Source: an uncultured Treponema sp.
GTDB taxonomy: Bacteria; Spirochaetota; Spirochaetia; Treponematales; Treponemataceae
DNA: 64,000 nt
Direction of reading: 5' to 3'
Assembly (NCBI GenBank): GCA_946535985.1
Contig: CAMNDY010000001.1
Span: 1-64,000 of the forward strand
In this document: piece by piece, positions 1 to 64,000 of the stretch
Layout of the letters: each line of letters starts with the position of its first letter
Numbering within the stretch: position 1 is the first letter of the stretch
Position numbers and translations under genes: made by a program
Notes under the pieces: generated by a model
Seen by the model: the letters and a program-made list of their open reading frames with translations, nothing else
Database searches by the model: none
What the model was told of the DNA's origin: nothing

Positions 1-67
1 CCTCTCTCTGTTCTCAACTGTTTAATTCTTTCGTTTAACAAAATCCGCCATCCGTCTAAGAAACTTT

Positions 68-95
68 GTCATTGTCGGGCATGACCCGACAATCT
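68..95. repeat. Dispersed palindromic intergenic repeat, gtcattgtcgggcatgacccgacaatct
   Basis: Same palindrome family seen again near 13950, 26024-26118, 48141-48208 and 50222-50337. Confidence 0.85.
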
Positions 96-146
96 CTTTC
101 TACCAATATGTGTGTCAACTAATTTAATACTATTGTATTTTATTAT

Positions 147-175
147 TTGACAAATCTTAAATACTAAAGTATTGT
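147..175 (+). promoter_or_regulatory. Putative sigma70 promoter TTGACA-N17-TATTGT upstream of lipoprotein gene
   Basis: -35 at 147-152, -10 at 170-175, 17-nt spacer; overlaps AATACT-AA-AGTATT inverted repeat. Confidence 0.5.
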
Positions 176-215
176 AATAATAGACAATAATATTGTTATT
201 TTTGAGAGGTGATTT

Positions 216-2663
216 ATGAAAAAAGCATTTTTAAGGTTTCTTTCTATTTTTGTAATAGGATGTTTGTTCTTTTCTTGTAATCCTTCAACAGGGGATAATT
301 ATGAGGATGATGAACAACAGGAAAAGGAACAGGGGATTGTTGTAAATGGTAATATTGATGTTAAGTTTGATTTTTCTGGTGCTCAAGCTCTTGCAAAATT
401 GGAAGCAAAACAGGATGGTTCTCGCGCTGTAACGAATGCAGATGATCTTGGTGATTTAGTAAAAATCCTTGCCGATGGTTCAATGAAAAATGCAATTACT
501 GTAGGAGAAAACTGCTACCTTAGTGATATCGTCGCAATTTACAAATCTCCCTTGGAAGATTCAAAAGATATTTTCATTGTATTTAATGGTGAAAGTACTC
601 TTGGTTATAAAGAAGTTGAAAAACAATATGAGTGGGGTGATAAATATATAGAACGCAAGGAAATCAGGGTAGGCCAGTTAATTTGTTTGCACGAAGACGG
701 TTCCATCGCTGATATTCTTAAAAAAGAAGAGACGACAGATTCTTGGAATAATCACGTTTCTTTAAAAACAGATAGCGTGACATTTGATGCAGCTGGCAAT
801 GTCTATTTTATTTCCAGCGATAATGGGGATATGATTTATCAATACAATCCAAAAACAAGTGTTCTCGCTAAAATGGTAGCTGCAGTAGAGGGAACAAACT
901 ATCAAAAAATGCAGATTGATGATGCAGGGCAGTGGATTTTTGTTTCGGGAAGCAGATATGTTTCTAGTAGTTCGTATTTCTTGCGGGCTATTCCTATTAG
1001 CAATCCTAATGGATTTGTTAATATTTATTATTCATCAAATAACAATATTGGAACAGAGCAATGGACCTATGATAATAGAAATGAGATTATGTACTTTATT
1101 GTAAATGATGGTAGTAATGAAGGTCTTTTTACAGCGTCAAAAAATGCAGGTTTTAAAACAAAGGAATTTATTGGTAGCAAAACTAAGATTTGGCGAGAGT
1201 TTAATAATCCGATAGGAATATTTAACATGTTTATCTCTTATTATTCAGATTATGAATGGCTTTATGTTGATGAAGAAAGTAATTTTTCACCAAGTTACAA
1301 TGTTGATGTGATACTTAATTGTTTTAGTCATTTTTTTTATGGTTATAAAAGTGAGTCTCATGATTATGATACTATTTCTCTAACACGTGATGAGGTAGAT
1401 ATTCGTTTTGATTCTTTTTCTGAAAAAACTGGACAATTTAAACTTCTTTATAACCTTACAAAAGGAAAAAAGAATGAAGAACTCTTTGAGGCTTTGAATT
1501 GTTGGGAAGGAAAGGCTGCTATGTATGAGATTTGTTATGATGTATATTATAGAACTACGAAGTCTGCTCTAGACAGAGGTTTTATACATAATTTTTTAGC
1601 TGATATTGTATATGTTAAAGATACTGATATTTTATTGTGTGATTATGATGAGGTTATCCTTTCATATTATGACAAATGGGATTATCTTCGCGATGATAAC
1701 GGGAACATTGTCTATGATGAAAACGGAAATGATGTTTGGACACAAATTGGTTTGCATGAAATAAAAGGAAAAGATTTTTTTCCAAAAAATGAATTTGGAA
1801 GTTATATGGATATGTCTTATCTTTCTTTCGTAGGGGCTACTAATGGTAATCATCCTAATATAGTTTGTTACGACTGTGAAAAAACGCCGTCTGAACTTTT
1901 GAACTATTATTTTGATTTTTGTAATGTAGATGGAAAGAAAGAATTTCGTCTAACTGCTTTCGAAAATGATGAACAATATAGTGCACTTTATTCTCCCCTA
2001 ACTAATGAAGAAGCCTTAGAATGGATTTTTGCTGATGTGGAGCGGTTGTCTTTATTAGCTATGGCAATGACGTTTGATAATGAAAAAGGCTGTTTTGACG
2101 ACGATATATTTATTAGATTTCTTTCCAAAACCTGTTTTATTGAAGGCTCTAATAATCAAGCAATAACTATGAAATCATTTTCTGATTTTTGTATTGGTTA
2201 TTACCCTTATAGTTGTTCTCTCTTTGTAAATCCTACCGGCGTTTACTATGAATACACAGACAACAGTACTTATTACTATCTGGTTCAGGTTTCAGATGAA
2301 AGTGGACGTATTATTGAAAAAATCAAAAAAGTTGATTTACCAACTGGAAAGGTTGTTCGTTCTGAAAGAAATAATGAACGTCTTGTGTTGCAATATTCAA
2401 TAATGGATTCAAACGGTGCAGAACTTGGATATCATCATATCTATGCTGTAGACTTGGAATCTGGCCAAGTTACCAACTGCTTCGACAACGTCCCTAACCG
2501 CAATTCTCTAGAGGTAGTATCTTTCAACTCTGCCGGCGACTTACTCTACTACAGTGCTGTCCGCGGAACCTCTGTTGAAAACGGAATTGTAAACATCGTA
2601 ACCAACGAATACAATCCACTAACCGTCCAGCGTAAGATGGTTGCAGTTTATACGTTTAATTAA
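216..2663 (+). CDS. Hypothetical lipoprotein
   Basis: 815 aa; N-terminal signal with lipobox FLFSCNPS; no recognised domain. Confidence 0.8.
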   Translation: MKKAFLRFLSIFVIGCLFFSCNPSTGDNYEDDEQQEKEQGIVVNGNIDVKFDFSGAQALAKLEAKQDGSRAVTNADDLGDLVKILADGSMKNAITVGENCYLSDIVAIYKSPLEDSKDIFIVFNGESTLGYKEVEKQYEWGDKYIERKEIRVGQLICLHEDGSIADILKKEETTDSWNNHVSLKTDSVTFDAAGNVYFISSDNGDMIYQYNPKTSVLAKMVAAVEGTNYQKMQIDDAGQWIFVSGSRYVSSSSYFLRAIPISNPNGFVNIYYSSNNNIGTEQWTYDNRNEIMYFIVNDGSNEGLFTASKNAGFKTKEFIGSKTKIWREFNNPIGIFNMFISYYSDYEWLYVDEESNFSPSYNVDVILNCFSHFFYGYKSESHDYDTISLTRDEVDIRFDSFSEKTGQFKLLYNLTKGKKNEELFEALNCWEGKAAMYEICYDVYYRTTKSALDRGFIHNFLADIVYVKDTDILLCDYDEVILSYYDKWDYLRDDNGNIVYDENGNDVWTQIGLHEIKGKDFFPKNEFGSYMDMSYLSFVGATNGNHPNIVCYDCEKTPSELLNYYFDFCNVDGKKEFRLTAFENDEQYSALYSPLTNEEALEWIFADVERLSLLAMAMTFDNEKGCFDDDIFIRFLSKTCFIEGSNNQAITMKSFSDFCIGYYPYSCSLFVNPTGVYYEYTDNSTYYYLVQVSDESGRIIEKIKKVDLPTGKVVRSERNNERLVLQYSIMDSNGAELGYHHIYAVDLESGQVTNCFDNVPNRNSLEVVSFNSAGDLLYYSAVRGTSVENGIVNIVTNEYNPLTVQRKMVAVYTFN

Positions 2664-2673
2664 CTAAGTTTAC

Positions 2674-2790
2674 AAAAAAAATACCGCCCCTAAAAAGGCG
2701 GTATTATAAAAAATTTGGATGGGCGGCGTATCCATCATATCAGGTTCCCTTTCGGGAGCGCAGGGTGCCTTTCCTGCTCGTCAAATTTCA
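2674..2790 (-). ncRNA. Candidate independently transcribed structured small RNA of unknown class
   Basis: Minus strand: TTGACA-N18-AATAAT promoter, AAATTTG/CAAATTT closing stem, CTCCC-GAAA-GGGA and GATGG/CCATC hairpins, then ATACCGCC/GGCGGTAT terminator with T7. Confidence 0.45.
2681..2704 (-). terminator. Intrinsic terminator (minus strand)
   Basis: ATACCGCC..GGCGGTAT stem followed on minus strand by TTTTTTT. Confidence 0.75.
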
Positions 2791-2821
2791 ATTACATTAT
2801 TACAATGAAATATCAGTTTTG

Positions 2822-3190
2822 TCAAGATTTGGAAAATTTCTTTAATCTTCCTGACTTGCAGTAATAATCGATTTTGGCTTGATTAACATCAAAAATCGTT
2901 GAGACATAATAAATCCCTTTTGTTTTATCAAGTTTTATACTCAAAAAAATATTATCATTAAAACATTTAATAAGTTCAATTTGTTCATCCCTTATCCCTG
3001 CATAATCAGGATTTGTAATTATTTCAGAGAGGGAATCAATATACTTTGCAGCTTTGTAATGTTTTCGTTTTAACAAGTGTGTCAAAAGACCTTTAGAACG
3101 ATAGACAGAGATTCTCTGACTCTGTATATTCAGAAAGGTCTTAAGAGAAGTATTAAGTTCAGCTAAAAATACTAATTTATCTGTTGGCAT
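2822..3190 (-). CDS. PBECR3-like (phage Barnase-EndoU-ColicinE5/D-RelE-like) nuclease family protein
   Basis: 122 aa; pattern NPDYAGIRDEQIELIKCFNDNIFLSIKLDKTKGIYYVSTIF..KIDYYCKSGRLKKF resembles the PBECR3 family as recalled. Confidence 0.5.
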   Translation of the reverse strand: MPTDKLVFLAELNTSLKTFLNIQSQRISVYRSKGLLTHLLKRKHYKAAKYIDSLSEIITNPDYAGIRDEQIELIKCFNDNIFLSIKLDKTKGIYYVSTIFDVNQAKIDYYCKSGRLKKFSKS

Positions 3191-3212
3191 ACTTGAATAT
3201 TTGTCTTGATCT

Positions 3213-3617
3213 TTACTCCCACATCAGCTGCAGCCCGTTTTCTTCATACTGTTGGAACTTTTCGTCTTTACTGATTAGCACAAGGTTGTTTCGGATTGCC
3301 TGCTGAATGAGCATTCTGTCAAAAGGGTCGTGATGATTTTCTTTTTTAGGAATCTGGCCTATTGCCAGATAATCATAGGGGTCTGGATTTAGTATGGAAA
3401 AATCATATTGTTCTGCAATATGCGGAAGGTGTAGAATATTAATTTTTCCAAGGTTAAGTTTTTTGTTCTGATATTTTATTGCCATTTCCCAAAAACTTAT
3501 GGGACTCATGTATATTTGACTTTCATCATTGCAGAGAATCTTCATTACTTTTTTAGCAATTTTTTCTGGCTCCATTATAAACCAAAGAAAAACATGGGTA
3601 TCAATTAAGTATTTCAT
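3213..3617 (-). CDS. vapC: PIN-domain toxin of VapC type
   Basis: MKYLIDTHVFLWFI...SPISFWEMAIK...HDPFDRMLIQQA: PIN acidic motifs. Confidence 0.9.
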   Translation of the reverse strand: MKYLIDTHVFLWFIMEPEKIAKKVMKILCNDESQIYMSPISFWEMAIKYQNKKLNLGKINILHLPHIAEQYDFSILNPDPYDYLAIGQIPKKENHHDPFDRMLIQQAIRNNLVLISKDEKFQQYEENGLQLMWE

Positions 3618-3636
3618 TATTTCTCCCCCAAGTTGC

Positions 3637-3891
3637 TTACATTAAATCATCCATATTATCAAAAAGCCATTCAGGAGTTATTTCAAAATTTTCATCTTCC
3701 CAATATGGTCCATAATCTTTATAAAGTCCGGGAATACGTTTTTTTTTCTTGGGTTTTTCCATAATCTGCGTAAGCTGTGCCACAGGCTTTTTTGCACGGC
3801 CATAAAGAATCTGAACTTCTTCACCCTGCATAACCTTATCCAAAACCGAGGAAAACTGTGCTTTAAATTCACCTACTGTCATTTGTATCAT
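3637..3891 (-). CDS. Phd/YefM or VapB-type antitoxin
   Basis: 84 aa; MTVGEFKAQFSSVLDKVMQGEEVQILYGRAKKPVAQL; immediately upstream of the PIN toxin. Confidence 0.85.
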   Translation of the reverse strand: MIQMTVGEFKAQFSSVLDKVMQGEEVQILYGRAKKPVAQLTQIMEKPKKKKRIPGLYKDYGPYWEDENFEITPEWLFDNMDDLM

Positions 3892-3955
3892 AAGATTATG
3901 ATATGATTAACTTGTCAAGTTGTCAAGAAAAGAAGCTTGCAATGTTCGTTTTTTC

Positions 3956-3985
3956 TTGACAAAAGTACTTCTGTAGAAGTATATT
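3956..3985 (+). promoter_or_regulatory. Promoter TTGACA-N18-TATATT with ACTTCTGTAGAAGT palindrome in the spacer
   Basis: -35 3956-3961, -10 3980-3985; inverted repeat at 3967-3980. Confidence 0.6.
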
Positions 3986-3992
3986 TTTAATT

Positions 3993-4670
3993 GTGTCAAA
4001 GCTCACTTTATATCATGGATCAAATAAAATTGTCTCAAATCCGGTTTTTGGAAAAGGTAAAAGCTATAACGATTATGGGTTAGGATTTTACTGTACTCAG
4101 AGTAATGAACTTGCAAAAGAATGGGCATGCCCGACTCTTGATGACGGTTTTTCAAATTGTTATGAGCTTGAGACAGAAGGGCTTTCTGTTTTGGATTTAC
4201 AGTCCGAACAATTTTGTACGCTTCATTGGCTTGCTGTTCTGATTACAAACAGGCGTTTTGATCTGGATACTCCGGTTATGCGTCAGGGGGCAAATTATCT
4301 CAAGACAAATTTTCTTCCTCAACTTTCTGATTATGATTTAATCAGAGGATATAGGGCGGATGATTCTTATTTTGCTTTTGCGCAGGCATTTCTTTCGAAT
4401 CAGATTTCTTATGACCAGCTTAGAAAGGCAATGAAGCTTGGAAAACTTGGTGAACAGATAGTTCTTAAAAGTAAAAAGGCTTTTGATTTGATTGAGTTTA
4501 AAAACTATGAAATTGCTCAGGGACAAACATATTATAAATTACGTTTGAATCGCATGGAAAAAGCAAAGTCGGATTATAAAAAGTCACTGGAAGAAGCGGA
4601 TATTTCGGGGCTTTTTATTCGTGATTTAATTTTAGGAGATATAAAAAATGATGACCCGCGCTTACGATAA
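3993..4670 (+). CDS. DUF3990 family protein, putative ADP-ribosyltransferase-like toxin
   Basis: LTLYHGSNKIVSNPVFGKGKSYNDYGLGFYCTQSNELAKEWA is the DUF3990-type N-terminus; GTG start. Confidence 0.7.
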   Translation: MSKLTLYHGSNKIVSNPVFGKGKSYNDYGLGFYCTQSNELAKEWACPTLDDGFSNCYELETEGLSVLDLQSEQFCTLHWLAVLITNRRFDLDTPVMRQGANYLKTNFLPQLSDYDLIRGYRADDSYFAFAQAFLSNQISYDQLRKAMKLGKLGEQIVLKSKKAFDLIEFKNYEIAQGQTYYKLRLNRMEKAKSDYKKSLEEADISGLFIRDLILGDIKNDDPRLR

Positions 4671-5307
4671 ATTCTTTCTTCCTGGTGTAATGAAAAATCT
4701 AGGCTTCGCAGTTGATTTTGCGGTTAATGGTTGTGGACTTGCTGCCGATTCCTTTTATGATTTTTTTATTGCTTCAAAGGTTGCAAAAGGAATTGAAGAA
4801 GGATCTCCTCTTTTTGTATGTGGCTGTTCAGGAACGGAGCTTGCACTTTCGGTTTTTGAACGTGTCGGATTTTCTGGGAACATAGCTTCTGCAGATTCCT
4901 TTGTTCGTTTTGAGCGTTCCCCGGAATATTGGGCCGGCTGGATTCTGGCATTTTATCAGTGGGAAACAAATTTTTCATTTTTAAAAATCAGGGATTTTGT
5001 TTCGTTTTCGCAGATTATAAATATGTACGAGCCTCTTCACGAAGCACCGCAGGAAAAGTTTTTAGATGTTATGAATGACCTTATAAGGCAAAAAGATTTT
5101 GAAAAAAAGACAAACCTGCATAACCTTAGAAAAGCTTCGGGACTTACACAGAAAGAACTTTCAGAATTGACCGGCGTGAACCTCAGAACATTGCAGCAAT
5201 ATGAAATAGGTTCAAAGGATATAAACAAAGCAAGTGGCCAGACAATTAACTCTTTAGCCCGTGCATTGCACTGTAATTTCTATGATGTTATGGAGCTGTC
5301 GTTATAG
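4648..5307 (+). CDS. XRE-family HTH protein, putative antitoxin partner of the DUF3990 protein
   Basis: C-terminal HTH LRKASGLTQKELSELTGVNLRTLQQYEIG; 23-bp overlap with upstream gene. Confidence 0.75.
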   Translation: MMTRAYDKFFLPGVMKNLGFAVDFAVNGCGLAADSFYDFFIASKVAKGIEEGSPLFVCGCSGTELALSVFERVGFSGNIASADSFVRFERSPEYWAGWILAFYQWETNFSFLKIRDFVSFSQIINMYEPLHEAPQEKFLDVMNDLIRQKDFEKKTNLHNLRKASGLTQKELSELTGVNLRTLQQYEIGSKDINKASGQTINSLARALHCNFYDVMELSL

Positions 5308-5323
5308 TAGATTTGAGCAAGTT

Positions 5324-6358
5324 TTAACAATGCCAAACCAGTGTAGCCAGCTTATTTGAAAAGGGTTGTGGCCGTCTGAAATCGGGCAGCCAGCTGGTGT
5401 CGTCGGTGAGTTCCTGGTAGAAAAGATATTCAAAGTCGTAGGCTTCTATTAAGTCTTGGATGTCGGCGTCTTCCTGTGGAGTGACCAGTCGGTTTTCTAA
5501 AGAGGCAAGTGCTTTTTTGCGGGCAGCCAGGCGATCGGCTTCTTCTTCAAAAGGCACTGGCGTATATTGATTCATAAGCGAGATGATTGCGCGGCCGTCG
5601 GCATTTTCTTTGAGCCATTGCAGAACATCGGCGGTCTGTTCAAATTTTCCTGGCATAAAAAGATGACGGATTATTACTCCAGACATCATTTTGTCGCGGG
5701 GTTGACCTGCTTGAGCCCATTCTGCGGGTTTTGCGTTAGGAGGCTCCGGAATGCTTACAATTTCAAGCGGATTATTTTCTATCATCCAGCGGATTGCGGC
5801 AGTGGCAGATTTGGGATAGTCAGGTGCGGCAAACAAAGATTTTGAAAGTGAAGAATCCAGTGTTTTTAAATCCGGCAGCCAGATTGTAACGAGGCCTTTC
5901 AAAAGCTCAAGCATTTCAACATTTTCATATGCAGAAGAATTCCAGCAAAAAGGCACAGTAACTCCGCCATCCCGTGCGGCTCGTAAAAACTCTGCTATTT
6001 TTGGAATGTGGTGACTTCCTGTAACAAGGTTTATATTTTCTGCCCCGGCAGCCTGCAGTTTCAGGCAGATGTCAACAAACTCAAGCTTATCTACAGATCG
6101 TCCCAGTCCATCTTGACTAATCTGATAATTCTGGCAAAAGGCACAGCGTAAGGTACAGCCTGTAAAAAAGATTGTTCCGCTGCCACCAAAAACTGTTACA
6201 AGAGGTTCCTCGCCAAAGTGAAGGCCTGCAAATGCAATGCGGAGGTCTGCGGGTTCTTTGCAAAAGCCTGGCCCTTCGACAAGCTCAGGGACCACACGGT
6301 TTACCCCGCACTTTCTGGGGCACTGGCGGCACTCGCGATAAAAATCCTCGCAGTCCAA
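5324..6358 (-). CDS. Radical SAM protein, PflA-like (pyruvate formate-lyase activating enzyme-like)
   Basis: CTLRCAFCQNYQIS radical SAM CxxxCxxC motif. Confidence 0.85.
   Translation of the reverse strand: MDCEDFYRECRQCPRKCGVNRVVPELVEGPGFCKEPADLRIAFAGLHFGEEPLVTVFGGSGTIFFTGCTLRCAFCQNYQISQDGLGRSVDKLEFVDICLKLQAAGAENINLVTGSHHIPKIAEFLRAARDGGVTVPFCWNSSAYENVEMLELLKGLVTIWLPDLKTLDSSLSKSLFAAPDYPKSATAAIRWMIENNPLEIVSIPEPPNAKPAEWAQAGQPRDKMMSGVIIRHLFMPGKFEQTADVLQWLKENADGRAIISLMNQYTPVPFEEEADRLAARKKALASLENRLVTPQEDADIQDLIEAYDFEYLFYQELTDDTSWLPDFRRPQPFSNKLATLVWHC
6272..6295. repeat. VPEPVEG-family repeat inside the radical SAM CDS
   Basis: cccttcgacaagctcagggaccac. Confidence 0.95.
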
Positions 6359-6360
6359 AA

Positions 6361-6765
6361 TTAATATGCTCCCTTAGAAACCAGCACCATCATAAGCTCC
6401 TGCAAAATATTTACAGGCAAATCCTCTGCTTCGTAATTTACAAGGCGGCCAATTTCCTGCCAGTCTTGGTCTGTAATCAAATCCTGGTCTTCGTCGCTGT
6501 TATTTAAAAAGGCCAGCATTGCGGCAAGCTTTCCTGTGTTTTCATCACTTGGTTCGTAGGTTAAATCTGAACTGTTAAAGACATAAGTGTTTTCCCAGTA
6601 TTCATAAATTGAACCTGGAAGTCCCATAGGGCAGGAGGTTGCCCGCTCAAAAAGATTCCTTATTTCATCGCGAATATCATTGTAGCCCGAAAAACCAGGC
6701 TTGTTATTGCGGGCGTGTTTTTTTACCTTTTCAACATCACTTAAAAATTTTCCGATATCTGTCAT
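6361..6765 (-). CDS. Hypothetical protein
   Basis: 134 aa ORF between tightly spaced co-oriented genes. Confidence 0.65.
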   Translation of the reverse strand: MTDIGKFLSDVEKVKKHARNNKPGFSGYNDIRDEIRNLFERATSCPMGLPGSIYEYWENTYVFNSSDLTYEPSDENTGKLAAMLAFLNNSDEDQDLITDQDWQEIGRLVNYEAEDLPVNILQELMMVLVSKGAY

Positions 6766-7638
6766 CTACAACATCCTTGTATTTTTTTTATATTCTTCAA
6801 AGCCTGACTTGCGGGCTTGATGTTTGTCGGCCATTGGGATGCTTACAAAAAGGAACATGAGTGTGTTTACAGCAGCTCCTGCTAAAAGCAAGCAGGGGCC
6901 ACCTGTTGCAATCACGCTTGCAAATCCAATTCCCCACCACATGAGAATTTCGCAGGCATAGTTTGGATGGCGCGATTTTTTCCAAAGACCTGTCTGAATA
7001 AAACCTCCGGCTCCTGAGTTTCTGAAACGGTGCATCTGAATATCTGCAAGACCCTGAAAAACGGTTGCTGTAAAACACAAGGCAATAAAGGCCAGACAGA
7101 GAGGTTTGAAGGCGGCTCCCTGAACAATAGCTGTAACAGCCGGAAGCACACATAAATACACTACCAAAGTTGGAAACATGTGTATGCCAAGAAAATTAAT
7201 CAGCGGGTATGCGGGGCCGGTTTTTTCTTTGAGCATCAAATAGCGCCAGTCCTGATATTCAAAGCTTTTAAAATTGTAAATCCAGTTGCCTGTGAGTCTT
7301 AGTGCCCAGAAAAGCACTGCCGCAAAAAGAAGCCAGCCTAGTAAAGTTACGCCTGTTCCGTTTGCATTCATTTTTGAAATTGCAAGGGCAAGAATAACAG
7401 GTGGCTGAACACTCCAATATGGATCATAAACCGAAGCATTGCGGAAAATCAAACTAAAGATGAAAACTAAAATTGTAGCAGCAATATCGGCAAGAAGAAG
7501 TGAAAGCCGGAAAGAAGACTGTCCCTCGCCGGCAGAAAATTTTCCCTCAAAAAAATCATAAGTAAAAAGGCCGCATAAAACTGCAAGGACGTAAATAAAA
7601 ATAATTACAGCAAGAGCTGCATACCTGTTCTTTATCAT
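6766..7638 (-). CDS. DUF1295 / steroid 5-alpha reductase-like membrane protein
   Basis: Multi-TM; DPYWSVQPP...SRHPNYACEILMWWGIGF. Confidence 0.8.
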   Translation of the reverse strand: MIKNRYAALAVIIFIYVLAVLCGLFTYDFFEGKFSAGEGQSSFRLSLLLADIAATILVFIFSLIFRNASVYDPYWSVQPPVILALAISKMNANGTGVTLLGWLLFAAVLFWALRLTGNWIYNFKSFEYQDWRYLMLKEKTGPAYPLINFLGIHMFPTLVVYLCVLPAVTAIVQGAAFKPLCLAFIALCFTATVFQGLADIQMHRFRNSGAGGFIQTGLWKKSRHPNYACEILMWWGIGFASVIATGGPCLLLAGAAVNTLMFLFVSIPMADKHQARKSGFEEYKKNTRML

Positions 7639-7690
7639 AGAAGTATGCTATCAGATTGAAACTTATTTTTCAATCTGATAGCATTGCTTT

Positions 7691-8578
7691 ATGTTTTCGG
7701 ATACACACTTTCACTTTAAGATGATGACAGAAGAACGCGGAGTCGATGGTGTTGATACTCTTTCAACAATGGCCACCCGCAATTGCTTTTTTGGACTTGA
7801 TATTGGAACTAAGGCCGGGGACCTTGCAGGCCGTCAGCTTGCTGTAGAAAAATGCATTGCAGCAATTTCTGATTCCCGCCTTGCAGACAAAGTCCGCAGT
7901 TTTATGTATTTTACCGCCGGAATCTGGCCCGATGTAGAAAGTATTAAAGACCGTGAAAATCAGATGAAAATCCTGCGGGAATCTGTCCTTGCTGCTGCAA
8001 AGGACCAAGATCAGGACACTCTGCATCGCCGTGTAATTGCAATTGGTGAGTGTGGACTGGACCATCACTGGAATCCTTCTGGTGCCGACGGCCGCTGTGA
8101 AGATGATTTTGACGAGCAGATTTTTCGTGGAGAACGAGAACTTTTCCAGGCACAGATTGAACTTGCCCGTGAGCTTAATCTTCCTGTAATTGTTCACAGC
8201 CGTGATGCCTACGAAGACACCCTGGACTGTATAAAAAACTGCGGCTACGACAAGGGGATTATTCACTGCTACAGTTACGGAATTGAAGAAGCCCGAAGCT
8301 TCCTTGACCGCGGTTGGTACATTGCCCTTGGCGGCGGCATAACCTACACAAAAAAATCAAAACTGGAAGCAATGGAAGAACTTATCCGCTTTATTCCTCA
8401 AGACCGCCTGCTCACAGAAACAGATGCTCCATACCTGGCACCGGTTCCTTTCCGCGGACAAGCCAACACCCCGGTTTTAGTAGAGCATGTATTTAATTAC
8501 CTTGCAAAGGTCAGAGGACTTTCGCTAGAGGCTTTAAACTCTCTTGTTGATGAAAATATAAAGAGGCTTTTTTTCTAA
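7691..8578 (+). CDS. TatD family hydrolase
   Basis: SDTHFHF...IGECGLDHHW...PVIVHSRDAYEDTL...LTETDAPYLAP. Confidence 0.9.
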   Translation: MFSDTHFHFKMMTEERGVDGVDTLSTMATRNCFFGLDIGTKAGDLAGRQLAVEKCIAAISDSRLADKVRSFMYFTAGIWPDVESIKDRENQMKILRESVLAAAKDQDQDTLHRRVIAIGECGLDHHWNPSGADGRCEDDFDEQIFRGERELFQAQIELARELNLPVIVHSRDAYEDTLDCIKNCGYDKGIIHCYSYGIEEARSFLDRGWYIALGGGITYTKKSKLEAMEELIRFIPQDRLLTETDAPYLAPVPFRGQANTPVLVEHVFNYLAKVRGLSLEALNSLVDENIKRLFF

Positions 8579-8605
8579 AACAGTCTGCCTTTTAAAAGTC
8601 AGAAA

Positions 8606-9217
8606 TTATTCATTCCCGGTAACTCGAGGCAAAATCATAATGCCGTGAACTGCTTCTTCACTGCCTGCAGGCATGCTTACAAAGAACATTCCTGTTGCAA
8701 CTGCTTTGGCTGCTGTTTTAACAGTATCCTTTGCAGCCTCTTCAGCGCTTTTTTCTTCTTTTGAGTTTTCGTGGGAATCAATAAAATCCTTTATAATTTC
8801 ATAGGCGCGGTCGTAATCAGAAATCAGGATAAAAACCTTTATAGAAAAACTTGAGGCACCACCCAGCGCGTTTAAAGAATACATTCTGTTTACATGTTCG
8901 TTTTCTGTATAAGTCGGAATATTTTCTGCTGCAAGAAGACTTCTCAAGAATGAGCATACACTAAAGCTGCCAACAGCTAAAAATTGCTGGCTTTGCTCAC
9001 CCTGACGTATTCGTTCAAAATATCCTTTTTCGTAAGCTTCGGCATCGGCAATAGCTTTGTCATGTTCTTCTTCATCTGTATAAAAATCCGAAAGTGCCTG
9101 ACTTGAACGGATTTCTTTAATTTTGCGAACTCCGGAAATGATAAACCAGAGACACATTCCTCCAAAAAGGACGTAAATAATAACACTAATAATAACCATA
9201 ACTTTATTGTACTTCAA
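8606..9217 (-). CDS. Membrane protein with DUF2007-like domain
   Basis: N-terminal TM; FLRSLLAAENIPTYTENEH...FSIKVFILISDYDRAYEII. Confidence 0.5.
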   Translation of the reverse strand: MKYNKVMVIISVIIYVLFGGMCLWFIISGVRKIKEIRSSQALSDFYTDEEEHDKAIADAEAYEKGYFERIRQGEQSQQFLAVGSFSVCSFLRSLLAAENIPTYTENEHVNRMYSLNALGGASSFSIKVFILISDYDRAYEIIKDFIDSHENSKEEKSAEEAAKDTVKTAAKAVATGMFFVSMPAGSEEAVHGIMILPRVTGNE

Positions 9218-9309
9218 ACTAATAAAAATCTCAAATGAATGTTTTTTTATAACTAATTTTTTATTCTTGTGATATAATTTAAAAAAACATAAATTCAGGA
9301 GAAAGTGCT

Positions 9310-9588
9310 ATGCAAACAGCAGCATTAGTTTTAGGAATTATTTCTCTGGTTATCGCCATTGGTGGTGGTGCCGCAGGATTAGGTTGGGTTGGCTCCGTTT
9401 GTGGTGTCCTTGCCATTGTTTTTGGTGCCCTGGGTATGAAAGCCGGTGGAGCTCAGAAAAAGACCGCAAAAACAGGTTTGATTCTTGGTATTATCTCTCT
9501 TTGCTGGGGAGTTATTGTTACAATTGCCTGTATTGCCTGTATTGGAACAGGAGCAGGAATAGGAGCAAGCTTAGGTCTCTTTGACTAA
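9310..9588 (+). CDS. Small membrane protein, DUF4190-like
   Basis: 92 aa, LGIISLVIAIGGG..GMKAGGAQKKTAKTGLILGIISLCWG. Confidence 0.65.
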   Translation: MQTAALVLGIISLVIAIGGGAAGLGWVGSVCGVLAIVFGALGMKAGGAQKKTAKTGLILGIISLCWGVIVTIACIACIGTGAGIGASLGLFD

Positions 9589-9656
9589 TTTCAGGGAGCC
9601 GGTTTACGTTCCCTTTTATAAATCTTGGTTTTATAAAGATTCCTCTTTACGGTCTT

Positions 9657-10412
9657 ATGATTGTAACTGGTATTCTGAGCGGAGGCGCAATCTGCAAGAA
9701 ATTATGCTTCCTTCAGAATATCAATTTTTATGATTTTATAATTATTTCTGCACTTGCAGGCAGTCTTGGCTTTGCGGGTGCAAAACTTTTTTTTCTTTTT
9801 GATTATTACGGAGCTGCAAACTTTTTTAAGGTCCTGGGCCAGATGCTTTTTCATCCAAAAACTTCGGGGCTGATTTCCGGAGGTTTTGTTTTTTATGGCG
9901 GCTTGCTTGGAGGATTTGCCGGATATTTTATAGGAGTAAAAATTGCCCGTACAGGACTGACTACTTTTTTAAATACCTTTGCTTTTGCAATTCCATATGT
10001 TCATGCTTTTGGGCGCATAGGATGTTTTTGTGCCGGCTGCTGTTATGGTATAGAGCATCATGGAGGATTTTCTATTGCGGGGCGCTTTCCTGTTCAGCTG
10101 CTGGAGGCATTTTTCTTGTTTGTATTTGCCTTTGTGGTTTTAGCCTTGATCTGGAGGAGGCCCCTTCGACAGGCTCAGGGACCACAGACATCTTTATTTT
10201 TACTTTACATAATCTTTTATTCTATGATTCGCTTTTTTCTGGAGTTTCTTCGAGGCGATGAAGCCAGAGGAAGAATTTCTTTTGCAAATGGACTTTCCTT
10301 TTCAACTTCACAAATCCTCAGTCTGATTTTATTTATGGCAGATCTGACTTTCATTATTATTCTTTTGATTAAAAAAGCTAAAAACGATAAAGTAGAAGTT
10401 AAGGATATTTAA
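9657..10412 (+). CDS. Prolipoprotein diacylglyceryl transferase-like protein
   Basis: HAFGRIGCFCAGCCYG and MIRFFLEFLRGDEARG motifs. Confidence 0.8.
   Translation: MIVTGILSGGAICKKLCFLQNINFYDFIIISALAGSLGFAGAKLFFLFDYYGAANFFKVLGQMLFHPKTSGLISGGFVFYGGLLGGFAGYFIGVKIARTGLTTFLNTFAFAIPYVHAFGRIGCFCAGCCYGIEHHGGFSIAGRFPVQLLEAFFLFVFAFVVLALIWRRPLRQAQGPQTSLFLLYIIFYSMIRFFLEFLRGDEARGRISFANGLSFSTSQILSLILFMADLTFIIILLIKKAKNDKVEVKDI
10162..10185. repeat. VPEPVEG-family repeat inside the Lgt-like CDS (read as LRQAQGP)
   Basis: cccttcgacaggctcagggaccac. Confidence 0.95.
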
Positions 10413-10413
10413 A

Positions 10414-10905
10414 ATGCTCAACACGACGCTATGTTATATAGAAAAAAACAATTCATATCTTATGCTGCATCGTACAAAAAAAGAAAAGGATGTTAACAAA
10501 GATAAATGGATTGGAATTGGCGGAAAGTTTGAAGAAGGAGAAAGTCCTTTTGACTGTATAAAGCGGGAGGTAAAGGAGGAAACCGGTTTTATCTTGAACA
10601 AGGTAGAATACCGTGGTCTTGTCACATTTGTTTCCCGTACAAGCGATGGGGCAGAGCCTTACTACGAACTCATGCATCTTTTCTGGTCTGATGATTTTTC
10701 AAAAGCAGACTCACCTGATTCTCTGGAATTACCGGAATGCGATGAAGGCGAACTGGAATGGGTCCCAAAAGAAAAAATGAATGATCTTCCTCATTGGGAA
10801 AGCGATGAACTTTTCTTAAAACTTATAGATGAGCGATCCCCATTTTTTTCTATTAAAGTCGAATACTTAGATGGAAAAATGACAAAAGCCCTTCAGGAGC
10901 AATAA
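10414..10905 (+). CDS. NUDIX hydrolase (MutT-like)
   Basis: GGKFEEGESPFDCIKREVKEETGF Nudix box. Confidence 0.92.
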   Translation: MLNTTLCYIEKNNSYLMLHRTKKEKDVNKDKWIGIGGKFEEGESPFDCIKREVKEETGFILNKVEYRGLVTFVSRTSDGAEPYYELMHLFWSDDFSKADSPDSLELPECDEGELEWVPKEKMNDLPHWESDELFLKLIDERSPFFSIKVEYLDGKMTKALQEQ

Positions 10906-10906
10906 A

Positions 10907-12157
10907 ATGAAAACTGTAGTAAAAGAACTTTCATACGAAAAGGTCCTTGCCCTTAAACCCCAAAAACTGCAGAAGCCTGTAAAACCCGGACTTTTCTGGC
11001 GCTGGCTTATGCGTCTGCTTGGCAAGGGAGAGTTAAAGGCAACTAACTTTAAAGCAAATTATATTGGCATGGAAAAACTTGGGGCGCATGAACCCTGCCT
11101 TATTCTTATGAATCATTCCTGCTTTACAGATTTACTGATTGCAGAAACTGTTTTTGCCCGCCGTCCTTTTAATATTGTCTGCACCAGCGACGGCTTTGTA
11201 GGAAAGAACTGGCTCATGCGTCATCTGGGCTGCATTCCAACAAATAAGTTTGTTACAGATTTTGTCCTTGTTCGAAACATGAAATACGCTTTTGAAAAAC
11301 TGGGCACTTCTGTTCTTATGTATCCGGAAGCCAGCTACTCTTTTGACGGTACTGCAACTCCGCTTCCTGCAACTCTTGGAAAATGTCTTAAGCTTTTTAA
11401 TGTTCCGGTTGTAATGGTCCGTACTTACGGGGCCTTTGCACGTGATCCTCTTTATAATAATTTACAGAAACGCAAAGTCGACATCTCGGCAGATATAAAA
11501 TATCTTTTGTCTTGCGAGGATATTCAGAATAAATCGACCGATGAACTTAATGAAATTTTAGCCCGCGAGTTTACCTTTGATAACTGGAAATGGCAGAAGG
11601 AAAACAATGTCAAAATTACAGAACCTTTCCGCGCAGATTACCTGAACCGGGTTTTATACAAATGCAGCAGCTGTGGCGCAGAAGGAAAAATGTTTGGAAA
11701 AGGCATTCACCTTACATGCAGCGCCTGCAATACTGAGTGGACACTTTTAGAAGATGGTAGGCTGGATCCTGCAAAACCATATTCTTCTGTACCCGACTGG
11801 TTCCGCTGGGAACGCGAGCAGGTCCGCAAGGAATTAATTGACGGTACCTACAAACTCGAAAGTCCTGTAGAAATCTACATGCTGGTAAATACAAAAGCAA
11901 TTTACCATGTAGGGCAGGGCACTCTCAAACACGATAACAAGGGGTTTGTGCTTGACGGCTGCGAGGGAAAGTTACATTACGAACAGGGGCCGCGCGCCAG
12001 CTACAGCCTTTATTCCGATTACTTCTGGTACGAGCTTGGCGATATGATTTGTATTGGAGACATGAAAACCTTGTATTACTGCTTCCCAAAACAGGCTGGT
12101 GATATTGTAGCAAAAGCAAGAATTGCCACAGAAGAATTGTATAAACTGCAAAAATAA
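10907..12157 (+). CDS. PlsC-type acyltransferase with internal zinc-ribbon-like segment
   Basis: LMNHSCFTDLL (HX4D) and MYPEASYSFDG; CSSCGAEGKMFGKGIHLTCSACNTEW. Confidence 0.8.
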   Translation: MKTVVKELSYEKVLALKPQKLQKPVKPGLFWRWLMRLLGKGELKATNFKANYIGMEKLGAHEPCLILMNHSCFTDLLIAETVFARRPFNIVCTSDGFVGKNWLMRHLGCIPTNKFVTDFVLVRNMKYAFEKLGTSVLMYPEASYSFDGTATPLPATLGKCLKLFNVPVVMVRTYGAFARDPLYNNLQKRKVDISADIKYLLSCEDIQNKSTDELNEILAREFTFDNWKWQKENNVKITEPFRADYLNRVLYKCSSCGAEGKMFGKGIHLTCSACNTEWTLLEDGRLDPAKPYSSVPDWFRWEREQVRKELIDGTYKLESPVEIYMLVNTKAIYHVGQGTLKHDNKGFVLDGCEGKLHYEQGPRASYSLYSDYFWYELGDMICIGDMKTLYYCFPKQAGDIVAKARIATEELYKLQK

Positions 12158-12178
12158 TGTAAACTACTCATAGTTTCT

Positions 12179-12252
12179 GGGGAATTAGCTCAGTTGGCTA
12201 GAGCATCGGCTTTGCAAGCCGAGGGTCAGGGGTTCGAGCCCCCTATTCTCCA
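12179..12252 (+). tRNA. tRNA-Ala (anticodon TGC)
   Basis: Cloverleaf: GGGGAAT/ATTCTCC acceptor, loop TTTGCAA, T arm GGGGTTCGAGCCCC; CCA not encoded. Confidence 0.97.
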
Positions 12253-12282
12253 TTATCTTAATTAAAATCAAGGAAAATTATT

Positions 12283-13947
12283 ATGGCTGACACAATGCAC
12301 GTTTTGGAAAAGAACCCAAACTGGAAGGGTCGTCGTGGTCCTGTCGTTCTTGTAATTATGGACGGTGTAGGATATGGAAAATTCGAAGAAGGTGATGCTG
12401 TAAAAGCTGCCCGCATGAAATATCTGGACTGGTTTACTGCAAACTGTCCTCATACAAAGCTTAAGGCCCACGGAACTGCTGTTGGTCTTCCAAGTGATGA
12501 TGATATGGGTAACTCCGAAGTAGGTCACAATGCAATGGGTTGCGGACGTGTATTTGCTCAGGGTGCCAAGCTTGTAGGTGAATCAATTGCAAACGGTTCT
12601 ATGTTTTCTGCCGACACCTGGAAAAAGCTTGTAAAAAATGTAAACGACAAAAACTCAACACTTCATTTTATTGGTCTTGTTTCTGACGGAAACGTTCACT
12701 CACACATTGACCATCTTAAAGCAATGATTACACAGGCAAGTAAGGATGGAGTTAAAAAGCTCCGCGTACACGCACTTCTCGACGGTCGTGACGTAGATCC
12801 AACTTCTGCCTTAAATTATATTACTCCACTCGAAGAGTTCCTTGCAGGATTTGCCGGCTTTGATTATCAGATTGCTTCTGGTGGTGGCCGTATGTACATG
12901 ACAATGGACCGCTACAATGCAGACTGGTCTATGGTAGAGCGCGGATGGAAAGCCCACGTTCTTGGAGAAGGCCGCAAGTTTGAATCTGCAACTAAGGCTA
13001 TTGAAACTTACCGTGCCGAAGTTCCGGGCGTTCTCGACCAGGATATGCACGAGTTTGTAATTGAAAAAGATGGCAAGCCTGTCGGAACAATCGAAGACGG
13101 CGACAGCGTAATTTACTTTAACTTCCGCGGTGACCGTGCCCTTGAAATGACACGCGCTTTTGAAACTCCAAAGGGTGGCGACCTGCCATTTGACCGTGTT
13201 CGCGTTCCAGCTGTTGAGTACGCTGGTATGATGGAATACGACGGAGACGCTCATGTTCCTGCTCAGTACCTTGTAAACCCACCAAGCATCGACCGCACAA
13301 TGGGTGAATATCTTACAAAGACAGGCGTAAAGCTGTTGGCAATTAGTGAAACTCAGAAGTATGGTCACGTAACATACTTCTTCAACGGAAACAAGCAGGG
13401 CAAGTTTGACGAAAAGCTTGAAGACTATATTGAAGTTCCATCTGACGTAGTTCCATTTGAACAGCGTCCATGGATGAAGTGTGCCGAAATTACAGACAAA
13501 GTTATTGAAGCAATCAAGAGCGGTAAGTATGACCACATCCGCCTGAACTTCCCTAATGGAGACATGGTTGGACACACAGGTGTATTCAACGCAGTAGTTT
13601 GTTCTATGGAAGGAATGGACCTTCAGCTTGGACGTCTTAAGGCAGCAATTGAAGAAGCCGGCGGTATCTTGTGTTTGACTGCTGACCACGGAAACTCAGA
13701 CGATATGTATGAGCATGCAAAAGACGGCAGCGTAAAGAAGGATGCAGACGGTGAGCCAAAAGCAAAAACTTCTCACTCCCTCAACCCTGTTCCAGGAATT
13801 ATCTACGACCCTGAATATAAGGGTGAGTACGACAATACAAAACTTAACGAAGGTCTTGGAATAAGCTCTTGGCCAGCAACACTCATGACTCTTATGGGTT
13901 ACGTGCCTCCTGCTGATTATGACAAGTCTATTATTAATTTGAAGTAA
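12283..13947 (+). CDS. gpmI: 2,3-bisphosphoglycerate-independent phosphoglycerate mutase
   Basis: IMDGVGYG...DDDMGNSEVGHNAMGCGRV...TADHGNSDDMYE. Confidence 0.95.
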   Translation: MADTMHVLEKNPNWKGRRGPVVLVIMDGVGYGKFEEGDAVKAARMKYLDWFTANCPHTKLKAHGTAVGLPSDDDMGNSEVGHNAMGCGRVFAQGAKLVGESIANGSMFSADTWKKLVKNVNDKNSTLHFIGLVSDGNVHSHIDHLKAMITQASKDGVKKLRVHALLDGRDVDPTSALNYITPLEEFLAGFAGFDYQIASGGGRMYMTMDRYNADWSMVERGWKAHVLGEGRKFESATKAIETYRAEVPGVLDQDMHEFVIEKDGKPVGTIEDGDSVIYFNFRGDRALEMTRAFETPKGGDLPFDRVRVPAVEYAGMMEYDGDAHVPAQYLVNPPSIDRTMGEYLTKTGVKLLAISETQKYGHVTYFFNGNKQGKFDEKLEDYIEVPSDVVPFEQRPWMKCAEITDKVIEAIKSGKYDHIRLNFPNGDMVGHTGVFNAVVCSMEGMDLQLGRLKAAIEEAGGILCLTADHGNSDDMYEHAKDGSVKKDADGEPKAKTSHSLNPVPGIIYDPEYKGEYDNTKLNEGLGISSWPATLMTLMGYVPPADYDKSIINLK

Positions 13948-13949
13948 TA

Positions 13950-14006
13950 GATTCCCGGGTCAAGCCCGGGAATGACATGTCATTGTCGGGCTTGACCCGA
14001 CAATCT
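13950..14006. repeat. Tandem pair of palindromic intergenic repeats
   Basis: gattcccgggtcaagcccgggaatgaca + tgtcattgtcgggcttgacccgacaatct. Confidence 0.9.
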
Positions 14007-14023
14007 CAATGCGCGAAGACACA

Positions 14024-14992
14024 ATGGAAAAAATCCGTGCCCAAAGAAACAGGACAATCACTCTTACAGAAGAAGAAAAAAAAGAACTTCGTAACTCCAT
14101 TGTGGTCCTTGACCGAAGTGTGATCCCTGAGCCTGTCGAAGGGCAACTAAGTAAATACATAGACAAAACAATAAATGCCAGCCTGCTCGACGCCCTTCCT
14201 TTCCTCCCGGACGCCTTTGCAGACCTCATTATCATAGACCCTCCCTACAACCTTACAAAAGATTTCAACGGAAATAAATTCAATGCCCGCAGTGAAGAGG
14301 CTTACGACGAATATCTTGCAAGCTGGTTTCCTCAAGTGTGTAAAAAGCTTAAACCAAAGGGCTCTCTTTATTTATGCGGCGACTGGAAATGTACATCATC
14401 CCTTCAGCGGGCAATGGAAAAAGAGCTTACAGTTTTAAACCGCATAACCTGGCAGCGCGAAAAGGGTAGGGGTGCAAAAGCCAACTGGAAAAACGGTATG
14501 GAAGATATCTGGTTTGGGGTGAAAAATCCTGACGACTATTATTTTGATGTAGAAGCAGTAAAGCAGAAGCGCCGTGTAATTGCCCCCTACAAAGTTGACG
14601 GAAAACCAAAAGACTGGGAAGAAAGCGATGACGGAAACTACCGCCTTACTTATCCTTCAAACTTCTGGGATGACATAAGCGTACCCTTCTGGTCTATGCC
14701 GGAGAACACTGACCATCCGACCCAAAAGCCTGAAAAACTTTATGCAAAGTTAATCCTTGCTTCAAGCCGTCCAGGGGACCTTGTATTTGACCCCTTTTTA
14801 GGAAGCGGGACTGCAAGTGTTGTTGCAAAAAAACTTGGACGCCATTACTGCGGAATAGAAATGAACGAAGAATACTGCCTGCTTGCCCAAAAGCGGCTTG
14901 CAATGGCAGAAAAAGATAAATCAATTCAGGGTTACTCAGACGGAGTTTTCTGGGAACGCAACACAGCCCAATTTCAGAAAAAGCAGGGCTAA
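14024..14992 (+). CDS. Orphan DNA methyltransferase (DPPY-type)
   Basis: IIDPPYNLTKDF and DPFLGSGTASVVAKKLGRHYCGIEMN; start set at 14024 (ORF opens at 14009 next to the repeat). Confidence 0.88.
   Translation: MEKIRAQRNRTITLTEEEKKELRNSIVVLDRSVIPEPVEGQLSKYIDKTINASLLDALPFLPDAFADLIIIDPPYNLTKDFNGNKFNARSEEAYDEYLASWFPQVCKKLKPKGSLYLCGDWKCTSSLQRAMEKELTVLNRITWQREKGRGAKANWKNGMEDIWFGVKNPDDYYFDVEAVKQKRRVIAPYKVDGKPKDWEESDDGNYRLTYPSNFWDDISVPFWSMPENTDHPTQKPEKLYAKLILASSRPGDLVFDPFLGSGTASVVAKKLGRHYCGIEMNEEYCLLAQKRLAMAEKDKSIQGYSDGVFWERNTAQFQKKQG
14122..14143. repeat. VPEPVEG-family repeat inside the methyltransferase CDS
   Basis: gatccctgagcctgtcgaaggg. Confidence 0.95.
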
Positions 14993-14993
14993 G

Positions 14994-15677
14994 ATGGCAG
15001 AAATATATTTGATGATGAATAAGCCTGCCGGCTATGTTTGTTCTGCTGCCTCCGATTCTCACAAAACAGTTTATGAACTTTTACCCCCGGAATTACAGGA
15101 CCTTGTAAAAAACGCAAAACGAGGTCACCGCCTGCACACAATAGGCCGCCTTGACGCCGCCACCACCGGTCTGCTGCTCTTTACAACAGACGGAATGTTC
15201 TCTCACACAATTGCCAGCGGTGCCTCTGATTCAGTCCCTGCAGTACCAGAACTAGCCCCTGCGGCACCTGAGCCAGTCCCCACGGTCCCAGTGCCAGCTC
15301 TTGCGGTCCCTGAGCCTGTCGAAGGGCCCTGCAAAAATCTCCTGATCACAAAAACCTATCTTGCCAATTTAAAAAATCCTGTAAATAATGAACTTCAAAA
15401 AGAAAATATTTCAAAAGCTGCTGCCGGCCTTATTCTTCCCCCGGAAAAAAAAGCTCCGGAACAAGAAGCCGCTCCTGCTGAACTTTCTTTTATAAACGAA
15501 AGGACTTGCCAGATTAAGGTCTGTGAAGGAAAGTTTCACGAAGTTCGCAGGATTTTTCGTGCACTTGGAAACGAGGTTATAGAATTAAAACGTATTGCAA
15601 TAGGAAGCCTTATTCTTCCTGATTCTTTGAAGCCTGGGGAATACACAAGCTTTTCTCCTGACCAAATACTTTTTTGA
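14994..15677 (+). CDS. RsuA-family 16S rRNA pseudouridine synthase
   Basis: MMNKPAGYVCSA...GRLDAATTGLLLFTTDG...KFHEVRRIFRALG. Confidence 0.88.
   Translation: MAEIYLMMNKPAGYVCSAASDSHKTVYELLPPELQDLVKNAKRGHRLHTIGRLDAATTGLLLFTTDGMFSHTIASGASDSVPAVPELAPAAPEPVPTVPVPALAVPEPVEGPCKNLLITKTYLANLKNPVNNELQKENISKAAAGLILPPEKKAPEQEAAPAELSFINERTCQIKVCEGKFHEVRRIFRALGNEVIELKRIAIGSLILPDSLKPGEYTSFSPDQILF
15303..15326. repeat. VPEPVEG-family repeat inside the RsuA-like CDS
   Basis: gcggtccctgagcctgtcgaaggg. Confidence 0.95.
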
Positions 15678-15702
15678 CATATAATTTTTAATGCGTTATA
15701 AT
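15674..15702 (+). promoter_or_regulatory. Fully consensus sigma70 promoter TTGACA-N17-TATAAT
   Basis: TTGACA 15674-15679, 17-nt spacer, TATAAT 15697-15702; upstream of the 15795 gene. Confidence 0.8.
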
Positions 15703-15794
15703 ATTAGAATATAAAAATTAAGTCTTATCAAAAAAGTTCTTCAGGCAAGCCTTGTGCAAAGCCGGTGATAATATATTTTGTTTGGAGATTTCTT

Positions 15795-16340
15795 ATGAAG
15801 AGAATTTGTAAAATTTTTGTAGGGTTGATTGTTTTAGCTGGTATTGTAATGACAACAGGCTGTAACTTATTTGATCAGGCGAAAGAAGCTGTAGAAAGTA
15901 CTTATGATACCTGGTATCTTTATACAGGTGATCAGACTATTAGTATTCCTTTAGGTTCCAATGCAGATGATGAAGATGGAGATTCTACAAAATCTTTGGA
16001 TAATGTAGAATTCTATGTATATTATGATGAAGATGATGGGCTTAAAATTGCTGTTCAGGCAGAAACAGAGCAGAATGTTGCTTTGCTTGGAGGATTAGCA
16101 GAAAAGAAAATAACAACATATACTGGTGGAACAAAACAATATTCAAAGGATGATTTTAAACCATATAAATGGGCTGGTATGATATCAACACTTCCTTTTG
16201 AAGAAGCAGATGAACCAGAAGTTTCTGCTCATCCAGATAGATGTATTATTCTTGCAGGTGACGAAGCTGGTGATTTGAAGATCCAATGGAAAAAGGTATT
16301 AAAACAAAAACTTATAGAGGCCCTTCTTGGCGAAGACTAA
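15795..16340 (+). CDS. Hypothetical lipoprotein
   Basis: Signal peptide ending VMTTGCNLF; start set at ATG 15795. Confidence 0.75.
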   Translation: MKRICKIFVGLIVLAGIVMTTGCNLFDQAKEAVESTYDTWYLYTGDQTISIPLGSNADDEDGDSTKSLDNVEFYVYYDEDDGLKIAVQAETEQNVALLGGLAEKKITTYTGGTKQYSKDDFKPYKWAGMISTLPFEEADEPEVSAHPDRCIILAGDEAGDLKIQWKKVLKQKLIEALLGED

Positions 16341-16344
16341 TTCC

Positions 16345-16430
16345 TCCGGGGTCTTAGGGGCAGAGCCCCTAGGCGAAGGGGTAGAGAGCAACGCAGTGCG
16401 AACGAGGGGGAGACTTCCCCCTTTTTTTTG
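16345..16430. repeat. Dispersed GC-rich repeat with ggggcagagcccct ... gggggagacttccccc hairpins
   Basis: Second copy at 51592-51671. Confidence 0.8.
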
Positions 16431-16454
16431 CCCTTCGACTGGCTCAGGGACCAC
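16431..16454. repeat. CCCTTCGACnGGCTCAGGGACCAC repeat (VPEPVEG family)
   Basis: Direct string match to other copies in the window. Confidence 0.9.
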
Positions 16455-16502
16455 AATCTTTTTGTTTGTAAATTCATTTCAACGGGTGTATAATATAATA
16501 TC

Positions 16503-17318
16503 ATGCTAGAAATACTTAATGATCAGGATTATGAAAAATTCCGTAAGGTTATTTATGACCAGTGTGGAATTACTTTCTCGGCAACAAACAGGTCTATTCT
16601 GGATAGTCGTATAAAGGATTTGCTACGTAAAAAGAATATTGCAACTCCGGGCGAATATCTGGACATTGTTTTAAAGAATTCCGAAGAAATGAAGCTCATG
16701 CTCGACTCGGTTACTACAAACCTTACACGTTTTTTCCGTAATCAGCCTCATTTTGATGCTTTTACTAATTATGTAATTCCTGCTGTTATTGAACAGAAAA
16801 AAAAGACCGGCGATAGAATTATCCGTATCTGGAGTGCCGGCTGTTCTACCGGAGAAGAGCCTTACACTATTGCAATGATTATGAAGGAAATCTGTCCTCT
16901 TGGTTTTGATTTTAAAATTACGGCTTCTGATATTTCCCTTAAATCTCTTATGGTTGGTCAGCAGGGATTTTATGGTGATAACAAGGTTGACGGTATTCCT
17001 GCTGATTATCTTACAAAGTATTTTACAAAGGTTGAGGGAGGCTATCAGGTAAAGAAGGAACTTCAGGATAAAATTCATTTCGACTACCATAACCTTATGA
17101 ACGATTCTGGTGCCCGAAATCTTGATGTTGTTTTTTGCCGAAACGTTCTGATTTATTTTGATGAACCTGCTCAGCTTACTGTAATCAACCGCTTCTGGGA
17201 TTCTATGGCAGCACAGTCTTATTTGTTTATTGGTCACTCTGAATCTTTGTTTGGTATGAAGACTCAGTTTGAATTCTTGAAAACTGAATGGGCGTGTTTA
17301 TATAAGAAGAACAGGTAA
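16503..17318 (+). CDS. cheR: Chemotaxis protein methyltransferase CheR
   Basis: RIWSAGCSTGEEPYTIAM...VFCRNVLIYFDEPAQ. Confidence 0.95.
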   Translation: MLEILNDQDYEKFRKVIYDQCGITFSATNRSILDSRIKDLLRKKNIATPGEYLDIVLKNSEEMKLMLDSVTTNLTRFFRNQPHFDAFTNYVIPAVIEQKKKTGDRIIRIWSAGCSTGEEPYTIAMIMKEICPLGFDFKITASDISLKSLMVGQQGFYGDNKVDGIPADYLTKYFTKVEGGYQVKKELQDKIHFDYHNLMNDSGARNLDVVFCRNVLIYFDEPAQLTVINRFWDSMAAQSYLFIGHSESLFGMKTQFEFLKTEWACLYKKNR

Positions 17319-17324
17319 GTTGTT

Positions 17325-18527
17325 ATGGATAAAATTTCGGTAATGATTTGTGATGATTCTGCGCTCATGCGGAATCTGATTGGTCGTATTATTGCTGATT
17401 ATGATGGACTCGAAGTTGTAGCAAAAGCAGAAAACGGTCAGGATTTGCTCGATAAAATTCCTGTTTACAAACCTGATGTTATCCTTCTTGATATTGAAAT
17501 GCCTGTTATGACGGGCCTTCAGTTCCTTGAACAAAGAAAGCTCCGTCACATTGATATTCCTGTTATTATTCTTTCAAGTATTGCCACCGAAGGCGCCTCT
17601 GTTACCATGCGCTGTCTTGAGCTTGGTGCTGCAGATTTTATTACTAAGCCTGGTGGATCTTCTGTTTCTTTAAAAATTACCGATGTTTCTGATGAAATTA
17701 TAGAATATGTTTCAAGTTACGGTGCTTCTTATGCTGCCCTGCATGGTAAACATGTTCCTGATCCTGATTATTTCAGTCACATTATTAAGCTAAAGGCTGC
17801 GACTCGTTTTGTTGCCCAGAAAAAGGGTGAGGATGCTGCTAAGCTTGCGACTATTTCTAAAACAGAGTTTACTCCTCCTGCTTCCTGGTCTGCTCCTAAA
17901 AATAAAGAGCCTGTTGTCATTACTCCGGAGCGTGAAGGTGGCCGCATAGAAATTATTGCTATTGGTATTTCTACCGGTGGTCCAAATGCTTTGCGTGAGG
18001 TGCTTGCAAAAATAGATCCTAACTTAAAGCAGCCTATTCTTATTGTTCAGCATATGCCTGCCGGTTTTACAACTGAATTTGCCGAAAGCTTAAATCATAT
18101 ATGTCCGCTTGAAGTTTCCGAAGCTAAAAACGGAGAACCTGTTCTTGGCGGTCATGTTTACATTGCACCTGGGAACTATCATCTTCTGGTAGAAAAGCGT
18201 CCGCTTAATGCAATTATAAAGCTTACACAGGATGATTTGCGTAACGGACACAGGCCTTCTGCCGACTGGCTCTTTGAATCTGTTGCCCAGCAATATGGAA
18301 ACAAAGCTCTTGGTGTTATTATGACTGGTATGGGCCGCGATGGTGCTGCTCAACTTGCCGAAATGCGTAAAAAAGGTGCCTGGACTTTGGGTCAGGATCA
18401 GGCTTCATGCATTGTTTATGGAATGCCAAAGGTTGCCTGGGAAATGGGTGGAGTTCAGCGTCAGGTTCCATTACAGTGCCTTGCCGATGAAATAAGCCAT
18501 CTTGCCAACGCGCATATTAATTCTTAA
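17325..18527 (+). CDS. cheB: Chemotaxis response regulator methylesterase CheB
   Basis: Receiver domain plus GISTGGPNALREV...QHMPAGFT...MTGMGRDGA. Confidence 0.95.
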   Translation: MDKISVMICDDSALMRNLIGRIIADYDGLEVVAKAENGQDLLDKIPVYKPDVILLDIEMPVMTGLQFLEQRKLRHIDIPVIILSSIATEGASVTMRCLELGAADFITKPGGSSVSLKITDVSDEIIEYVSSYGASYAALHGKHVPDPDYFSHIIKLKAATRFVAQKKGEDAAKLATISKTEFTPPASWSAPKNKEPVVITPEREGGRIEIIAIGISTGGPNALREVLAKIDPNLKQPILIVQHMPAGFTTEFAESLNHICPLEVSEAKNGEPVLGGHVYIAPGNYHLLVEKRPLNAIIKLTQDDLRNGHRPSADWLFESVAQQYGNKALGVIMTGMGRDGAAQLAEMRKKGAWTLGQDQASCIVYGMPKVAWEMGGVQRQVPLQCLADEISHLANAHINS

Positions 18528-19041
18528 TTCCAAGTTCTTTTAGTCTTTTTTCGCACTCTTTTGCTCCAACATGATTGTGGAGTTCCTCGTAGGTGTCGCG
18601 CAGATTATAGAGTGCATTAGCGTCATAAGGGTTAAAGCAAAGAGCACGTTCAAAGTGTTCACAGGCTAAGTCGAATTTTTCCATGTTAAAAAGTGCAACT
18701 CCGGCAATGTTCCATAAGGATGAGTTGTCTGGCGCAAGGTCAATTCCATCCTGACTGTAGGCAAGGGCGGCTTCGTAATCTTCATCATTTATGCAGAGGG
18801 TGCTGAGGGTATCAATAACATCAAGGCGTTCAGGTGCTATGTGAAGTGCCTTTTCGAGCGAGAGACGTGCATTTTTGATGTCGCCAGAGTCTCTGTATGT
18901 CAGTCCCAGGTTGTACCACAAAAGGTAATTATTCTGCTCAATTGTTAAGGCTCTTTTAAAACAGGCAATAGCTTCGTAATAGTCACCACCGTTTGCGAGA
19001 ATTATTGCCTGGTTATTAAGTTTATCTGGTCTTTCTGTCAT
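18517..19041 (-). CDS. TPR repeat protein
   Basis: Repeated TPR patterns, e.g. AIACFKRALTIEQNNYLLWYNLGLTYRDSGD. Confidence 0.85.
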   Translation of the reverse strand: MTERPDKLNNQAIILANGGDYYEAIACFKRALTIEQNNYLLWYNLGLTYRDSGDIKNARLSLEKALHIAPERLDVIDTLSTLCINDEDYEAALAYSQDGIDLAPDNSSLWNIAGVALFNMEKFDLACEHFERALCFNPYDANALYNLRDTYEELHNHVGAKECEKRLKELGIKN

Positions 19042-19053
19042 AGCTGTATACCT

Positions 19054-20124
19054 TTAAGATAAGTCTTTTGGAACCATTGAGTCAAATAATTCTGTTATAA
19101 GAGGATTTTCTGCAAACTTAGCGCAGTTTTTGTGTATAAGAAGGCTGCCTTCTTCTGCGGCATGTTTAATACAGTTGCTTTTTTGCAGAAGTTCAATACA
19201 CTTTTCTACTGCAGGGGAGTTTATGCCTTCTTTTGCAGCCTGGGCCATGAGCTTACTGATTTTTGTTTTGTCCTGCGGAAACTTCTGAATATGAAGAAGA
19301 ACCGGCAGGGATTTTTTTCCTTCTACAATATCGTCTCCGCGTTTTTTTCCGGGGTTTCCTTTTGTAAGGTTTATTACGTCATCGATTATCTGAAAGCCAA
19401 CGCCAATTTGAGCGGCGATTTTTCCATAGGCTGCAGCCTGTTTTTCTGTGGCACCTCCAGCCATAAAACCAACCTGGGCGGCAAGGGATGCGAGAGTTCC
19501 TGTTTTATTCTGCACCATGGCAAGGTATTCGTCTATGGTAGGATAATGGTCTTTCTCTTTATGCCAGTAAATGTCCATGGCCTGCCCAAGGTGAAGACGG
19601 CGTAGTTCATTGGTGTAGAGCTTGTAAAAGGCAAGTTTTTGATTTTCTGTGAGCTTAGCAGTTTCAAGACAGACAGGTGCTTCAAAATAAAGCCAGCTGG
19701 CACTGTTTAAAGCGTGGTCAATTCCATATTTAATATGAGCAGCAGGTTTTCCCCGGCGCAGGTCGGCACTGTCTTCAATATCATCGTGGATAAGGCTTGC
19801 AGTATGAACAAACTCTACAAGTGGTGTGAGTGCGAGAGCTGTTTTTTCTGTTAGGGGCTGGGCCTGGGGCGACTTTTCTCCTGTTTGCTTCTTTGCCATC
19901 TGATAGCAGAGCATAAGAAAGAGGGGTCTCCATCTTTTGCCGCCAAGCTTTATAAGGTCAATATTTGGTTCAATAAGCTTACTTATAAAAGCCTTATTTT
20001 GACTTATAGCATCCGGCAGTTCCCCAAAGGAAGCCTTTTGCCATTTAGAATCAAAGTCATATAAAATAGCCTTAGACAAGGCCTCTTCAATCTTTTCAAG
20101 AAGGGTTATTAGTTTTGGATTCAT
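19054..20124 (-). CDS. Polyprenyl synthetase family protein
   Basis: SLIHDDIEDSADLRRGKPAAH and GVGFQIIDDVINLTK. Confidence 0.92.
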   Translation of the reverse strand: MNPKLITLLEKIEEALSKAILYDFDSKWQKASFGELPDAISQNKAFISKLIEPNIDLIKLGGKRWRPLFLMLCYQMAKKQTGEKSPQAQPLTEKTALALTPLVEFVHTASLIHDDIEDSADLRRGKPAAHIKYGIDHALNSASWLYFEAPVCLETAKLTENQKLAFYKLYTNELRRLHLGQAMDIYWHKEKDHYPTIDEYLAMVQNKTGTLASLAAQVGFMAGGATEKQAAAYGKIAAQIGVGFQIIDDVINLTKGNPGKKRGDDIVEGKKSLPVLLHIQKFPQDKTKISKLMAQAAKEGINSPAVEKCIELLQKSNCIKHAAEEGSLLIHKNCAKFAENPLITELFDSMVPKDLS

Positions 20125-20185
20125 GGTTACTATTATATAGTAAAATCATTTTTTCGCAATGATTACACGCCGGGACAGGTGATAT

Positions 20186-20492
20186 AGGCATGAAGAGGGA
20201 AATTAATATCCCAGATTGCCTGTAAAAAATAGCGCAGGGTTTCCGCATTATAAATATTAAAATAAAATCTAGTGGCGCGAAGGAACAAAACGGAGGGCAA
20301 AATGACTCTGACTGTTGATGCCGCGGGAGCGGCATTTAATAGTTCCACTACAACAGTCAGCGGCAAGCGGCTAGCCGCGGTTTTGACCTCCGTTTTGTGA
20401 CTGGGAGCCACTATAATAGTGATATTTTATTTATAATGCGGAAGCTATTTTTTTATACCAATACCAGTATATTGATTTCCCTGTTCATGCCT
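20186..20492. repeat. ~307-bp imperfect palindrome (multi-branched hairpin)
   Basis: Nested inverted pairs: 20186-20209/20469-20492, 20223-20233/20444-20455, 20241-20256/20428-20443, 20270-20276/20407-20413, 20285-20302/20381-20398, 20310-20317/20351-20358. Confidence 0.88.
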
Positions 20493-20493
20493 G

Positions 20494-20797
20494 TGTGGAA
20501 AGTCACCAATATATTCACGCCTTGTCCACAAGTTATCCACATTTTTGACGACTGTGGTGGATAAAAATGACACACCTTTATTATTCCAAGTCAAATATTC
20601 TTGCAGATACAATGTTAGAATAAATACAAAAATATCAGTTAAATCGTTATAATATAAGGAATTAGCAAATAAGTGATATAATGTTGCTTAAAAAACTACA
20701 TTTTTATGTATCGCACTATGTGGTAGCTGACCAGGGTTTTTAACTAAAAAGCACTAGAATGCAAGTTTAGCACCGACTTTTCCACAAGTTTTCCACC
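20494..20797. promoter_or_regulatory. DnaA-box cluster (oriC-like or DnaA-binding regulatory region)
   Basis: TTATCCACA 20533-20541, TTGTCCACA 20522-20530, TTATCCACC (minus) 20556-20564, CTTTCCACA (minus) 20494-20502, TTTTCCACA 20778-20786, TTTTCCACC 20789-20797. Confidence 0.6.
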
Positions 20798-20836
20798 TGT
20801 CGGCAGAACCCCATGGAGCCTGCCAAAGCAAAAAAA

Positions 20837-20860
20837 AATCCGGCCTGAAAAGACCGGATT
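20837..20860 (-). terminator. Intrinsic terminator of the STAS gene
   Basis: AATCCGG..CCGGATT stem followed on minus strand by a T run. Confidence 0.85.
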
Positions 20861-20880
20861 GCATTATTCATAATTATTGT

Positions 20881-21432
20881 TTAGCCGAGTGAAACTTCAC
20901 CGCGTTCGTTGATTGCAAGAATAGACTTGCAGCCTGAACAGCGGAAACGTCCGGCTTTTGTAGCTCTAAGCTTCTTACTGCAAACAGGGCATTCAATAAC
21001 AAGAGGGAATACCGAAGAAGTAGTTGGTCCTCCTTCAGAGAAGAAACTGATTGCTTCTTCTGTAGAGTTCTTGATGTTGAAGAACTGTGAGAATCCAAGT
21101 AACTGGAATACTTCATAAACCTTAGGCTGGATTTCAAGAAGAACTACATCTCCACCCTTTGGTTTTACCATTTTTAAGAAAACTGTAAACGATCCAATTC
21201 CTGTTGATGAAACATAGTTAAGAGCTGCGCAGTTGAAAATGAGGTTTACAAATCCTGCTTCAATTACTTGTGTAATCTTTTTTTGAAAATAAGTTGAATT
21301 ATATGTGTCGATATATCCTGTAAGGTAAATAATCAATCCGTTTGGCACGTTGAAAGATTTATCAAGCCTGATCTGCAGACTGTCATCTTTATCAGCGTCA
21401 AATCCAGGAATAATCACATTATTAGCATCCAT
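20881..21432 (-). CDS. STAS-domain anti-sigma-factor-antagonist-like protein with C-terminal zinc ribbon
   Basis: LIFNCAALNYVSSTGIGSFTVFLKMVKPKGGDVVLL; CPVCSKKLRATKAGRFRCSGCKS. Confidence 0.85.
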   Translation of the reverse strand: MDANNVIIPGFDADKDDSLQIRLDKSFNVPNGLIIYLTGYIDTYNSTYFQKKITQVIEAGFVNLIFNCAALNYVSSTGIGSFTVFLKMVKPKGGDVVLLEIQPKVYEVFQLLGFSQFFNIKNSTEEAISFFSEGGPTTSSVFPLVIECPVCSKKLRATKAGRFRCSGCKSILAINERGEVSLG

Positions 21433-21590
21433 TGAAAACTACTCCACGCTTTTTGTTTTTACAATTATACAACTTATATTTTACTATATAAATGGGAATA
21501 ATGTCAAATTATTTTTGCTTACTATAGAAAAATAGTATATAATTGAATAAAACTTTCTGCCGATATTTAAATGGGTAGGTTTTTATTTTT

Positions 21591-22547
21591 ATGAAAAAAG
21601 CGTTTGGACTTGTTCTCACTTATTTTCTATTTCTCATAATTGGAACTGCAGTCGGCATGTTCTTTTATTATGTTTATTTGAATATTCAGTCTGCAGTTGC
21701 AGGTATTCCTTTTGAATTTTTTAAGAAGGAAGATCTGCTTAGAGTGCTTTTTTATGTACTTGGATGTCTGCTCCTCTTTGTGTGTCCCGCAATGGTTTAT
21801 GTGCGAATAAGTAATAAAGGTGGAATTCTGCACTTTATCTTCTTTATAATCCTTTCTGCCCTTACATGGGTTTTGTTTCTTCCATTATTAGGTCATTTTG
21901 AGAATAAAGCTTTATATAAAACAAAGGACAGTTCCCGCTTCCTTACCCAGGGATACTTCCGTCAAAATGGTGATAAAATCTACTATTTTACTAACGATTA
22001 CAACAAAAATCCCTATCTTGATACAACTGCAATTGTAATTGATACAAGTCCAGAAGGAAGTGTAGAGATAGAAAAGATTAAACCTTCCCGCGATTTTATT
22101 CTTTTCCGTGATTCTGCCCCTTATAACGATATTCTTATTAAAAAGGCCTTTGATCAGTCAGAATCTCAGCCAATTATTTCTTTTGCAATGATTCTTGAAA
22201 GGGCAAGAAATTCCTTTACAAAGGGTTGGACTTTCTTTCTTGCATTCCTTTCTCTTGGACTGGTTCTTGCAACTCTTTATGGTACAGCCGATTTATTCCG
22301 CTGGAGACTTTTAAATACGGGATTTTTAATGATAATGACCTTCGGCATTCTGGCTGCCCATACTCTTTATTATTATCCTGCTTTTACTTCTTTTAGACGT
22401 CAGTTTATTAATAATAAGGGATTTTTTATTTTCCTTTCAAAATTTATGGATGAACCACTGCTTGTTCTGGCAAATGTAACGCTTAGTCTTGTGTTTATAA
22501 TTATTGGAATTGTGCGTTTTGCAACAAGAAATAAGAGGGGCCTGTAG
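21591..22547 (+). CDS. Membrane protein, hypothetical
   Basis: Multiple hydrophobic TM segments. Confidence 0.8.
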   Translation: MKKAFGLVLTYFLFLIIGTAVGMFFYYVYLNIQSAVAGIPFEFFKKEDLLRVLFYVLGCLLLFVCPAMVYVRISNKGGILHFIFFIILSALTWVLFLPLLGHFENKALYKTKDSSRFLTQGYFRQNGDKIYYFTNDYNKNPYLDTTAIVIDTSPEGSVEIEKIKPSRDFILFRDSAPYNDILIKKAFDQSESQPIISFAMILERARNSFTKGWTFFLAFLSLGLVLATLYGTADLFRWRLLNTGFLMIMTFGILAAHTLYYYPAFTSFRRQFINNKGFFIFLSKFMDEPLLVLANVTLSLVFIIIGIVRFATRNKRGL

Positions 22548-22564
22548 GCGGATAAGGTGATAAT

Positions 22565-24394
22565 ATGAAAAAGATTTTTGTTATTTTATCTGTTTTTTTA
22601 GGCCTGGGATTTGTAGTTTGCTTTGCAGCAGGTATGTTTGGGCTTGTGCCTCAGGAAGTGCCTGCCAATGGAAACTTTCTTTATAAATTCTGCATTGGAA
22701 TTGAATATTTTGCCCGTTTTCTTCCTGCAATGGCAATTTCGGGCTTTGTAATCTCTCTTTCTGTTTATTTTGGTCATAATTCGCAGGGATCTACTCAGGG
22801 ATTTTCTCAGGCAATGGGTGAGCGCTTTAAGCTTGTAATTATTTCCGGACTTGTATGTACCTTCCTTGTTACTATTACAAATGAAACTTTCCTCTTGTGG
22901 TCAAAGCAGAAGCGTACTGAACTTGTAAACAAGACTAAAATCATAAAAGAATATATTGATGTTGGAAATCTTTTGCTTGATAACGGTGTAAATGAACGTG
23001 CCCTTGTTTATGCAAATGCAGCCCTTAAGCTTAATCCAAATTCTCAGGAAGCACGCGATCTTAAAAGCCGTGCAGATATGGAAATTAACAGAATCTATAC
23101 AAGCGGGCTCAAGTTTGACCTTACAAGCGCCCAGCCTCTGGAGAAAAAAGATAATTCCCTTATTATGAATGTGGATCAAATTAATGATTCTTATAAATGT
23201 CTGCTCCAGGCAAAATCGGCCTTTGATAATGAACAGTGGTTCAACGCACATTATTATGCAGAGCTTGGCTTAAAGCTTACCGATCCTAAAAATCCAAATA
23301 TCGATGAATTAAAGACAATTTCGGCTCAGTCCTGGAATAATATCACCCAGCTTCATAAGGCAGTTTCCGGCGAAGAATATGAAATTTATGATCAGAAATA
23401 CAAGGGATATCTTGCTCTTGTAAATAAGAATGATCTTGAAGCCTATTATATTTTCCGCGGACTTTATGAAAATTATGATGATCTCAAGCGCGATTCTGAT
23501 GTTCTTTTCTATCTTGATGTTGCAACAAACCGCATTGAGCAGGAATACTTCTTTGTAGACGAAACCCTGGAACTTCAATCTTTTGAAAGTGCAAATGATG
23601 TATATTTTTCTTATAAACATCCAAACGGTGCACGGGAAATCGTTTATTTTAAGGGTGTAACTTCTGTTCAGTCTACAGGTCAGTCTATTCAGTATCTGCG
23701 CGATTTGACAATTGTAAGTCTTAGCAGTTACGGACGGGTTACAAGAAAGCTTACTGTTCCTTATGCAAAAATGATGCCTGTAAGTGTAAAAAATCTTACT
23801 GCCGCTACAAAAGAAATGCTTCAGATTGAAGAAAAAACAGACTTTGTTCCATATATATTGCTTAAGGCTGTAGGTCGTGATGATCCGGATATTCAGTTTG
23901 GGCCAACCTATTCTTACCCGGATGGCACCATAGCAACCACTCCGGAATATCTGATTTTCCCAATGAAATATTCTGAATTTCTTTTGCTCGAAGAGTCTCC
24001 AAGTAATCCGGAAAATACATCTTTGTTCTTCCTCTTTAAATTTATAAAACATGCCGATGATTTTGGATTTGCACGCGAACAGTATCTGCAGACTATGCTA
24101 AACAGACTTTTGTTCCCTCTTTACTTTCTTATACTTTTTATTCTGCTTGCAAGTTTTGCCTGGAACAATCGCGTTGGCGGAAACCAGATGTTCAGATTTG
24201 TCTGGGTTTTCAGCTTCCCATTCCTGATTGTTATAAGTGCATTCTTCTATAAGTTTGCATACATCCTCTTTAAGCTTGTAAATTATACAATTTTGTGTAT
24301 TGCTTCCGGAGCGGGTGCCCTGGTTCTTGGTGCAGTTGCCTACATTGTGCTTATGGTCATCTTCTCAATTTCATTCATGGCAAAGCATACTTGA
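22565..24394 (+). CDS. Membrane protein with TPR-like middle region
   Basis: TM segments at both ends; LLLDNGVNERALVYANAALKLNPNSQEA. Confidence 0.8.
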   Translation: MKKIFVILSVFLGLGFVVCFAAGMFGLVPQEVPANGNFLYKFCIGIEYFARFLPAMAISGFVISLSVYFGHNSQGSTQGFSQAMGERFKLVIISGLVCTFLVTITNETFLLWSKQKRTELVNKTKIIKEYIDVGNLLLDNGVNERALVYANAALKLNPNSQEARDLKSRADMEINRIYTSGLKFDLTSAQPLEKKDNSLIMNVDQINDSYKCLLQAKSAFDNEQWFNAHYYAELGLKLTDPKNPNIDELKTISAQSWNNITQLHKAVSGEEYEIYDQKYKGYLALVNKNDLEAYYIFRGLYENYDDLKRDSDVLFYLDVATNRIEQEYFFVDETLELQSFESANDVYFSYKHPNGAREIVYFKGVTSVQSTGQSIQYLRDLTIVSLSSYGRVTRKLTVPYAKMMPVSVKNLTAATKEMLQIEEKTDFVPYILLKAVGRDDPDIQFGPTYSYPDGTIATTPEYLIFPMKYSEFLLLEESPSNPENTSLFFLFKFIKHADDFGFAREQYLQTMLNRLLFPLYFLILFILLASFAWNNRVGGNQMFRFVWVFSFPFLIVISAFFYKFAYILFKLVNYTILCIASGAGALVLGAVAYIVLMVIFSISFMAKHT

Positions 24395-24456
24395 TGTAAA
24401 ACCTGCATAGTATTAAAATATCTCATAATCTTTTTTTTCTGAAGGTATTTTCTATG

Positions 24457-24987
24457 ATGAATCTTGAGATGCTCGATAAGGCAGTGCGCCGTGTTCCCGA
24501 TTTTCCAAAACCAGGAATTCTTTTTTATGATATTACAGGTGTTCTTGTAAACCCAGAAGCTCTCAAATTCTGTATAGACCAGATGGTAGAAAAATTTAAG
24601 GATTCTAAGGTAGACGCTGTTGCTGCTGTAGAAAGCCGCGGTTTTATTTTTGCCGCTCCCTTTGCAGAACGTCTTGGAATCCCTCTTGTTTTAATCCGCA
24701 AAAAAGGAAAGCTCCCTGGCGATACTTATGAATGTAGTTATGCCCTTGAATATGGAACAGCAACTGTAGAAGTTCACAAGTCTGATGTAAAAGCAGGACA
24801 GAAGTTCTTAGTTGTTGATGATTTGATTGCAACTGGTGGTACGCTCGCAGCCGCCAAAAATCTGATTGAGCAGGGAGGCGGGGAAGTTACTGATTTCTTC
24901 GGAGTAATCGGCCTTCCCGATTTAAATTATCAGTCCGTGCTCGCACCATGTAAGGTGACTACTTTAATTAACTATCACGGAGAATAA
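24457..24987 (+). CDS. apt: Adenine phosphoribosyltransferase
   Basis: RVPDFPKPGILFYDIT...VVDDLIATGGTLAAA. Confidence 0.95.
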   Translation: MNLEMLDKAVRRVPDFPKPGILFYDITGVLVNPEALKFCIDQMVEKFKDSKVDAVAAVESRGFIFAAPFAERLGIPLVLIRKKGKLPGDTYECSYALEYGTATVEVHKSDVKAGQKFLVVDDLIATGGTLAAAKNLIEQGGGEVTDFFGVIGLPDLNYQSVLAPCKVTTLINYHGE

Positions 24988-24989
24988 TT

Positions 24990-26021
24990 ATGATTAAATT
25001 ACCATCAAAATATAAATCAATTCTTAGCACACGCGAAACAGAACACGCGATTGTTGCAATAAAAGACTTTTTTCAGCTGGCTTTGAGTACAGAACTCAAT
25101 CTTTACAGAGTAACAGCTCCTCTTTTTGTAGGTGCTGGAACAGGAATTAACGACGACCTTAACGGTGTTGAGCGTCCTGTAAGCTTTCCTGTAAAAGCCT
25201 TGAACGAAAGCCGCATGGAGATTGTTCAGTCTCTTGCTAAATGGAAGCGTCTTAAGATTACTTCCCTTGGGCTTGAACCAGGCTTTGGTATTTACACAGA
25301 TATGAATGCTCTTCGCCCGGATGAAGACCTTGACCCTATTCATTCGATTTATGTAGATCAGTGGGACTGGGAAATGGCAATTGATCCAAAGGACCGCACT
25401 GTATTCTTCCTTCACGAAATTGTAAAGAAGGTTTACCGTTGTATTCAGCGTACAGAATTCTTTATTTACGATCGCTATCCTGCAATTAAGCCTGTGCTTC
25501 CAAAAGAAATCAAAATTTTGTATGCAGACGATTTGCAGAAAAAATATCCTAAGCTTACTCCAAAAGAGCGCGAAGATAAAGTTGCAAAGGAATATGGTGC
25601 AGTTTTTATTACAGGTATTGGCGGCAAGCTTCCTGATGGAAGTATTCATGACGGACGTGCCCCTGACTATGATGACTGGATTACAGAATGTGGAGACGGT
25701 CACCGTGGTTTGAACGGAGATATTCTTGTATGGAACCCTGTTCTGGACAGTGCCTTTGAACTTTCTTCAATGGGTATTCGCGTAAGCCCTGAAAGTCTTA
25801 AAGCTCAGCTTGCAGAAAGAGGCTGCCAGGAACGTGCTAAGTTTGAATTCCATTCTAAGCTTCTTAAAGGTCAGCTTACACAGACTCTTGGTGGCGGTAT
25901 TGGCCAGTCTCGTCTTTGCATGTTCCTTTTGCGCAAGGCACACATTGGCGAAACTCAGGTTAGCATCTGGACTGATGCAATCAAGGCCGACTGCAAGAAG
26001 CGTGGAATCTTTTTATTGTAA
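24990..26021 (+). CDS. asnA: Aspartate-ammonia ligase
   Basis: NDDLNGVERPVSFPVK...QWDWE...GGGIGQSRLCMFLLRKAHIGE. Confidence 0.95.
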   Translation: MIKLPSKYKSILSTRETEHAIVAIKDFFQLALSTELNLYRVTAPLFVGAGTGINDDLNGVERPVSFPVKALNESRMEIVQSLAKWKRLKITSLGLEPGFGIYTDMNALRPDEDLDPIHSIYVDQWDWEMAIDPKDRTVFFLHEIVKKVYRCIQRTEFFIYDRYPAIKPVLPKEIKILYADDLQKKYPKLTPKEREDKVAKEYGAVFITGIGGKLPDGSIHDGRAPDYDDWITECGDGHRGLNGDILVWNPVLDSAFELSSMGIRVSPESLKAQLAERGCQERAKFEFHSKLLKGQLTQTLGGGIGQSRLCMFLLRKAHIGETQVSIWTDAIKADCKKRGIFLL

Positions 26022-26023
26022 GA

Positions 26024-26118
26024 GATTCCCGGGTCAAGCCCGGGAATGACAAGGCTGTAGTGTCATTGTCGGGCTTGACAAAAGTAGGGTGTCATTGTCG
26101 GGCTTGACCCGACAATCT
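26024..26118. repeat. Three-part palindromic repeat array (full, half, full)
   Basis: gattcccgggtcaagcccgggaatgac; tgtcattgtcgggcttgaca; gtcattgtcgggcttgacccgacaatct. Confidence 0.9.
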
Positions 26119-26123
26119 ATTTT

Positions 26124-27116
26124 ATGAATAAAGAATACAAATTTACATCATCAGAACTCGAATCTCAGATTGCTACTCTTCAGGAGAAGGGCATAACTGA
26201 GTTTTCAATTCACGATGCGTCCCTTGCAAAAGATAAGCGTCGGGTTCTAAAAATAATCAACCTGATTGCGCAGTATGCACCGGACCTTTTTGTTTCTATT
26301 CTTGCCGATGCCTCTGTTATAGACCGCGAAGTTGCCGCTGCTGCTACACAGATTTTCTGCTCTTTTGATATTCCTCTTGAAGTTCAGTCAAAAGGCGGTA
26401 AGATTCTTTTTGATAAAAAGTTTTATTCTGCAAAGGCAAGGCTGCTTAATGATTTTGGTCTTGTATTCGGTTTTCAACTTACTTATGCCCAGGTAGCCGG
26501 CGATTCACTCAAATTGTTTTTAGACCGGCTGGATTTTGCTGTTCAGCAGTATCCTAATCATATTGATTTTGCACAGACAATGAATAGCGAAGAAGAAAAA
26601 ACTGCAAAAGTAACAGGCTTTTTTTCTGCCCAGGATATCCGTTATGCACGAGACCTTGCTTTTTCCTGCAGGACTTTTTATAGCTCCGGCCGTGCAGTTC
26701 CCTGGTTTTTGTCTGTACTAAAGCCTTTGCGCATATATGCTTCCCGTTTTTTCGCAGATTTTGCAGAATGGCAGCGTTGTAACAACTGTGACTATCGCAG
26801 CGGTTTTGTTCCGGAAGCAGTGCCCCATAAAGAAATTGAAAAAATGCAGATACTCTTTCTGGAGCAGAAATATGAAGAAAAAGGTCAGCATTCACTGATT
26901 ATGCTTGTAAAGGATATTGTTGCAATTAATGGTGCAATGTCCAGAGTGGCGGGCGAAGGTGAAGAAAGTACAATTGTAACCTCATATAATCCGGATGATT
27001 TATTAAGTGAAGAGGCCTTTGACCTTGCAGCCTTCTGCGAAAATGTATGTATGGAAGAATGTAAGGTTCGCATTTTTGCGGATGAAGAAGGCCCTTCGTA
27101 TGAGGTAGTTGAATGA
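26124..27116 (+). CDS. Hypothetical protein
   Basis: 330 aa ORF; no confident domain. Confidence 0.75.
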   Translation: MNKEYKFTSSELESQIATLQEKGITEFSIHDASLAKDKRRVLKIINLIAQYAPDLFVSILADASVIDREVAAAATQIFCSFDIPLEVQSKGGKILFDKKFYSAKARLLNDFGLVFGFQLTYAQVAGDSLKLFLDRLDFAVQQYPNHIDFAQTMNSEEEKTAKVTGFFSAQDIRYARDLAFSCRTFYSSGRAVPWFLSVLKPLRIYASRFFADFAEWQRCNNCDYRSGFVPEAVPHKEIEKMQILFLEQKYEEKGQHSLIMLVKDIVAINGAMSRVAGEGEESTIVTSYNPDDLLSEEAFDLAAFCENVCMEECKVRIFADEEGPSYEVVE

Positions 27117-28042
27117 AAATTAATTTTGTAAAAATCACAAAAGCTTTTGCCTGTATTGCACTTGCAGCCAGTTTGCTTACAGTTTGTAGTTGTGACGGTA
27201 AAAAAAGCAGTCCACAAGCTGCTTATGGAACAAACAGTTCTGCAAAGCTTGCAATGAAAAGCATGGCCATGACCGACAGCGTTTCTTTTGATAATGCAGA
27301 GTATGAAATGGTGGAAGAAGACGCAATGGCTCCAAGAGAAGCAGGACCACAAGAAGAAATCTTCGAACGAAAACTCATCCGCACAGGAAATGTTTCTTTA
27401 GAAGTACAGTCCCTTTCCGATGCCGAAGAAAAAATTGCAGCGTGGGCAAAATCCCTTGGCGGTTATGTTACAAATGCAAACACCTGGGAAATGGGTGCCG
27501 GCTTTACTGTCCGCATTCCTTCTGAACGTTTTGACCAGGCAATGGCAGAGGCCGGGAACTTTGGACGCATTACAAACAGAAGCATTAATAGTCAGGATGT
27601 AAGCGACAATTATTACGATATAAAATCACGCCTGGAAACAAAATATATTCTGCGCGACAAGCTTTCTAATTATTTAAGTCAGGCAAAGGATATAAAAGAT
27701 CTTCTCGAAATTGAACGTCAGCTCAACTCTGTAATAGAAGATATTGAAAGCACAGAGAGCCGTTTCAAAAGACTTTCGAACCAGATTGATTATTCTACAA
27801 TTTATATAGATATGCATTTTGCCCACGGAAAAGACGAAGGTGGAATAATTCTTCCTGATGTAAAAGAATCCTGGAACACTTTTATTTCTAATATAATTGC
27901 TTTCTTCTGGGGATTGCTAAAAGTCCTTTTCTATATTGTGATTTTTGGTATTCCTCTTATTGCCCTTGCAGCCTTCTTCTTCTGGCTTTTGTTTGGAAAA
28001 GTAGGCCTTCTGGTAAAACTGTTTAAGAAGCTTAAGAAGTAG
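27113..28042 (+). CDS. DUF4349-like lipoprotein
   Basis: Lipobox LTVCSCDG; RKLIRTGNVSLEVQSLSDAEEKIAAWAKSLGGYV; C-terminal TM. Confidence 0.85.
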   Translation: MKINFVKITKAFACIALAASLLTVCSCDGKKSSPQAAYGTNSSAKLAMKSMAMTDSVSFDNAEYEMVEEDAMAPREAGPQEEIFERKLIRTGNVSLEVQSLSDAEEKIAAWAKSLGGYVTNANTWEMGAGFTVRIPSERFDQAMAEAGNFGRITNRSINSQDVSDNYYDIKSRLETKYILRDKLSNYLSQAKDIKDLLEIERQLNSVIEDIESTESRFKRLSNQIDYSTIYIDMHFAHGKDEGGIILPDVKESWNTFISNIIAFFWGLLKVLFYIVIFGIPLIALAAFFFWLLFGKVGLLVKLFKKLKK

Positions 28043-28048
28043 GTCTTT

Positions 28049-28750
28049 ATGAAGTTTTCTCATCTGCTTTTTGATATGGACAATACTCTTTATCCTTCGA
28101 GTTCCGATATGGATAAGGGTATTACACGCCGAATGCTTGAATGTGTTGCTGATTTTTTTAAGTGCGATATTCAAAAGGCAGCTGAACTTAGGGCAGAACG
28201 TATAGTTCATTATTCTACAACGCTTGAATGGCTGCGGGCCGAAGGCATGGCTGATGTAGAAGGCTTTCTGCTTCATGTACATCCCGATAACGAAGCTGAT
28301 GAACTTATGCCTCAGTCTGGTTTGCGCGACTTTCTGCTTTCTTTAGATTATCCAAAATCTATTCTTACAAATGCACCTCATGAACATGCAGACCGGGTTC
28401 TTGGAAAATTACAGATTGCCGATTTATTTGAAGCTGTTACAGATATCCGCGATGCTGATTTTTACGGAAAACCTTACCCCAATGCATACAAGGCTGCCTT
28501 GAATAAAGTTGGGGCCACTCTTGAAAATACACTCTTTCTTGATGACATGCAAAAATACACCGACGGCTGGACAGCCATGGGCGGAATTGCAATTCTTGTA
28601 GGATATCCAAACGGAAAGCCTCTTTCTGCTGATGCCGAGCCTATGCTTCGTGCAAGAGCGGAAAACCAGGGCAGGGGACCGGGAAAAACAATCAGGCTTA
28701 ATTCAATTTATGAGCTTCCAGAGCTTTTGAAAAAAATGGAAGACGAATAA
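28049..28750 (+). CDS. HAD-family hydrolase (pyrimidine 5-nucleotidase-like)
   Basis: LLFDMDNTLYPSS...SILTNAPHEHA...TLFLDDMQKYTDG. Confidence 0.88.
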   Translation: MKFSHLLFDMDNTLYPSSSDMDKGITRRMLECVADFFKCDIQKAAELRAERIVHYSTTLEWLRAEGMADVEGFLLHVHPDNEADELMPQSGLRDFLLSLDYPKSILTNAPHEHADRVLGKLQIADLFEAVTDIRDADFYGKPYPNAYKAALNKVGATLENTLFLDDMQKYTDGWTAMGGIAILVGYPNGKPLSADAEPMLRARAENQGRGPGKTIRLNSIYELPELLKKMEDE

Positions 28751-28751
28751 G

Positions 28752-29672
28752 ATGGCCGAAAAACTGCATTTTTATAATGAAAGTAAAATCCGCCTTGATG
28801 AACTTTTGCGAAAAGAACTTCCTGCACATTATAAGAGCGATTTTTCCAATTCAAAAATCCGCCGCCTGATTATTGCGGGTGCTGTAAGTGTAAATGGTCG
28901 TGTTATTACAAGGCCTGCCTTTTTCCTTAATCCTCGTTCTGACATTTGTGTGATTTTTGATAGAGAAAAGTTTCTGTATGAAAAACAGCCTGATGATATT
29001 AAGTTTGAAGTAACTTCTGATTCTGTTTTGTACGAGGATGACAATTATATTTTTATAAACAAGCCGGTCTTTTTTCCAGTTGAACAGACAATCACCGGTA
29101 ACCGCGACAATCTTCATGATGCTGTGGTGAGATATTTGTGGAGTAAAAATCCGTCACTTCGAAATCCGCCCTATGTTGGCATAATGCATCGCCTTGACCG
29201 TGAAACAAGCGGAGTGATTCTTTTTACAAAAAACCGCCAGGTAAACAAAGAAGTTTCTGAGATTTTTCAAAGCCATTCCTTTACAAAAAAATATTACGCT
29301 GTGGTGGAGGCGGGGCAGGAAAAACTTTCTCCCGGCCAGACCTTCAGTGTAGAAATGTACATGGCCCGTATTTCTTCTAAAAGTCAGGCCGCCAAATGGG
29401 GCAGGGTAGCTCAAAGCTCAAAAGACGCCCAATATTCCCGCACCGATTTCACAGTCCTGCGCCCAATTACAATAGAAAATCACAAATGCCTTTTGTTAGA
29501 ATGCACCCTCTACACCGGCCGCACCCACCAGATCCGCGTCCACCTTTCTTCCCAGGGCCTCCCCATCCTTGGAGATACACTCTATGGTGGAACTCCTGCA
29601 AAAAGAATTTATCTTCATTCTTCCGAACTCTCCTGTAAACTCTTTACCGTAAAATCCGATTTTCCGTGGTAA
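28752..29672 (+). CDS. RluA-family pseudouridine synthase
   Basis: IMHRLDRETSGVILFTKN...YTGRTHQIRVHLSSQGLPILGDTLYGG. Confidence 0.92.
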   Translation: MAEKLHFYNESKIRLDELLRKELPAHYKSDFSNSKIRRLIIAGAVSVNGRVITRPAFFLNPRSDICVIFDREKFLYEKQPDDIKFEVTSDSVLYEDDNYIFINKPVFFPVEQTITGNRDNLHDAVVRYLWSKNPSLRNPPYVGIMHRLDRETSGVILFTKNRQVNKEVSEIFQSHSFTKKYYAVVEAGQEKLSPGQTFSVEMYMARISSKSQAAKWGRVAQSSKDAQYSRTDFTVLRPITIENHKCLLLECTLYTGRTHQIRVHLSSQGLPILGDTLYGGTPAKRIYLHSSELSCKLFTVKSDFPW

Positions 29673-29685
29673 CTAAAAAGCACTT

Positions 29686-29788
29686 TGCATATGAAAAAAT
29701 GCGGAGCGTGATTTTGTGTTTTGCGGAACGTCCTCTTCCCTTAGTGGAGCAAAACACAAAATCACACGGGAGCATTTTTTCATATGCA
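29686..29788. repeat. Near-perfect long hairpin with two 17-bp perfect stems
   Basis: TGCATATGAAAAAATGC/GCATTTTTTCATATGCA and GTGATTTTGTGTTTTGC/GCAAAACACAAAATCAC. Confidence 0.95.
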
Positions 29789-29855
29789 CACATGATTATT
29801 TATTCCTTGCAAAATCCCGATAATAGGGTAAAATGAATATATTGGGAGAAAAAAA

Positions 29856-30854
29856 ATGAAAAAACTTCTTATCCTTGTGGCAGCCCTGGCTGTAACACTC
29901 GTTGGCTGTAGCGGCAATTCGCTCAGTTTTGAAAATCCAGACAGTAAAAAAGATGTAATCGCTTCTGGCGTAGCTCCTGCTGATATTGCAGCATGGGAAA
30001 GCGAAGTAGATGCAGACTTTGCCGCTGTTATTGAAGCTCTTGGAAAAGACGGCGACCTCAAAGCCCTTGAAGCTTTTGATTCCAAGTATGGAACAGACAT
30101 GGCCGAAACAGGTGCTCGTTTTGCAGCAGCCCGTGCCGCCCGTTCAGGTTCAAGCAGTTCAAGCTCAAGCAGCTATCCTGCTATGCCAAACATGCCTTTC
30201 AACAGAGATGGTGCTGTTTATGTTTCTGGTGGAACAGATGACCTTATTGGTACTGTTGTAGACTGGGTTTCTCCAAAAACTCTTCCCGGTTCATACTATC
30301 ACGCAGCAGTTCTTGATTTAGACAAATACGATCCAAATAACGAAAACGTATACTGCCTCGAAACTGCAATCTCTAAAGGTGCAGGTTACGAATCGGCTTA
30401 TAACTGGAGAACAAAGGTAAATGCCTGCGTTCTTAATCCAAAATACTCTCTTACAAAATCTAAGCTCGACTCAGCACAGGCTTATATGGATTACTACTGT
30501 GATATGAACAACACAAATATGGAATACGGTTTCTTTAAGAATACTGTAAACATCTTTAATGTTGTTACTAAAGCAGATACCTACACCTGGTATTGTACAA
30601 AGGTTGTATGGTGGGTTTACAACAAATATGGCTGGGATATTGACTCTAACTCAAGCCTCATCGACTGGACAACATCCGGCCTTTACACACTTGTAAAAGA
30701 CTACTACTACGTACGCTATTTCTACTCTTCTTCTAAGAGAAAGGCTGCAATTAATGATTATATTAATTCTGCCCGCAGTAACATTGTTCTTGCAGAAGAA
30801 ATTATGCTTTCTCCATACTTTACAAAGGTATTTGAGAACATAAGGGAGTACTAA
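29856..30854 (+). CDS. Lipoprotein with YiiX/NlpC-P60-like (permuted papain fold) region
   Basis: Lipobox TLVGCSGN; GSYYHAAVLDL...TYTWYCTKVVWWVYNKYGWDID. Confidence 0.65.
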   Translation: MKKLLILVAALAVTLVGCSGNSLSFENPDSKKDVIASGVAPADIAAWESEVDADFAAVIEALGKDGDLKALEAFDSKYGTDMAETGARFAAARAARSGSSSSSSSSYPAMPNMPFNRDGAVYVSGGTDDLIGTVVDWVSPKTLPGSYYHAAVLDLDKYDPNNENVYCLETAISKGAGYESAYNWRTKVNACVLNPKYSLTKSKLDSAQAYMDYYCDMNNTNMEYGFFKNTVNIFNVVTKADTYTWYCTKVVWWVYNKYGWDIDSNSSLIDWTTSGLYTLVKDYYYVRYFYSSSKRKAAINDYINSARSNIVLAEEIMLSPYFTKVFENIREY

Positions 30855-31969
30855 TGAGTTTTCTGTCCAATGCATTTGCAAAGGGCAGAAGATATACCGC
30901 AGGTTGCACAAAACTTGCGGTATTTTTTTTATGCTGCCTGCCTTTCTTTACTGCTTGTCCTCTTAATGCTTCCGGAGGAGATTCCGGAGCTTTTCCATAT
31001 GTGGTAAACGGAAAATTATGCTCCTTTACGCCGGATTCTCAAGAAGAAATTGCAGACGGTTATACACAAGGTTCTGTTGCCCCTTCTAAAAAAGACGGTT
31101 ATATTCTGGCCTGGAATCAGAAAAAACAAAGGCTTTACCATTTTGCGGGGCAAAAGGCAGTTTCAAACCTTGAATTAAAGGCTTCTTTTGTTTATGCAGG
31201 AGCTGATTATCTTCTTGCTCAATCTTCTTCTTTTGCAGATAACAAAGGCTTTTCTTTTACATTATATTCTATTAAATACTGTTCGAATAAACGAAAAATC
31301 AAGCTTCGTTCTATATGGACCGGCTATATAGACTGCTTTGTGGCTGATTTCTTTTTTACAGAGGATGGAATCTGTATTGCGGGAGGCACCCGTGATGATG
31401 AAAAAAATAATGTCTTTTATATTACTGGTAAGGGTATACACAAGAGTTTTAGCACAAAAAAGGAGTCTGATTTTTTAAGACTAATACAGACTTCTGATCC
31501 ACAGAAAGCAGTTGCCTTTGTAAGTACCCGCGATAAATCTGACCGGGAAGCAATTATCTATTCTTTTGATATAAATGAAGCGCCGGAAGATGCAGAAGAA
31601 ATCAATTTAAGCAAAGATCCTCTTCTTCCCCCTGATTTTAAGTGCTTTTTCGGCTATGGCTTTTCTCCAATTCCTGCAGCCCATTCGGTCCCTGTGGTCC
31701 CTGAGCTCGTCGAAGGGGTCGAAGGGGTCGAAGGGGGCAAAAGGGTAATCCTTCCTGCCAGTCTGAATGGTATAATCAATTTTATCTGTTATGACCTTGC
31801 TGCCGGCAAAATCACCGCAATTATTCCAGACGCAGTTGGTTGTGTAGCAGCTCTTTCTACAACTCCGGAAGGCACTTATTACCTTGCCCGTGACCCATTA
31901 CTAGAAGCTTCCTGGTATGGAATTGCTCTTTTTAATGGAAGGCAATGCATAAAAATCAAAGCATTTTAA
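30854..31969 (+). CDS. Hypothetical lipoprotein
   Basis: KLAVFFLCCLPFFTACPLN signal; overlaps upstream stop by 1 nt; contains a VPELVEGVEGVEGG repeat insertion. Confidence 0.75.
   Translation: MSFLSNAFAKGRRYTAGCTKLAVFFLCCLPFFTACPLNASGGDSGAFPYVVNGKLCSFTPDSQEEIADGYTQGSVAPSKKDGYILAWNQKKQRLYHFAGQKAVSNLELKASFVYAGADYLLAQSSSFADNKGFSFTLYSIKYCSNKRKIKLRSIWTGYIDCFVADFFFTEDGICIAGGTRDDEKNNVFYITGKGIHKSFSTKKESDFLRLIQTSDPQKAVAFVSTRDKSDREAIIYSFDINEAPEDAEEINLSKDPLLPPDFKCFFGYGFSPIPAAHSVPVVPELVEGVEGVEGGKRVILPASLNGIINFICYDLAAGKITAIIPDAVGCVAALSTTPEGTYYLARDPLLEASWYGIALFNGRQCIKIKAF
30894..30930 (+). terminator. Intrinsic terminator embedded in the signal-peptide coding region of the 30854 ORF
   Basis: ATACCGCA..TGCGGTAT stem followed by T8. 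Confidence 0.8.
31694..31735. repeat. VPEPVEG-family repeat with three tandem 9-bp units
   Basis: gtggtccctgagctcgtcgaaggg followed by two more gtcgaaggg units. Confidence 0.95.
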
Positions 31970-32010
31970 GAATTCTCAGGATTGTAATTTATTTTACTCT
32001 TTTTTTATAA

Positions 32011-32039
32011 TTTACAACTTAAAAAAACCGTGTTATAAT
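32011..32039 (+). promoter_or_regulatory. Promoter of the tubulin-like/VWA/Hsp70 operon, TTTACA-N17-TATAAT
   Basis: -35 32011-32016, -10 32034-32039; ~137-nt leader to ATG 32183. Confidence 0.65.
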
Positions 32040-32182
32040 ATTAGAACGCAAAAAAGAGAGGAGAAAAAGTTTTGCAGGCCACTTGCATCAATAAAATGCG
32101 CTTACATTTTTTATAACCATTACATAGCTATTATTCTCAACCAATATAGATTAGATTCTTGTAGATAAGAGAGGTTCTTTTT

Positions 32183-32725
32183 ATGAAAAAATTGATTATA
32201 TCTGTCCTTGTGGGCTTATTGACTGCTTTTGCTTATATTGGCGTTATGCTGCTTATAAGTGCACCTTTTATGCTCTTAATCAAAATGGGACTTTTAGGAA
32301 TCGTTTCGGGCGAATCGACAGTTGCGGCTGTCGTTTCAAATCTTACCGGAAGTTTGAAGGGTATTACAGGTAAAATTGGTAATGTAGCGCTTGCTATTAT
32401 TATTATTCAGTCTGTGCTTTTCCTTATTATGTGTATCGTTTCTTTTGTGTTTATGACAAAAGTCATGGAAGTGTATCTTAAGGAAGATCGTTACTTCAGA
32501 CGTCTCTACAATGCAGTTTTCTTTGTTGTAATGATTATCCCTGAAATTCTGATTATTTTGTCTTTGTTCTTTGGCTTTTCTGTTTCAATTGCCATTTATA
32601 TTTTGCTTGGGCTTACTGGAATTGTTACAACTTTTGCTACAATTATGGCTACAAAAGTCCTTCCAGACTTAATGAAGAATACAAATAGAAGATACCTTTT
32701 GAATACTGGTATTAAAGATAAATAA
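32183..32725 (+). CDS. Small multi-TM membrane protein (operon gene 1)
   Basis: About four hydrophobic segments; 12-nt gap to next gene. Confidence 0.8.
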   Translation: MKKLIISVLVGLLTAFAYIGVMLLISAPFMLLIKMGLLGIVSGESTVAAVVSNLTGSLKGITGKIGNVALAIIIIQSVLFLIMCIVSFVFMTKVMEVYLKEDRYFRRLYNAVFFVVMIIPEILIILSLFFGFSVSIAIYILLGLTGIVTTFATIMATKVLPDLMKNTNRRYLLNTGIKDK

Positions 32726-32737
32726 AAGAAGGTTTAT

Positions 32738-34309
32738 ATGAATAGAAAATCAGTAAAGAAAACATCTATATTATTAGTCTTATTGTTTTTGTTCTGCGGT
32801 TCATTCATGTTTGCGGCAGACAAGGGAAAAAGTGTTGTTGCTCCGGAAGATGAGGCAGCTGCTACTCCTCAGGGAAGAATTATTGTTCTTGTTGTTGATA
32901 TTTCGCAGAGTATTAAAGGTCAGCTTGATGCTATTATTGACGGTCTTTGCGAAGAAATTGTTGAAAAACGCCTTCAGTCCGGTGATTACTGTGTAGTAGT
33001 TCCTCTTGGAGATTCAACAAATTCAGACAAGGCAGATTCTTTTGGCGTAAAATTCAGCAATGATAAAGAAAAGATTCAGAATTACCTTCATCAGATTAAA
33101 AGCTGGATGCCTTCAAACCTTAATACAGATCTTGGCGCTGCCATGAAAAAGGCTTTCTTCTATATAAATATGATTAATGAAGAAAATAATGGCGATATGT
33201 ATGAGCCTCTTGTATTGTTTATTACAGATGGAGAAATTTATCAGAGTCCTAACAGCAAGGCACCTTTCAGCTATCCAACACCTGATAGTATTTTCAGCGA
33301 TACTGTAATGGATCCTGCCCTTAATTCTTATGACAACTGGTGGTTCCTTGGAATTGAAAATGAAGGAGTTCCTCTGGAGCATATTAAAACAATTGCCCAG
33401 AGAGTAGGTGCATATCCGGATCGTTATGAAACTTTGAATGATATGGACCAGTTTGGAATGCTTTTTGATTTATGGCTTTCTAACATTCCGGATCCTGCTC
33501 CAAAAGATAAGGGAAATATTACCTTTGCTAATGTTAAATTTGATGGAAAGAGTTTAAGTACAAAAGATTCTAAATATACGGTTGTTTCTAATAAGGCAAA
33601 TAAACTTTCATGGGTAATGAAAAGTTCATATCAGCGAAACAAGGTTATTATGACATTTAAGAGTGTAACCGCAACTTTCCAGAATGAAACAACAGGAAAA
33701 ACAACTCGTTTTGAACTTGTTCCGGAAGCTGGTAACATTGAGTTTGCTCCAAAATCTCAGAGAGATTCAAGCCTTAATGTTTCTTTACCTGATATTCTTG
33801 GAAAAGGAAAACTTAAACTTGATGTAAAAACTGAATTAAATACAGCTAACCGCTCTTCTGATGATGAAATTCCGGAATATCTTTTCTATGTAGAATTTAA
33901 GACTCCACAGCAGATTTTGCTGGGAAAAATAATTCCTCCTGTAGCAATAGTAATTCTTATAATCCTTATTATCATCATTATGAAGATTATAAAGGCTAAT
34001 GCTCCAATTAAGGTTAAGATGGAAATTGTTGGAAAGGGTAAATCAAAGACAGTTTCTATTAAGAACCATGCAAAGAAAGATTTTGGTTCAAAGCCTTCGG
34101 TTGCATTCAAACTGGAAGGTTCTAACTATGCACCTGTAATTGGTAGTCTTGAAAGAACCGGAAAACAAACATGGAAAATCAATCAGTTAGACAGCGCTTC
34201 TTTTGAAAACGAGCAGGGTAATCTTTCTAACTACAAACTTGGAACAGGTATTAAGATTACTCTTAGAGATGGAAGCACAGTTACTGTAAAGTTTACTAAG
34301 GCAAGATAG
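32738..34309 (+). CDS. von Willebrand factor A domain protein, membrane anchored (operon gene 2)
   Basis: IIVLVVDISQSIKGQ (DxSxS-type MIDAS)...LVLFITDGEIYQ; signal peptide and C-terminal TM. Confidence 0.88.
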   Translation: MNRKSVKKTSILLVLLFLFCGSFMFAADKGKSVVAPEDEAAATPQGRIIVLVVDISQSIKGQLDAIIDGLCEEIVEKRLQSGDYCVVVPLGDSTNSDKADSFGVKFSNDKEKIQNYLHQIKSWMPSNLNTDLGAAMKKAFFYINMINEENNGDMYEPLVLFITDGEIYQSPNSKAPFSYPTPDSIFSDTVMDPALNSYDNWWFLGIENEGVPLEHIKTIAQRVGAYPDRYETLNDMDQFGMLFDLWLSNIPDPAPKDKGNITFANVKFDGKSLSTKDSKYTVVSNKANKLSWVMKSSYQRNKVIMTFKSVTATFQNETTGKTTRFELVPEAGNIEFAPKSQRDSSLNVSLPDILGKGKLKLDVKTELNTANRSSDDEIPEYLFYVEFKTPQQILLGKIIPPVAIVILIILIIIIMKIIKANAPIKVKMEIVGKGKSKTVSIKNHAKKDFGSKPSVAFKLEGSNYAPVIGSLERTGKQTWKINQLDSASFENEQGNLSNYKLGTGIKITLRDGSTVTVKFTKAR

Positions 34310-34318
34310 GAGTTTTAT

Positions 34319-35182
34319 ATGGGACTTATGCAGGGATTAATAGTTTGGGGAATTGTAGTTGTTGTTGCAGCTATTCTTCTGTTTTTGTTCTGGAAATTCT
34401 TCCTTTGTACACGAACCGGTTATGAAAGTAAAAAATCGGTTATGGCCTGGGGTATTGGTGTAATGCTTTCTGTAATTGCGGCAGTTTTATTTATTCCGCT
34501 TATGATTACACAGGCAGATGTTGCAATAGAAGATGTAATGAGAGGTTTGCAGAACTCTATTGTTGAAGATGCCGGAAAACTTTTTGAGCCTCATGCAAAA
34601 GAAGAACTTACAAAGGTTTTTGATAATATTCTTTCAAACAAACAGATGGAATTGTCTCCTGAACTTGAAGAATTAAAAAATAATGCAATTGAAAACGGCA
34701 TAAAATATGCAAAGAATAAGCCTTTCTATAATAAGATTGAAACAGCCTTAAAAACATTTAAGTTTGATGATCAGCCTGTTTTGAATGTTGATTCTTCAGA
34801 AATAGGGGCTATGATTCCTGATATTATTGCTCCTTATGGCAAAACTGCTATAAAAAATGCAGTTAAAATGAAGCTTATGAAACCCTTTACAAAAAATATT
34901 GCAAATACAACTTCATTTGCTCCAATTACCGGAATTGAAATGCCGGAGCTTGTATCTGCCGGTACAAAGGCAATTACAAAAAGACTGTCAAAATTCTTTA
35001 TTATTCTTGGTTCAATTTGCGCCGCAGCTATTTGTGTGGTAATTCTTATTATCCTTCTTTTGCTTAAAGATCCAAAAGAAAAGGATGATGACCTTGAAGA
35101 ACGCAGATGGCTTTTTGAGTTTGACAGAAGAAATAAAAACACAGGTAAAAAGATTTCTGAAGAAATCAATCAATATAACTAA
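34319..35182 (+). CDS. Membrane protein (operon gene 3)
   Basis: N-terminal and C-terminal TM segments; 9-nt gap after VWA gene. Confidence 0.8.
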   Translation: MGLMQGLIVWGIVVVVAAILLFLFWKFFLCTRTGYESKKSVMAWGIGVMLSVIAAVLFIPLMITQADVAIEDVMRGLQNSIVEDAGKLFEPHAKEELTKVFDNILSNKQMELSPELEELKNNAIENGIKYAKNKPFYNKIETALKTFKFDDQPVLNVDSSEIGAMIPDIIAPYGKTAIKNAVKMKLMKPFTKNIANTTSFAPITGIEMPELVSAGTKAITKRLSKFFIILGSICAAAICVVILIILLLLKDPKEKDDDLEERRWLFEFDRRNKNTGKKISEEINQYN

Positions 35183-35209
35183 AGGAAAAAAACAAGAGAG
35201 GTAAATATT

Positions 35210-38200
35210 ATGGCTAAAATTTTCCAACCAACAGTAGTAATTGGCGTAGGTGGTACAGGTAAGGGTATTATTCTTGCACTCAAAAAAATGATTGCAGAGA
35301 ACTCCCCAAAAGGAATGGGTGACTATCCTCTTTTAAGATTCCTGAGTGTAGATACAGATGTTACAACAGCTCCTGTTAGTACTTCTATTCAGACAATTAA
35401 ACCTTCTGAACTTGAATTAAATAGATCTAAAGAGACTTTTTCTCTGCATGCAGACTTTAATATTGTTCCTGATTTGAAGGACTTTCCGGATATTGCTGCA
35501 TGGTATCCACTTTCTCAAAAACATTATCTTACTCCATCTGAACTTGAAAAAGGCGCCGGTCAGCGTAAGCCAATCGGTCGTTTTTCTTTTGCCTGGAATG
35601 CAGATACTTTAAGACCAAGAATCGAACAGCTTCTTAGAAATCCTGTTGATACAGATGTTGCTAAGCAGAACGGAATCGGGGAATCAAACCTTGCAAAGTT
35701 CACAAACGTATTTATTTGTGGTTCTATTTGTGGTGGTACAGGTGCAGGAACCTTCCTTGATATGGCTTACCTTGTTCGCAATGTTGCAAGCCATATTTCA
35801 AACAGAAGTATTTATATTTATGGTATGCTTGGACTCGCTTCGCTTTTTGAAGGCATTCAGGGAGATGCAAATATCAAACCTAACTGTTATGCTTCTTTAG
35901 TAGAATTGGATCACTTTATGAATCCTTTTACTTACCAGAATGAATACCGCAGATTCTTCCCTGCATATAAGAATATTGGACCTAAGCAGTGGGATTATTC
36001 AAAGTCTGCCGAAAACGGTCCCTTCGACTTCCCATTCCTTTTTGATAAAACAAACAGTGCAGGTTTCTCTCTAAGTTCTGGCGCTGCCTTCAGCGAAATG
36101 GTAGCTAGATTTATTTATCTTTTGACAGGTCACGAAGTTGCACAGGAATGGCAGTCAATGGATAACAACATTCGTAAGAATCTTGATACAACTTATCTTT
36201 ATCAGAAATTCCAAAAGCCAAATAATTACCGCTCTATGGGTACTTTCTCTGTAATGTTCCCTAGACGTATGGCAATTCAAATTTGTGCTTACAAGCTTGC
36301 TGATGTTTATCTTGAGAAAATCCTTGACGATTCATATAACCCTCAGGAAATAACTAATCTTGTTGAAAGATTCATGCAGGATACAAAGTTCAATCCAACA
36401 AGCGATTTGCTCAAGAACATGTTTGATAAGTATACTTCTGATGAAGCAGGTTCTGACAGTTTTACTTCATATATCGAGAACCAGAAGGATGATCTCCTTT
36501 CTTCCTGCGAGGATTGCGACAAAAAAGAAATTGTCCAGAAGGTAAGAGAATGGAAGGATCAAATGGAGAAGAAAGTAATAGAATTCAAACAGCAGAATTC
36601 TGTTACTGCAAGAAGTCTCAGAGAACAGTTCCTTGACGCCCTCTCTAAACGCATTTCAGACTTTGTAGATCTTACTTTGCGTAAGGATGAAGCAAATAAA
36701 GTTAGTGGTGAACCTAGAGCAGTAAGAGGCTCTATTGTAAGAGCTTTCAAATTTACAAAAAATCTGCTCAGTATTTATACAGATGCGGCAGAAACTTTTA
36801 GAAAACAAAAGGATTCAACCGCTGATGTAATTAAAGATAACGAATCTGATTACAAGAGTAAGCTTGATGACCTTGAAAAGACTATAGATTCTCTTCTTTC
36901 TACAAAGAAAAAGATTGCAGAAGACCTCGATGGTACTCTTAGTGCTTGTGTTTCATATCTCAATACTAAACGTGAAAATCTTATTGCAGAATGGGCTTAT
37001 GAATTATTAACTGGTATCAAAGAGCTTGGTATTGTAAAATACAATGGTCTTATTGCAGAACTCGAAGCCGAAGCTCAAGTGCTTGATAGAGGCGTTACAG
37101 AGTTTAAGAAGATTCAGGAAGAGGTTAAGAAGTATCTTTTTGAAAATAAAAATTATGAATCAAATTATCTTTGTGATATTTTGTTTGATTATAAAGATGA
37201 TGTTGAAGGTGTTTATCAGGCATTAATCGCAGAAAAAGGTGAGGATTATATTTTCCAGAGCCTTTCTCAATCTTTAAAAGATAAAGAAAATGCTTTTGGT
37301 AACTCTTACGAAAATCTTAAAGACTTAATTCGTTCTCAGATGCTCATTTGTATTTTAAGAGCTACAGAAGAGTACTTTAAGGAGCCTATAGAAAAAATTA
37401 ACATCACAGATAAATTGTTAAAGAATGAAGAAAAACTTAATCTTCTTCTTAATGGAAACTATTATAATAATGCCAGTGTTTATCTTGGACTCGATGGTGG
37501 TCAGCTTTCACAGGTTGGTCTTAACCTTGACAGTTCAACCTTCTTTGCCATTACAATTCCGGATGTTTATGAGGGTAAACCATGCCGTGCAATCAAGGGT
37601 GTTAATGGGCTTGGCAAACGTTGTCCTGTTGATGAGGATGAAGAAAACTTCAAGGGCGATAATGCATGTCCATTCTATCCAAACTGTCTTAAGAAGAGAA
37701 TCCTTGATAATGGACGCACAAATCTTGCAATTGTTCCAACTTCTGAGACTGCAGAAATTAATATTGTTACAACAGTTGCCGGTTATCCTTTGCATGCTGT
37801 TTCAACTGCAATTCATGATTGTAAGCCTATTTATGAGCAGCAGAAACGTAAGAATGCCGAAGAAACAATGGCCCGCAATATTCAGGAAGAAAGACTTCAT
37901 ATGTTTGGACCAATCACTTTTGACGATTTGACTGAACGTTCAGAAGATCCTCTTGTTCTTATGAAGCCATTCAAGAAGACTGTAATGTTTGCACTTGCTT
38001 TAGGTCGTCTTGTTATAAGACCTGTTTCTGTGGACTTTATTACAAAACGAGACCTTGATGCCGGTAGACGCGATAATCCTAGCTTACATCTTGGCGAAAG
38101 TGTTGCAGATATATACAAGAGCTTCCAGAGCACAAGAACAGAAGACCAGAATGCAATTAAACAGCTTTCTGATGAAATGAAGTATGTAAAGGATATGGCT

Positions 38201-38380
38201 GCCAACAGTGACGATATAAAGAAGAGTCTTGGAGAAAAACTAAAGGCTTCTTTTGAAGAATTAAATAAAAATCCTCCGGCTGGTATTGCTCCTGCAGACA
38301 TTGACCTTATTGATGAGATTTCAAGAGAACTTTGTGGTCTTGAACTTGTTGAAAAACCAAAAGATGGTGGTCTGTGGTAA
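35210..38380 (+). CDS. Tubulin_2/FtsZ-like protein (operon gene 4)
   Basis: VVIGVGGTGKGIILALKKM N-terminus and FICGSICGGTGAGTFLDM tubulin signature-type loop. Confidence 0.88.
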   Translation: MAKIFQPTVVIGVGGTGKGIILALKKMIAENSPKGMGDYPLLRFLSVDTDVTTAPVSTSIQTIKPSELELNRSKETFSLHADFNIVPDLKDFPDIAAWYPLSQKHYLTPSELEKGAGQRKPIGRFSFAWNADTLRPRIEQLLRNPVDTDVAKQNGIGESNLAKFTNVFICGSICGGTGAGTFLDMAYLVRNVASHISNRSIYIYGMLGLASLFEGIQGDANIKPNCYASLVELDHFMNPFTYQNEYRRFFPAYKNIGPKQWDYSKSAENGPFDFPFLFDKTNSAGFSLSSGAAFSEMVARFIYLLTGHEVAQEWQSMDNNIRKNLDTTYLYQKFQKPNNYRSMGTFSVMFPRRMAIQICAYKLADVYLEKILDDSYNPQEITNLVERFMQDTKFNPTSDLLKNMFDKYTSDEAGSDSFTSYIENQKDDLLSSCEDCDKKEIVQKVREWKDQMEKKVIEFKQQNSVTARSLREQFLDALSKRISDFVDLTLRKDEANKVSGEPRAVRGSIVRAFKFTKNLLSIYTDAAETFRKQKDSTADVIKDNESDYKSKLDDLEKTIDSLLSTKKKIAEDLDGTLSACVSYLNTKRENLIAEWAYELLTGIKELGIVKYNGLIAELEAEAQVLDRGVTEFKKIQEEVKKYLFENKNYESNYLCDILFDYKDDVEGVYQALIAEKGEDYIFQSLSQSLKDKENAFGNSYENLKDLIRSQMLICILRATEEYFKEPIEKINITDKLLKNEEKLNLLLNGNYYNNASVYLGLDGGQLSQVGLNLDSSTFFAITIPDVYEGKPCRAIKGVNGLGKRCPVDEDEENFKGDNACPFYPNCLKKRILDNGRTNLAIVPTSETAEINIVTTVAGYPLHAVSTAIHDCKPIYEQQKRKNAEETMARNIQEERLHMFGPITFDDLTERSEDPLVLMKPFKKTVMFALALGRLVIRPVSVDFITKRDLDAGRRDNPSLHLGESVADIYKSFQSTRTEDQNAIKQLSDEMKYVKDMAANSDDIKKSLGEKLKASFEELNKNPPAGIAPADIDLIDEISRELCGLELVEKPKDGGLW

Positions 38381-38409
38381 GCTTGTGAAAATTTTCAAAG
38401 GATGTAATT

Positions 38410-41010
38410 ATGGAAATAGAAGAGCGTGATGTAATTCTTGTTGGATTGGGTGATTTTGGAAGCAAAACTGTTAAACTTTTTAACAGTTTTCTCGAAGAAC
38501 GAAAACACCAGATAAAACCGGAAGTTCTTAAAAAAACAAATGTGTATCCTATTGAGTTCCAGACAAAAGGGCCTTTTAGTTATACATATTTGTCAGAAAG
38601 AATTGATGATCTTGTAAAAGAGAGTCAGGCAAAGAAGTTTAACGGACAGTTTTCATATATTTTTGTTGGAGACCTTTATGATCAGGGAACTTCTTTGTAC
38701 GCGGTGGACTTTGGTTATTTGCCATGGACAATTGAAAGAGCAGGTTCTTTAAAGAAAAAGGATGTATTGGGCTTCTTTACTTTTGCAGATGCCTACGGTG
38801 CTACTGTAAAAGCAGATAACAGTTCAATGGTTTCAATCCTTAATTTCTTTAAGAGAATGAATGATATTGACTATGCAAATGAATACATTCCTCCTTACAA
38901 AGATCCTAATGGACATGACTTTGGTTCAATCAGTAGTCCTACAGGTCCTTTTGACAGGAATTATGTATTGGTAACTCCTGGAAATCAGGAAGCAGTTGAT
39001 AGAGATACATCACAAATTTTTGCAGAAAGAATTTTCTATGAGTTGTTCTATTTGTCTTCAACCTTTGACAGAATTGAAATTGAAAAGCATGGTGAACGAG
39101 ATAGAAATTCCGGAAAACTGTTTTCAAGCTTCTCTATGATTCAAATTTCTCGTCTTGAGGATTTGCAGCATTACTTCTTAAAGTACACAAGAGAAGATCA
39201 GATTTCTGAATATCTTCTTGCTGATTCTATTAAAGGTACAGACCTTGATTATTATCAGCAGCAGTTCTTTAATTTAATTGATATTCCAAAGGATAAAGAA
39301 TTCCCAATTGGTCGTGCTGTAAATCTCTTTATTAATGAAAATAAACCTGCCTTGTCGCAGCTTCTTGATGTATATCAGAGCAAGCAGAATGAGGACTTTT
39401 CAGATTACATTAATACTTGTAAATCTAAAATTGAATTTAAACTTCAGGAACTAACTCCAAAATATACAGAGTTTACAAGATTTCAGATTGACCATATGCT
39501 CGAAACCTTTGAGCAGGGGTATCAGCAGCTTTTTAATATAAATCGTCTTACCGGTAATATTAATACATATATTCTTTATGTTGAAAAGCTTTCTGAACGC
39601 CTGAACTATTGGGAAGCAAGCTTAAGAAGAATTCTTGAAGAAACTCGAGATTTGTCTATGGAGGCAGATTATAAAGCCGCTGAAAATAAAATTAATAAAA
39701 TTCAAAAAAGCTTTATTTATAAAATTCCTTTGTTTGTTCCAATCAGAAGAAAATTAATTGAAAGCATTATTCTTAGTCTTCCTCTAGAAAAATATCTTCG
39801 TGAAAATATTAAGAAAAATCTTGCTCAGTCCTTCCTTGATCAATGGGAAGATAAGTCAACTTCTTCAAGAAATCCTGTAAGCGATTGTGAAGAATTGATT
39901 GCTGCCCTGAAGAAAATGAAGGATCTTATGACAAAAAAGAAGGAATTGATTAAGCAGAAGATTAATTACATATCAAATATGCCTTCTTACTACTATGTTA
40001 TTTCTCAAAAAGAGCAGGAAGAATATTCAGAATTGCTTAACCAGATAAGAAGTGAATACTTTGGTACTGCAAAAAAATCTGCTCTTGAAGAACAGGCAAA
40101 AGAATTCTTTAAGACCTGGACCGAAGGTAAGAGCAGACAGAAAATTACAAATTCTTCTGAATTTATAAAGCACTTTGATTCCTTTATTGAAAGTAAGACT
40201 GTTGTGTCAATGGACAATGCTTATTCTGGAGCAAATGCAGATGAGTTTGGTGCCTGGGCTGATGATGCAGTTAGAAGCATGGAAAAAAGAACTGAGCAGC
40301 TTACTCATAAATCATTTAAGTCCGATTCTAAAAAGATTGGAGAAACAAGAATCCTGCTTAATCCGGACAGAAAACTTGATCAGCTTTCGGAAAAGGTAAA
40401 AGAAAGATTTGATGATTCAATGGGAATGGAAAAACTTGTAATTCCACGAGAATTCACTTTGGGTTCTGTTGTATACTTCCAGGACTGGTTATGGATGGAT
40501 AAGGACGAATTCCAGCAATACAATAATTTGTTGAAATATGAAAAAGATTCTGCTCCGCTTCCAAAGTATGCTTCTTCAAGTGATGCTGCAAAAACAGCTC
40601 CTGCAGCTGCGCCTAAGACCGAGCCTGCTGTTACAAGTTCAAGTGCTTCTACAGTAACCGCAGCTCCGTCTGTATCTGCAGCAAATGAAGCTTCTTCTAA
40701 TAGTGGAGAATATCCAACAGAAGAAGAAATGACTTTTATGGATCAGAACGTAAGATCTATTCTGCTTGATTTCTGTGAACCATGGGTTAGATTGGCCTGG
40801 TATAAAGGTAAGTTTGATGAAGAAAAAGAAACTTTAACAGATGAACAGGTACGAAAACTTGCAAAAGCCATAGATATCAGCGATCTTCTTCAGAGTCTTG
40901 AAGATAAGCAGCTTCATGATTATGCAAAAGAAATCGGTTGTCCTTTGAGTCCAATAAAGGATAGACAGATTGATATGATTATTAAGTTTATCAGAAAAAA
41001 TAACGGCTAA
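38410..41010 (+). CDS. Second tubulin-like protein with degenerate glycine loop (operon gene 5)
   Basis: DVILVGLGDFGSKTVKLFN; FSYIFVGDLYDQGTSLYAVDF aligns by eye with FTNVFICGSICGGTGAGTFLD of gene 4. Confidence 0.6.
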   Translation: MEIEERDVILVGLGDFGSKTVKLFNSFLEERKHQIKPEVLKKTNVYPIEFQTKGPFSYTYLSERIDDLVKESQAKKFNGQFSYIFVGDLYDQGTSLYAVDFGYLPWTIERAGSLKKKDVLGFFTFADAYGATVKADNSSMVSILNFFKRMNDIDYANEYIPPYKDPNGHDFGSISSPTGPFDRNYVLVTPGNQEAVDRDTSQIFAERIFYELFYLSSTFDRIEIEKHGERDRNSGKLFSSFSMIQISRLEDLQHYFLKYTREDQISEYLLADSIKGTDLDYYQQQFFNLIDIPKDKEFPIGRAVNLFINENKPALSQLLDVYQSKQNEDFSDYINTCKSKIEFKLQELTPKYTEFTRFQIDHMLETFEQGYQQLFNINRLTGNINTYILYVEKLSERLNYWEASLRRILEETRDLSMEADYKAAENKINKIQKSFIYKIPLFVPIRRKLIESIILSLPLEKYLRENIKKNLAQSFLDQWEDKSTSSRNPVSDCEELIAALKKMKDLMTKKKELIKQKINYISNMPSYYYVISQKEQEEYSELLNQIRSEYFGTAKKSALEEQAKEFFKTWTEGKSRQKITNSSEFIKHFDSFIESKTVVSMDNAYSGANADEFGAWADDAVRSMEKRTEQLTHKSFKSDSKKIGETRILLNPDRKLDQLSEKVKERFDDSMGMEKLVIPREFTLGSVVYFQDWLWMDKDEFQQYNNLLKYEKDSAPLPKYASSSDAAKTAPAAAPKTEPAVTSSSASTVTAAPSVSAANEASSNSGEYPTEEEMTFMDQNVRSILLDFCEPWVRLAWYKGKFDEEKETLTDEQVRKLAKAIDISDLLQSLEDKQLHDYAKEIGCPLSPIKDRQIDMIIKFIRKNNG

Positions 41011-41031
41011 ATAAAATAAACGAGGAATGAA

Positions 41032-42717
41032 ATGAGTGTATTACTTGGTATTGATTTAGGTACAACAAACTGCAGTGTTACTGCAATTGATGAAAACGGA
41101 AACACCACAATTGTAAAAAACAGGGATAATGAATATATAACTCCATCTGCAGTGTATTTTAATACGATTCCAAATAATTACATTATTGGTAAACGTGCCA
41201 AAGAAAAGGCTTCTACAGATCCAAAAAACCTTGTTACTCTTGTAAAAAGAGAAATGGGAAAGGTTAAGGAAGAAGTTCGTTTCAACAGATATGACAGAAA
41301 ATTTCATCCTTATATTTACTGGGGAAGAACCTTTTCTCCGGAAGAAGTATCTTCAAAGATCCTCAATCAATTAAAGCAGGATGCACAGGCTGCTTTGAAT
41401 TGCGAGATTACAAAGGCTGTTATTACTTGTCCTGCATATTTTGGTCAGAATGAAAAAGAAGCAACCCGTCTTGCCGGAGAACTTGCAGGTCTTGAAGTTT
41501 TAGAGGTTATTCCGGAACCTACTGCTGCCTGTCTGCAGTATGGAACAATGTCAAAAAAGGATAATGAACGCATTTTTGTTTTTGACCTTGGTGGTGGTAC
41601 CTTTGATATTACAATCGTAGATGTTACAAGCGGAAGCTCTGGAAAAAAGATTGATGTAAAATGCTGCGGTGGGGACTCTAAGCTTGGTGGAGCAGACTGG
41701 GACTACTATATGCTCGATTACATGCTTAATCGTTTTGACCGCGAGTATCATGTTGACCTGGCTTTTGAAGAAGGCACCGAAAAAGATATTACTTACGGAA
41801 AACTTACTCTTGATGTAGAAAGAGCAAAAAAAGAGTTATCAAAGCCTGATGTAACAGAAACTAAAATTGTAATGGAATATGGTGGTGCTAAGCTTGAAGA
41901 AGTAATTACAAGAAAGAAATACGCCGAAATTACAGATCAGCTTACAGAACAATGCAAAACCTACTGTCAGAATCTTTTGCTTGATAATAATCTTACCTGG
42001 GATGACATTGATACAATTTTGATGGTTGGCAGTATGAGTAACTGTCTTTTTATTCAGGAAGCACTTGCCCAGTGGAGTGGTAAGCCTGTTAATTTTGGTA
42101 TTGTTAATCCAAAAACCTGTGTTTCAGAAGGTGCTGCTATCCGCGCTTATTCAAAGCTTTGTGCTTCGGAAGGCCGCCAGACTGTTGTAAAGACTCATGC
42201 TCAAACCTTTAAATATGATTCTGAAGATCCGGAAGCTATTGCAAAAATTGAAGAAGAGACCAGCGAAGCCGAAAGAGTTTCTACTGTTATTGAATCTGCA
42301 ACAAGTGTTCTTCCTGCCTCTATTTGTCTTAAGCTTCTTAGAAAGGGCGAAGACTATGCATATAAAATGCTCAAACAAAATCAGCCTTATCCGTGTTCAT
42401 TTGTTAAAGAATTTCCTTTAAGCAAAGACGATATGGATGAAGTTACTTTGACAGTTCTGGAAGGTGAAAAAGAAGATCCTTCTTATTGTGTAGAACTTGG
42501 AAGTGCTGTTTTGCCATTGGAAGGAAGTCACTCAAAGGGTGATAAGGTTTCTGTTTCATTTAATGTTGATGAAAACGGAATCATTCAGGTTTCAGGAATT
42601 GACCTTAAAACTAATAAATCTGTAAAAGCAGAAATACGACGAAAAAATACACTTTCATCAGACGATATCGCAAAAGCAAAAGAAGATGTTGATAATGATG
42701 AATTTGAATTACCATAA
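41032..42717 (+). CDS. Hsp70/DnaK-like protein lacking a typical C-terminal lid (operon gene 6)
   Basis: [17 protein letters not shown]...[16 protein letters not shown]...; ends soon after the SBD-beta-like region. Confidence 0.93.
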   Translation: MSVLLGIDLGTTNCSVTAIDENGNTTIVKNRDNEYITPSAVYFNTIPNNYIIGKRAKEKASTDPKNLVTLVKREMGKVKEEVRFNRYDRKFHPYIYWGRTFSPEEVSSKILNQLKQDAQAALNCEITKAVITCPAYFGQNEKEATRLAGELAGLEVLEVIPEPTAACLQYGTMSKKDNERIFVFDLGGGTFDITIVDVTSGSSGKKIDVKCCGGDSKLGGADWDYYMLDYMLNRFDREYHVDLAFEEGTEKDITYGKLTLDVERAKKELSKPDVTETKIVMEYGGAKLEEVITRKKYAEITDQLTEQCKTYCQNLLLDNNLTWDDIDTILMVGSMSNCLFIQEALAQWSGKPVNFGIVNPKTCVSEGAAIRAYSKLCASEGRQTVVKTHAQTFKYDSEDPEAIAKIEEETSEAERVSTVIESATSVLPASICLKLLRKGEDYAYKMLKQNQPYPCSFVKEFPLSKDDMDEVTLTVLEGEKEDPSYCVELGSAVLPLEGSHSKGDKVSVSFNVDENGIIQVSGIDLKTNKSVKAEIRRKNTLSSDDIAKAKEDVDNDEFELP

Positions 42718-42728
42718 GGGGAAGAATA

Positions 42729-45620
42729 ATGAGTAAATCGAAGAATAAAAACAAAAATTCCAGCCAGAATATTGAAACAGATGATGAGGAATTTTCTTTA
42801 GGAGAGTCTGACGATTTTGCTCTTGGAGAGTCCGATGATTTGTCCCTTGGAGACTCAGAGGATGATTCTTCCCAGGCCAATGAAAAACAGGGATCTGATA
42901 CAAGTGTAGATATTGATGAGTTTTACAGAAAATTTGTTGAAGCCTATGTTAATTCAAATTACCGCGAAAAGGAATATGAAGATTTTATTCTTCAGGGAAA
43001 CTTAAACTCTAAGTCAATATACGAATATTTTGGATTAAAACCTTTTCAAATTCCAAATGATGATGATAAAGAAAGAATAACTGATTATTGTGCAAAGCTT
43101 TCTGCTAAAGCCGAAGATTATCAGAGAACAGACCAGGCCAAACGAGATACTTTAATTGACTGTATTGGTGTATTAAAAGCTTTCTTTACTACAAACAAGA
43201 GTACTCTTATTAAGGAGCGTCTCGAAACTCTTGAATGGAATAAGTTTGAAACTACAATTGATGAAAAATGTGAAGACAAAATTGTAGAAATTGATGAAAT
43301 GCAGAACCTTTTCAAGAATGGTCTGCGATTAGGTCTTTTCTACGATAAAGAAACTCAAAATTCTTTCAGAGAAAAACTTAATGAAGAAATAAAAGAAAGA
43401 GATGCAAAAATAGAATCTCTTGAAGATGCCTTTAAAAACTGGTTCCAGAATTATTCTATACAAAATCCAAAGGGTGTTCAAAATACAATTGGTAATAAAA
43501 TTATAATTGCAAAAGCTTATAAGAGATACAATAAGGCTCTTGCATTTATTAATGCCGAAGAAGACAACACTACAGACCAGGAATATATTGATAAAATAGA
43601 AGAAATTCTTAAAGATTTCGGCTTTGAACTTACAAGTCCATTAAAACTTCTTGAAGAATATATTGATGATTATGTTTCTAAGCATAATCTTGATATAACT
43701 CAGCTTTCTGAAGGTGATTACAATTCCTTCAAGAACAAAGCAACTGATGATTATGCTATCTCAGAAAATGACTGGGAAAAATTTGTCAAAGAAAAGAATA
43801 TTGGTTATATTTCAAACGAATCCCTGACTCAACAATTAGTACTCACCAAAACAGACGAAGAAAAGCAAAAGCTTACACAGGAAGTTGCAAATAAAGTTCT
43901 TGAACTACTTCCTCAGATTAAAGAAGTTTTAAATAACCGCACATCAGATATAAAAATTGTAAACCGGCTTATTAACGAAGCTTCAAAGTGGATTGGAAAA
44001 GATGTCTATACAGACAGAATTAACAATTACAAGGAGTTTACAGATAAGGTTGCTAAATTGCATGAGCACAAGCAGCATTTACAGGCAAGCCTTGCAGATG
44101 TTAATAAGCAAAAACGAAAGAAGGGCTTTAAAGCTTTGTTAATTCTTATCATCCTGGGCCTTTTGGGAGGCGGTGGCTTCTTTGGTTATAAATATATACA
44201 AAGCGATGCCGGCCAGGAAAAATTAGCACAGATAAAGGCTCGTATTCAGACTGCAAAAGAAAATAGAGCAATAAAAAAACTTGAAAAACAGCTTGCTAAA
44301 ATGGCCGGTATGGGTTTAGAAGATTTTGTTCCGGTAGAAGGTGGAACTTTCCGAATGGGAAGTTCTACCGGAGATGATGATGAGCGTCCGCTTCATAACG
44401 TTACCCTTGACAGCTTCTATATTTGTAAGCACGAAGTAACTCAGGCAGAATGGAAAGAAGTAATGGGAACAAATCCTTCTGCCTTCCCTGTAGACAATCA
44501 TCCTGTAGAACAGGTTAGTTGGATTGATGCGGTAGAGTATTGTAATAAACTCAGCCAAAAATTAGGCCTTACACCATGTTACAAATTTGACTCTCAAGCT
44601 GGAGACTATGTTTGCGATTTTACTGCAAATGGTTACAGGCTTCCAACCGAAGCTGAATGGGAATATGCTGCCCGTGGCGGTAAAGAAAGTAATGCTTATT
44701 CTTATAGCGGTGGAAATGCTATGTCTTCTTTAGGCTGGTACAAAGAGAATGCCACTACAACAAACGAAGTAATGACAAAATCTGCTAATGAGCTTGGCAT
44801 TTATGATATGAGCGGAAATGTCTGGGAATGGTGCTGGGACTGGTATGCAAATTATACTTCTGAAGATGTAACAAATCCTCGAGGGGCATCATATATTTCT
44901 TCCCGAATTTTCAGAGGTGGCAGCTGGTATAGCGAAGAAACTGCCTGTACCCCAACTTATCGTGGCAGCAGAGCTCCGGAAACTAAAGGAACTTATCTTG
45001 GTTTCCGTGTAGTTCGTTCAAATGTAGCTTTTAAAGGACTTGCTGTTACCGGCGCAGCAGATAATGCTTCTGGTGAAATCAGCGAAACACAGTCTAGTAT
45101 AGAACAGATGAGATCTCAGCTGGAAAAAGAAGAAGCTATGCAACAGGCTCAGAAAGCACAGGCAAAAGAAGCTAAACGTGTAGCAAGACAGCAGAGAAAT
45201 GAGTATAGAACAAGAAATATAAGAAACTTTTTCTACCAATTGACAGGTTTTGAAAGAATAGCCCTTATTCTTAGCGGAATATATTTTGTTATTATGCTCC
45301 TTATTGCATTGGCTACAAAGAAGTTTGGTGCCTGTGCTTTATATTTCTTCCTGCCTGTAATAGGTTTAATAGGAGGAGCCTTTCTGGGCGCTTTCCTTCA
45401 GGGAAAAGTTAATAGAGAGACCTTTGCAATAGTTCTCGCTGTTATAGGTGGAATAATAGGTCTGGTCGGTGGTTTTGTCGGTCTTCTTATTGGTGCCGTC
45501 GTAGGAGCCCTCATTGGTTATTTATTGAGTGCTATAGTCTTTATAATTATCCCGATTGTTTTTGTGGTAGGGCTTGCTTTTTTGGCTTTCTTTATAGTAG
45601 ATAGTAATTATCTATGGTAA
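42729..45620 (+). CDS. Membrane protein: acidic SLGE repeats, possible J-like domain, TM, FGE/SUMF1 domain, C-terminal TM bundle (operon gene 7)
   Basis: VEGGTFRMGSSTGDDDERPLHNV...YRLPTEAEWEYAARGG...MSGNVWEWCWDW...FRGGSW. Confidence 0.88.
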   Translation: MSKSKNKNKNSSQNIETDDEEFSLGESDDFALGESDDLSLGDSEDDSSQANEKQGSDTSVDIDEFYRKFVEAYVNSNYREKEYEDFILQGNLNSKSIYEYFGLKPFQIPNDDDKERITDYCAKLSAKAEDYQRTDQAKRDTLIDCIGVLKAFFTTNKSTLIKERLETLEWNKFETTIDEKCEDKIVEIDEMQNLFKNGLRLGLFYDKETQNSFREKLNEEIKERDAKIESLEDAFKNWFQNYSIQNPKGVQNTIGNKIIIAKAYKRYNKALAFINAEEDNTTDQEYIDKIEEILKDFGFELTSPLKLLEEYIDDYVSKHNLDITQLSEGDYNSFKNKATDDYAISENDWEKFVKEKNIGYISNESLTQQLVLTKTDEEKQKLTQEVANKVLELLPQIKEVLNNRTSDIKIVNRLINEASKWIGKDVYTDRINNYKEFTDKVAKLHEHKQHLQASLADVNKQKRKKGFKALLILIILGLLGGGGFFGYKYIQSDAGQEKLAQIKARIQTAKENRAIKKLEKQLAKMAGMGLEDFVPVEGGTFRMGSSTGDDDERPLHNVTLDSFYICKHEVTQAEWKEVMGTNPSAFPVDNHPVEQVSWIDAVEYCNKLSQKLGLTPCYKFDSQAGDYVCDFTANGYRLPTEAEWEYAARGGKESNAYSYSGGNAMSSLGWYKENATTTNEVMTKSANELGIYDMSGNVWEWCWDWYANYTSEDVTNPRGASYISSRIFRGGSWYSEETACTPTYRGSRAPETKGTYLGFRVVRSNVAFKGLAVTGAADNASGEISETQSSIEQMRSQLEKEEAMQQAQKAQAKEAKRVARQQRNEYRTRNIRNFFYQLTGFERIALILSGIYFVIMLLIALATKKFGACALYFFLPVIGLIGGAFLGAFLQGKVNRETFAIVLAVIGGIIGLVGGFVGLLIGAVVGALIGYLLSAIVFIIIPIVFVVGLAFLAFFIVDSNYLW

Positions 45621-47036
45621 ATGGTAGAGGTATATATGAGTGACGAAGAGTTTTCTTTAGGAGAAAAAGAAGAAGTAATTAGTTCTACAGAAACAGGTCT
45701 TTCTGATTCTGATGTTAAAGATGACAATAGAATTTCAATTGATGATTTTTATGATTTAATGGTCAAAGATTGGCGTGAGGGTAGGCGTGCTTCTTATGAC
45801 GTATATCTTCAGCAAGGAAATATAGCAGGTGTTACAATATACCAGATTATGGGTATGGAACCATTTGCCGAATTGTCTGATGATGACATAAAACGAATAG
45901 ACAGTTGGAAAAATGCCTGGGCAAAGGAAGCCGAAAAGTTTCAGAAAACGGATCTTAGTAAAAAAGAAGACCTTGTTGATGCAATTGGTACTCTGTGTGC
46001 ATACTTTTTAAATAAAAAACGAAACGAAGAATTCAGGGAAGTTATAAAAAATGCTACCTGGGCTCAATTATCAGCTTTGATTGCAGATAAATGTTCAGAC
46101 AAAATTGTTGAGTTATATGAATTTGCATCAATTCTGAATGCCGCAGCTGAATATGGCTTACTTTCTGATGAACTTAGGGCACAAACAATAGAAACAATAA
46201 AAGAACAAATCAAAGACAGCGAGTCATCACTTCAAAATATTGATGAAGCCTTCCTTGAATATTTTAAGAAATACACAAGTCAGAATTCTAAGAATATTAT
46301 TGATAATGAAACAAATAACAAGAACCTTATGGAAAAATATAAGGAATTAAAGTTGTTTGATAACCAGATTAATAATATAGAAAAAGAAATCTCTGATGCT
46401 CAGTTAGGAAAAGATTATAAGGTATTCTTAAAGAAGCTCAATATTTCTTTGAGACCTGCTGAAGATGTATTTATAGAAGAATACTTTAATGAATTTAAGA
46501 ATTCGCATGATTTGTCTCAGCCATTATCTGCACAGGATTATGCAAACCTGAGTATTATGGCAAAAGTTTCATACGGATTTTCAGACGAGCAGTGGAAGCG
46601 GTTTGAATCCGAGAATGGGATTCTTGTAGATAAGGGAGTTTCGCAGGAACAGTTCGATACTATTTTGAATGAGGAACGTGAAGCTCAGCAAAATGAAATT
46701 CAGGATTTGAAGTTAGAAATTGAACGTCTTAAACGCGAAAATGAACTTAATAAACAGCCGGCAGTGAAAGTATCTTCTGTTGTTCCTTCAAGACCAAGAC
46801 CTGTCGTTACAAGGCCAAAAGTATCTGAAAAAAAGAGAAGTGTAGCTTTACTCTTATGTTTATTTTTAGGCGGATTAGGAGCACATAAATTTTATACAGG
46901 CAGAATAAAAGCTGGTATTTTTACATGCCTTGCTTGTTGTATTTATATTGGATGGCTTTTTGTATTAATTGATTTTATCAAAATACTTGGCGGTACATTT
47001 AAAGATAGTAAAGAATTACCATTAAAGAATTGGTAA
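45621..47036 (+). CDS. Paralog of the gene 7 N-terminal region with TM2 domain (operon gene 8)
   Basis: KKRSVALLLCLFLGGLGAHKFYTGRIKAGI TM2; N-terminus aligns with gene 7; an alternative ATG lies a few codons in (MSDEEFSLGE). Confidence 0.85.
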   Translation: MVEVYMSDEEFSLGEKEEVISSTETGLSDSDVKDDNRISIDDFYDLMVKDWREGRRASYDVYLQQGNIAGVTIYQIMGMEPFAELSDDDIKRIDSWKNAWAKEAEKFQKTDLSKKEDLVDAIGTLCAYFLNKKRNEEFREVIKNATWAQLSALIADKCSDKIVELYEFASILNAAAEYGLLSDELRAQTIETIKEQIKDSESSLQNIDEAFLEYFKKYTSQNSKNIIDNETNNKNLMEKYKELKLFDNQINNIEKEISDAQLGKDYKVFLKKLNISLRPAEDVFIEEYFNEFKNSHDLSQPLSAQDYANLSIMAKVSYGFSDEQWKRFESENGILVDKGVSQEQFDTILNEEREAQQNEIQDLKLEIERLKRENELNKQPAVKVSSVVPSRPRPVVTRPKVSEKKRSVALLLCLFLGGLGAHKFYTGRIKAGIFTCLACCIYIGWLFVLIDFIKILGGTFKDSKELPLKNW

Positions 47037-47054
47037 TTTTGAGGACTTTCCGAT

Positions 47055-47411
47055 ATGAAAAGAGTGATTTTTGCTTTTACATTATTAATGCTTTTGTGTT
47101 CAATGCTGCTTGTTTCTTGTGATTCAAGTGATAAATTCCTTGCTGATTATGAAAAATTTGCCCAGAGAATTGAAGAGGCTGCAGAAAACGAAGAAACAAA
47201 TCAGTATGCATATTTTGAAAAAGAAATGCTCAAATATGATGCAAGGGTTGTAAAAATCAAGCAGTCCGGAAAATGGTCTAAGAGTGATGAAACTGATTAC
47301 AACATAATATCCGGAAGAATCACTCTGGCAATGGCTAAGCTTGGATTATATAAAACTACCGATGGTATTCTTAATACTCTAAAGGGTATTGGCGAAAGAC
47401 TGTCTAATTAA
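47055..47411 (+). CDS. Small lipoprotein (operon gene 9)
   Basis: Lipobox MLLVSCDSS. Confidence 0.8.
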   Translation: MKRVIFAFTLLMLLCSMLLVSCDSSDKFLADYEKFAQRIEEAAENEETNQYAYFEKEMLKYDARVVKIKQSGKWSKSDETDYNIISGRITLAMAKLGLYKTTDGILNTLKGIGERLSN

Positions 47412-47522
47412 CCTCAAAAATCTATAAAAATTCTGTAAAATTCTCAAAATTTAGTTGACGATTGCACTCTTAAATTATTAATTTTAAAGATAACAATAAT
47501 TTTTTACTTTGTGAGAAGTGTA

Positions 47523-48140
47523 ATGTCAGACAAAGAAAACGAAACTAAAGAAGAAGAAAAGGTAGACGCTGCAACAGACTCTTCGACAGGTTCAGAAACC
47601 CAGGAAGGCGCAGATACAGCAGCTGCTGCAGACTCACAGGCTCAGGATCAGGCTTCTGAAGAAAAGGAGCTTTCTCCCGAAGAAAAGATTGCTGCCCTTG
47701 AAAAAGAAATTGCAGATCTTAAGACTCAGGCACTTTACAAGGCTGCCGAAAACGACAACTGGCGTAAGCGCATGATGCAGCAGAAAGACGAAGCTGTTGC
47801 TTATGCAAATGCATCTCTTTTGGGCGATTTGCTCGATAGTCTGGACAACTTTGACCGTACTCTTGATGCTGCAAAAGATGCAAAGGATGCAAAATCAATT
47901 GCAGACGGCATTAAGATGATTAACAAGTCGCTTGTTAAGATGCTCGAAGATAAATATGGTCTTGTAAGCTACGGAAAAGAAGGCGATGAGTTTAATCCAG
48001 AAGAGCACGAAGCAATCGGCCGTCAGGAAGACGAAAAAGCAAAGAAAGAAACTCTGGCTCAGGTATATCTTAAGGGATATAAACTGAAGGATAAGGTAAT
48101 AAGACATGCTAAGGTAATGGTTAAGGTACCGAAGGCATAA
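47523..48140 (+). CDS. grpE: Nucleotide exchange factor GrpE
   Basis: LGDLLDSLDNFDRTL...FNPEEHEAIG...VLRHAKVMV-type C-terminus. Confidence 0.95.
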   Translation: MSDKENETKEEEKVDAATDSSTGSETQEGADTAAAADSQAQDQASEEKELSPEEKIAALEKEIADLKTQALYKAAENDNWRKRMMQQKDEAVAYANASLLGDLLDSLDNFDRTLDAAKDAKDAKSIADGIKMINKSLVKMLEDKYGLVSYGKEGDEFNPEEHEAIGRQEDEKAKKETLAQVYLKGYKLKDKVIRHAKVMVKVPKA

Positions 48141-48208
48141 GTCATCCTCGGGCTTGACCCGGGGATCTCAATAAAAAATAGATTGTCGGGTCAAGCCCGA
48201 CAATGACA
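48141..48208. repeat. Two palindromic repeats in the grpE-dnaK spacer
   Basis: gtcatcctcgggcttgacccggggatct and agattgtcgggtcaagcccgacaatgaca. Confidence 0.9.
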
Positions 48209-48232
48209 TAGGTATAAAGCGAGGTAAATAAA

Positions 48233-50215
48233 ATGGGAAAGATCATTGGTATTGACTTGGGAACAACAAACTCTTGTGTTGCCGTAATGGAAAACGGTGA
48301 ACCGGTTGTAATTCAGAATGCAGAAGGTGGAAGAACAACTCCTTCTATTGTAGGTTTCACATCTAAAGGAGACCGCATTGTTGGTGCTCCTGCTAAAAAC
48401 CAGATGGTAACAAACCCTAAGAACACTGTATATTCTGTAAAACGTCTTATCGGACACAGATTCAGTGAACTTCAGGGAGAAGCAACAAAGCTTCCATATA
48501 AAGTAATTGATAACGGATCAGACTGCCGTGTAGAAGTAGAAGAGGCCGGAACTACAAAACAGTATTCACCTCAGGAAATCTCTGCTTTTATTCTTCAGAA
48601 AATGAAGAAAACTGCAGAAGACTATCTTGGAGAGCCTGTAACAGAAGCTGTTATTACAGTACCTGCTTACTTCAATGACTCTCAGCGCCAGGCAACAAAA
48701 GATGCCGGTAAGATTGCAGGTCTTGATGTAAAGCGTATCATCAACGAACCTACAGCAGCTTCTCTTGCTTTTGGTTTCAACAAGGATCAGGACAAGGAAA
48801 AGACAATTGCTGTATACGACCTTGGTGGTGGTACATTTGATATTTCTATTCTTGAACTTGGTGACGGTGTATTCGAAGTTAAGTCTACAAACGGTGATAC
48901 TCACCTTGGTGGCGATGACTGGGACCGTGTAATCATCAACTGGCTGGTAGATCAGTTTAAGGCAGATACAGGCATTGACCTTTCTAAAGACCCTATGGCT
49001 ATGCAGCGTCTTCGTGAAGCTGCTGAAAATGCAAAAATCAGCCTTTCAAGCCAGACAACAACAGATATCAACCTTCCATTTATTACTGCTGATGCAACAG
49101 GTCCAAAGCACTTGCAGAAGTCTTTGACACGTGCTCAGTTTGAACAGATGACAGACAGCCTTTATGAACGCACAAAGGAACCTTGCCGCAAGGCTCTTGC
49201 CGATGCAGGTATTTCTGCAAGTGACATTGATGAGGTTCTCCTTGTTGGTGGTTCATCTCGTATGCCAAAGGTTCAGGAAGTTGTAAAACAGATTTTTGGT
49301 AAAGAGGGTAGCCGTGCAGTAAACCCTGATGAAGCTGTAGCAGTTGGTGCTGCAATTCAGGGTGGTGTACTTGGTGGAGACGTTAAGGACGTTCTTCTTC
49401 TTGATGTAACTCCTCTTTCACTTGGTATTGAAACAATGGGTGGTGTAATGACAAAGCTCATTGCCCGCAATACAACAATTCCTACAAAGAAGAGCCAGAT
49501 CTTCTCTACTGCTGCCGATGGACAGACTGCTGTATCTATTCACGTACTTCAGGGTGAACGCGAAATGGCAGATCAGAACCGTACACTTGGCCGCTTTGAC
49601 TTAGTAGGTATTCCAGCCGCTCCTCGTGGTGTTCCACAGATTGAAGTAACTTTTGATATCGATGCTAACGGTATTGTTCACGTATCTGCAAAGGATTTGG
49701 GAACAGGCAAGGAACAGCACATCCAGATTACTTCTTCTTCTGGTCTTAGCGACGAAGAAATTGAAAAGATGGTTAAGGATGCCGAAGCAAATGCTGCAGC
49801 AGATAAGGCTAAGCGTGAATGTGTAGATGCCCGCAACGAAGCAGACAGCCTCATCTATGCTACAGAAAAATCTATCAAAGACCTTGGCGACAAGATTAAC
49901 GGTGCAGAAAAGGAAAAGGTTGAAGCTGCAATTGCTGCCCTTAAACAGGCTTTGCAGGGTGACAATGTAGAAGAAATTAAAGCTAAGACCGAAGAACTTA
50001 AACAGTCTTCTTACAAGATTGCCGAAGAACTCTATAAGCAGCAGGGTGCCGCAGGAGCCCAGCCAGGTGCAGAAGGTGGAGCCGCAGGTGGTAATGCCGG
50101 AGCAGCCGGAGACGCTGGTGCCAATGCAGGAGCCGAAGGCGGAGAAAAGAAGTCCGGCTTTGACAAAGGCTCTGCAGATGATGTAGAGTATGAGGTAAAG
50201 GACGAAGATAAATAA
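48233..50215 (+). CDS. dnaK: Chaperone DnaK
   Basis: [35 protein letters not shown]...; G/A-rich tail ...[10 protein letters not shown]. Confidence 0.98.
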
Positions 50216-50221
50216 AAACAC

Positions 50222-50337
50222 TGTCATTCCCGTGCTTGACACGGGAATCTCTTTTAAAGTAGAGATTGTGTCGCAGGTAACCCTGCTTACCGAGTTTTCG
50301 TAACACGAAAACTCGCGGGGTCAAGCCCGACAATGAC
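50222..50337. repeat. Palindromic repeat plus a second copy interrupted by a ~50-nt insert in the dnaK-dnaJ spacer
   Basis: tgtcattcccgtgcttgacacgggaatct; agattgt[insert]ggtcaagcccgacaatgaca; insert contains CGAGTTTTCG-taaca-CGAAAACTCG. Confidence 0.85.
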
Positions 50338-50359
50338 AGAATGTGATAAAGGTATCAAA

Positions 50360-51517
50360 ATGGCAAAACGCGACTATTATGAAGTATTAGGTGTTGATAA
50401 ATCTGCAGATCAGGAGGCAATTAAAAAGGCTTACCGTAAGCTTGCCGTAAAATACCATCCGGACAGAAATCCTGGAGACAAGGTGGCCGAAGAAAAATTC
50501 AAGGAAGCAACAGAAGCCTACGAAATTCTGTCTGATGAAGAAAAACGCCCTATTTATGATCAGTACGGTTTTGCCGGCCTTGAAGGAATGGGAGGCGGCG
50601 GTGCTGGCGGTGCCCAGTATTCACATGCCTTCCACGATTTCTCAGACCTCTTTGGTGGAGCCGGTGGCGGCTTCTCCGATATTTTTGACAGCATCTTTGG
50701 AGGAGGCTTTGGTGGCGGAGCCCGCGGTGGCAGACGTTCAAGCGGGCCTGCTGCAGGTTCATCTCTCCGCTATGACCTTCATATTCAGTTTAAGGATGCT
50801 GTTTACGGAACTTCTGCAGATATCCATTTTAAACATAATGAAGCCTGTACAGCCTGTCATGGAACTGGTGGAGCAGCCGGTGCTTCTAAAAAAACTTGTC
50901 CAACCTGTAACGGAATGGGCCAGGTTCGTCAGGGCAACGGTTTCTTTACTATTCAGCAGACATGTCCTACCTGCCGTGGTAAGGGCGTAACTATAGATAA
51001 GCCTTGTCCAAGCTGCCGTGGAACTGGTATTCAGGAAAGAAATAAGATGATGTCTCTTAAGATTCCTGCAGGTTCAGACAACGGTAAGCGCATTGTAATT
51101 CCTGGTCAGGGTGATGCAGGAGAAAACGGCGGACCAGCAGGCGACCTTGTAGTAGTATTGCACGTAGATTCTCATCCATTGTTTGAACGCGATGGTCTGG
51201 ATTTGTACTGTGCAGTTCCTGTTTCTATGGCTCAGGCTGCTCTTGGCTGTGATATCACAATCAAATCTCTTGATAACAAGAAAGTAACTATAAAAATCCC
51301 TTCTGGAACTTCAAATGGAAAGCTTTTACGCATAAAAGGCGAGGGTGTTCCTCTTGGCGGAAGCAGCAAAAAAGGCGATCTCTACGTTAAAATCATGGTA
51401 CAAATCCCTCAACGCCTCTCCGGCAAACAAAAAGAACTCCTCCAGGCCTATCTGAACCTCGAAAATCCTCCAGAAACTCCAGATTTAATGCCACTGTCTA
51501 AACTCGAGGGTGTGTAA
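50360..51517 (+). CDS. dnaJ: Chaperone DnaJ
   Basis: J domain with HPD, G/F region, four CxxCxGxG-type zinc repeats. Confidence 0.98.
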
Positions 51518-51544
51518 GGCCGCTGGCGGCCGGTGTTTTATAGC

Positions 51545-51582
51545 AAACCGTTAAAAAAATTGCGAAAGCAATTTTTAGGTTT
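51545..51582 (+). terminator. Hairpin downstream of dnaJ
   Basis: AAAAATTGC-GAAA-GCAATTTTT with outer AAACC/GGTTT. Confidence 0.55.
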
Positions 51583-51591
51583 ACTTCTTTA

Positions 51592-51671
51592 CGGGGTTTT
51601 AGGGGCAGAGCCCCTAGGAGAGAGGGTAGGACGCAACGAAGTGCGGCCGCAGGGGGAGACTTCCCCCTCCT
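51592..51671. repeat. Second copy of the GC-rich dispersed repeat
   Basis: ggggttttaggggcagagcccctagg...acgcaacgaagtgcgg...agggggagacttccccct. Confidence 0.8.
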
Positions 51672-51710
51672 AAAGGCTAATAGCTAATAGCTAACTGCTT
51701 TTTCAGCAGG

Positions 51711-51734
51711 CCCTTCGAGAGCCTCAGGGATCCC
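51711..51734. repeat. Degenerate copy of CCCTTCGA..CTCAGGGA repeat
   Basis: cccttcgagagcctcagggatccc. Confidence 0.75.
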
Positions 51735-51835
51735 ATACTATTCCCTATCCCCTATATACTATTCCCTAACTTTTTATACGATTTTTTCCCAAATTTGCCG
51801 ATAATATGATAGAATAGTAGTACTATAAATTTGAG

Positions 51836-53236
51836 GTGATTATGTATAAGACGCGGAAAAAAATCCTGACTATAAGTGTTTATACACTCGCAGTTGTGTT
51901 ATTTATAGGCATTGGCATTTTATTAATTCCAGAAAAAGAAACAGAAACTCCTTCTATTTATTCCTTGCTCTCTGTTGCTGCTTTTTTCTGTGCCATTGTA
52001 TTCCTTTTTGTAAGGTTAAAGACTGCACTTTTAGCAAAAGTTCGCCATGATACGCTGGAAAAAGGCGAAACTGTGATTCTTAAGAAATTCATCGACAGCC
52101 TCAGATTCAGTTATACTCTCGATGATTTTTATGTGGCAATCGGTGATTATCTTGAACGACGCGGTGACTGTGCTGTTCTTCTTATTGACCGCACAAAAAA
52201 CTATATCCTCTATAACAGTCCTAACAGAATTACCTCTTCTGATTCAATCCGCGAAAAAATGTGTCAGAACTTTGAAGAAAACTGGAAGGATGGTTACTAC
52301 TACTTTGACCGCCACTTTGGTGTAACTTCCCGCCTCAAAAAATCCCGAGGTTTCTTCCTTTGTTCAGAAAAACAGCATATGTTCGTATTCTGTAATTATA
52401 CCAGACTTTTTGATAATTCTATTTATGAACAGCTTTTTGAAGAGTACAAGCGATTTATTACCCGTACTCATACAATTTCTCAGCTTTCGGAAATTGCGGC
52501 TACTACAAAAGAGTGGCAGCAGCTTGCCGAAACTCAGCAGTCATTCCTTCCTCAGAAGATTCCAAATATCCACAATCTTAAGATTGCTACATATTTCCGT
52601 CCTCTTGTAAACGTATCGGGTGACTACTTTTCAATTCTTCCTATTGATAAACATAAGACTCTGCTCATGCTTGGTGACGTATCTGGTAAAGGTCTTCCTG
52701 CGGCTCTTATCATGGGTTTGGTAATGAACACTGTAAAGATTATTGAAGATAAAGAAGACCTGGTTGGTGTAATTAAAGCCATTGATAAAGCTATTAAGGG
52801 CATGCACCTTCAGGATAAATATACTGTATTGTTCCTTAGTATTGTTGATACCGAAAAAATGAAAATCCGCTACATCAATGCTTCCATGTCTGACCCAATC
52901 ATTCTTTCACCTTCACCTGATGGTTACCGTATTAAGCCTCTTACTTCAAATGCTTCGCTTGTCGGAATTCTTGATATGGGTGATGTTACTGTTGCCGAAA
53001 AACGTCTCTTCCGCGGAGACACCATTCTTATGGCAACTGACGGTGTTTCTGAAGTTATGGATGACAGTGGTGTTGAGCTTGGAGATACTGATATTTATAA
53101 AAAGACACTCATTGCCGGTGCTTCAAAATCTCCTCAAGAATTTGTTGATGATATTGTAGATTTAATCTGGAAATATAATGGCGATAAAAAGCTTCATGAT
53201 GACGTTACAATGATGATCGCTAAGGTAGGTTACTGA
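51836..53236 (+). CDS. PP2C-type (SpoIIE/RsbU-like) phosphatase, membrane associated
   Basis: LVNVSGDYFSILPID...LLMLGDVSGKGLPAALIMGLV...MATDGVSEVMD. Confidence 0.92.
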   Translation: MIMYKTRKKILTISVYTLAVVLFIGIGILLIPEKETETPSIYSLLSVAAFFCAIVFLFVRLKTALLAKVRHDTLEKGETVILKKFIDSLRFSYTLDDFYVAIGDYLERRGDCAVLLIDRTKNYILYNSPNRITSSDSIREKMCQNFEENWKDGYYYFDRHFGVTSRLKKSRGFFLCSEKQHMFVFCNYTRLFDNSIYEQLFEEYKRFITRTHTISQLSEIAATTKEWQQLAETQQSFLPQKIPNIHNLKIATYFRPLVNVSGDYFSILPIDKHKTLLMLGDVSGKGLPAALIMGLVMNTVKIIEDKEDLVGVIKAIDKAIKGMHLQDKYTVLFLSIVDTEKMKIRYINASMSDPIILSPSPDGYRIKPLTSNASLVGILDMGDVTVAEKRLFRGDTILMATDGVSEVMDDSGVELGDTDIYKKTLIAGASKSPQEFVDDIVDLIWKYNGDKKLHDDVTMMIAKVGY

Positions 53237-53237
53237 T

Positions 53238-55853
53238 ATGGTATTTATTCTCTTAAACTGCGCTTTATTACTTTGCTTTATATTTCTCACCTATTATATA
53301 GACAAAAAGAATACTTTCATGGGTAATACCGGAAGTACTCTTGTTGTTCCGCTTTTATTTGCCTGCATTGAATTGTTTCTTTATATACTTGTAATGATTT
53401 TTAAAGACAAGTGGATTGAATCTTTTGTTATTCAGCTTGTAAGAATCATTTTCTGTCTTGATGGAATTTTCTTTGTTTCATTCAGTTTTGGACTTGTTGG
53501 TGTAGGCCATAAGATTACAAAGTTTACACCAAAACTCTTCCAATGGCTTTTATATGCCTTTGTAATTTATATTGTATTCTTCCAGTTTGTTGATATTTCG
53601 GTAGATGAATCTTTAAGTATGAATATTGGTTCGGGAAGACTTTTCTCAAACCCTGATGTTCAAAAGTATTTCCCTTGGGACTGGGTTTTCCTTTATAACT
53701 CAATTTATAAATATCTTCTTCCTGGTACTGCTTTCCTCTTCCTTATGGTTTATCAGGAAAGAAAGGGCAGCCAGCTGCAGAAGTATCAGTGTCTTGTTAT
53801 TGCCGAAGGTATTGCCCTTATGTGGGTCCTCAAGTACTTCTTCCAGTTCCTGGGTACTGCAAATCCTGCTTTTGGTTCTCTTTATATGTATGCTTATGTT
53901 GCAATGTATGTGCTGGTTGTAATTGGTCTTAATAAGACTTCTGTTCCTTCGACCAAGGCTTATATTGCTACATTGTTTAAAAATATGATTTCATATGTAC
54001 TTCCAGCTGCAGCAATAGGTCTTGTTGTAATGTTTACACAGCCTGTTGGAAAAGTTCTTACAGCCGGATTTATTTCTTTGTTTGTATTCGTTTCAATTAT
54101 TGCCGTATTGTTCGCACTTATGATTTCGGATCTTCTTACTAATAATTCAAAGCTTTATACTTCGGATTATGGTCCTGCACTCGAAAAACAGCTTGCTACA
54201 ATTGATTATTCCGGCGAAATGGATGCAATTACAAACCGAATGTATGAAATCTTCCGCAGAAACGTAGAAGCATCTTCTGTAAATGTTTACATTTTGAACA
54301 ATAAGAACATGCTCGAAACTGCTTATACATCAAACGGCTTTACAACTACAATTCCGGTTAATACTACAATGTTTGAAACCCTGCTTAACATCAACCGTTC
54401 TGTTGTTTGTTTTTCACAGGTAGGAAACGTTCACGATCTTTCTCCGATTGATGCACAGCTTACAAAATTCTTTGAAGAAACTAAGTCTGATGCTATGTTC
54501 ATTTTGAACGAAGGTCACAATATTCTTGGTTTGATTACTCTGGGCAAAAAAATCTCTGGAGATCACTACAAAGACTATGACTACAATACCTTCCTTAAGT
54601 TGTATTCATACTTCTTCGTATTCGGATACTACATGCGTAACATTTCTAACAAGGAAATTATCTCTGTAGTAAACCGCGAAATTAAGATGTCTTCTCAGAT
54701 TATTACATCTATTCAGGAAAACATTGACCATGTAAAGAATCCTAAAATTGATACCGGTTATCTCATGGTTCCTGCCCGAAACATTGGTGGTGAATTTATT
54801 GATATGATTCGTCTTACCGATACCCGTCACCTCTTTGTAGTTGGTGATATGTCCGGTAAAGGTATTGCGGCTTCTATGAACATGGTTATCTTAAAGTCTA
54901 TTATTCGTACTTACCTTGCCGAAACACATGACTTTAAGGATCTGGTTATTAAGATTAACTCCTTTATTCGTGATTCTTTGAATAAGGGTACAATCTTTGC
55001 CGGTCTTTTTGCTTTGATTGATTTTGAAACAGATACAATGTACTACATCAACTGTGGTATTCCGGCCTTGATGCTTTATACCCAGGTGTATAACAACGTT
55101 ATTGAGATTCAGGGTTCCGGACACATTCTTGGATTCGTAAAAGATATTTCTCCATATATCAGCGTTAAGACAACAAAGCTTAATCGTGGTGACGTTATTC
55201 TTGCCTGTACAGATGGTCTTGTTCAATCACACTCACTTCGTGGTGAACAGTTTGGTAAGGAACGTATTCAGCAGTGTATTCTTGATAACTCAACTTATCC
55301 GGCTCAGCGTATGACTCAGTTTACATTTGACAGCCTGATTAAGTTTATGTCAAAGGAAATGGAAGACGACGTTTCTATTCTTGTATTGAAGTACGAAACT
55401 TCAAGAGCCTTTGATAAGGATGCTGCCGACCAAGAAGAAGTTGCAGAAGAAAATGCTGAGGTTGTTGAGGAGACTGCACCAGCTGAAGAGGCTGTGCCTG
55501 CTGAAGAGACAGTTCCTTCAGAAGAGCCTGCAGTTCCTGAAGAGGAAGCCGTGGTGCCTGAGCCTGTCGAAGGCCCTGCAGAAGAAAGTGTGCCTACAGA
55601 AGAAAGTGCACCCGTAGAAGAGTCTGTGGTTCCTGAAGAGGAGATTGTGGTTCCTGAGCCTGTCGAAGGACCAGCAGAAGAGCCTGCAAGCTCTGAAACA
55701 GAGACTGCGGAGCCAGAAGCAGCCGCTGCCCCTGCCGAAGAACCCCCAGCTGCTGAAGATGATTTTTTCATCAATAAGAATGTTCTGCCGGATGATCCAG
55801 ATATTCCGGATTTAAGCAATCTTGACGAAATGATTAAAATGGCCGGATTGTAA
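53238..55853 (+). CDS. Polytopic membrane PP2C-type (SpoIIE/RsbU-like) phosphatase with acidic low-complexity tail
   Basis: Multiple TM; NIGGEFIDMIRLTDTRHLFVVGDMSGKGIAASMNMV...ACTDGLVQS; tail with VVPEPVEGPAEE repeats. Confidence 0.92.
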   Translation: MVFILLNCALLLCFIFLTYYIDKKNTFMGNTGSTLVVPLLFACIELFLYILVMIFKDKWIESFVIQLVRIIFCLDGIFFVSFSFGLVGVGHKITKFTPKLFQWLLYAFVIYIVFFQFVDISVDESLSMNIGSGRLFSNPDVQKYFPWDWVFLYNSIYKYLLPGTAFLFLMVYQERKGSQLQKYQCLVIAEGIALMWVLKYFFQFLGTANPAFGSLYMYAYVAMYVLVVIGLNKTSVPSTKAYIATLFKNMISYVLPAAAIGLVVMFTQPVGKVLTAGFISLFVFVSIIAVLFALMISDLLTNNSKLYTSDYGPALEKQLATIDYSGEMDAITNRMYEIFRRNVEASSVNVYILNNKNMLETAYTSNGFTTTIPVNTTMFETLLNINRSVVCFSQVGNVHDLSPIDAQLTKFFEETKSDAMFILNEGHNILGLITLGKKISGDHYKDYDYNTFLKLYSYFFVFGYYMRNISNKEIISVVNREIKMSSQIITSIQENIDHVKNPKIDTGYLMVPARNIGGEFIDMIRLTDTRHLFVVGDMSGKGIAASMNMVILKSIIRTYLAETHDFKDLVIKINSFIRDSLNKGTIFAGLFALIDFETDTMYYINCGIPALMLYTQVYNNVIEIQGSGHILGFVKDISPYISVKTTKLNRGDVILACTDGLVQSHSLRGEQFGKERIQQCILDNSTYPAQRMTQFTFDSLIKFMSKEMEDDVSILVLKYETSRAFDKDAADQEEVAEENAEVVEETAPAEEAVPAEETVPSEEPAVPEEEAVVPEPVEGPAEESVPTEESAPVEESVVPEEEIVVPEPVEGPAEEPASSETETAEPEAAAAPAEEPPAAEDDFFINKNVLPDDPDIPDLSNLDEMIKMAGL
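55551..55670. repeat. Two VPEPVEG-family repeats in the phosphatase tail
   Basis: gtggtgcctgagcctgtcgaagg (55551) and gtggttcctgagcctgtcgaagga (55647). Confidence 0.9.
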
Positions 55854-55890
55854 TTTGTGTAAGGCCGCTGGCATGAAATAGGAGAAAATT

Positions 55891-56217
55891 ATGGAACAAA
55901 TTGCTATTACAGAAAAAGACGGTGCAAACTATCACTTATATGAACTCGAAGGCGCTTTGAATGCCTATACACTTGGTGAATTTCAGGATACTTTGTATGA
56001 TGCTGTTCAAAAGAACAATGTTGTACTTGATATGTCACGACTTATAGAACTTGATGCTTCGGGCATAGGCCTTTTGATGGCAGCCTTTAATGATTCTGAA
56101 GAAGCAGGACACAAGCTCTACTTTATGACCATGTCAAACGAAGCCGATAAAGCTATAGCGGCCACGGGCTTTAAGTATGTCTTTAATTTGATTAACTCTG
56201 TAACGGAAGTAAAATAG
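55891..56217 (+). CDS. STAS-domain anti-sigma factor antagonist (RsbV-like)
   Basis: VVLDMSRLIELDASGIGLLMAAFNDSEEAGHKLYFM. Confidence 0.9.
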   Translation: MEQIAITEKDGANYHLYELEGALNAYTLGEFQDTLYDAVQKNNVVLDMSRLIELDASGIGLLMAAFNDSEEAGHKLYFMTMSNEADKAIAATGFKYVFNLINSVTEVK

Positions 56218-56221
56218 TATA

Positions 56222-56260
56222 AAAAAAGGCTCCGACTAAAAATCGGGGCCTTTTCTTTTG
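56222..56260. terminator. Bidirectional terminator between the STAS gene and leuS
   Basis: aaaaaaaggctccgactaaaaatcggggccttttctttt hairpin between convergent genes. Confidence 0.75.
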
Positions 56261-56262
56261 CT

Positions 56263-56290
56263 CGTCATTGCGAGCGAAGCGTGGCAATCC
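56263..56290. repeat. TCATTGCGAGCGAAGCGTGGCAATCC dispersed palindrome
   Basis: cgtcattgcgagcgaagcgtggcaatcc, a repeat type I recall from several bacterial genomes; single copy in this window. Confidence 0.6.
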
Positions 56291-56305
56291 ACGTTTATGA
56301 ATACA

Positions 56306-58858
56306 TTACTTCACAACAATATTCACTAACTTATTAGGAACGACAATTGTTTTAACAACCTCATGTCCATCTGTAAACTTCTTTACGCCGTCAAGGGTAA
56401 AGGCTTTTGATTTAAGTTCTTCCTGGTCGGTGTTAGGGGCTGCCATAAACTTGTCGCGGAGCTTACCGTTTACCATAACTACAATCTGAACTTCATCGTC
56501 CTTTGCAAAGTCGGCGTTTACTGTCGGCCATGGTTCGTAAGCGATTGTCTTCTTGTTGCCAAGCTTCTGCCAGAGCTCTTCGCCAAGGTGTGGTGCGTAA
56601 GGGCTGAGTACCTTTACAAAGTCTGCCCACATGCTCTTTGGAACTTCAGGCAGCTTGCTTACTTCGTTGATGAAAATCATCATCTGGCTTATAGCAGTGT
56701 TGAAGTTTAATGTTGCTGTATCATCAGTTACCTTTTTGATTGTCTGAGCAAATGTTTTGCGTGCAGAAATCAAAGCTTTGTTGTCGAGTTTTCCTGTAAT
56801 ATCAATGTCGCTCATTGGCTTTTCGCTTACAGCCCAAACCTTTTCCAAAAAGCGGTGAATACCAACAATTCCCTGGGTTGACCAAGGCTTAGACATTGTA
56901 AGTGGTCCCATGAACATTTCGTACATGCGCACAGAGTCTGCACCGTAGGCTTTAATTTCATCATCAGGGTTTACAACGTTTTTCAAAGACTTAGACATCT
57001 TTGCAACAATCTGCTCAAGCTCTTCTCCTGTGGCTTTTTCGTAGTATTTACCGTCTTCGCGCTGTTCAACTTCATCAACAGGAACAAGAGTCTTGTTTTT
57101 GCGCTGGAAAGCAAAAGAAGTAATCATACCCTGGTTGATAAGGCGCTGGAAAGGTTCTTTTGTGCTTACAACACCAATATCATAAAGAACCTTGTGCCAG
57201 AAGCGGGCGTAGAGAAGGTGGAGTACTGCGTGTTCAGCACCACCAATGTAAAGGTCTACTGGCATCCAGTACTTTTCTTTTTCAGGAGCACAGAACTGTT
57301 TGTCATTGTGAGGATCCAGATAGCGGAGGTAATACCAACAGCTTCCGCCCCACTGAGGCATTGTATTTGTTTCGCGTTTAGCAGCCCCTCCACACTTAGG
57401 ACACTTGCAGTTTACCCAGGAATCAATTGCAGCAAGTGGAGACTCACCGGTTCCTGTCGGCTGGTAAGATTTTACATCCGGCAGGGTAAGAGGGAGTTCT
57501 TCTTCCGGTACAGGCACTGTACCACAAGTTGGACAGTGTACTAAAGGAATTGGTTCTCCCCAGTAACGCTGACGGCTGTAAATCCAGTCGCGGAGTTTAT
57601 AGTTGATTGCTTTTTTACCAACTCCTTTTTCTGCAAGCCATTCAAGCATTTTGTTGATGGCATCCTGCTTGTTTAAACCGTCAAGGAATTCAGAATTAAC
57701 GTGGATTCCGTCTTCTGTCCAGGCCTGAGTCTGAACATCAACTTCGCTCTTCAAAACTTCAATAATCGGCAGGTTGAATTTCTTTGCAAATTCCCAGTCG
57801 CGGTCATCGTGGGCAGGTACAGCCATAATTGCACCTGTTCCGTAAGAAATCAAAACGTAATCTGCAATCCAGATTGGAATGAGTTTTCCGTTTACAGGGT
57901 TTATTGCATAGCTTCCACTGAATACACCGGTTTTATCTTTTGCAAGGTCTGTACGTTCAAGATCAGACTTTTTTGCAGCCTCTTCCTGATATTTCTTTAC
58001 GGCCTCTGCCTGCTCAGGAGTTGTGATTTCCGGGATAATTTTGTGTTCTGGAGAAACAACCATGTAAGTTGCACCAAACAAAGTATCACAACGTGTTGTA
58101 TAAACTGTGAGTTTGTTGTCTGTAGGCTTTCCGTCCTTGTCAGCAACAGTGAAAACAACTTCGGCACCTGTAGATTTTCCAATCCAGTTATGCTGCATTG
58201 CTTTTACGCTTTCAGGCCAGTCAAGCTCATCAAGGTCGTTATCCAGGCGGTCTGCATATTCTGTAATTTTCAAAATCCACTGGCGGATTGTTTTGTGAGT
58301 AACTTCTGCACCACAGCGGTCACACTTTCCGTCTTTAACTTCCTCGTTTGCAAGACCAGTCATACAAGAAGGACACCAGTTGATTGGAGTCTGTGCTTCG
58401 TAGGCCAGCCCCTTTTTGTAGAGCTGCAGGAAAATCCACTGGGTCCATTTGTAATAATCCGGTTCGCAGGTCGAAACGCAGCGGTCCCAGTCATAAGAGA
58501 AGCCCAGAGACTTAATCTGCTGGGTAAAATGTTCAATATTTGCGTTAGTTGTTGTTTTTGGGTGTGTACCTGTCTTAATTGCATAGTTTTCTGCAGGAAG
58601 ACCAAAGGCATCATAGCCCATAGGGTGAAGAACGTTATATCCGTTCATACGTAGGTAGCGGCAGTAAATATCTGTTGCAGTATAACCTTCGGGATGTCCA
58701 ACATGAAGGCCTGCAGCACTTGGATAAGGGAACATGTCCAATACATACATGCGTTTTTCGGCCGGAAAAGATTCATCCTCGGTTACCTTAAAAGTTTTGT
58801 TTTCGTCCCAATACTTCTGCCATTTTGGTTCGATTTGTTCAAATGGATACTTACTCAT
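56306..58858 (-). CDS. leuS: Leucyl-tRNA synthetase
   Basis: [23 protein letters not shown]...[16 protein letters not shown]. Confidence 0.98.
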
Positions 58859-58931
58859 TTTGCTACCTCATATTAAAAAATATTAAAATATTATAGTAGA
58901 AAAAAGTTTCTTATGGAAGTATTATGCTAAT

Positions 58932-59414
58932 ATGAAAAAGACAAACGCAATGAGAATCCTTGACGGATTAAATATAAACTACGAAGCTCAGGAATACGAA
59001 GACGACGGCGAACACGAGCTTGCCAAGGGTGCTGCCTTAAGAATGAGCGAAAAACTTGGCGTTGCACCCGAAACAGTTTTTAAAACAATAGTCATGCGAA
59101 CAGAAACAAAAGAAATCTGCGTCTTCTGCCAGTGTGCTACAGATGAAATAAATTTAAAAAAAGCTCGTCAGGCTGCCGGCTGCAAAGAAATCAATCCAGT
59201 ACGGCCGGAAGAACTTTTAGCCCTTACTGGATATGTTCGTGGTGGCTGTACTCCAATCGGGATGAAGAAAAAGTTCCGCACCTTTATTGATGAGCAGATT
59301 ATCCTTCATGAAAAAGTCTGCATCAGTGGAGGTCAACGCGGGGTTCAGATTAAAATTGCCCCGGATGATTTAATAAAAGCTACCGAAGCCACAGTTTGTG
59401 ATTTGTGTCTGTAA
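58932..59414 (+). CDS. ybaK: Cys-tRNA(Pro)/Cys-tRNA(Cys) deacylase YbaK/EbsC family
   Basis: VFKTIVMRTETKEICVFCQ...GYVRGGCTPIGMKKKFRTFID...SGGQRGVQIKI. Confidence 0.92.
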   Translation: MKKTNAMRILDGLNINYEAQEYEDDGEHELAKGAALRMSEKLGVAPETVFKTIVMRTETKEICVFCQCATDEINLKKARQAAGCKEINPVRPEELLALTGYVRGGCTPIGMKKKFRTFIDEQIILHEKVCISGGQRGVQIKIAPDDLIKATEATVCDLCL

Positions 59415-59437
59415 AATACTTGTGTTATAATTGAGGC

Positions 59438-62400
59438 ATGAAGAACAGCTATAAAGAAGTAAAAGGATTTTTTACAGAGTTAGAGTATGCCTCGCTGCAG
59501 GAAAACGAGCTTTACTATAAGATTGAAAACTTCGATTGCATGGATGATTTTTTCATGACAATTACAAGCTCATCCGATATCTGGAATTTCTGCTGGGCAC
59601 AAGGTGGACTTACTGCCGGACGCATAGACAGTAATCATGCAATTTTCCCTTATTACACTGCAGATAAAGTTAGTGATGACAAATCTTATACAGGCCCCTA
59701 TACTGCAATTTTAGTGCATAAAGATTCTTCTGGTTTTGAACCGACACTTTGGGAACCTTTTGCCTCCATGTATTCAAGTCCTGCAATCCGTCTGCAGGTA
59801 GAAAAAGGTATAAGAAGAAATATTTATAAAAACACAAGTGGAACCGAAGTCTGGTTTGAAGAAATCAATTATGATTTAGGACTGATTTTCAGATATGCCT
59901 GGACTTCTTCTGCAAGATTCGGACTGGTACGAAAAGTTCAGATTATTAACATCAGTTATGAAGCTGTAAAAGTTGAGGTTCTTGATGGCTGCCGTAATAT
60001 TCTTCCTGCCTGTGTAACTTCCGATTTTCAAAATAACAACAGCGTTCTTCTAGATGCCTATAAAAAAACAGATTTAGACAAAGTATCAAAGCTTGCTCTT
60101 TTTGCAGTTTCGTCAATAGTTACCGATAAAGCCGAACCAAGCGAAGGACTTTTTGCAAATACCTGCTGGTTCAACTGTAAAGATGATCTGCTCATAAGTC
60201 CGGATGCTGCTGAACAATTTGCATGCACAGGAAGGGTAGAGCCTTTAGACCTTGTAAAAGGAAAACGCCCTGGCGCTTATGTACTGCGTTCCCTTGAATT
60301 AAAAGATCCATATAGTCCTGCAATATGGTATCAGGTTTTTGATACAGGTCTTGATATTGCAAGAATCACAGAACTCAAGAAACTGCTTTCTAATAGAAGC
60401 GGAATAACTCAGATGCTGGAAGCCGATATAAAGCTGGGTAAAAAGCTGATGAAAGAATATATTGCTCAGGCCGATGGTGAAGAAAAAACAGCAGAAACAA
60501 TGACTTGTGTGCATCATTCGCAAAATGTAATGTTCAATATTATGCGGGGCGGATTTTTTGCAAATAATGGAAAAATTGGTCTTGCAGATTTTGAAAAGTT
60601 TATTAGTCAGCGAAACAAAGCTCAGTTGCCTAAATTTAAAAAAATCCTTACAGCATTAAAAGCTGGTGCAGACAAAGAAGGACTTATTTCTTATAAAGAT
60701 TTTGAAGGCGCTGTTCTGGCTAAAAAAAATCCCCAGCTGACAAGACTTTTTTATGAGTATATGCCGCTTACCTTTAGCCGAAGACACGGAGACCCAAGTC
60801 GTCCCTGGAATAAATTCAGCATTAATCTTAGAGACGGTGACAATAATCCAATTTTGAATTACGAAGGAAACTGGCGTGATATTTTCCAGAACTGGGAAGC
60901 CCTTGCCTGGTCTTATCCGAATTATATAAAAAATATGACTTTAAAGTTTTTGAATGCAATGACTATTGAAGGCTTTAATCCTTACAGAATCTCGCGCGAA
61001 GGAATAGACTGGGAAATTCCAGATCCTGATAATCCCTGGGCCCAGATTGGATTTTGGGGAGACCATCAGGTAATCTATCTGCAAAAGCTTTTAGAGTTGT
61101 ATGCAAAGCTTGATAGGCAGGGTTTGATTGATGAACTTTGCGAGGAAGTTTTTGCAAGTTCAAACGTTCCTTATCGTATAAAATCATATGTCGATATTCT
61201 CGAAAATCCAAGAAGCACAATTTTATTTGACCGCCAGCTTAGTGACAGCCTTAAAGCAAATGCTGCAAAAAATGGTTCAGATGAAAAGCTTGTAAAATCA
61301 GGCGAAGAGGTTGCTCTTGTTAATCTTACAACAAAGCTTTTACAGATTATAATTGCCAAAATGTCTAACTTTATTCCGGGGGGAGGAATCTGGCTTAATA
61401 CTCAGCGTCCCGAATGGAATGATGCAAACAATGCACTTGCAGGCTATGGACTTTCGATGGTAACGCTTTATTATTTGTATCGTTTTGTAAAATTTACAAA
61501 GGAGCTTTTAACGCAGTCGACCACAAAGGCATTTAAAATTCCAAAGGCTGTTGCAAAATGTTTTAAAGAACTTGGAGGACTCTTTATTAAAGTAGAGCCA
61601 AAAGATGCTGCTACAAATGCTTGTGCGAGAAAAGACTTTGCAGATTGTGCAGGTAAGGCTTTTGAAAAAGAACGCAAGTCCTTATACAAAAATGATTATG
61701 GAAGCCCGGATGAATATGCGGATTTTCCTAGAACTGAGATTGTAAAGGCTCTTGAAGCAATCTTAAATCACATAAGTTATACAATTAAACTCAACCGCAG
61801 AAAAGACGGCCTTTATCATGCCTATAACACGCTGAAAATTTCAGGCGATAAAATGCAGATTGAATATCTTCAGGAAATGCTTGAAGGTCAGGTTGCAGTT
61901 TTATCTGCAGGCATTCTTTCGCCGCAGCAGGCCCTTGATGTTATTAATGCATTAAAGAAAAGCCGCATGTACGAAGAGAGACAAAAATCTTATATGCTTT
62001 ATCCGAATAAAGAGCTTCTGCCTTTTGAGAAAAAGAACTGTATTTCAAAGGCTGCAATGAAAGATGTTCTGCCAAAGCTTGAAGGCCTTTTGGAACGCAC
62101 AGGAAATAAAATTCTTAAAAAGGACTCCAAGGGCATTTATCACTTTAACGGCGAGTTCAGGAATGTTGAATTTCTTCGAAACTTTTGCGCAGATCTGGCT
62201 TCTAAAAAAGAGCTTGCCCTGCTTGAAGAGCTTTATGAAAAAACCTTTAATCACCAGAGCTTTACAGGCCGCAGTGGTACCTTCTATGCATACGAAGGCC
62301 TTGGAAGTATTTACTGGCACATGGTTTCTAAGCTTATGCTCGCAGTTCAGGAAAATCTTTTTGCGGCAATTAATAGCGGTGCCGATGAAGAGATTGTTAC

Positions 62401-62827
62401 TGGGCTTACAACGGCCTATTATGATGTAAGAGCCGGAATTGGTTTTAATAAAAGTCCTGAACTTTACGGGGCCTTTCCTGCTGACCCATATTCTCATACT
62501 CCGGAAGGTCAGGGTGCAAAACAACCTGGAATGACCGGGCAGGTAAAAGAAGAAATCCTTACAAGATGGGGTGAGCTTGGTGTAAATATCAAGGATGGTT
62601 GTGCAGTGTTTGAACCAAAGATTTTGAAGGCTGAGGAATATTCTTCAAGCGGTATTCTGCGCTTTACCTGGTGCGGCACAAAGGTTGTGTATAAGCGTGG
62701 TAAAAAACAGCATATCGTAATTAACGGTAAAGTTGTTCGCGACGGAAATTCTCTCACTGCTGGGGAAAGTGCCGACTTGTTTGCACGCAATGGTAAAATC
62801 ACAGAAATTGTAGTAGAAGTAATTTAA
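59438..62827 (+). CDS. Large (alpha/alpha)6-barrel-like protein, possibly glycoside hydrolase/phosphorylase related
   Basis: 1129 aa; FCWAQGGLTAGRIDSNHAIFPYYTADKV and WEIPDPDNPWAQIGFWGDHQVIYLQKLLELY. Confidence 0.6.
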   Translation: MKNSYKEVKGFFTELEYASLQENELYYKIENFDCMDDFFMTITSSSDIWNFCWAQGGLTAGRIDSNHAIFPYYTADKVSDDKSYTGPYTAILVHKDSSGFEPTLWEPFASMYSSPAIRLQVEKGIRRNIYKNTSGTEVWFEEINYDLGLIFRYAWTSSARFGLVRKVQIINISYEAVKVEVLDGCRNILPACVTSDFQNNNSVLLDAYKKTDLDKVSKLALFAVSSIVTDKAEPSEGLFANTCWFNCKDDLLISPDAAEQFACTGRVEPLDLVKGKRPGAYVLRSLELKDPYSPAIWYQVFDTGLDIARITELKKLLSNRSGITQMLEADIKLGKKLMKEYIAQADGEEKTAETMTCVHHSQNVMFNIMRGGFFANNGKIGLADFEKFISQRNKAQLPKFKKILTALKAGADKEGLISYKDFEGAVLAKKNPQLTRLFYEYMPLTFSRRHGDPSRPWNKFSINLRDGDNNPILNYEGNWRDIFQNWEALAWSYPNYIKNMTLKFLNAMTIEGFNPYRISREGIDWEIPDPDNPWAQIGFWGDHQVIYLQKLLELYAKLDRQGLIDELCEEVFASSNVPYRIKSYVDILENPRSTILFDRQLSDSLKANAAKNGSDEKLVKSGEEVALVNLTTKLLQIIIAKMSNFIPGGGIWLNTQRPEWNDANNALAGYGLSMVTLYYLYRFVKFTKELLTQSTTKAFKIPKAVAKCFKELGGLFIKVEPKDAATNACARKDFADCAGKAFEKERKSLYKNDYGSPDEYADFPRTEIVKALEAILNHISYTIKLNRRKDGLYHAYNTLKISGDKMQIEYLQEMLEGQVAVLSAGILSPQQALDVINALKKSRMYEERQKSYMLYPNKELLPFEKKNCISKAAMKDVLPKLEGLLERTGNKILKKDSKGIYHFNGEFRNVEFLRNFCADLASKKELALLEELYEKTFNHQSFTGRSGTFYAYEGLGSIYWHMVSKLMLAVQENLFAAINSGADEEIVTGLTTAYYDVRAGIGFNKSPELYGAFPADPYSHTPEGQGAKQPGMTGQVKEEILTRWGELGVNIKDGCAVFEPKILKAEEYSSSGILRFTWCGTKVVYKRGKKQHIVINGKVVRDGNSLTAGESADLFARNGKITEIVVEVI

Positions 62828-62833
62828 AATTTT

Positions 62834-63586
62834 ATGGAAGAGATAGATACTTTATTAAACGGAAACAAAATTATGCAGGACACGAAGGGCTTTATGTTTG
62901 GAATAGATGCCGTTCTTCTTGCGCATTTTGCTTTAGGTCAGATTAAAAAAAATGACAGGGTAATAGATTTGTGTACGGGCACAGGTGTTGTTCCTTTGCT
63001 GCAGGAAAAAGCTGTTTCTTCTACTGTTACCTTTACCGGTCTTGAGCTTCAACAAAAATATGCCGACCTTGCGCATAAGAGCGTAGAACTAAATGGACTT
63101 ACAGAAAAAATAAAAATCCTTCAGGGTGATGTTAAAAATGTGGAGCAGCTTTTTGATAAACATAGCTTTAATATAATTACCTGTAATCCGCCATATATGC
63201 TTGCTGAGCAGGGAATGACAAATCCCAATGATGAAAAGGCAATAGCAAGACATGAAATTTGCTGTACTCTTGCTGATGTTTGTAATGCGGCAGATTTTCT
63301 TTTACATACCCACGGAAGCTTTTTTATGATTCACAAGGCCGCCCGCCTGCCCGAAATTTTTGCCTGCCTTTTAGAGCATAAAATGGAGCCAAAACGTTTG
63401 CAGCTTATCCATCCCTTTGAAGGGGAAGATGCAAATCTGGTTCTTGTTGAAGCCCGAAAAAATGCAAGTAAGGGATTAACTGTCTGCCCGCCGATTATTG
63501 TAAGGCAGAGCCAGGGGCCGCAGAAAAATGAATACACTGCTCAAGTGCAGGCAATTTATAAAAGAATGTCAGAAGCAAGAATGTAA
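62834..63586 (+). CDS. SAM-dependent methyltransferase (TrmN6-like)
   Basis: VIDLCTGTGVVPLLQ...FNIITCNPPYML. Confidence 0.85.
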   Translation: MEEIDTLLNGNKIMQDTKGFMFGIDAVLLAHFALGQIKKNDRVIDLCTGTGVVPLLQEKAVSSTVTFTGLELQQKYADLAHKSVELNGLTEKIKILQGDVKNVEQLFDKHSFNIITCNPPYMLAEQGMTNPNDEKAIARHEICCTLADVCNAADFLLHTHGSFFMIHKAARLPEIFACLLEHKMEPKRLQLIHPFEGEDANLVLVEARKNASKGLTVCPPIIVRQSQGPQKNEYTAQVQAIYKRMSEARM

Positions 63587-64000
63587 CTGTAAGAAACTCC
63601 GTCTTCTTCTGTGACTATATATTTTCCGATTATTGTAATTTCCTGGTCCTGCTTTGGATAATCCTGTGGCCATTTGTGATTGCCTGTCCATACAAAATCA
63701 ATTCCTTCCTGACAGCACATTGTTACATCATTTATGATTACCGAAAAATATGGAAGCCCTTCCGGCGTAAGTTCATTTGTTGACGCCTGGAACTTTCCTT
63801 TGATTTTAAAAACTTTATTTTCATAAGTTGGCGTATCTATAAGCATTTGAAAAAAGAAAGACGAAATCATTGTAAAATTCATTCTTGAAAGATCGTAATC
63901 TACCTTTGTTTTGGGACTTGCCGCGGGAAGTGGGGCGGTTAAAAGAAGGAGTATGAGAAGGCCCTTCGACAGGCTCAGGGACCGCAGTGAACTTAGCTTT
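63556..64000 (-). CDS. Hypothetical secreted protein, 5' end truncated by window edge
   Basis: Frame stays open past the listed Met at 63882: ...KLSSLRSLSLSKGLLILLLLTAPLPAASPKTKVDYDLSRMNFTM; hydrophobic signal-like segment. Confidence 0.6.
   Translation of the reverse strand, partial: KLSSLRSLSLSKGLLILLLLTAPLPAASPKTKVDYDLSRMNFTMISSFFFQMLIDTPTYENKVFKIKGKFQASTNELTPEGLPYFSVIINDVTMCCQEGIDFVWTGNHKWPQDYPKQDQEITIIGKYIVTEEDGVSYSYILASDILL
63962..63985. repeat. CCCTTCGACAGGCTCAGGGACCGC repeat (VPEPVEG family)
   Basis: Near-identical to 10162-10185 and 16431-16454. Confidence 0.95.

Follow-up and report, generated by a model that had tools for sequence, protein, structure and literature searches.

A probable MITE-like repeat with a conserved folded core in one Treponema genus

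A long imperfect palindrome occupies positions 20186..20492 on the + strand of the DNA analysed here, a stretch of 64,000 nucleotides from an uncultured Treponema (the window). We consider it highly probable that it is a copy of a MITE-like mobile repeat, non-coding and non-autonomous, that is confined to one Treponema genus and in which a subtype with ISAs1-type ends would be moved in trans and a core would be kept because its + strand folds, the copies also being homogenised. Elements of this general kind are already known; what is new here is the sharing of one folded core by several kinds of arm in a MITE-like repeat. It forms a large family of structured repeats that Rfam does not contain; genomes carry dozens of copies each, and the covariation is very strong. 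Since the folded non-coding core is tied to an ISAs1-type transposon as well as to other arms, it allows us to ask what keeps the fold, be it benefit to the host, mobility or homogenisation. The core motif is also found in the named isolates Treponema bryantii XBD1002 and B25 and Treponema sp. C6A8, which makes the element testable.

The palindrome sits between two - strand genes, 19054-20124 and 20881-21432, whose translations suggest a polyprenyl-synthetase-like protein and a STAS-domain/zinc-ribbon-like protein, respectively. All of the arms named in the initial annotation were found where it had placed them. The outer arms (20186-20209 and 20469-20492) are paired at 22 of 24 positions, the segments 20241-20256 and 20428-20443 at 16 of 16, and the segments 20285-20302 and 20381-20398 at 17 of 18, while the internal hairpins ATGCCGC-GGGA-GCGGCAT (20318-20335) and GCGGC-TA-GCCGC (20367-20378) are both present. 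When the + strand of 20150-20530 is folded as RNA it reaches -152.2 kcal/mol, whereas dinucleotide shuffles give -95.2 +/- 4.7 (z = -12.1, with zero shuffles equally stable); for the - strand, z = -10.3. The annotation had also stated that no ORF explains the palindrome, and indeed no convincing ORF covers it. The - strand has an 82-aa frame that lacks support, and a 32-codon + strand frame (ATG...TGA, ~20302-20400) was rejected as a small ORF because its start ATG is missing from most other copies in the alignment. Searches of Rfam gave no match overlapping the palindrome at gathering scores and only chance-level matches for the element at a relaxed threshold; the element is no known Rfam family. 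Elsewhere in the window, positions 2710-2789 on the - strand match the Skipping-rope RNA (RF02924) with 61.1 bits, over its gathering score.

At the centre of the palindrome lies a conserved folded core of ~134 nt (20275..20408, + strand), which, with its two hairpin branches, is common to 23 diverse copies. Its outer helix is formed by 20285..20302 and 20381..20398. The first branch pairs CTGACTGTTG (20308..20317) with CAACAGTCAG (20351..20360), has the hairpin at 20318..20335 as its tip and includes the unpaired segment ATAGTTCC (20339..20346), conserved across the family as ATArTTnC. The second branch is the hairpin at 20367..20378. In four copies, three from the genome of the window (L122, L123 and L124; G000) and one from G075 (L226), a second well-conserved repeat of ~95 nt (CCTTCGCAGCACAGCTGCTCGGAGACTCACTCAAAACGCTCC...) is found at this second hairpin.

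A structure-blind alignment of the 23 copies, analysed using RNAalifold, yielded 40 pairs, 30 of which show two-sided changes. Across 107 distinct copies, standard pairs occupy 95.3% of the pair cells and 37 of the 40 pairs have changed on both sides; the 107-copy alignment was fitted to the model, and the structure-blind alignment is the cleaner evidence. In the corresponding controls, shuffles were 68.6% paired and slid controls 34-43%, and 0 of 500 shuffles reached either 95.3% or 37/40. These results show that the secondary structure of the core has been conserved across many species while its sequence changed. The initial annotation had made a functional reading depend on compensatory changes in relatives and on a transcript; such two-sided changes occur, and by this half of its test the reading is not refuted. 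Its proposal of a large structured RNA stands as far as conserved structure is concerned, for which the covariation is overwhelming; the folded form itself may be RNA or single-stranded DNA.

A BLAST search of 20150-20530 against its own genome returned the window copy and seven more matches of ~140-220 bp with 87-100% identity, plus many partial ones. The part common to these copies corresponds to window positions ~20235-20445 and does not include the outer arms of the initial annotation. A covariance model of the core (R1) detected 48 copies in the same genome, a number that is a lower bound because several contigs end inside copies. Over 298 genomes of the phylum, model R1 found this genus alone among 139 genera (0 of the 138 others). 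Within the GTDB genus, 63 of the 118 genomes searched have matches, which form species-specific sets, and no copy was detected by the model in about half of these members; diverged copies occur in other genomes of the genus. According to a simple ORF call, copies are mainly intergenic. In the genome of the window, the downstream gene is co-oriented with the copy in 28 of 35 cases. Regulation linked to genes was rejected, as the orientation of copy and gene is inconsistent across species, and no family of neighbouring genes was identified beside the copies. A phage origin was likewise rejected, the exact core pattern being without match in viral contigs. Eight close pairs of copies were found by pattern (L050, L084, L086, L093, L101, L027, L323 and L346), and all eight are divergent with a spacing of 85-175 bp; L050 and L027 are orthologous, so there are fewer independent events than pairs. 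The model matches in G068 include tandem pairs as well.

The subtype at 20235-20445 has recognizable transposon ends. It starts with CAGGGC...CGCATTATAAA and ends with the complement, forming a non-coding unit of ~215 bp whose own-genome copies are 96-100% identical. Target duplications of 10 bp, matching at >=9/10 positions, were seen at 16 of 65 distinct places bounded by these terminal inverted repeats (TIRs); among mismatched flank pairs only 3 of 4160 reached this level. A 384-aa ISAs1 transposase (NF033564, E = 1.3e-107) lies in G031 between matching TIRs that are 1266 bp apart, and transposase fragments lie inside other TIR-bounded units (L216 in G023 and L373 in G065). From the TIRs, the 10-bp duplications and the transposase of G031, this subtype can be read as a probable ISAs1-family MITE bearing the folded core. 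A search of 16 genomes for ISAs1 transposases found none in the genome of the window (86% complete) and only remnants elsewhere; this genome, G010 and G021 yielded no ISAs1 transposase gene although all three carry many ISAs1-type ends, so that the subtype may no longer be mobile in them. An ISAs1-family transposase acting in trans would move the subtype, as happens with other MITEs. The term MITE-like element, one of the options in the initial annotation, is therefore apt, given the many copies, the ISAs1-type terminal repeats in one subtype, the 10-bp target duplications and an empty site in a relative.

Most own-genome copies lack ISAs1-type TIRs and have instead an A-rich arm on one side and a T-rich arm on the other, as in AAAAAATAGC-core-GCTATTTTTTT. 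Many have additional complementary arms, and the arm sequences vary among copies with complementarity retained. Still different arms surround the same core in G068, G099 and G032. The window copy contains several of these layers. Outermost is the left arm at 20186..20209, which has the GGGAAAT..AAT motif of other own-genome copies, together with its partner at 20469..20492. Inside these, AAAAAATAGC (20224..20233) is the A-rich left arm of the version that lacks ISAs1 ends, and its pairing partner is the T-rich right arm GCTATTTTTTT (20444..20454); most own-genome copies, and the orthologue in the sister genome G026, are flanked by this motif. Next come the left ISAs1-type terminal inverted repeat CAGGGTTTCCGCATTATAAATA (20235..20256) and a truncated right one at 20428..20445, TATTTATAATGCGGAAGC without the final CCTG.

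Comparison with relatives explains this arrangement. At the orthologous site of G026, the outer arms are as in the window, including the left arm motif, and the core version is different. In the window genome, an ISAs1-type unit replaces the G026 core version, its right end being merged into the shared GCGGAAGC with loss of the right-most CCTG. This shows that the window copy is a chimera, in which an ISAs1-type unit lies inside the outer arms of another version that is still present at the G026 site. The window copy (L051) has no 10-bp target duplication, as expected for a recombined copy. In G019 the same site is empty, measuring ~141 bp versus 463 bp in the window; the inserted unit of ~322 bp (roughly 20173-20496) is close to the ~307 bp of the initial annotation. 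In the same intergenic region, TTATCCACA and sequences close to it form a cluster of DnaA-box-like sites at 20494-20564 and 20778-20797. The TTATCCACA pair is retained in G026 and in the element-free G019, and the total of such sites in the window is not above chance.

Copies at fixed sites give a further view of the core. Nine orthologous pairs have flanks that can be aligned. In seven of them core identity is 0.95-1.00, where the far flanks are at 0.83-0.90, and this difference implies that constraint or homogenisation acts on the core. In the remaining two pairs the core differs, with identities of 0.77 and 0.81. One of these compares the orthologous - strand copies L050 and L027, whose cores share 0.77 identity and whose adjacent arms share 0.97; eight pairs have changed on both sides yet are kept. 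Among the copies compared, none came closer than 0.76, so that no close donor for the rewritten stems was found. The fixed-site data agree with purifying selection as well as with recombination that replaces cores.

Counts of non-Watson-Crick pairs lean towards the + strand as the strand that folds. Within the outer helix, G-U exceeds A-C by 27:7 in the structure-blind alignment and by 114:9 in the fitted one, where a single pair contributes about half of the G-U cells. DNA hairpins also tolerate G-T better than A-C, so this bias goes only as far as favouring RNA. To judge from these base-pair counts, + strand RNA would thus be favoured over single-stranded DNA for the core. In the inner helices both mismatch types are very rare (2:3 structure-blind and 13:10 fitted). 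Such a near-absence of G-U is unusual for a selected RNA, and the pattern fits strict Watson-Crick pairing or homogenisation by template switching. The ends of the element have no strand polarity, the longest left A-run equalling the longest right T-run on average, and on this basis a reading as polar terminators was rejected.

Our preferred explanation combines these observations. The ISAs1-type subtype would move with a transposase supplied in trans, the core would be retained because its + strand folds, with RNA in read-through transcripts a likelier form than single-stranded DNA, and the copies may also be homogenised when recombination exchanges cores at fixed sites. A different emphasis is that the element is a functional multi-copy RNA, either a cis element or a small RNA, that benefits the host and was carried along by mobile arms. 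In favour of such a role are the constrained core of fixed sites, the conservation of unpaired positions (ATArTTnC, for example), the strand bias of outer-helix G-U and the co-oriented downstream genes of the window genome; we nevertheless regard it as possible rather than likely, because gene orientation is inconsistent in other species, no family of neighbouring genes was identified, about half of the genus has no detected copy, and gene conversion could equally keep cores alike. Conversely, the element might be a DNA palindrome in which template switching or gene conversion keeps the arms complementary and no selection acts on the structure, making the covariation a by-product. The scarcity of G-U in the inner helices, where it is about as frequent as A-C, would be accounted for in this way, as would the replacement of entire cores at fixed sites and arms that vary between copies but remain complementary. 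The unpaired positions, however, are also conserved across species, and outer-helix G-U far exceeds A-C, which leaves this account rather doubtful in our judgement. We put forward only tentatively, as something less than an even prospect, that selection acts on the 134-nt core as a portable folded module, which has been joined to several sets of mobile arms, some of the ISAs1 type and some not, is constrained at fixed sites and acts via its + strand, probably as RNA.

The initial annotation had further suggested a replication- or partition-related DNA structure, which finds no support across the genus as a whole. In G101 and G099 the copies are dispersed, about half of the genus lacks a detected copy, and GC skew does not switch within the window. 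The exception is G068, a complete genome whose contig begins at dnaA and in which copies cluster around oriC: 20 of 28 lie <=53 kb from dnaA (KS p = 3e-13, with the tandem copies not independent). Along this chromosome, copies L154-L159 span 2.685 Mb to 0.060 Mb through dnaA, and there are zero copies between 0.454 and 2.283 Mb. An oriC in the window itself was rejected, as dnaA is on another contig (G000:C7) and there is no skew switch. Even with the clustering in G068 and the DnaA-box-like sites that adjoin the window copy, of which the pair also occurs in G019 where the element is absent, it is very improbable that the copies are chromosome replication or partition sites. Equally remote from our expectations is an element of the REP/RAYT type that a Y1 (HUH) transposase would move. 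The element is palindromic and dispersed, with close pairs in opposite orientation, as such a reading would have it, but no Y1_Tnp match was found in the copy-rich genomes G000, G068, G099, G101, G295 and G087, such a match is present in the element-free G018, G285 and G359, and TIRs with 10-bp duplications do not fit HUH transposition.

In the open-access literature on Treponema repeats and ISAs1 MITEs we found no description of the element, which is weak evidence of absence. Several known systems share some of its features. Like ISAs1-family insertion sequences and their derivatives with internal deletions, it has 10-bp duplications and terminal repeats that match those around the G031 transposase; unlike it, the G031 insertion sequence has no folded core, and the core is also found with non-ISAs1 arms. 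REP/BIME elements with RAYT are similarly palindromic and dispersed, with some copies paired; the present element is much longer and has no co-occurring Y1 transposase. The nearest in kind appear to be bcr1- and ERIC-like taxon-restricted intergenic repeats with a conserved fold, a resemblance in kind. The bcr1-bcr18 repeats of the Bacillus cereus group are described, in an article that cites the original papers, as intergenic and group-specific, with high-copy members that are MITE-like, some having a conserved secondary structure, and with about half of the copies transcribed (PMC3446304). By this description, our element resembles them in intergenic position, group restriction, MITE-like character and conserved fold; it differs in having a multi-branch core and in its ends, which are of the ISAs1 type in one subtype, the remaining copies having other arms. 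ERIC, including that of Yersinia, is likewise a long imperfect stem-loop dispersed between genes, of 127 bp and with a single stem-loop fold (PMC2267715), whereas the Treponema element measures ~210-310 bp, has two branches and is found in one Treponema genus only.
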